5,177 bases of DNA, from positions 1 to 5,177 of the forward strand of contig CABUTY010000124.1 of assembly GCA_902494595.1 (NCBI GenBank), in the 5' to 3' direction. The notes under the pieces were generated by a model. That model saw only the letters and a program-made list of their open reading frames with translations, ran no database searches and was not told the DNA's origin. Shown here piece after piece: positions 1-5,177 of the stretch. Position numbers and translations under genes: made by a program. Numbering within the stretch: position 1 is the stretch's first letter; the number at the start of each line of letters is the position of its first letter. The stretch comes from an uncultured Porphyromonadaceae bacterium (GTDB taxonomy: Bacteria > Bacteroidota > Bacteroidia > Bacteroidales > Muribaculaceae).

Positions 1-612
1 ATACGTGACGAGGCGATGTTGCGCCTTTCCATCAAAACTGCCGACGCGCCATGGAGCGACTATACGGCTCTTATGCGGCTGTTCGGGGCCATGCCTCCCG
101 GTTGCAATCTGTTTCTTTCCAACGGCACTCCGGTACGCTACGCCGGTCTTGCTGTCGGTCTGCCGACGCATGCCTGCCACTGCAACCGTGGTGTGTCAGG
201 CATCGAGGGAGGCAACGCCACGGCTGCCGGAGCTGCCATGAAATATTCCGGCACCACACTCCTTGTCACCGGCGACATGTCGTTCGGCTACTGTCCTCAG
301 ATTCTCGGCCTCGACGGACTGCCCGACAGTTTCCGAATAGTGGTGGTCAACAACGGGGGCGGCAGCATATTCCGGTTCATCGCCACCACCCGCGACCTCC
401 CGCAGCGTGAACACTACTTCTGCGCCCCGACATATCTTCCGCTCGACGGATTATGCAAGGCCTACGGTTGGGAGTATCGCCGGGCTTCCGACATGCAGAG
501 CCTCGACACGGCACTGGCCGGTTTTTTCTCCGGCAAAAAAAAATTGCTTGAAATCGCCACCGACCCTGAAACCTCCGCACAGCTTCTCCGCTCCATACTC
601 CAGACCCCATAG
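1..612 (+). CDS. menD: MenD, SEPHCHC synthase, C-terminal part (5' end outside window)
   Basis: The reading frame is open from base 1 to the TAG at 610-612, giving about 203 residues; a full MenD is about 550, so roughly the N-terminal two thirds is missing. MenD is a cytoplasmic thiamine-diphosphate enzyme that joins 2-oxoglutarate (with loss of CO2) to isochorismate to make SEPHCHC, the first committed step of menaquinone synthesis. What is visible is the ThDP-binding C-terminal domain: the MenD-like stretch NRGVSGIEGGNATAAGAA, the cofactor and Mg2+ motif starting GDMSFGY and ending about 25 residues later in NNGGGSIFRF, then a YGWEYRRA segment and the closing LLEIATDPE. No frameshift is visible. 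The downstream gene is smpB, so menD ends its transcription unit here. The first ATG in the window (base 16) is internal, not the start. The family call is secure; activity cannot be judged from the fragment. Confidence 0.95.
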   Translation: MRDEAMLRLSIKTADAPWSDYTALMRLFGAMPPGCNLFLSNGTPVRYAGLAVGLPTHACHCNRGVSGIEGGNATAAGAAMKYSGTTLLVTGDMSFGYCPQILGLDGLPDSFRIVVVNNGGGSIFRFIATTRDLPQREHYFCAPTYLPLDGLCKAYGWEYRRASDMQSLDTALAGFFSGKKKLLEIATDPETSAQLLRSILQTP

Positions 613-625
613 AGCGCGCTCTATG
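608..625. repeat. 18-bp perfect palindrome overlapping the menD stop codon
   Basis: CATAGAGCGCGCTCTATG reads the same on both strands and includes the menD TAG. As RNA it would form a 7-bp stem with a 4-nt GCGC loop. No T-run follows directly (the next T-rich stretch begins about 15 bases later), so it is at best an imperfect terminator. Its core GAGCGCGCTC equals the outermost bases of the two repeats found after smpB (GAGCGCG on the left, CGCGCTC on the right) joined end to end, and both sites sit directly on a stop codon. Terminator or remnant of the same repeat family: cannot be decided from sequence. Confidence 0.6.
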
Positions 626-647
626 CAGCAGTCTCGATAATTTTCGT

Positions 648-655
648 TATTTTTG
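648..655 (+). promoter_or_regulatory. Bacteroidetes-type -7 box for smpB
   Basis: TATTTTTG fits the Bacteroidetes TAnnTTTG consensus exactly. It ends 8 bases before the smpB ATG, so transcription would begin at or just before the start codon and the mRNA would have almost no leader. I see no TTG at the expected -33 position (about 625-627), so the call rests on the -7 box only. Confidence 0.6.
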
Positions 656-663
656 CAATTGAA

Positions 664-1116
664 ATGAAAGCCAAGGATATCAACATAAGGAATAAGAAGG
701 CGCGGTTCGATTATGAAATCACCGACACATATACGGCGGGAATCGTGCTCACGGGTACCGAGATAAAGTCGATACGCGAAGGCAAGGCATCGCTTGTCGA
801 CACCTACTGCCTGATAGAAAAAGGAGAGGTATGGGTCAAGGGTATGAACATATCGGAATATTTCTACGGTTCGTACAACAACCATGTGGCCAGACGCGAC
901 CGCAAGCTGCTGCTCAACCGTAAGGAAATAGCCAAGCTTCAGAAACAGTCGGACGACCCGGGCTATACCATCGTACCGCTGAAAGTATTCATCAACGACC
1001 GTGGCCTTGCCAAGATGCAGATAGGCGTGGGCCGTGGAAAAAAGCAGTATGATAAAAGGCAGAGCATACGCGAGCGCGACGACAAACGTCAGCTCGACCG
1101 TCTGTTCAAGAAATAA
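664..1116 (+). CDS. smpB: SsrA-binding protein SmpB
   Basis: This 150-residue protein matches SmpB in length and throughout its sequence. SmpB binds the tRNA-like domain of tmRNA and delivers it to stalled ribosomes so that the unfinished protein is tagged for degradation and the ribosome released. Visible hallmarks: the N-terminal segment [20 protein letters not shown] followed by [10 protein letters not shown], the central [14 protein letters not shown] stretch, a [10 protein letters not shown] segment, and the very basic tail ending [11 protein letters not shown], which in this family lies in the empty mRNA channel. The ATG at 664 is chosen because the protein then begins [18 protein letters not shown], the usual SmpB N-terminus, and a -7 box lies just upstream. 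It is separated from menD by 51 bases and followed directly by a repeat that starts on its TAA stop. No key segment is missing. Confidence 0.97.
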
Positions 1117-1262
1117 GAGCGCGTTCCTTAAAATTTCGGGGCCGTAGGGGCGGCTCTTTTCGAGCAGTTTTTTCGAGTCGAGGAGGGAGCGATGCAAGCA
1201 TCGTGACCGACGAGATCTCGGAAAAGATGCCGAAAAGAGACGGGGCGCAGGTAATTTTAATG
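1117..1262 (+). repeat. Structured repeat element, copy A (hairpin 1154-1239)
   Basis: The element begins on the smpB stop codon. Its first 34 bases (to 1150) recur in reverse at 1552-1585 with one mismatch. Inside is an almost continuous hairpin read on the + strand: CTCTTTTCG (1154-1162) pairs with CGAAAAGAG (1231-1239); A1163 is bulged; GCA pairs with TGC (1228-1230); G1167 faces A1227; TTTTTTCGAG (1168-1177) pairs with CTCGGAAAAG (1217-1226) using G.U pairs; U1216 is bulged. Then CGAGGAGGGAG (1179-1189) faces UGACCGACGAG (1204-1214), which gives three tandem G.A modules separated by Watson-Crick pairs. The tip is CGATGC / GCATCG around AA. An outer TTAAAAT (1128-1134) can pair with ATTTTAA (1254-1260). 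There is no credible gene in it. The repeat and hairpin are directly visible; the function is unknown. Confidence 0.75.
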
Positions 1263-1410
1263 TCGTCGGTGTTACTCCTATGATTGAAAAATACCTCGTC
1301 CGATACCCTTTCGGTCTCAGCATCAGAGAATAAGGATTTATTGATATTCTTTAATATAAGGATACGCGATTTGTGAAAATATTATAATTAACAGATATGT
1401 TATACAAGCT
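1263..1410. other. AT-rich spacer between two inverted repeat copies, no gene seen
   Basis: This stretch carries no convincing reading frame on either strand. It turns AT-rich from about 1330 to 1410. A TTTG at 1370-1373 is followed about 22 bases later by TATGTTAT, which is too poor a -7 box to call a promoter. I see no tRNA-like or terminator-like structure. Confidence 0.5.
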
Positions 1411-1585
1411 CATTTTAACAATCTCGGGGGCCTTGACGCGGAGGAAGTTACCTTCGCCCTCGCAGACTTGGCCGCTTTTAGCCGCTTGCTGTCAGTCACA
1501 TACCTCGGTATGCTCCTTCAGCAACCGACTAAAATCGCCTCAAGTCTGCGACCCCTACGACCCCGAAATTTTAAGGAACGCGCTC
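1411..1585 (-). repeat. Structured repeat element, copy B (hairpin 1460-1551), inverted relative to copy A
   Basis: Read on the - strand, it starts (1585 downward) with the same outer sequence as copy A, 33 of 34 bases identical. The hairpin follows: TCGCAGACTTG pairs perfectly with CAAGTCTGCGA (plus-strand 1541-1551 and 1460-1470). Then come a bulged A, four positions GGCG/CGGC with one G.G, an A.G mismatch next to TTTT/AAAA, AGTCGG/CGGCT pairing, and TTGCTG/CAGCAA. GAAGGAG faces TGACTGA (plus-strand 1513-1519 and 1492-1498), and a tip CATACC / GGTATG closes around GA. Apart from the outer end, the sequence is quite unlike copy A but the architecture is the same. A further stem joins ATCTCGGGG (1421-1429) to the outer CCCCGAAAT (1561-1569). 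The element ends 18 bases before the U32 gene, so it may carry or replace that gene's promoter; I see no clear promoter box in it. Confidence 0.75.
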
Positions 1586-1603
1586 TAAGGGCGCTATACT
1601 GTC

Positions 1604-3364
1604 ATGAGAGATATAGAGCTGCTTGCTCCGGCCGCCGACAAACATGTGGCGATGGCGGCAATCATGCATGGCGCCGATGCCGTATACATAGGGGCTACGA
1701 GCCATGGCGCCCGCCATAAGGCCGCCAATTCCCTTGACGACCTCAGGGAGACCGTAGGCTTCGCCCATCAGTTTCGCGCCAAGGTCTATGTCACTGTCAA
1801 TACTCTGGTATTCGAACACGAACTGCCACAGGTAGAGCGGCTTGTATGGGATCTTTACCGCATAGGTGTGGATGCCATAATTGTGCAGGATATGTCGCTT
1901 CTTCGTCTCAACCTGCCTCCCATCCCGCTGCATGCCAGCACTCAGTGCGACAACCGCACGCCGGATAAAGCCCGTTTCCTGCAGGATGTGGGATTCTCAC
2001 AGATTGTGCTTGCAAGAGAGCTTACCGTCGATGAGATTGGCGAGATATGCCGCACGGTGACCATCCCTGTGGAATGTTTCGTGCATGGGGCCTTGTGCGT
2101 AAGCTATTCCGGACGCTGTGCCGCCAGCCAGAAAGCACTCGGCCGCAGCGCCAACCGTGGCAAATGCGCCCAGATGTGCCGCATGCCATACACATTGCGC
2201 GACGCCGACGGCAACATTGTAGCCAAAGACAGGTATCTTCTCTCGCTGCGCGACTTCAACGCCGCCGACAATATGGAGGATCTTCTCGATGCCGGCGTGG
2301 CCTCCTTCAAAATCGAGGGACGCCTCAAGGATGCAGCCTATGTCAAGAATGTGACTGCTTTCTACCGCCGTCGCCTCGATGGTATATTCGCCGCCAATCC
2401 CGGCAAATACCGCCGGTCGTCGTGCGGAGAATCCTCTTTCAGCTTCATCCCCTCGCCCGAGAAAAGCTTCAACCGGGGTTTCACATCCTATTTCCTCGGC
2501 CGCCGTCGTCCCGGTTCGATGGCATCGCTGCTCACTCCCAAGTCGATGGGCGAGACCATTGAAAATGTCAATGACCTGCATAATGGCGACGGCATAAGCT
2601 TTTTCAATGCCGACGGCGAATATCAGGGCGTCAATGTTAACGGCATAAAGGATGGCCGCATCATAGGCTCACGCCCTTTCAGACTGCCGCCCGGCGCCGT
2701 AATACACCGCACCTCCGACGTCGTCTGGCAGAAACTGATGGCCGGCGATACGGCAAGACGTACTGTCCGGGTCGACATGGCCTTGGATGAAAATGGTCTT
2801 ACACTTACCGATGAAAGGGGGCTTGAAGTGAGGGTGGCGATGGATGTCACCAAGGATGTGGCTCGCCAGCCGATGTCGCCTGAAAAGGTGCTGGGCAAAC
2901 TGGGTGACACCATTTACAGGTTAGGCGATTTTAAAAACAATCTCGAACCCACCACTTTCATACCGGCCTCAGAGCTTGCCGCCCTGAGGCGCAGGGGCGT
3001 CGCTCTCCTCGACGCTGCCAACAAGGCTTCCTATCCTTTTGAATATCGCCGGCAGGAAGACCCAGCGGCGACATATCCTGAAGCCACGCTGACGGCCCGC
3101 GACAATGTGGCCAATTCATTGGCCCGGGCCTTCTACCGCAGTCACGGCGTAAAGGATATGGAGCCGGCGGTAGAACTCCAGTCCGACTATCGCGGAGCTG
3201 TGATGACCACGCGCTACTGCATACTCCGCGAACTGAAGATGTGCAGAAAAGAGCACCCCGGTAAAACACCGTCACAGCCCCTCACCATCACCACCGGCCC
3301 CCACTCTTTCCGCCTCGCCTTCGACTGCGCACGCTGCGAAATGTCGCTGTTTCCAAAGCAATAA
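1604..3364 (+). CDS. U32-family protein with C-terminal DUF3656-like region, RlhA (YdcP)-like
   Basis: A 586-residue U32 (COG0826) protein. The N-terminus MRDIELLAPAADKHVAMAAI with HGADAVYIGA is the standard U32 beginning and fixes the ATG at 1604. Residues 157-175 (E157-C-F..HGALC165..SGRC172) nearly match the U32 signature, with Ala for the final aliphatic residue. C188 and C192 follow (GKCAQMCR), then FKIEGRLK at 235-242. Residues about 380-480 resemble the DUF3656 (collagenase-type) insert. The C-terminus has two more cysteine pairs: C539 and C547 (MTTRYC..LKMC), C575 and C578 (FDCARC). U32 proteins were named peptidases, but the E. coli members RlhA (YdcP) and TrhP (YegQ) are needed for hydroxylation of a 23S rRNA cytidine and of tRNA wobble uridines, with conserved cysteines thought to hold an Fe-S cluster. 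The DUF3656 region points to the RlhA branch; that substrate is inferred, not shown. It stands alone, between repeats on both sides. Confidence 0.88.
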   Translation: MRDIELLAPAADKHVAMAAIMHGADAVYIGATSHGARHKAANSLDDLRETVGFAHQFRAKVYVTVNTLVFEHELPQVERLVWDLYRIGVDAIIVQDMSLLRLNLPPIPLHASTQCDNRTPDKARFLQDVGFSQIVLARELTVDEIGEICRTVTIPVECFVHGALCVSYSGRCAASQKALGRSANRGKCAQMCRMPYTLRDADGNIVAKDRYLLSLRDFNAADNMEDLLDAGVASFKIEGRLKDAAYVKNVTAFYRRRLDGIFAANPGKYRRSSCGESSFSFIPSPEKSFNRGFTSYFLGRRRPGSMASLLTPKSMGETIENVNDLHNGDGISFFNADGEYQGVNVNGIKDGRIIGSRPFRLPPGAVIHRTSDVVWQKLMAGDTARRTVRVDMALDENGLTLTDERGLEVRVAMDVTKDVARQPMSPEKVLGKLGDTIYRLGDFKNNLEPTTFIPASELAALRRRGVALLDAANKASYPFEYRRQEDPAATYPEATLTARDNVANSLARAFYRSHGVKDMEPAVELQSDYRGAVMTTRYCILRELKMCRKEHPGKTPSQPLTITTGPHSFRLAFDCARCEMSLFPKQ

Positions 3365-3368
3365 TGGC

Positions 3369-3626
3369 TGAAGCTGTTTAAACTAATTTTTATGGCAAGA
3401 TTTATTAAGATTGGCTCCCGTTCGTTTGCCGAGCTGAAGGTTTTGGGATGGATTTCTTCTGTCGAATCCCGCAGGGCTCGGGGAGCGAAGGCGATTCAAC
3501 AGGCAGCGACCTCTCGGTCGGTGCCGATGATAGAGGAGAATACGCCCAAAAGATTGATAAAGGTTGCCATATAGTTAACAACTTTTTATATTGTTTATGG
3601 TACGTAAATTAGTTTAAACAACTTCA
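3369..3626. repeat. Nested inverted-repeat element between the U32 gene and the exported-protein gene
   Basis: Outer arms 3369-3389 and 3606-3626 are inverted copies with 20 of 21 matches (core TGTTTAAACTAATTT). Further in, 3392-3412 and 3550-3570 are inverted with 16 of 21 matches, so both strands begin ATGGCAA..TTTAT. Then TTTTGGG (3441-3447) pairs with CCCAAAA (3545-3551), and CTGTCGAATC (3459-3468) with GATTCAACAG (3493-3502), 9 of 10. A separate hairpin is GGCA-G-CGACC, loop TCTC, GGTCG-G-TGCC (3502-3525). No transposase is present and no target duplication is obvious. A 60-codon frame (3392-3574) crosses it, but it resembles no protein I know and its first codons are part of an inverted arm, so I do not call a gene. 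A MITE-like element or a structured transcript are both possible. Confidence 0.65.
3564..3593 (+). promoter_or_regulatory. Possible promoter for the exported-protein gene at 3649
   Basis: TTG (3564-3566), 20 bases, then TATATTG (3587-3593) resembles the Bacteroidetes -33/-7 arrangement, but the -7 box lacks one T of TAnnTTTG. It would give a leader of about 50 bases ending in the A-rich run AAAAACAATAAACAAC before ATG, a common setting for translation starts in this phylum. Its -33 part lies in the nested repeat. Weak evidence. Confidence 0.3.
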
Positions 3627-3648
3627 CTGTATAAAAACAATAAACAAC

Positions 3649-4122
3649 ATGTACTATCAATCAACAACTTCAACACCGGCAGCTGACAATAGCAGTGTCC
3701 GTGCCGTATCGTCACTGAGTAAATATCTGAGAATTCTGGCAGTGCTCGTTGCCTTCACGGCGACATTCTCCCAGCAGGCAATCGCTCGGCTATATCCCGT
3801 GAACATCCAGGGGACATGGCAGATGATCGTACTCGATGACCAAGGCAACATCACTTGTCAGTACTGCCTCAAACTGGGAGCCGAACGTTTCGCCGCCCAA
3901 GGCGGAAAGGTTAATCTCGATGGAACCACAGCCGACTCTTTCATGCTCGGAACTTGGCGTCTCGATGACAAAATGCTTTATCTTTCCTTCCCCAAAGATG
4001 GTCAGAATTTCGAATACAAGGTTAAGAAGGCCGACAAAACCCAGCTCAAACTCGAACAGTATGGCCGCGTGATGATATGGAACCGTGTCCCCGACGACAC
4101 CATAGATTCTTATATGCCCTGA
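3649..4122 (+). CDS. Small exported protein of unknown function
   Basis: A 157-residue protein I do not recognise by name. The first 28 residues are polar and Ser/Thr-rich, then a hydrophobic stretch (about 29-40, LRILAVLVAFTATF) leads to QAIA at 43-46, a fair signal peptidase I site, predicting a periplasmic protein of about 111 residues. The n-region is unusually long, but no later in-frame ATG precedes the hydrophobic segment. The mature part has two short similar modules, GTWQMIVLDDQGN (about 55-67) and GTWRLDDKMLYLSF (101-114), separated by a CxxC (C70, C73), followed by alternating polar/hydrophobic strands (FEYKVKKADKTQLKLEQ). This reads like a small lipocalin-like beta barrel, a fold common in exported Bacteroidales proteins, but that is inference from pattern. 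It is a single gene, convergent with the lipoprotein gene across a strong hairpin. Confidence 0.75.
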   Translation: MYYQSTTSTPAADNSSVRAVSSLSKYLRILAVLVAFTATFSQQAIARLYPVNIQGTWQMIVLDDQGNITCQYCLKLGAERFAAQGGKVNLDGTTADSFMLGTWRLDDKMLYLSFPKDGQNFEYKVKKADKTQLKLEQYGRVMIWNRVPDDTIDSYMP

Positions 4123-4141
4123 TTATTCCCATAATGCTTAC

Positions 4142-4216
4142 GAGACTGTGCCAAAAGTGCACCCCAAAAGTTTTTGTCTAACTTTTGGGGTGCAGTTCAC
4201 TTTTTGAGACAGCCTC
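4142..4216. terminator. Strong hairpin between convergent genes, with IS-end-like outer arms
   Basis: GCACCCCAAAAGTT (4159-4172) pairs perfectly with AACTTTTGGGGTGC (4180-4193) over 14 bp with a 7-base loop. Outside it, GAGACTGTGCCAAAAGTG (4142-4159) and CACTTTTTGAGACAGCCTC (4198-4216) form a second, imperfect inverted pair. It lies 19 bases after the stop of the + gene and 30 bases from the end of the - gene, so it could end both transcripts; a T-run follows the outer arm on the + side (4201-4205). The outer arms resemble terminal repeats I associate with Bacteroides insertion sequences, so a MITE or IS scar reused as a terminator is possible. Confidence 0.6.
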
Positions 4217-4246
4217 TTAATTTATAACTTCCGGCAACGCAAGCTA

Positions 4247-4570
4247 TTATAATATTGAAGTGTCAAAAGCCAGTTTGACAGATTTCACCTTAACATAGCT
4301 GTCATAGTCGTTGTTGGAATAGGGAACAGCCTCGAGTTCTGCCTTTGTACCTGCCGGCAGCATAAGCTTGCCGTCAACAACCTTGAAACCTTTGAAGTAT
4401 CCTATTCTTGAGCTTGTCACTTCAGAACCCTGTTCATCGCAGCCTATAAGCATCAGAGGGAGATACAGGTAATTCACAACGTGAGATCCACCTCCACCCG
4501 AGCAGGCCGTCAAGGCAAGAATGCCTATCAAGGCCATCATTATAAGTAAGTCATGAAAACTATTACGCAT
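4247..4570 (-). CDS. Small lipoprotein of unknown function
   Basis: From the ATG at 4570 the protein has 107 residues: MRNSFHDLLIMMALIGILALTAC is a clean lipoprotein signal with lipobox L20-T-A-C23, followed by a glycine-rich linker SGGGGS. After lipidation at C23 about 85 residues remain. The linker has no acidic cluster of the kind tied to surface export in Bacteroidetes, so the side of the membrane is uncertain. The mature part is hydrophobic at first (NYLYLPLMLIG), has one more cysteine (C44), then GYFKGFKVVDGKLMLPAG and a lysine/valine-rich strand near the end. No family recognised. The frame stays open upstream to ATGs at 4594 and 4630, but those would add residues encoded by the structured leader and would spoil the signal peptide, so 4570 is preferred. 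Its early codons pair with the leader (see the leader entry), which suggests control of translation. Confidence 0.75.
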   Translation of the reverse strand: MRNSFHDLLIMMALIGILALTACSGGGGSHVVNYLYLPLMLIGCDEQGSEVTSSRIGYFKGFKVVDGKLMLPAGTKAELEAVPYSNNDYDSYVKVKSVKLAFDTSIL

Positions 4571-4728
4571 TATTATGGATTTGAAGCTTTGCATTATCGG
4601 CGGTATTATTTCGCCGCTTTTCCCTCTCATCTTCAGTCGTGTAGCTCGCTACACTCCTTCATCTTCGAGGAAAAATCGACTGAAATAATGCTCTCCGATA
4701 ATACAAAATAATTTCCACGACTTACTTA
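4543..4728 (-). promoter_or_regulatory. Structured 5' leader of the lipoprotein mRNA, copy C of the hairpin family
   Basis: Read on the - strand. Outer stem: plus-strand 4707-4728 with 4543-4564, 22 positions, 19 Watson-Crick and 3 G.U. Second stem: 4695-4706 with 4589-4600, 12 positions including one G.U. Third: 4682-4691 with 4603-4612, 9 of 10. Then a bulged A (opposite T4681 on +), GUCG/CGGC, an A.G mismatch and UUUUUCCUC / GAGGGAAAA. GAAGAUGAAGGAG faces CGACUGAAGAUGA as four tandem G.A modules separated by A-U, U-A and A-U/G-C pairs. The tip is TGTAGC / GCTACA around GA (4640-4653). The predicted start codon (4568-4570) lies in the unpaired segment 4565-4588, and codons 3-8 or so form the outer stem. 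All three outer-stem exceptions are G.U in the - transcript but A.C in a + transcript, which favours - strand RNA. Confidence 0.65.
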
Positions 4729-4745
4729 CCCTTGATAGTTTTCAT
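4722..4745 (-). CDS. Possible 7-codon leader peptide (MKTIKGK)
   Basis: Within the predicted leader an ATG at 4745 opens a frame of seven codons, MKTIKGK, ending in TAA at 4722-4724. It starts about 25 bases after the inferred transcription start in A-rich sequence, a good setting for initiation in this phylum. Its last codons overlap the base of the large leader stem, so a ribosome on it could affect folding. It is in a different frame from the lipoprotein. Seven codons can easily occur by chance. Confidence 0.25.
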   Translation of the reverse strand: MKTIKGK

Positions 4746-4777
4746 TGAATTTAATCGTTTAGGTTAATTGTATTGTG

Positions 4778-4808
4778 CAAAATTAAAGATAATCCCACAA
4801 CCTGTCAA
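4778..4808 (-). promoter_or_regulatory. Bacteroidetes-type promoter of the lipoprotein gene
   Basis: On the - strand TTG (4806-4808, within TTGACA) is followed after 20 bases by TAATTTTG (4778-4785), an exact TAnnTTTG -7 box at the expected spacing. Transcription should begin near 4770, leaving a leader of about 200 bases before the ATG at 4570. This is the best promoter in the window and supports transcription of the structured leader. Confidence 0.7.
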
Positions 4809-4826
4809 TTACGGATTCTCGTAATT
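4807..4826. repeat. Dyad overlapping the -33 box
   Basis: AATTACG (4807-4813) and CGTAATT (4820-4826) are perfect 7-bp inverted repeats around a 6-base loop. One arm overlaps the TTG of the lipoprotein promoter. On the + strand three T's follow, so a weak + strand terminator is possible, but an operator site placed over the -33 box fits the context better. Either reading is inference. Confidence 0.4.
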
Positions 4827-4872
4827 TTTAAATTCCCGGTTTACCTCAGAATCAGCCAACCTTATTTCTGAT

Positions 4873-5177
4873 CTATGCTTTCGCGAGGAAACGGCCGGCG
4901 TATAGGCAGAGGAAGCCTGCAAAGAGGCTTAGCGATGCATATGCCGCCACCATCGTCAGATTGCGTGCGCCGAAAAGCAACGTATTCTCATGCATGAATG
5001 TCGAAAAGGTGGTGAACCCTCCGCAGAATCCTACCGTGAGAAACAACCTCATGCCGTCGCTCATCGCAACATGCCTGTCAAGCAACCCATATAAGAGTCC
5101 GATGATAAAACACCCCGTGACGTTGACTGTAAACGTACCCCACGGGAACAGCGATCCCGATGCCGTCTGCACTATAC
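4873..5177 (-). CDS. crcB: CrcB/FluC fluoride channel, N-terminus outside window
   Basis: The frame is open from the window edge (5177) to the TAG at 4873-4875, about 100 residues; the family is usually about 120-130, so roughly the first 20-25 are missing. A GTG at 5172 is most likely an internal valine. FluC forms a dual-topology dimer in the inner membrane that lets fluoride leave the cell. Visible marks: FPWGTFTVNVTGCFIIGLLYG (a transmembrane helix with the conserved pore-lining Asn), then RLFLTVGFCGGFTTFSTFMHE, whose TTFSTF segment carries the phenylalanines and the Na+ site region, and a last helix AAYASLSLFAGFLCLYAG. No fluoride riboswitch can be seen because the upstream region is outside the window. 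The lipoprotein gene downstream has its own promoter, so the two are probably separate transcripts. Confidence 0.93.
   Translation of the reverse strand, partial: IVQTASGSLFPWGTFTVNVTGCFIIGLLYGLLDRHVAMSDGMRLFLTVGFCGGFTTFSTFMHENTLLFGARNLTMVAAYASLSLFAGFLCLYAGRFLAKA

Follow-up and report, generated by a model that had tools for sequence, protein, structure and literature searches.

A covarying, strand-specific hairpin with tandem G-A modules lies just inside the ends of short transposon-like elements in Bacteroidales

The window, by which we mean the whole stretch of DNA analysed here (5,177 nucleotides from an uncultured Porphyromonadaceae bacterium), carries three hairpins, A, B and C, within two short elements bounded by terminal inverted repeats (TIRs). 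We tentatively regard such hairpins as a conserved inner module of short TIR-bounded, probably mostly IS5-type transposons, and predict that the transposition machinery recognises their folded strand, likely RNA, so that mobilisation is raised. Elements of this kind occur in numerous copies across many gut Bacteroidales. The fold probably serves a function, aiding the spread of the element, because its shape with the G-A pairs is kept while the letters change. The window contains the following features:

1117-1585, no strand assigned: gene-less transposon-like element (MITE) of 469 bp with two hairpins (from the sequence; bounds given by a script, 1116-1586; the same element in locus L045)
1117-1141, plus strand: left TIR, GAGCGCGTTCCTTAAAATTTCGGGG, the reverse complement of 1561-1585
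1149-1243, plus strand: inward-facing hairpin A with three tandem G-A modules (fold; covariance model, 69.1 bits)
1458-1554, minus strand: inward-facing hairpin B with two tandem G-A modules (fold; covariance model, 62.4 bits)
1561-1585, minus strand: right TIR (sequence, inverted-repeat script)
4543-4728, minus strand: one-hairpin MITE, 186 bp, with TIR TAAGTAAGTCRTG... (inverted-repeat script)
4601-4694, minus strand: core of hairpin C, four tandem G-A modules, within a full stem of about 4589-4706 (78.0 bits)

An earlier note on this DNA had described three hairpins of one architecture, and A, B and C do fold as claimed (z-scores of -5.0, -6.4 and -8.1, with 0 of 200 shuffles as stable for each). 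The tandem G-A modules, three in A and four in C, are read directly from the sequence, and the motif GARGGAG-N5-CRAG-N5-YGACYGA occurs three times without mismatch in the window, where 0.03 matches are expected by chance (up to three mismatches allowed). With filters off, covariance model R2, which counts A, B and C among the 42 sequences used to build it, gives these hairpins the scores listed above and the next-best place in the window 12.3 bits. What the earlier note overlooked is that A and B are the inverted ends of a single TIR-bounded element and that C belongs to a separate element with its own TIRs; the hairpins do not form a free-standing RNA or repeat family but are modules within transposable elements. 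The TIRs of the A/B element are identical inverted repeats of 25 bp, and TAA flanks it on each side (1114-1116 and 1586-1588). The open reading frames of both elements (1117-1585 and 4543-4728) include no transposase frame, and both elements look like non-autonomous transposons.

Around them lie what we take, from the protein sequences, to be smpB (664-1116) and a U32 peptidase gene (1604-3364), and the same contig presumably also carries a menD-like gene, of which only the 3' end is present, a lipoprotein-like frame and a crcB-like gene. The stop codon of the presumed smpB is itself the left TAA flanking the two-hairpin element, and hairpin C immediately precedes the lipoprotein-like frame.

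Model R2 rests on 42 copies, with L002, which has an insertion, omitted from 43 rows and the non-Bacteroidales rows unused, and the resulting core alignment is nearly gap-free. From the tip outward, the core comprises a six-pair tip with a CRAG loop, G-A/A-G, two pairs, G-A/A-G again, 19 positions forming an arm of fixed length across copies, a bulge, a six-pair, mostly U-run/A-run stem, a mismatch, three pairs and a second bulge. The bulged A and the purine mismatch that had been noticed in A, B and C are indeed present there and common, but not universal: the bulge is an A in 29 and the mismatch A-G or G-A in 19 of the 42 aligned copies. A third G-A module is found in 17 of these copies and a fourth in five. 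The covariation that had been suspected beneath the compensated divergence of the three copies is borne out, with two-sided changes at 37 of 39 pairs and a covariation score of 0.565, against 0.187 for shuffled alignments, none of 500 of which scored as high, and no more than 0.219 for slid structures. The search motif fixes GARGGAG, CRAG and YGACYGA in the aligned rows, so that the conservation of these letters is partly a selection artefact. In 107 distinct copies, found with a model that rewards those letters, GA/GA is retained in 99 (inner module) and 100 (outer module); at loci found through a transposase, where the model used for placement rewards the same letters, 23 of 24 copies keep the inner module and 21 keep the outer.

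The given strand outfolds its complement in 41 of the 42 copies, with mean fold energies of -35.5 versus -23.2 kcal/mol under RNA parameters and -17.4 versus -12.7 kcal/mol under DNA parameters, and G-T outnumbers A-C 79 to 27 (33 pairs). From the strand-specific fold together with the G-T excess it follows that one strand counts, and RNA or single-stranded DNA fits better than a symmetrical cruciform. The excess of G-T over A-C is also compatible with single-stranded DNA.

A motif scan of the genome collection returned at least 120 stretches. Matches with at least five of the six tip pairs number 112 in 105 sources (listed stretches plus the window), where by our own estimate about 7% would arise by chance; the sources among the matches listed are mostly Bacteroidales (Muribaculaceae, Prevotellaceae, Barnesiella, Paludibacteraceae), and the non-Bacteroidales among them include Verrucomicrobia, a gill symbiont and others. 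Homologues, for which the earlier note had suggested a covariance-model check, are many: model R2 matches 91 of 149 genomes in the family of genome G007, inferred to be Muribaculaceae, with at most 28 candidates scored per genome. A phylum-wide sample, with 21 candidates scored per genome, yielded a match in one of 198 genomes, namely the centre genome itself. All 13 chosen hosts match R2, with at least 150 copies in Prevotella ihumii, 126 in G004 and 1 to 39 in the others. Rfam 15 gave no match over the gathering cut-off in the window and eight loci, which agrees with the earlier failure to recognise a named RNA.

The fold is also conserved where no gene accompanies it. Locus L045 holds the A/B element of the window at another location, with identical TIRs and both hairpins, and L114 holds both hairpins and one TIR, the contig start cutting the other end. 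Between the window and L045, hairpin A differs by five compensated pairs and one broken pair, and hairpin B by three two-sided and two one-sided changes and four broken pairs. The fold is thus retained in a transposase-free lineage, and since there is no transposase to regulate, its persistence points towards a role that serves the element itself; the broken pairs of hairpin B show that the constraint is imperfect.

Inverted repeats bracket 107 of 123 sufficiently flanked copies (repeats accepted by script above a set alignment score, with no shuffled control), mostly 175-215 bp apart and about 305 bp in two two-hairpin cases. Target-site duplications of 4 bp accompany GG-type TIRs in 18 of 23 cases (shuffled mean 3.3, maximum 12), and duplications of 5 bp accompany CCCAAATC-type TIRs in 9 of 12 (shuffled mean 2.1, maximum 6). 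For GAG-type (5 of 11 at 3 bp versus 3.6 shuffled) and GTA-type TIRs (2 of 46 at 2 bp versus 1.8) they are not significant, the counts including two mis-anchored rows, one of each of these types. Single candidate cases are the TAA...TAA of the window's A/B element and the TATA...TATA of L045. Prevotella ihumii carries both the GG and the CCCAAATC types, one TIR pattern giving 70 forward and 70 reverse exact matches and the other, with at most one mismatch, 202 forward and 196 reverse. Those CCCAAATC copies that were read have AC/AA in place of the inner G-A module, and L153 is a chimera that joins TIRs of one type to a hairpin of the other. The hairpin is portable, because it is found with different TIRs and duplication lengths. 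Spread as a folded molecule, one of the two causes that the earlier note offered for such divergence, is not supported: the TIRs, together with the duplications in two TIR types, point to ordinary DNA transposition of elements that keep the fold within them.

Larger forms were found independently of the hairpin motif, with an IS5-type transposase as the first query and its L274 relative as the second. These loci follow one plan, TIR, hairpin, transposase or its remnant, hairpin, TIR, in which the hairpins sit just inside each TIR and face inward; such elements range from 1182 down to 490 bp, and nine of ten distinct loci with two model matches have inward-facing pairs within one element. L275 (1112 bp) comprises a TIR, a hairpin, a 257-aa transposase frame without its C-terminal part, a back-facing hairpin and a TIR. 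Both hairpins and TIRs surround transposase remnants in L292 (1182 bp), L309 (886), L311 (867) and L308 (754), and further remnant-bearing two-hairpin elements are L310 (649 bp), L313 (570), L320 (490) and L312 (509, cut by the contig end). The A/B element of the window has the same plan without the remnant. L274 has an uninterrupted transposase and an upstream hairpin only, and none of the loci examined, L275 and L274 included, is a fully intact two-hairpin IS.

The transposase lineage is of IS5 type (DUF4096 and DDE_Tnp_1), and the names IS5 and ISRm4 occur among its plasmid relatives. In another genome, at L322, an intact IS5-type element and a hairpin MITE lie about 50 bp apart and have a 17-bp TIR in common; a TIR in common with an IS5-type transposase-bearing element is found at L322 and at the hairpin-ended IS loci, and the window's own TIR was seen on no transposase-bearing element. 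Seven uninterrupted IS5-type elements (L236, L262, L263, L268, L269, L271 and L272) have no hairpin inside. Since such intact, hairpin-free elements reach several copies, IS5-type transposition as such can do without the hairpin. In a 19-row tree, the five hairpin rows fall on one side of a weakly supported branch (69/63; 73% of bootstrap trees). Pairing of TIRs in Prevotella ihumii gave, as autonomous copies, only a composite among the matches listed, and a TIR search of seven genomes and 20 regions gave no transposase with both ends. Among 30 PF01609 loci checked in 15 genomes there was one IS with a MITE-like TIR, hairpin-free inside; viral contigs gave one distant relative, without a model match; and the L274 transposase recurs at E <= 1e-50 in 4 of 393 genomes of an order-wide sample.

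We infer a cis-acting mobility module that is read as a folded strand, more likely as RNA than as DNA. The window elements would descend from an IS5-type IS with a hairpin at each end. Transcription entering an element may produce an RNA that folds the hairpin; the transposition machinery is predicted to recognise this strand, with IS5-type transposases presumably moving the window elements in trans, and recognition would increase the mobilisation of whichever element carries the hairpin, so that the benefit would be mobility. A more far-reaching version, which we consider unlikely, makes the hairpin a structural passport: nascent RNA would fold and tether more than one kind of DDE transposase, and gene-less elements acquiring it by recombination would become super-spreaders.

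The nearest rival, to which we give some but clearly lesser credence, is an RNA guard, in which read-in transcripts fold the hairpin and the hairpin would then be bound or cleaved, RNase III being one candidate, so that host transcription would neither express the transposase nor disturb the element or its neighbours. Each end does have a hairpin, oriented so that a transcript coming in would contain the folding strand, and transcripts of Correia MITEs are reported to be cut by RNase III (PMC10969869, PMC2229807); yet MITEs keep the fold without a transposase to silence, and there is no orientation bias towards host genes (33 sense, 30 antisense, 13 convergent and 23 divergent; 108 copies). 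Longer perfect palindromes (L151, L156 and, for one arm module each, L311), together with hairpins shortened or lost in L151, L154, L155, L164 and L179, would suit a functionless passenger whose paired changes arise by template switching at a quasi-palindrome. We think this quite improbable, since template switching would erase the G-A modules, and these are Watson-Crick in only one inner and three outer cases among the 107 distinct copies, the model rewarding G-A letters.

That a Y1 (HUH) enzyme cuts the hairpin as single-stranded DNA, as RAYTs do with REP elements, is in our view very unlikely. The fold is strand-specific under DNA parameters too, and Y1_Tnp genes abound in several hosts outside the Bacteroidales; against this, the TIRs and duplications are of DDE type, and chromosome-strand bias is absent in Prevotella ihumii (31 of the 69 copies listed lie on the plus strand, of at least 150 in the genome), where no 400-kb segment shows replication-strand bias either, the GC skew being too noisy for placing the origin. 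RAYT/REP as a general mover is ruled out by 9 of 22 hairpin hosts without a Y1_Tnp match, Prevotella ihumii included, and by 30 Y1 loci of which none has the motif. Least credible of all is a leader or terminator domesticated by host genes: copies fall mainly between genes (a simple ORF call encloses 3 of 108) and C stands directly before a frame, but orientation is unbiased and no neighbour gene recurs. A search for a gene common to hairpin neighbourhoods, covering 2851 frames from 105 sources, gave largest clusters of four sources, all ordinary gene families.

In the usual view, what marks a cut-and-paste element for recognition is the sequence at its ends. In the present elements, the feature conserved inside those ends is a folded single strand that keeps its geometry although its letters drift; it spans TIR types that differ in duplication length, and one genome has at least 150 copies of it. 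Should the hairpin aid mobility, transposon recognition would gain a new layer; should it instead act as a guard against transcription reading in, it would be a well-defined RNA insulator. Under either reading, a large structured family is missing from Rfam.

Both IS5-TIR MITEs in Bacteroidales and stem-loop MITEs are already known, as far as the accessible parts of the sources go. Our searches of the open-access literature gave no paper naming the hairpin element, and none describing DDE-type elements that have at each end a strand-specific, G-A-rich module with covarying pairs. The IS5-type MITEs ISPg, MITE464 and BrickBuilt of Porphyromonas gingivalis are likewise short and transposase-free with IS5-like TIRs, and the larger relatives of the hairpin elements encode an IS5-type transposase, as the IS5 family does; what sets the present elements apart is that next to the TIRs, on their inner side, they have a strand-specific hairpin rich in G-A pairs and with covariation, stem-loops being mentioned, in the portion of that source at hand, for BrickBuilt repeats only (PMC4596501). 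Correia/NEMIS, ERIC, RUP and other small MITEs share the size of 100-200 bp, the TIRs and the long stem-loop transcripts, but their stem is said to arise when the two ends pair with each other (PMC2229807, PMC10969869), whereas the present hairpin is internal, distinct from the ends and constant in geometry, and is common to elements with different TIRs. The hairpins resemble REP/RAYT systems, to judge from the accessible sections on these, in being dispersed and often paired in inverted orientation, and differ from REPs in length, about 94 nt or more against 20-40 (PMC3733652, PMC6006769), as well as in their DDE-type TIRs and duplications and in several hairpin-rich hosts that lack a Y1 enzyme.

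Within the window, an inverted repeat (TGAAGCTGTTTAAACTAATTT, matching at 20 of 21 positions) flanks about 258 bp at 3369-3626. Its ends look like the terminal inverted repeats (TIRs) of the hairpin-carrying, gene-less transposons (hairpin MITEs), the R2 covariance model of the G-A-rich hairpin finds no hairpin in this interval, and the repeat is possibly a further MITE. The palindrome GAGACTGTGCC...GACAGCCTC at 4141-4220 represents a repeat type other than the hairpin family and scores only 12.3 bits with R2. At 4530-4570, the initial codons of the lipoprotein-like frame fall within element C, the one-hairpin MITE; the true start of this gene may be MMALIG, immediately outside the element.

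In G007:C191, from a genome placed in Muribaculaceae by contig title, three hairpins in about 630 bp (L189/L194) adjoin a transposase fragment and form an apparent nest of elements. Bacteroidales-type elements are present in a MAG titled Paenibacillus sp. (JAMPHR; loci L010, L017 and L060). G005, which is built on this MAG, matches Muribaculaceae-like TIRs, and the title is probably a mislabelling.

The second element type of Prevotella ihumii (L356-L374) amounts to approximately 200 copies, counted by TIR pattern, and is accompanied by 5-bp duplications; a search for its transposase found none. In this hairpin-rich host, copies L014, L070, L074, L108 and L157 have an insert, about 65 nt long, nested within them; the insert is itself palindromic and REP-like.
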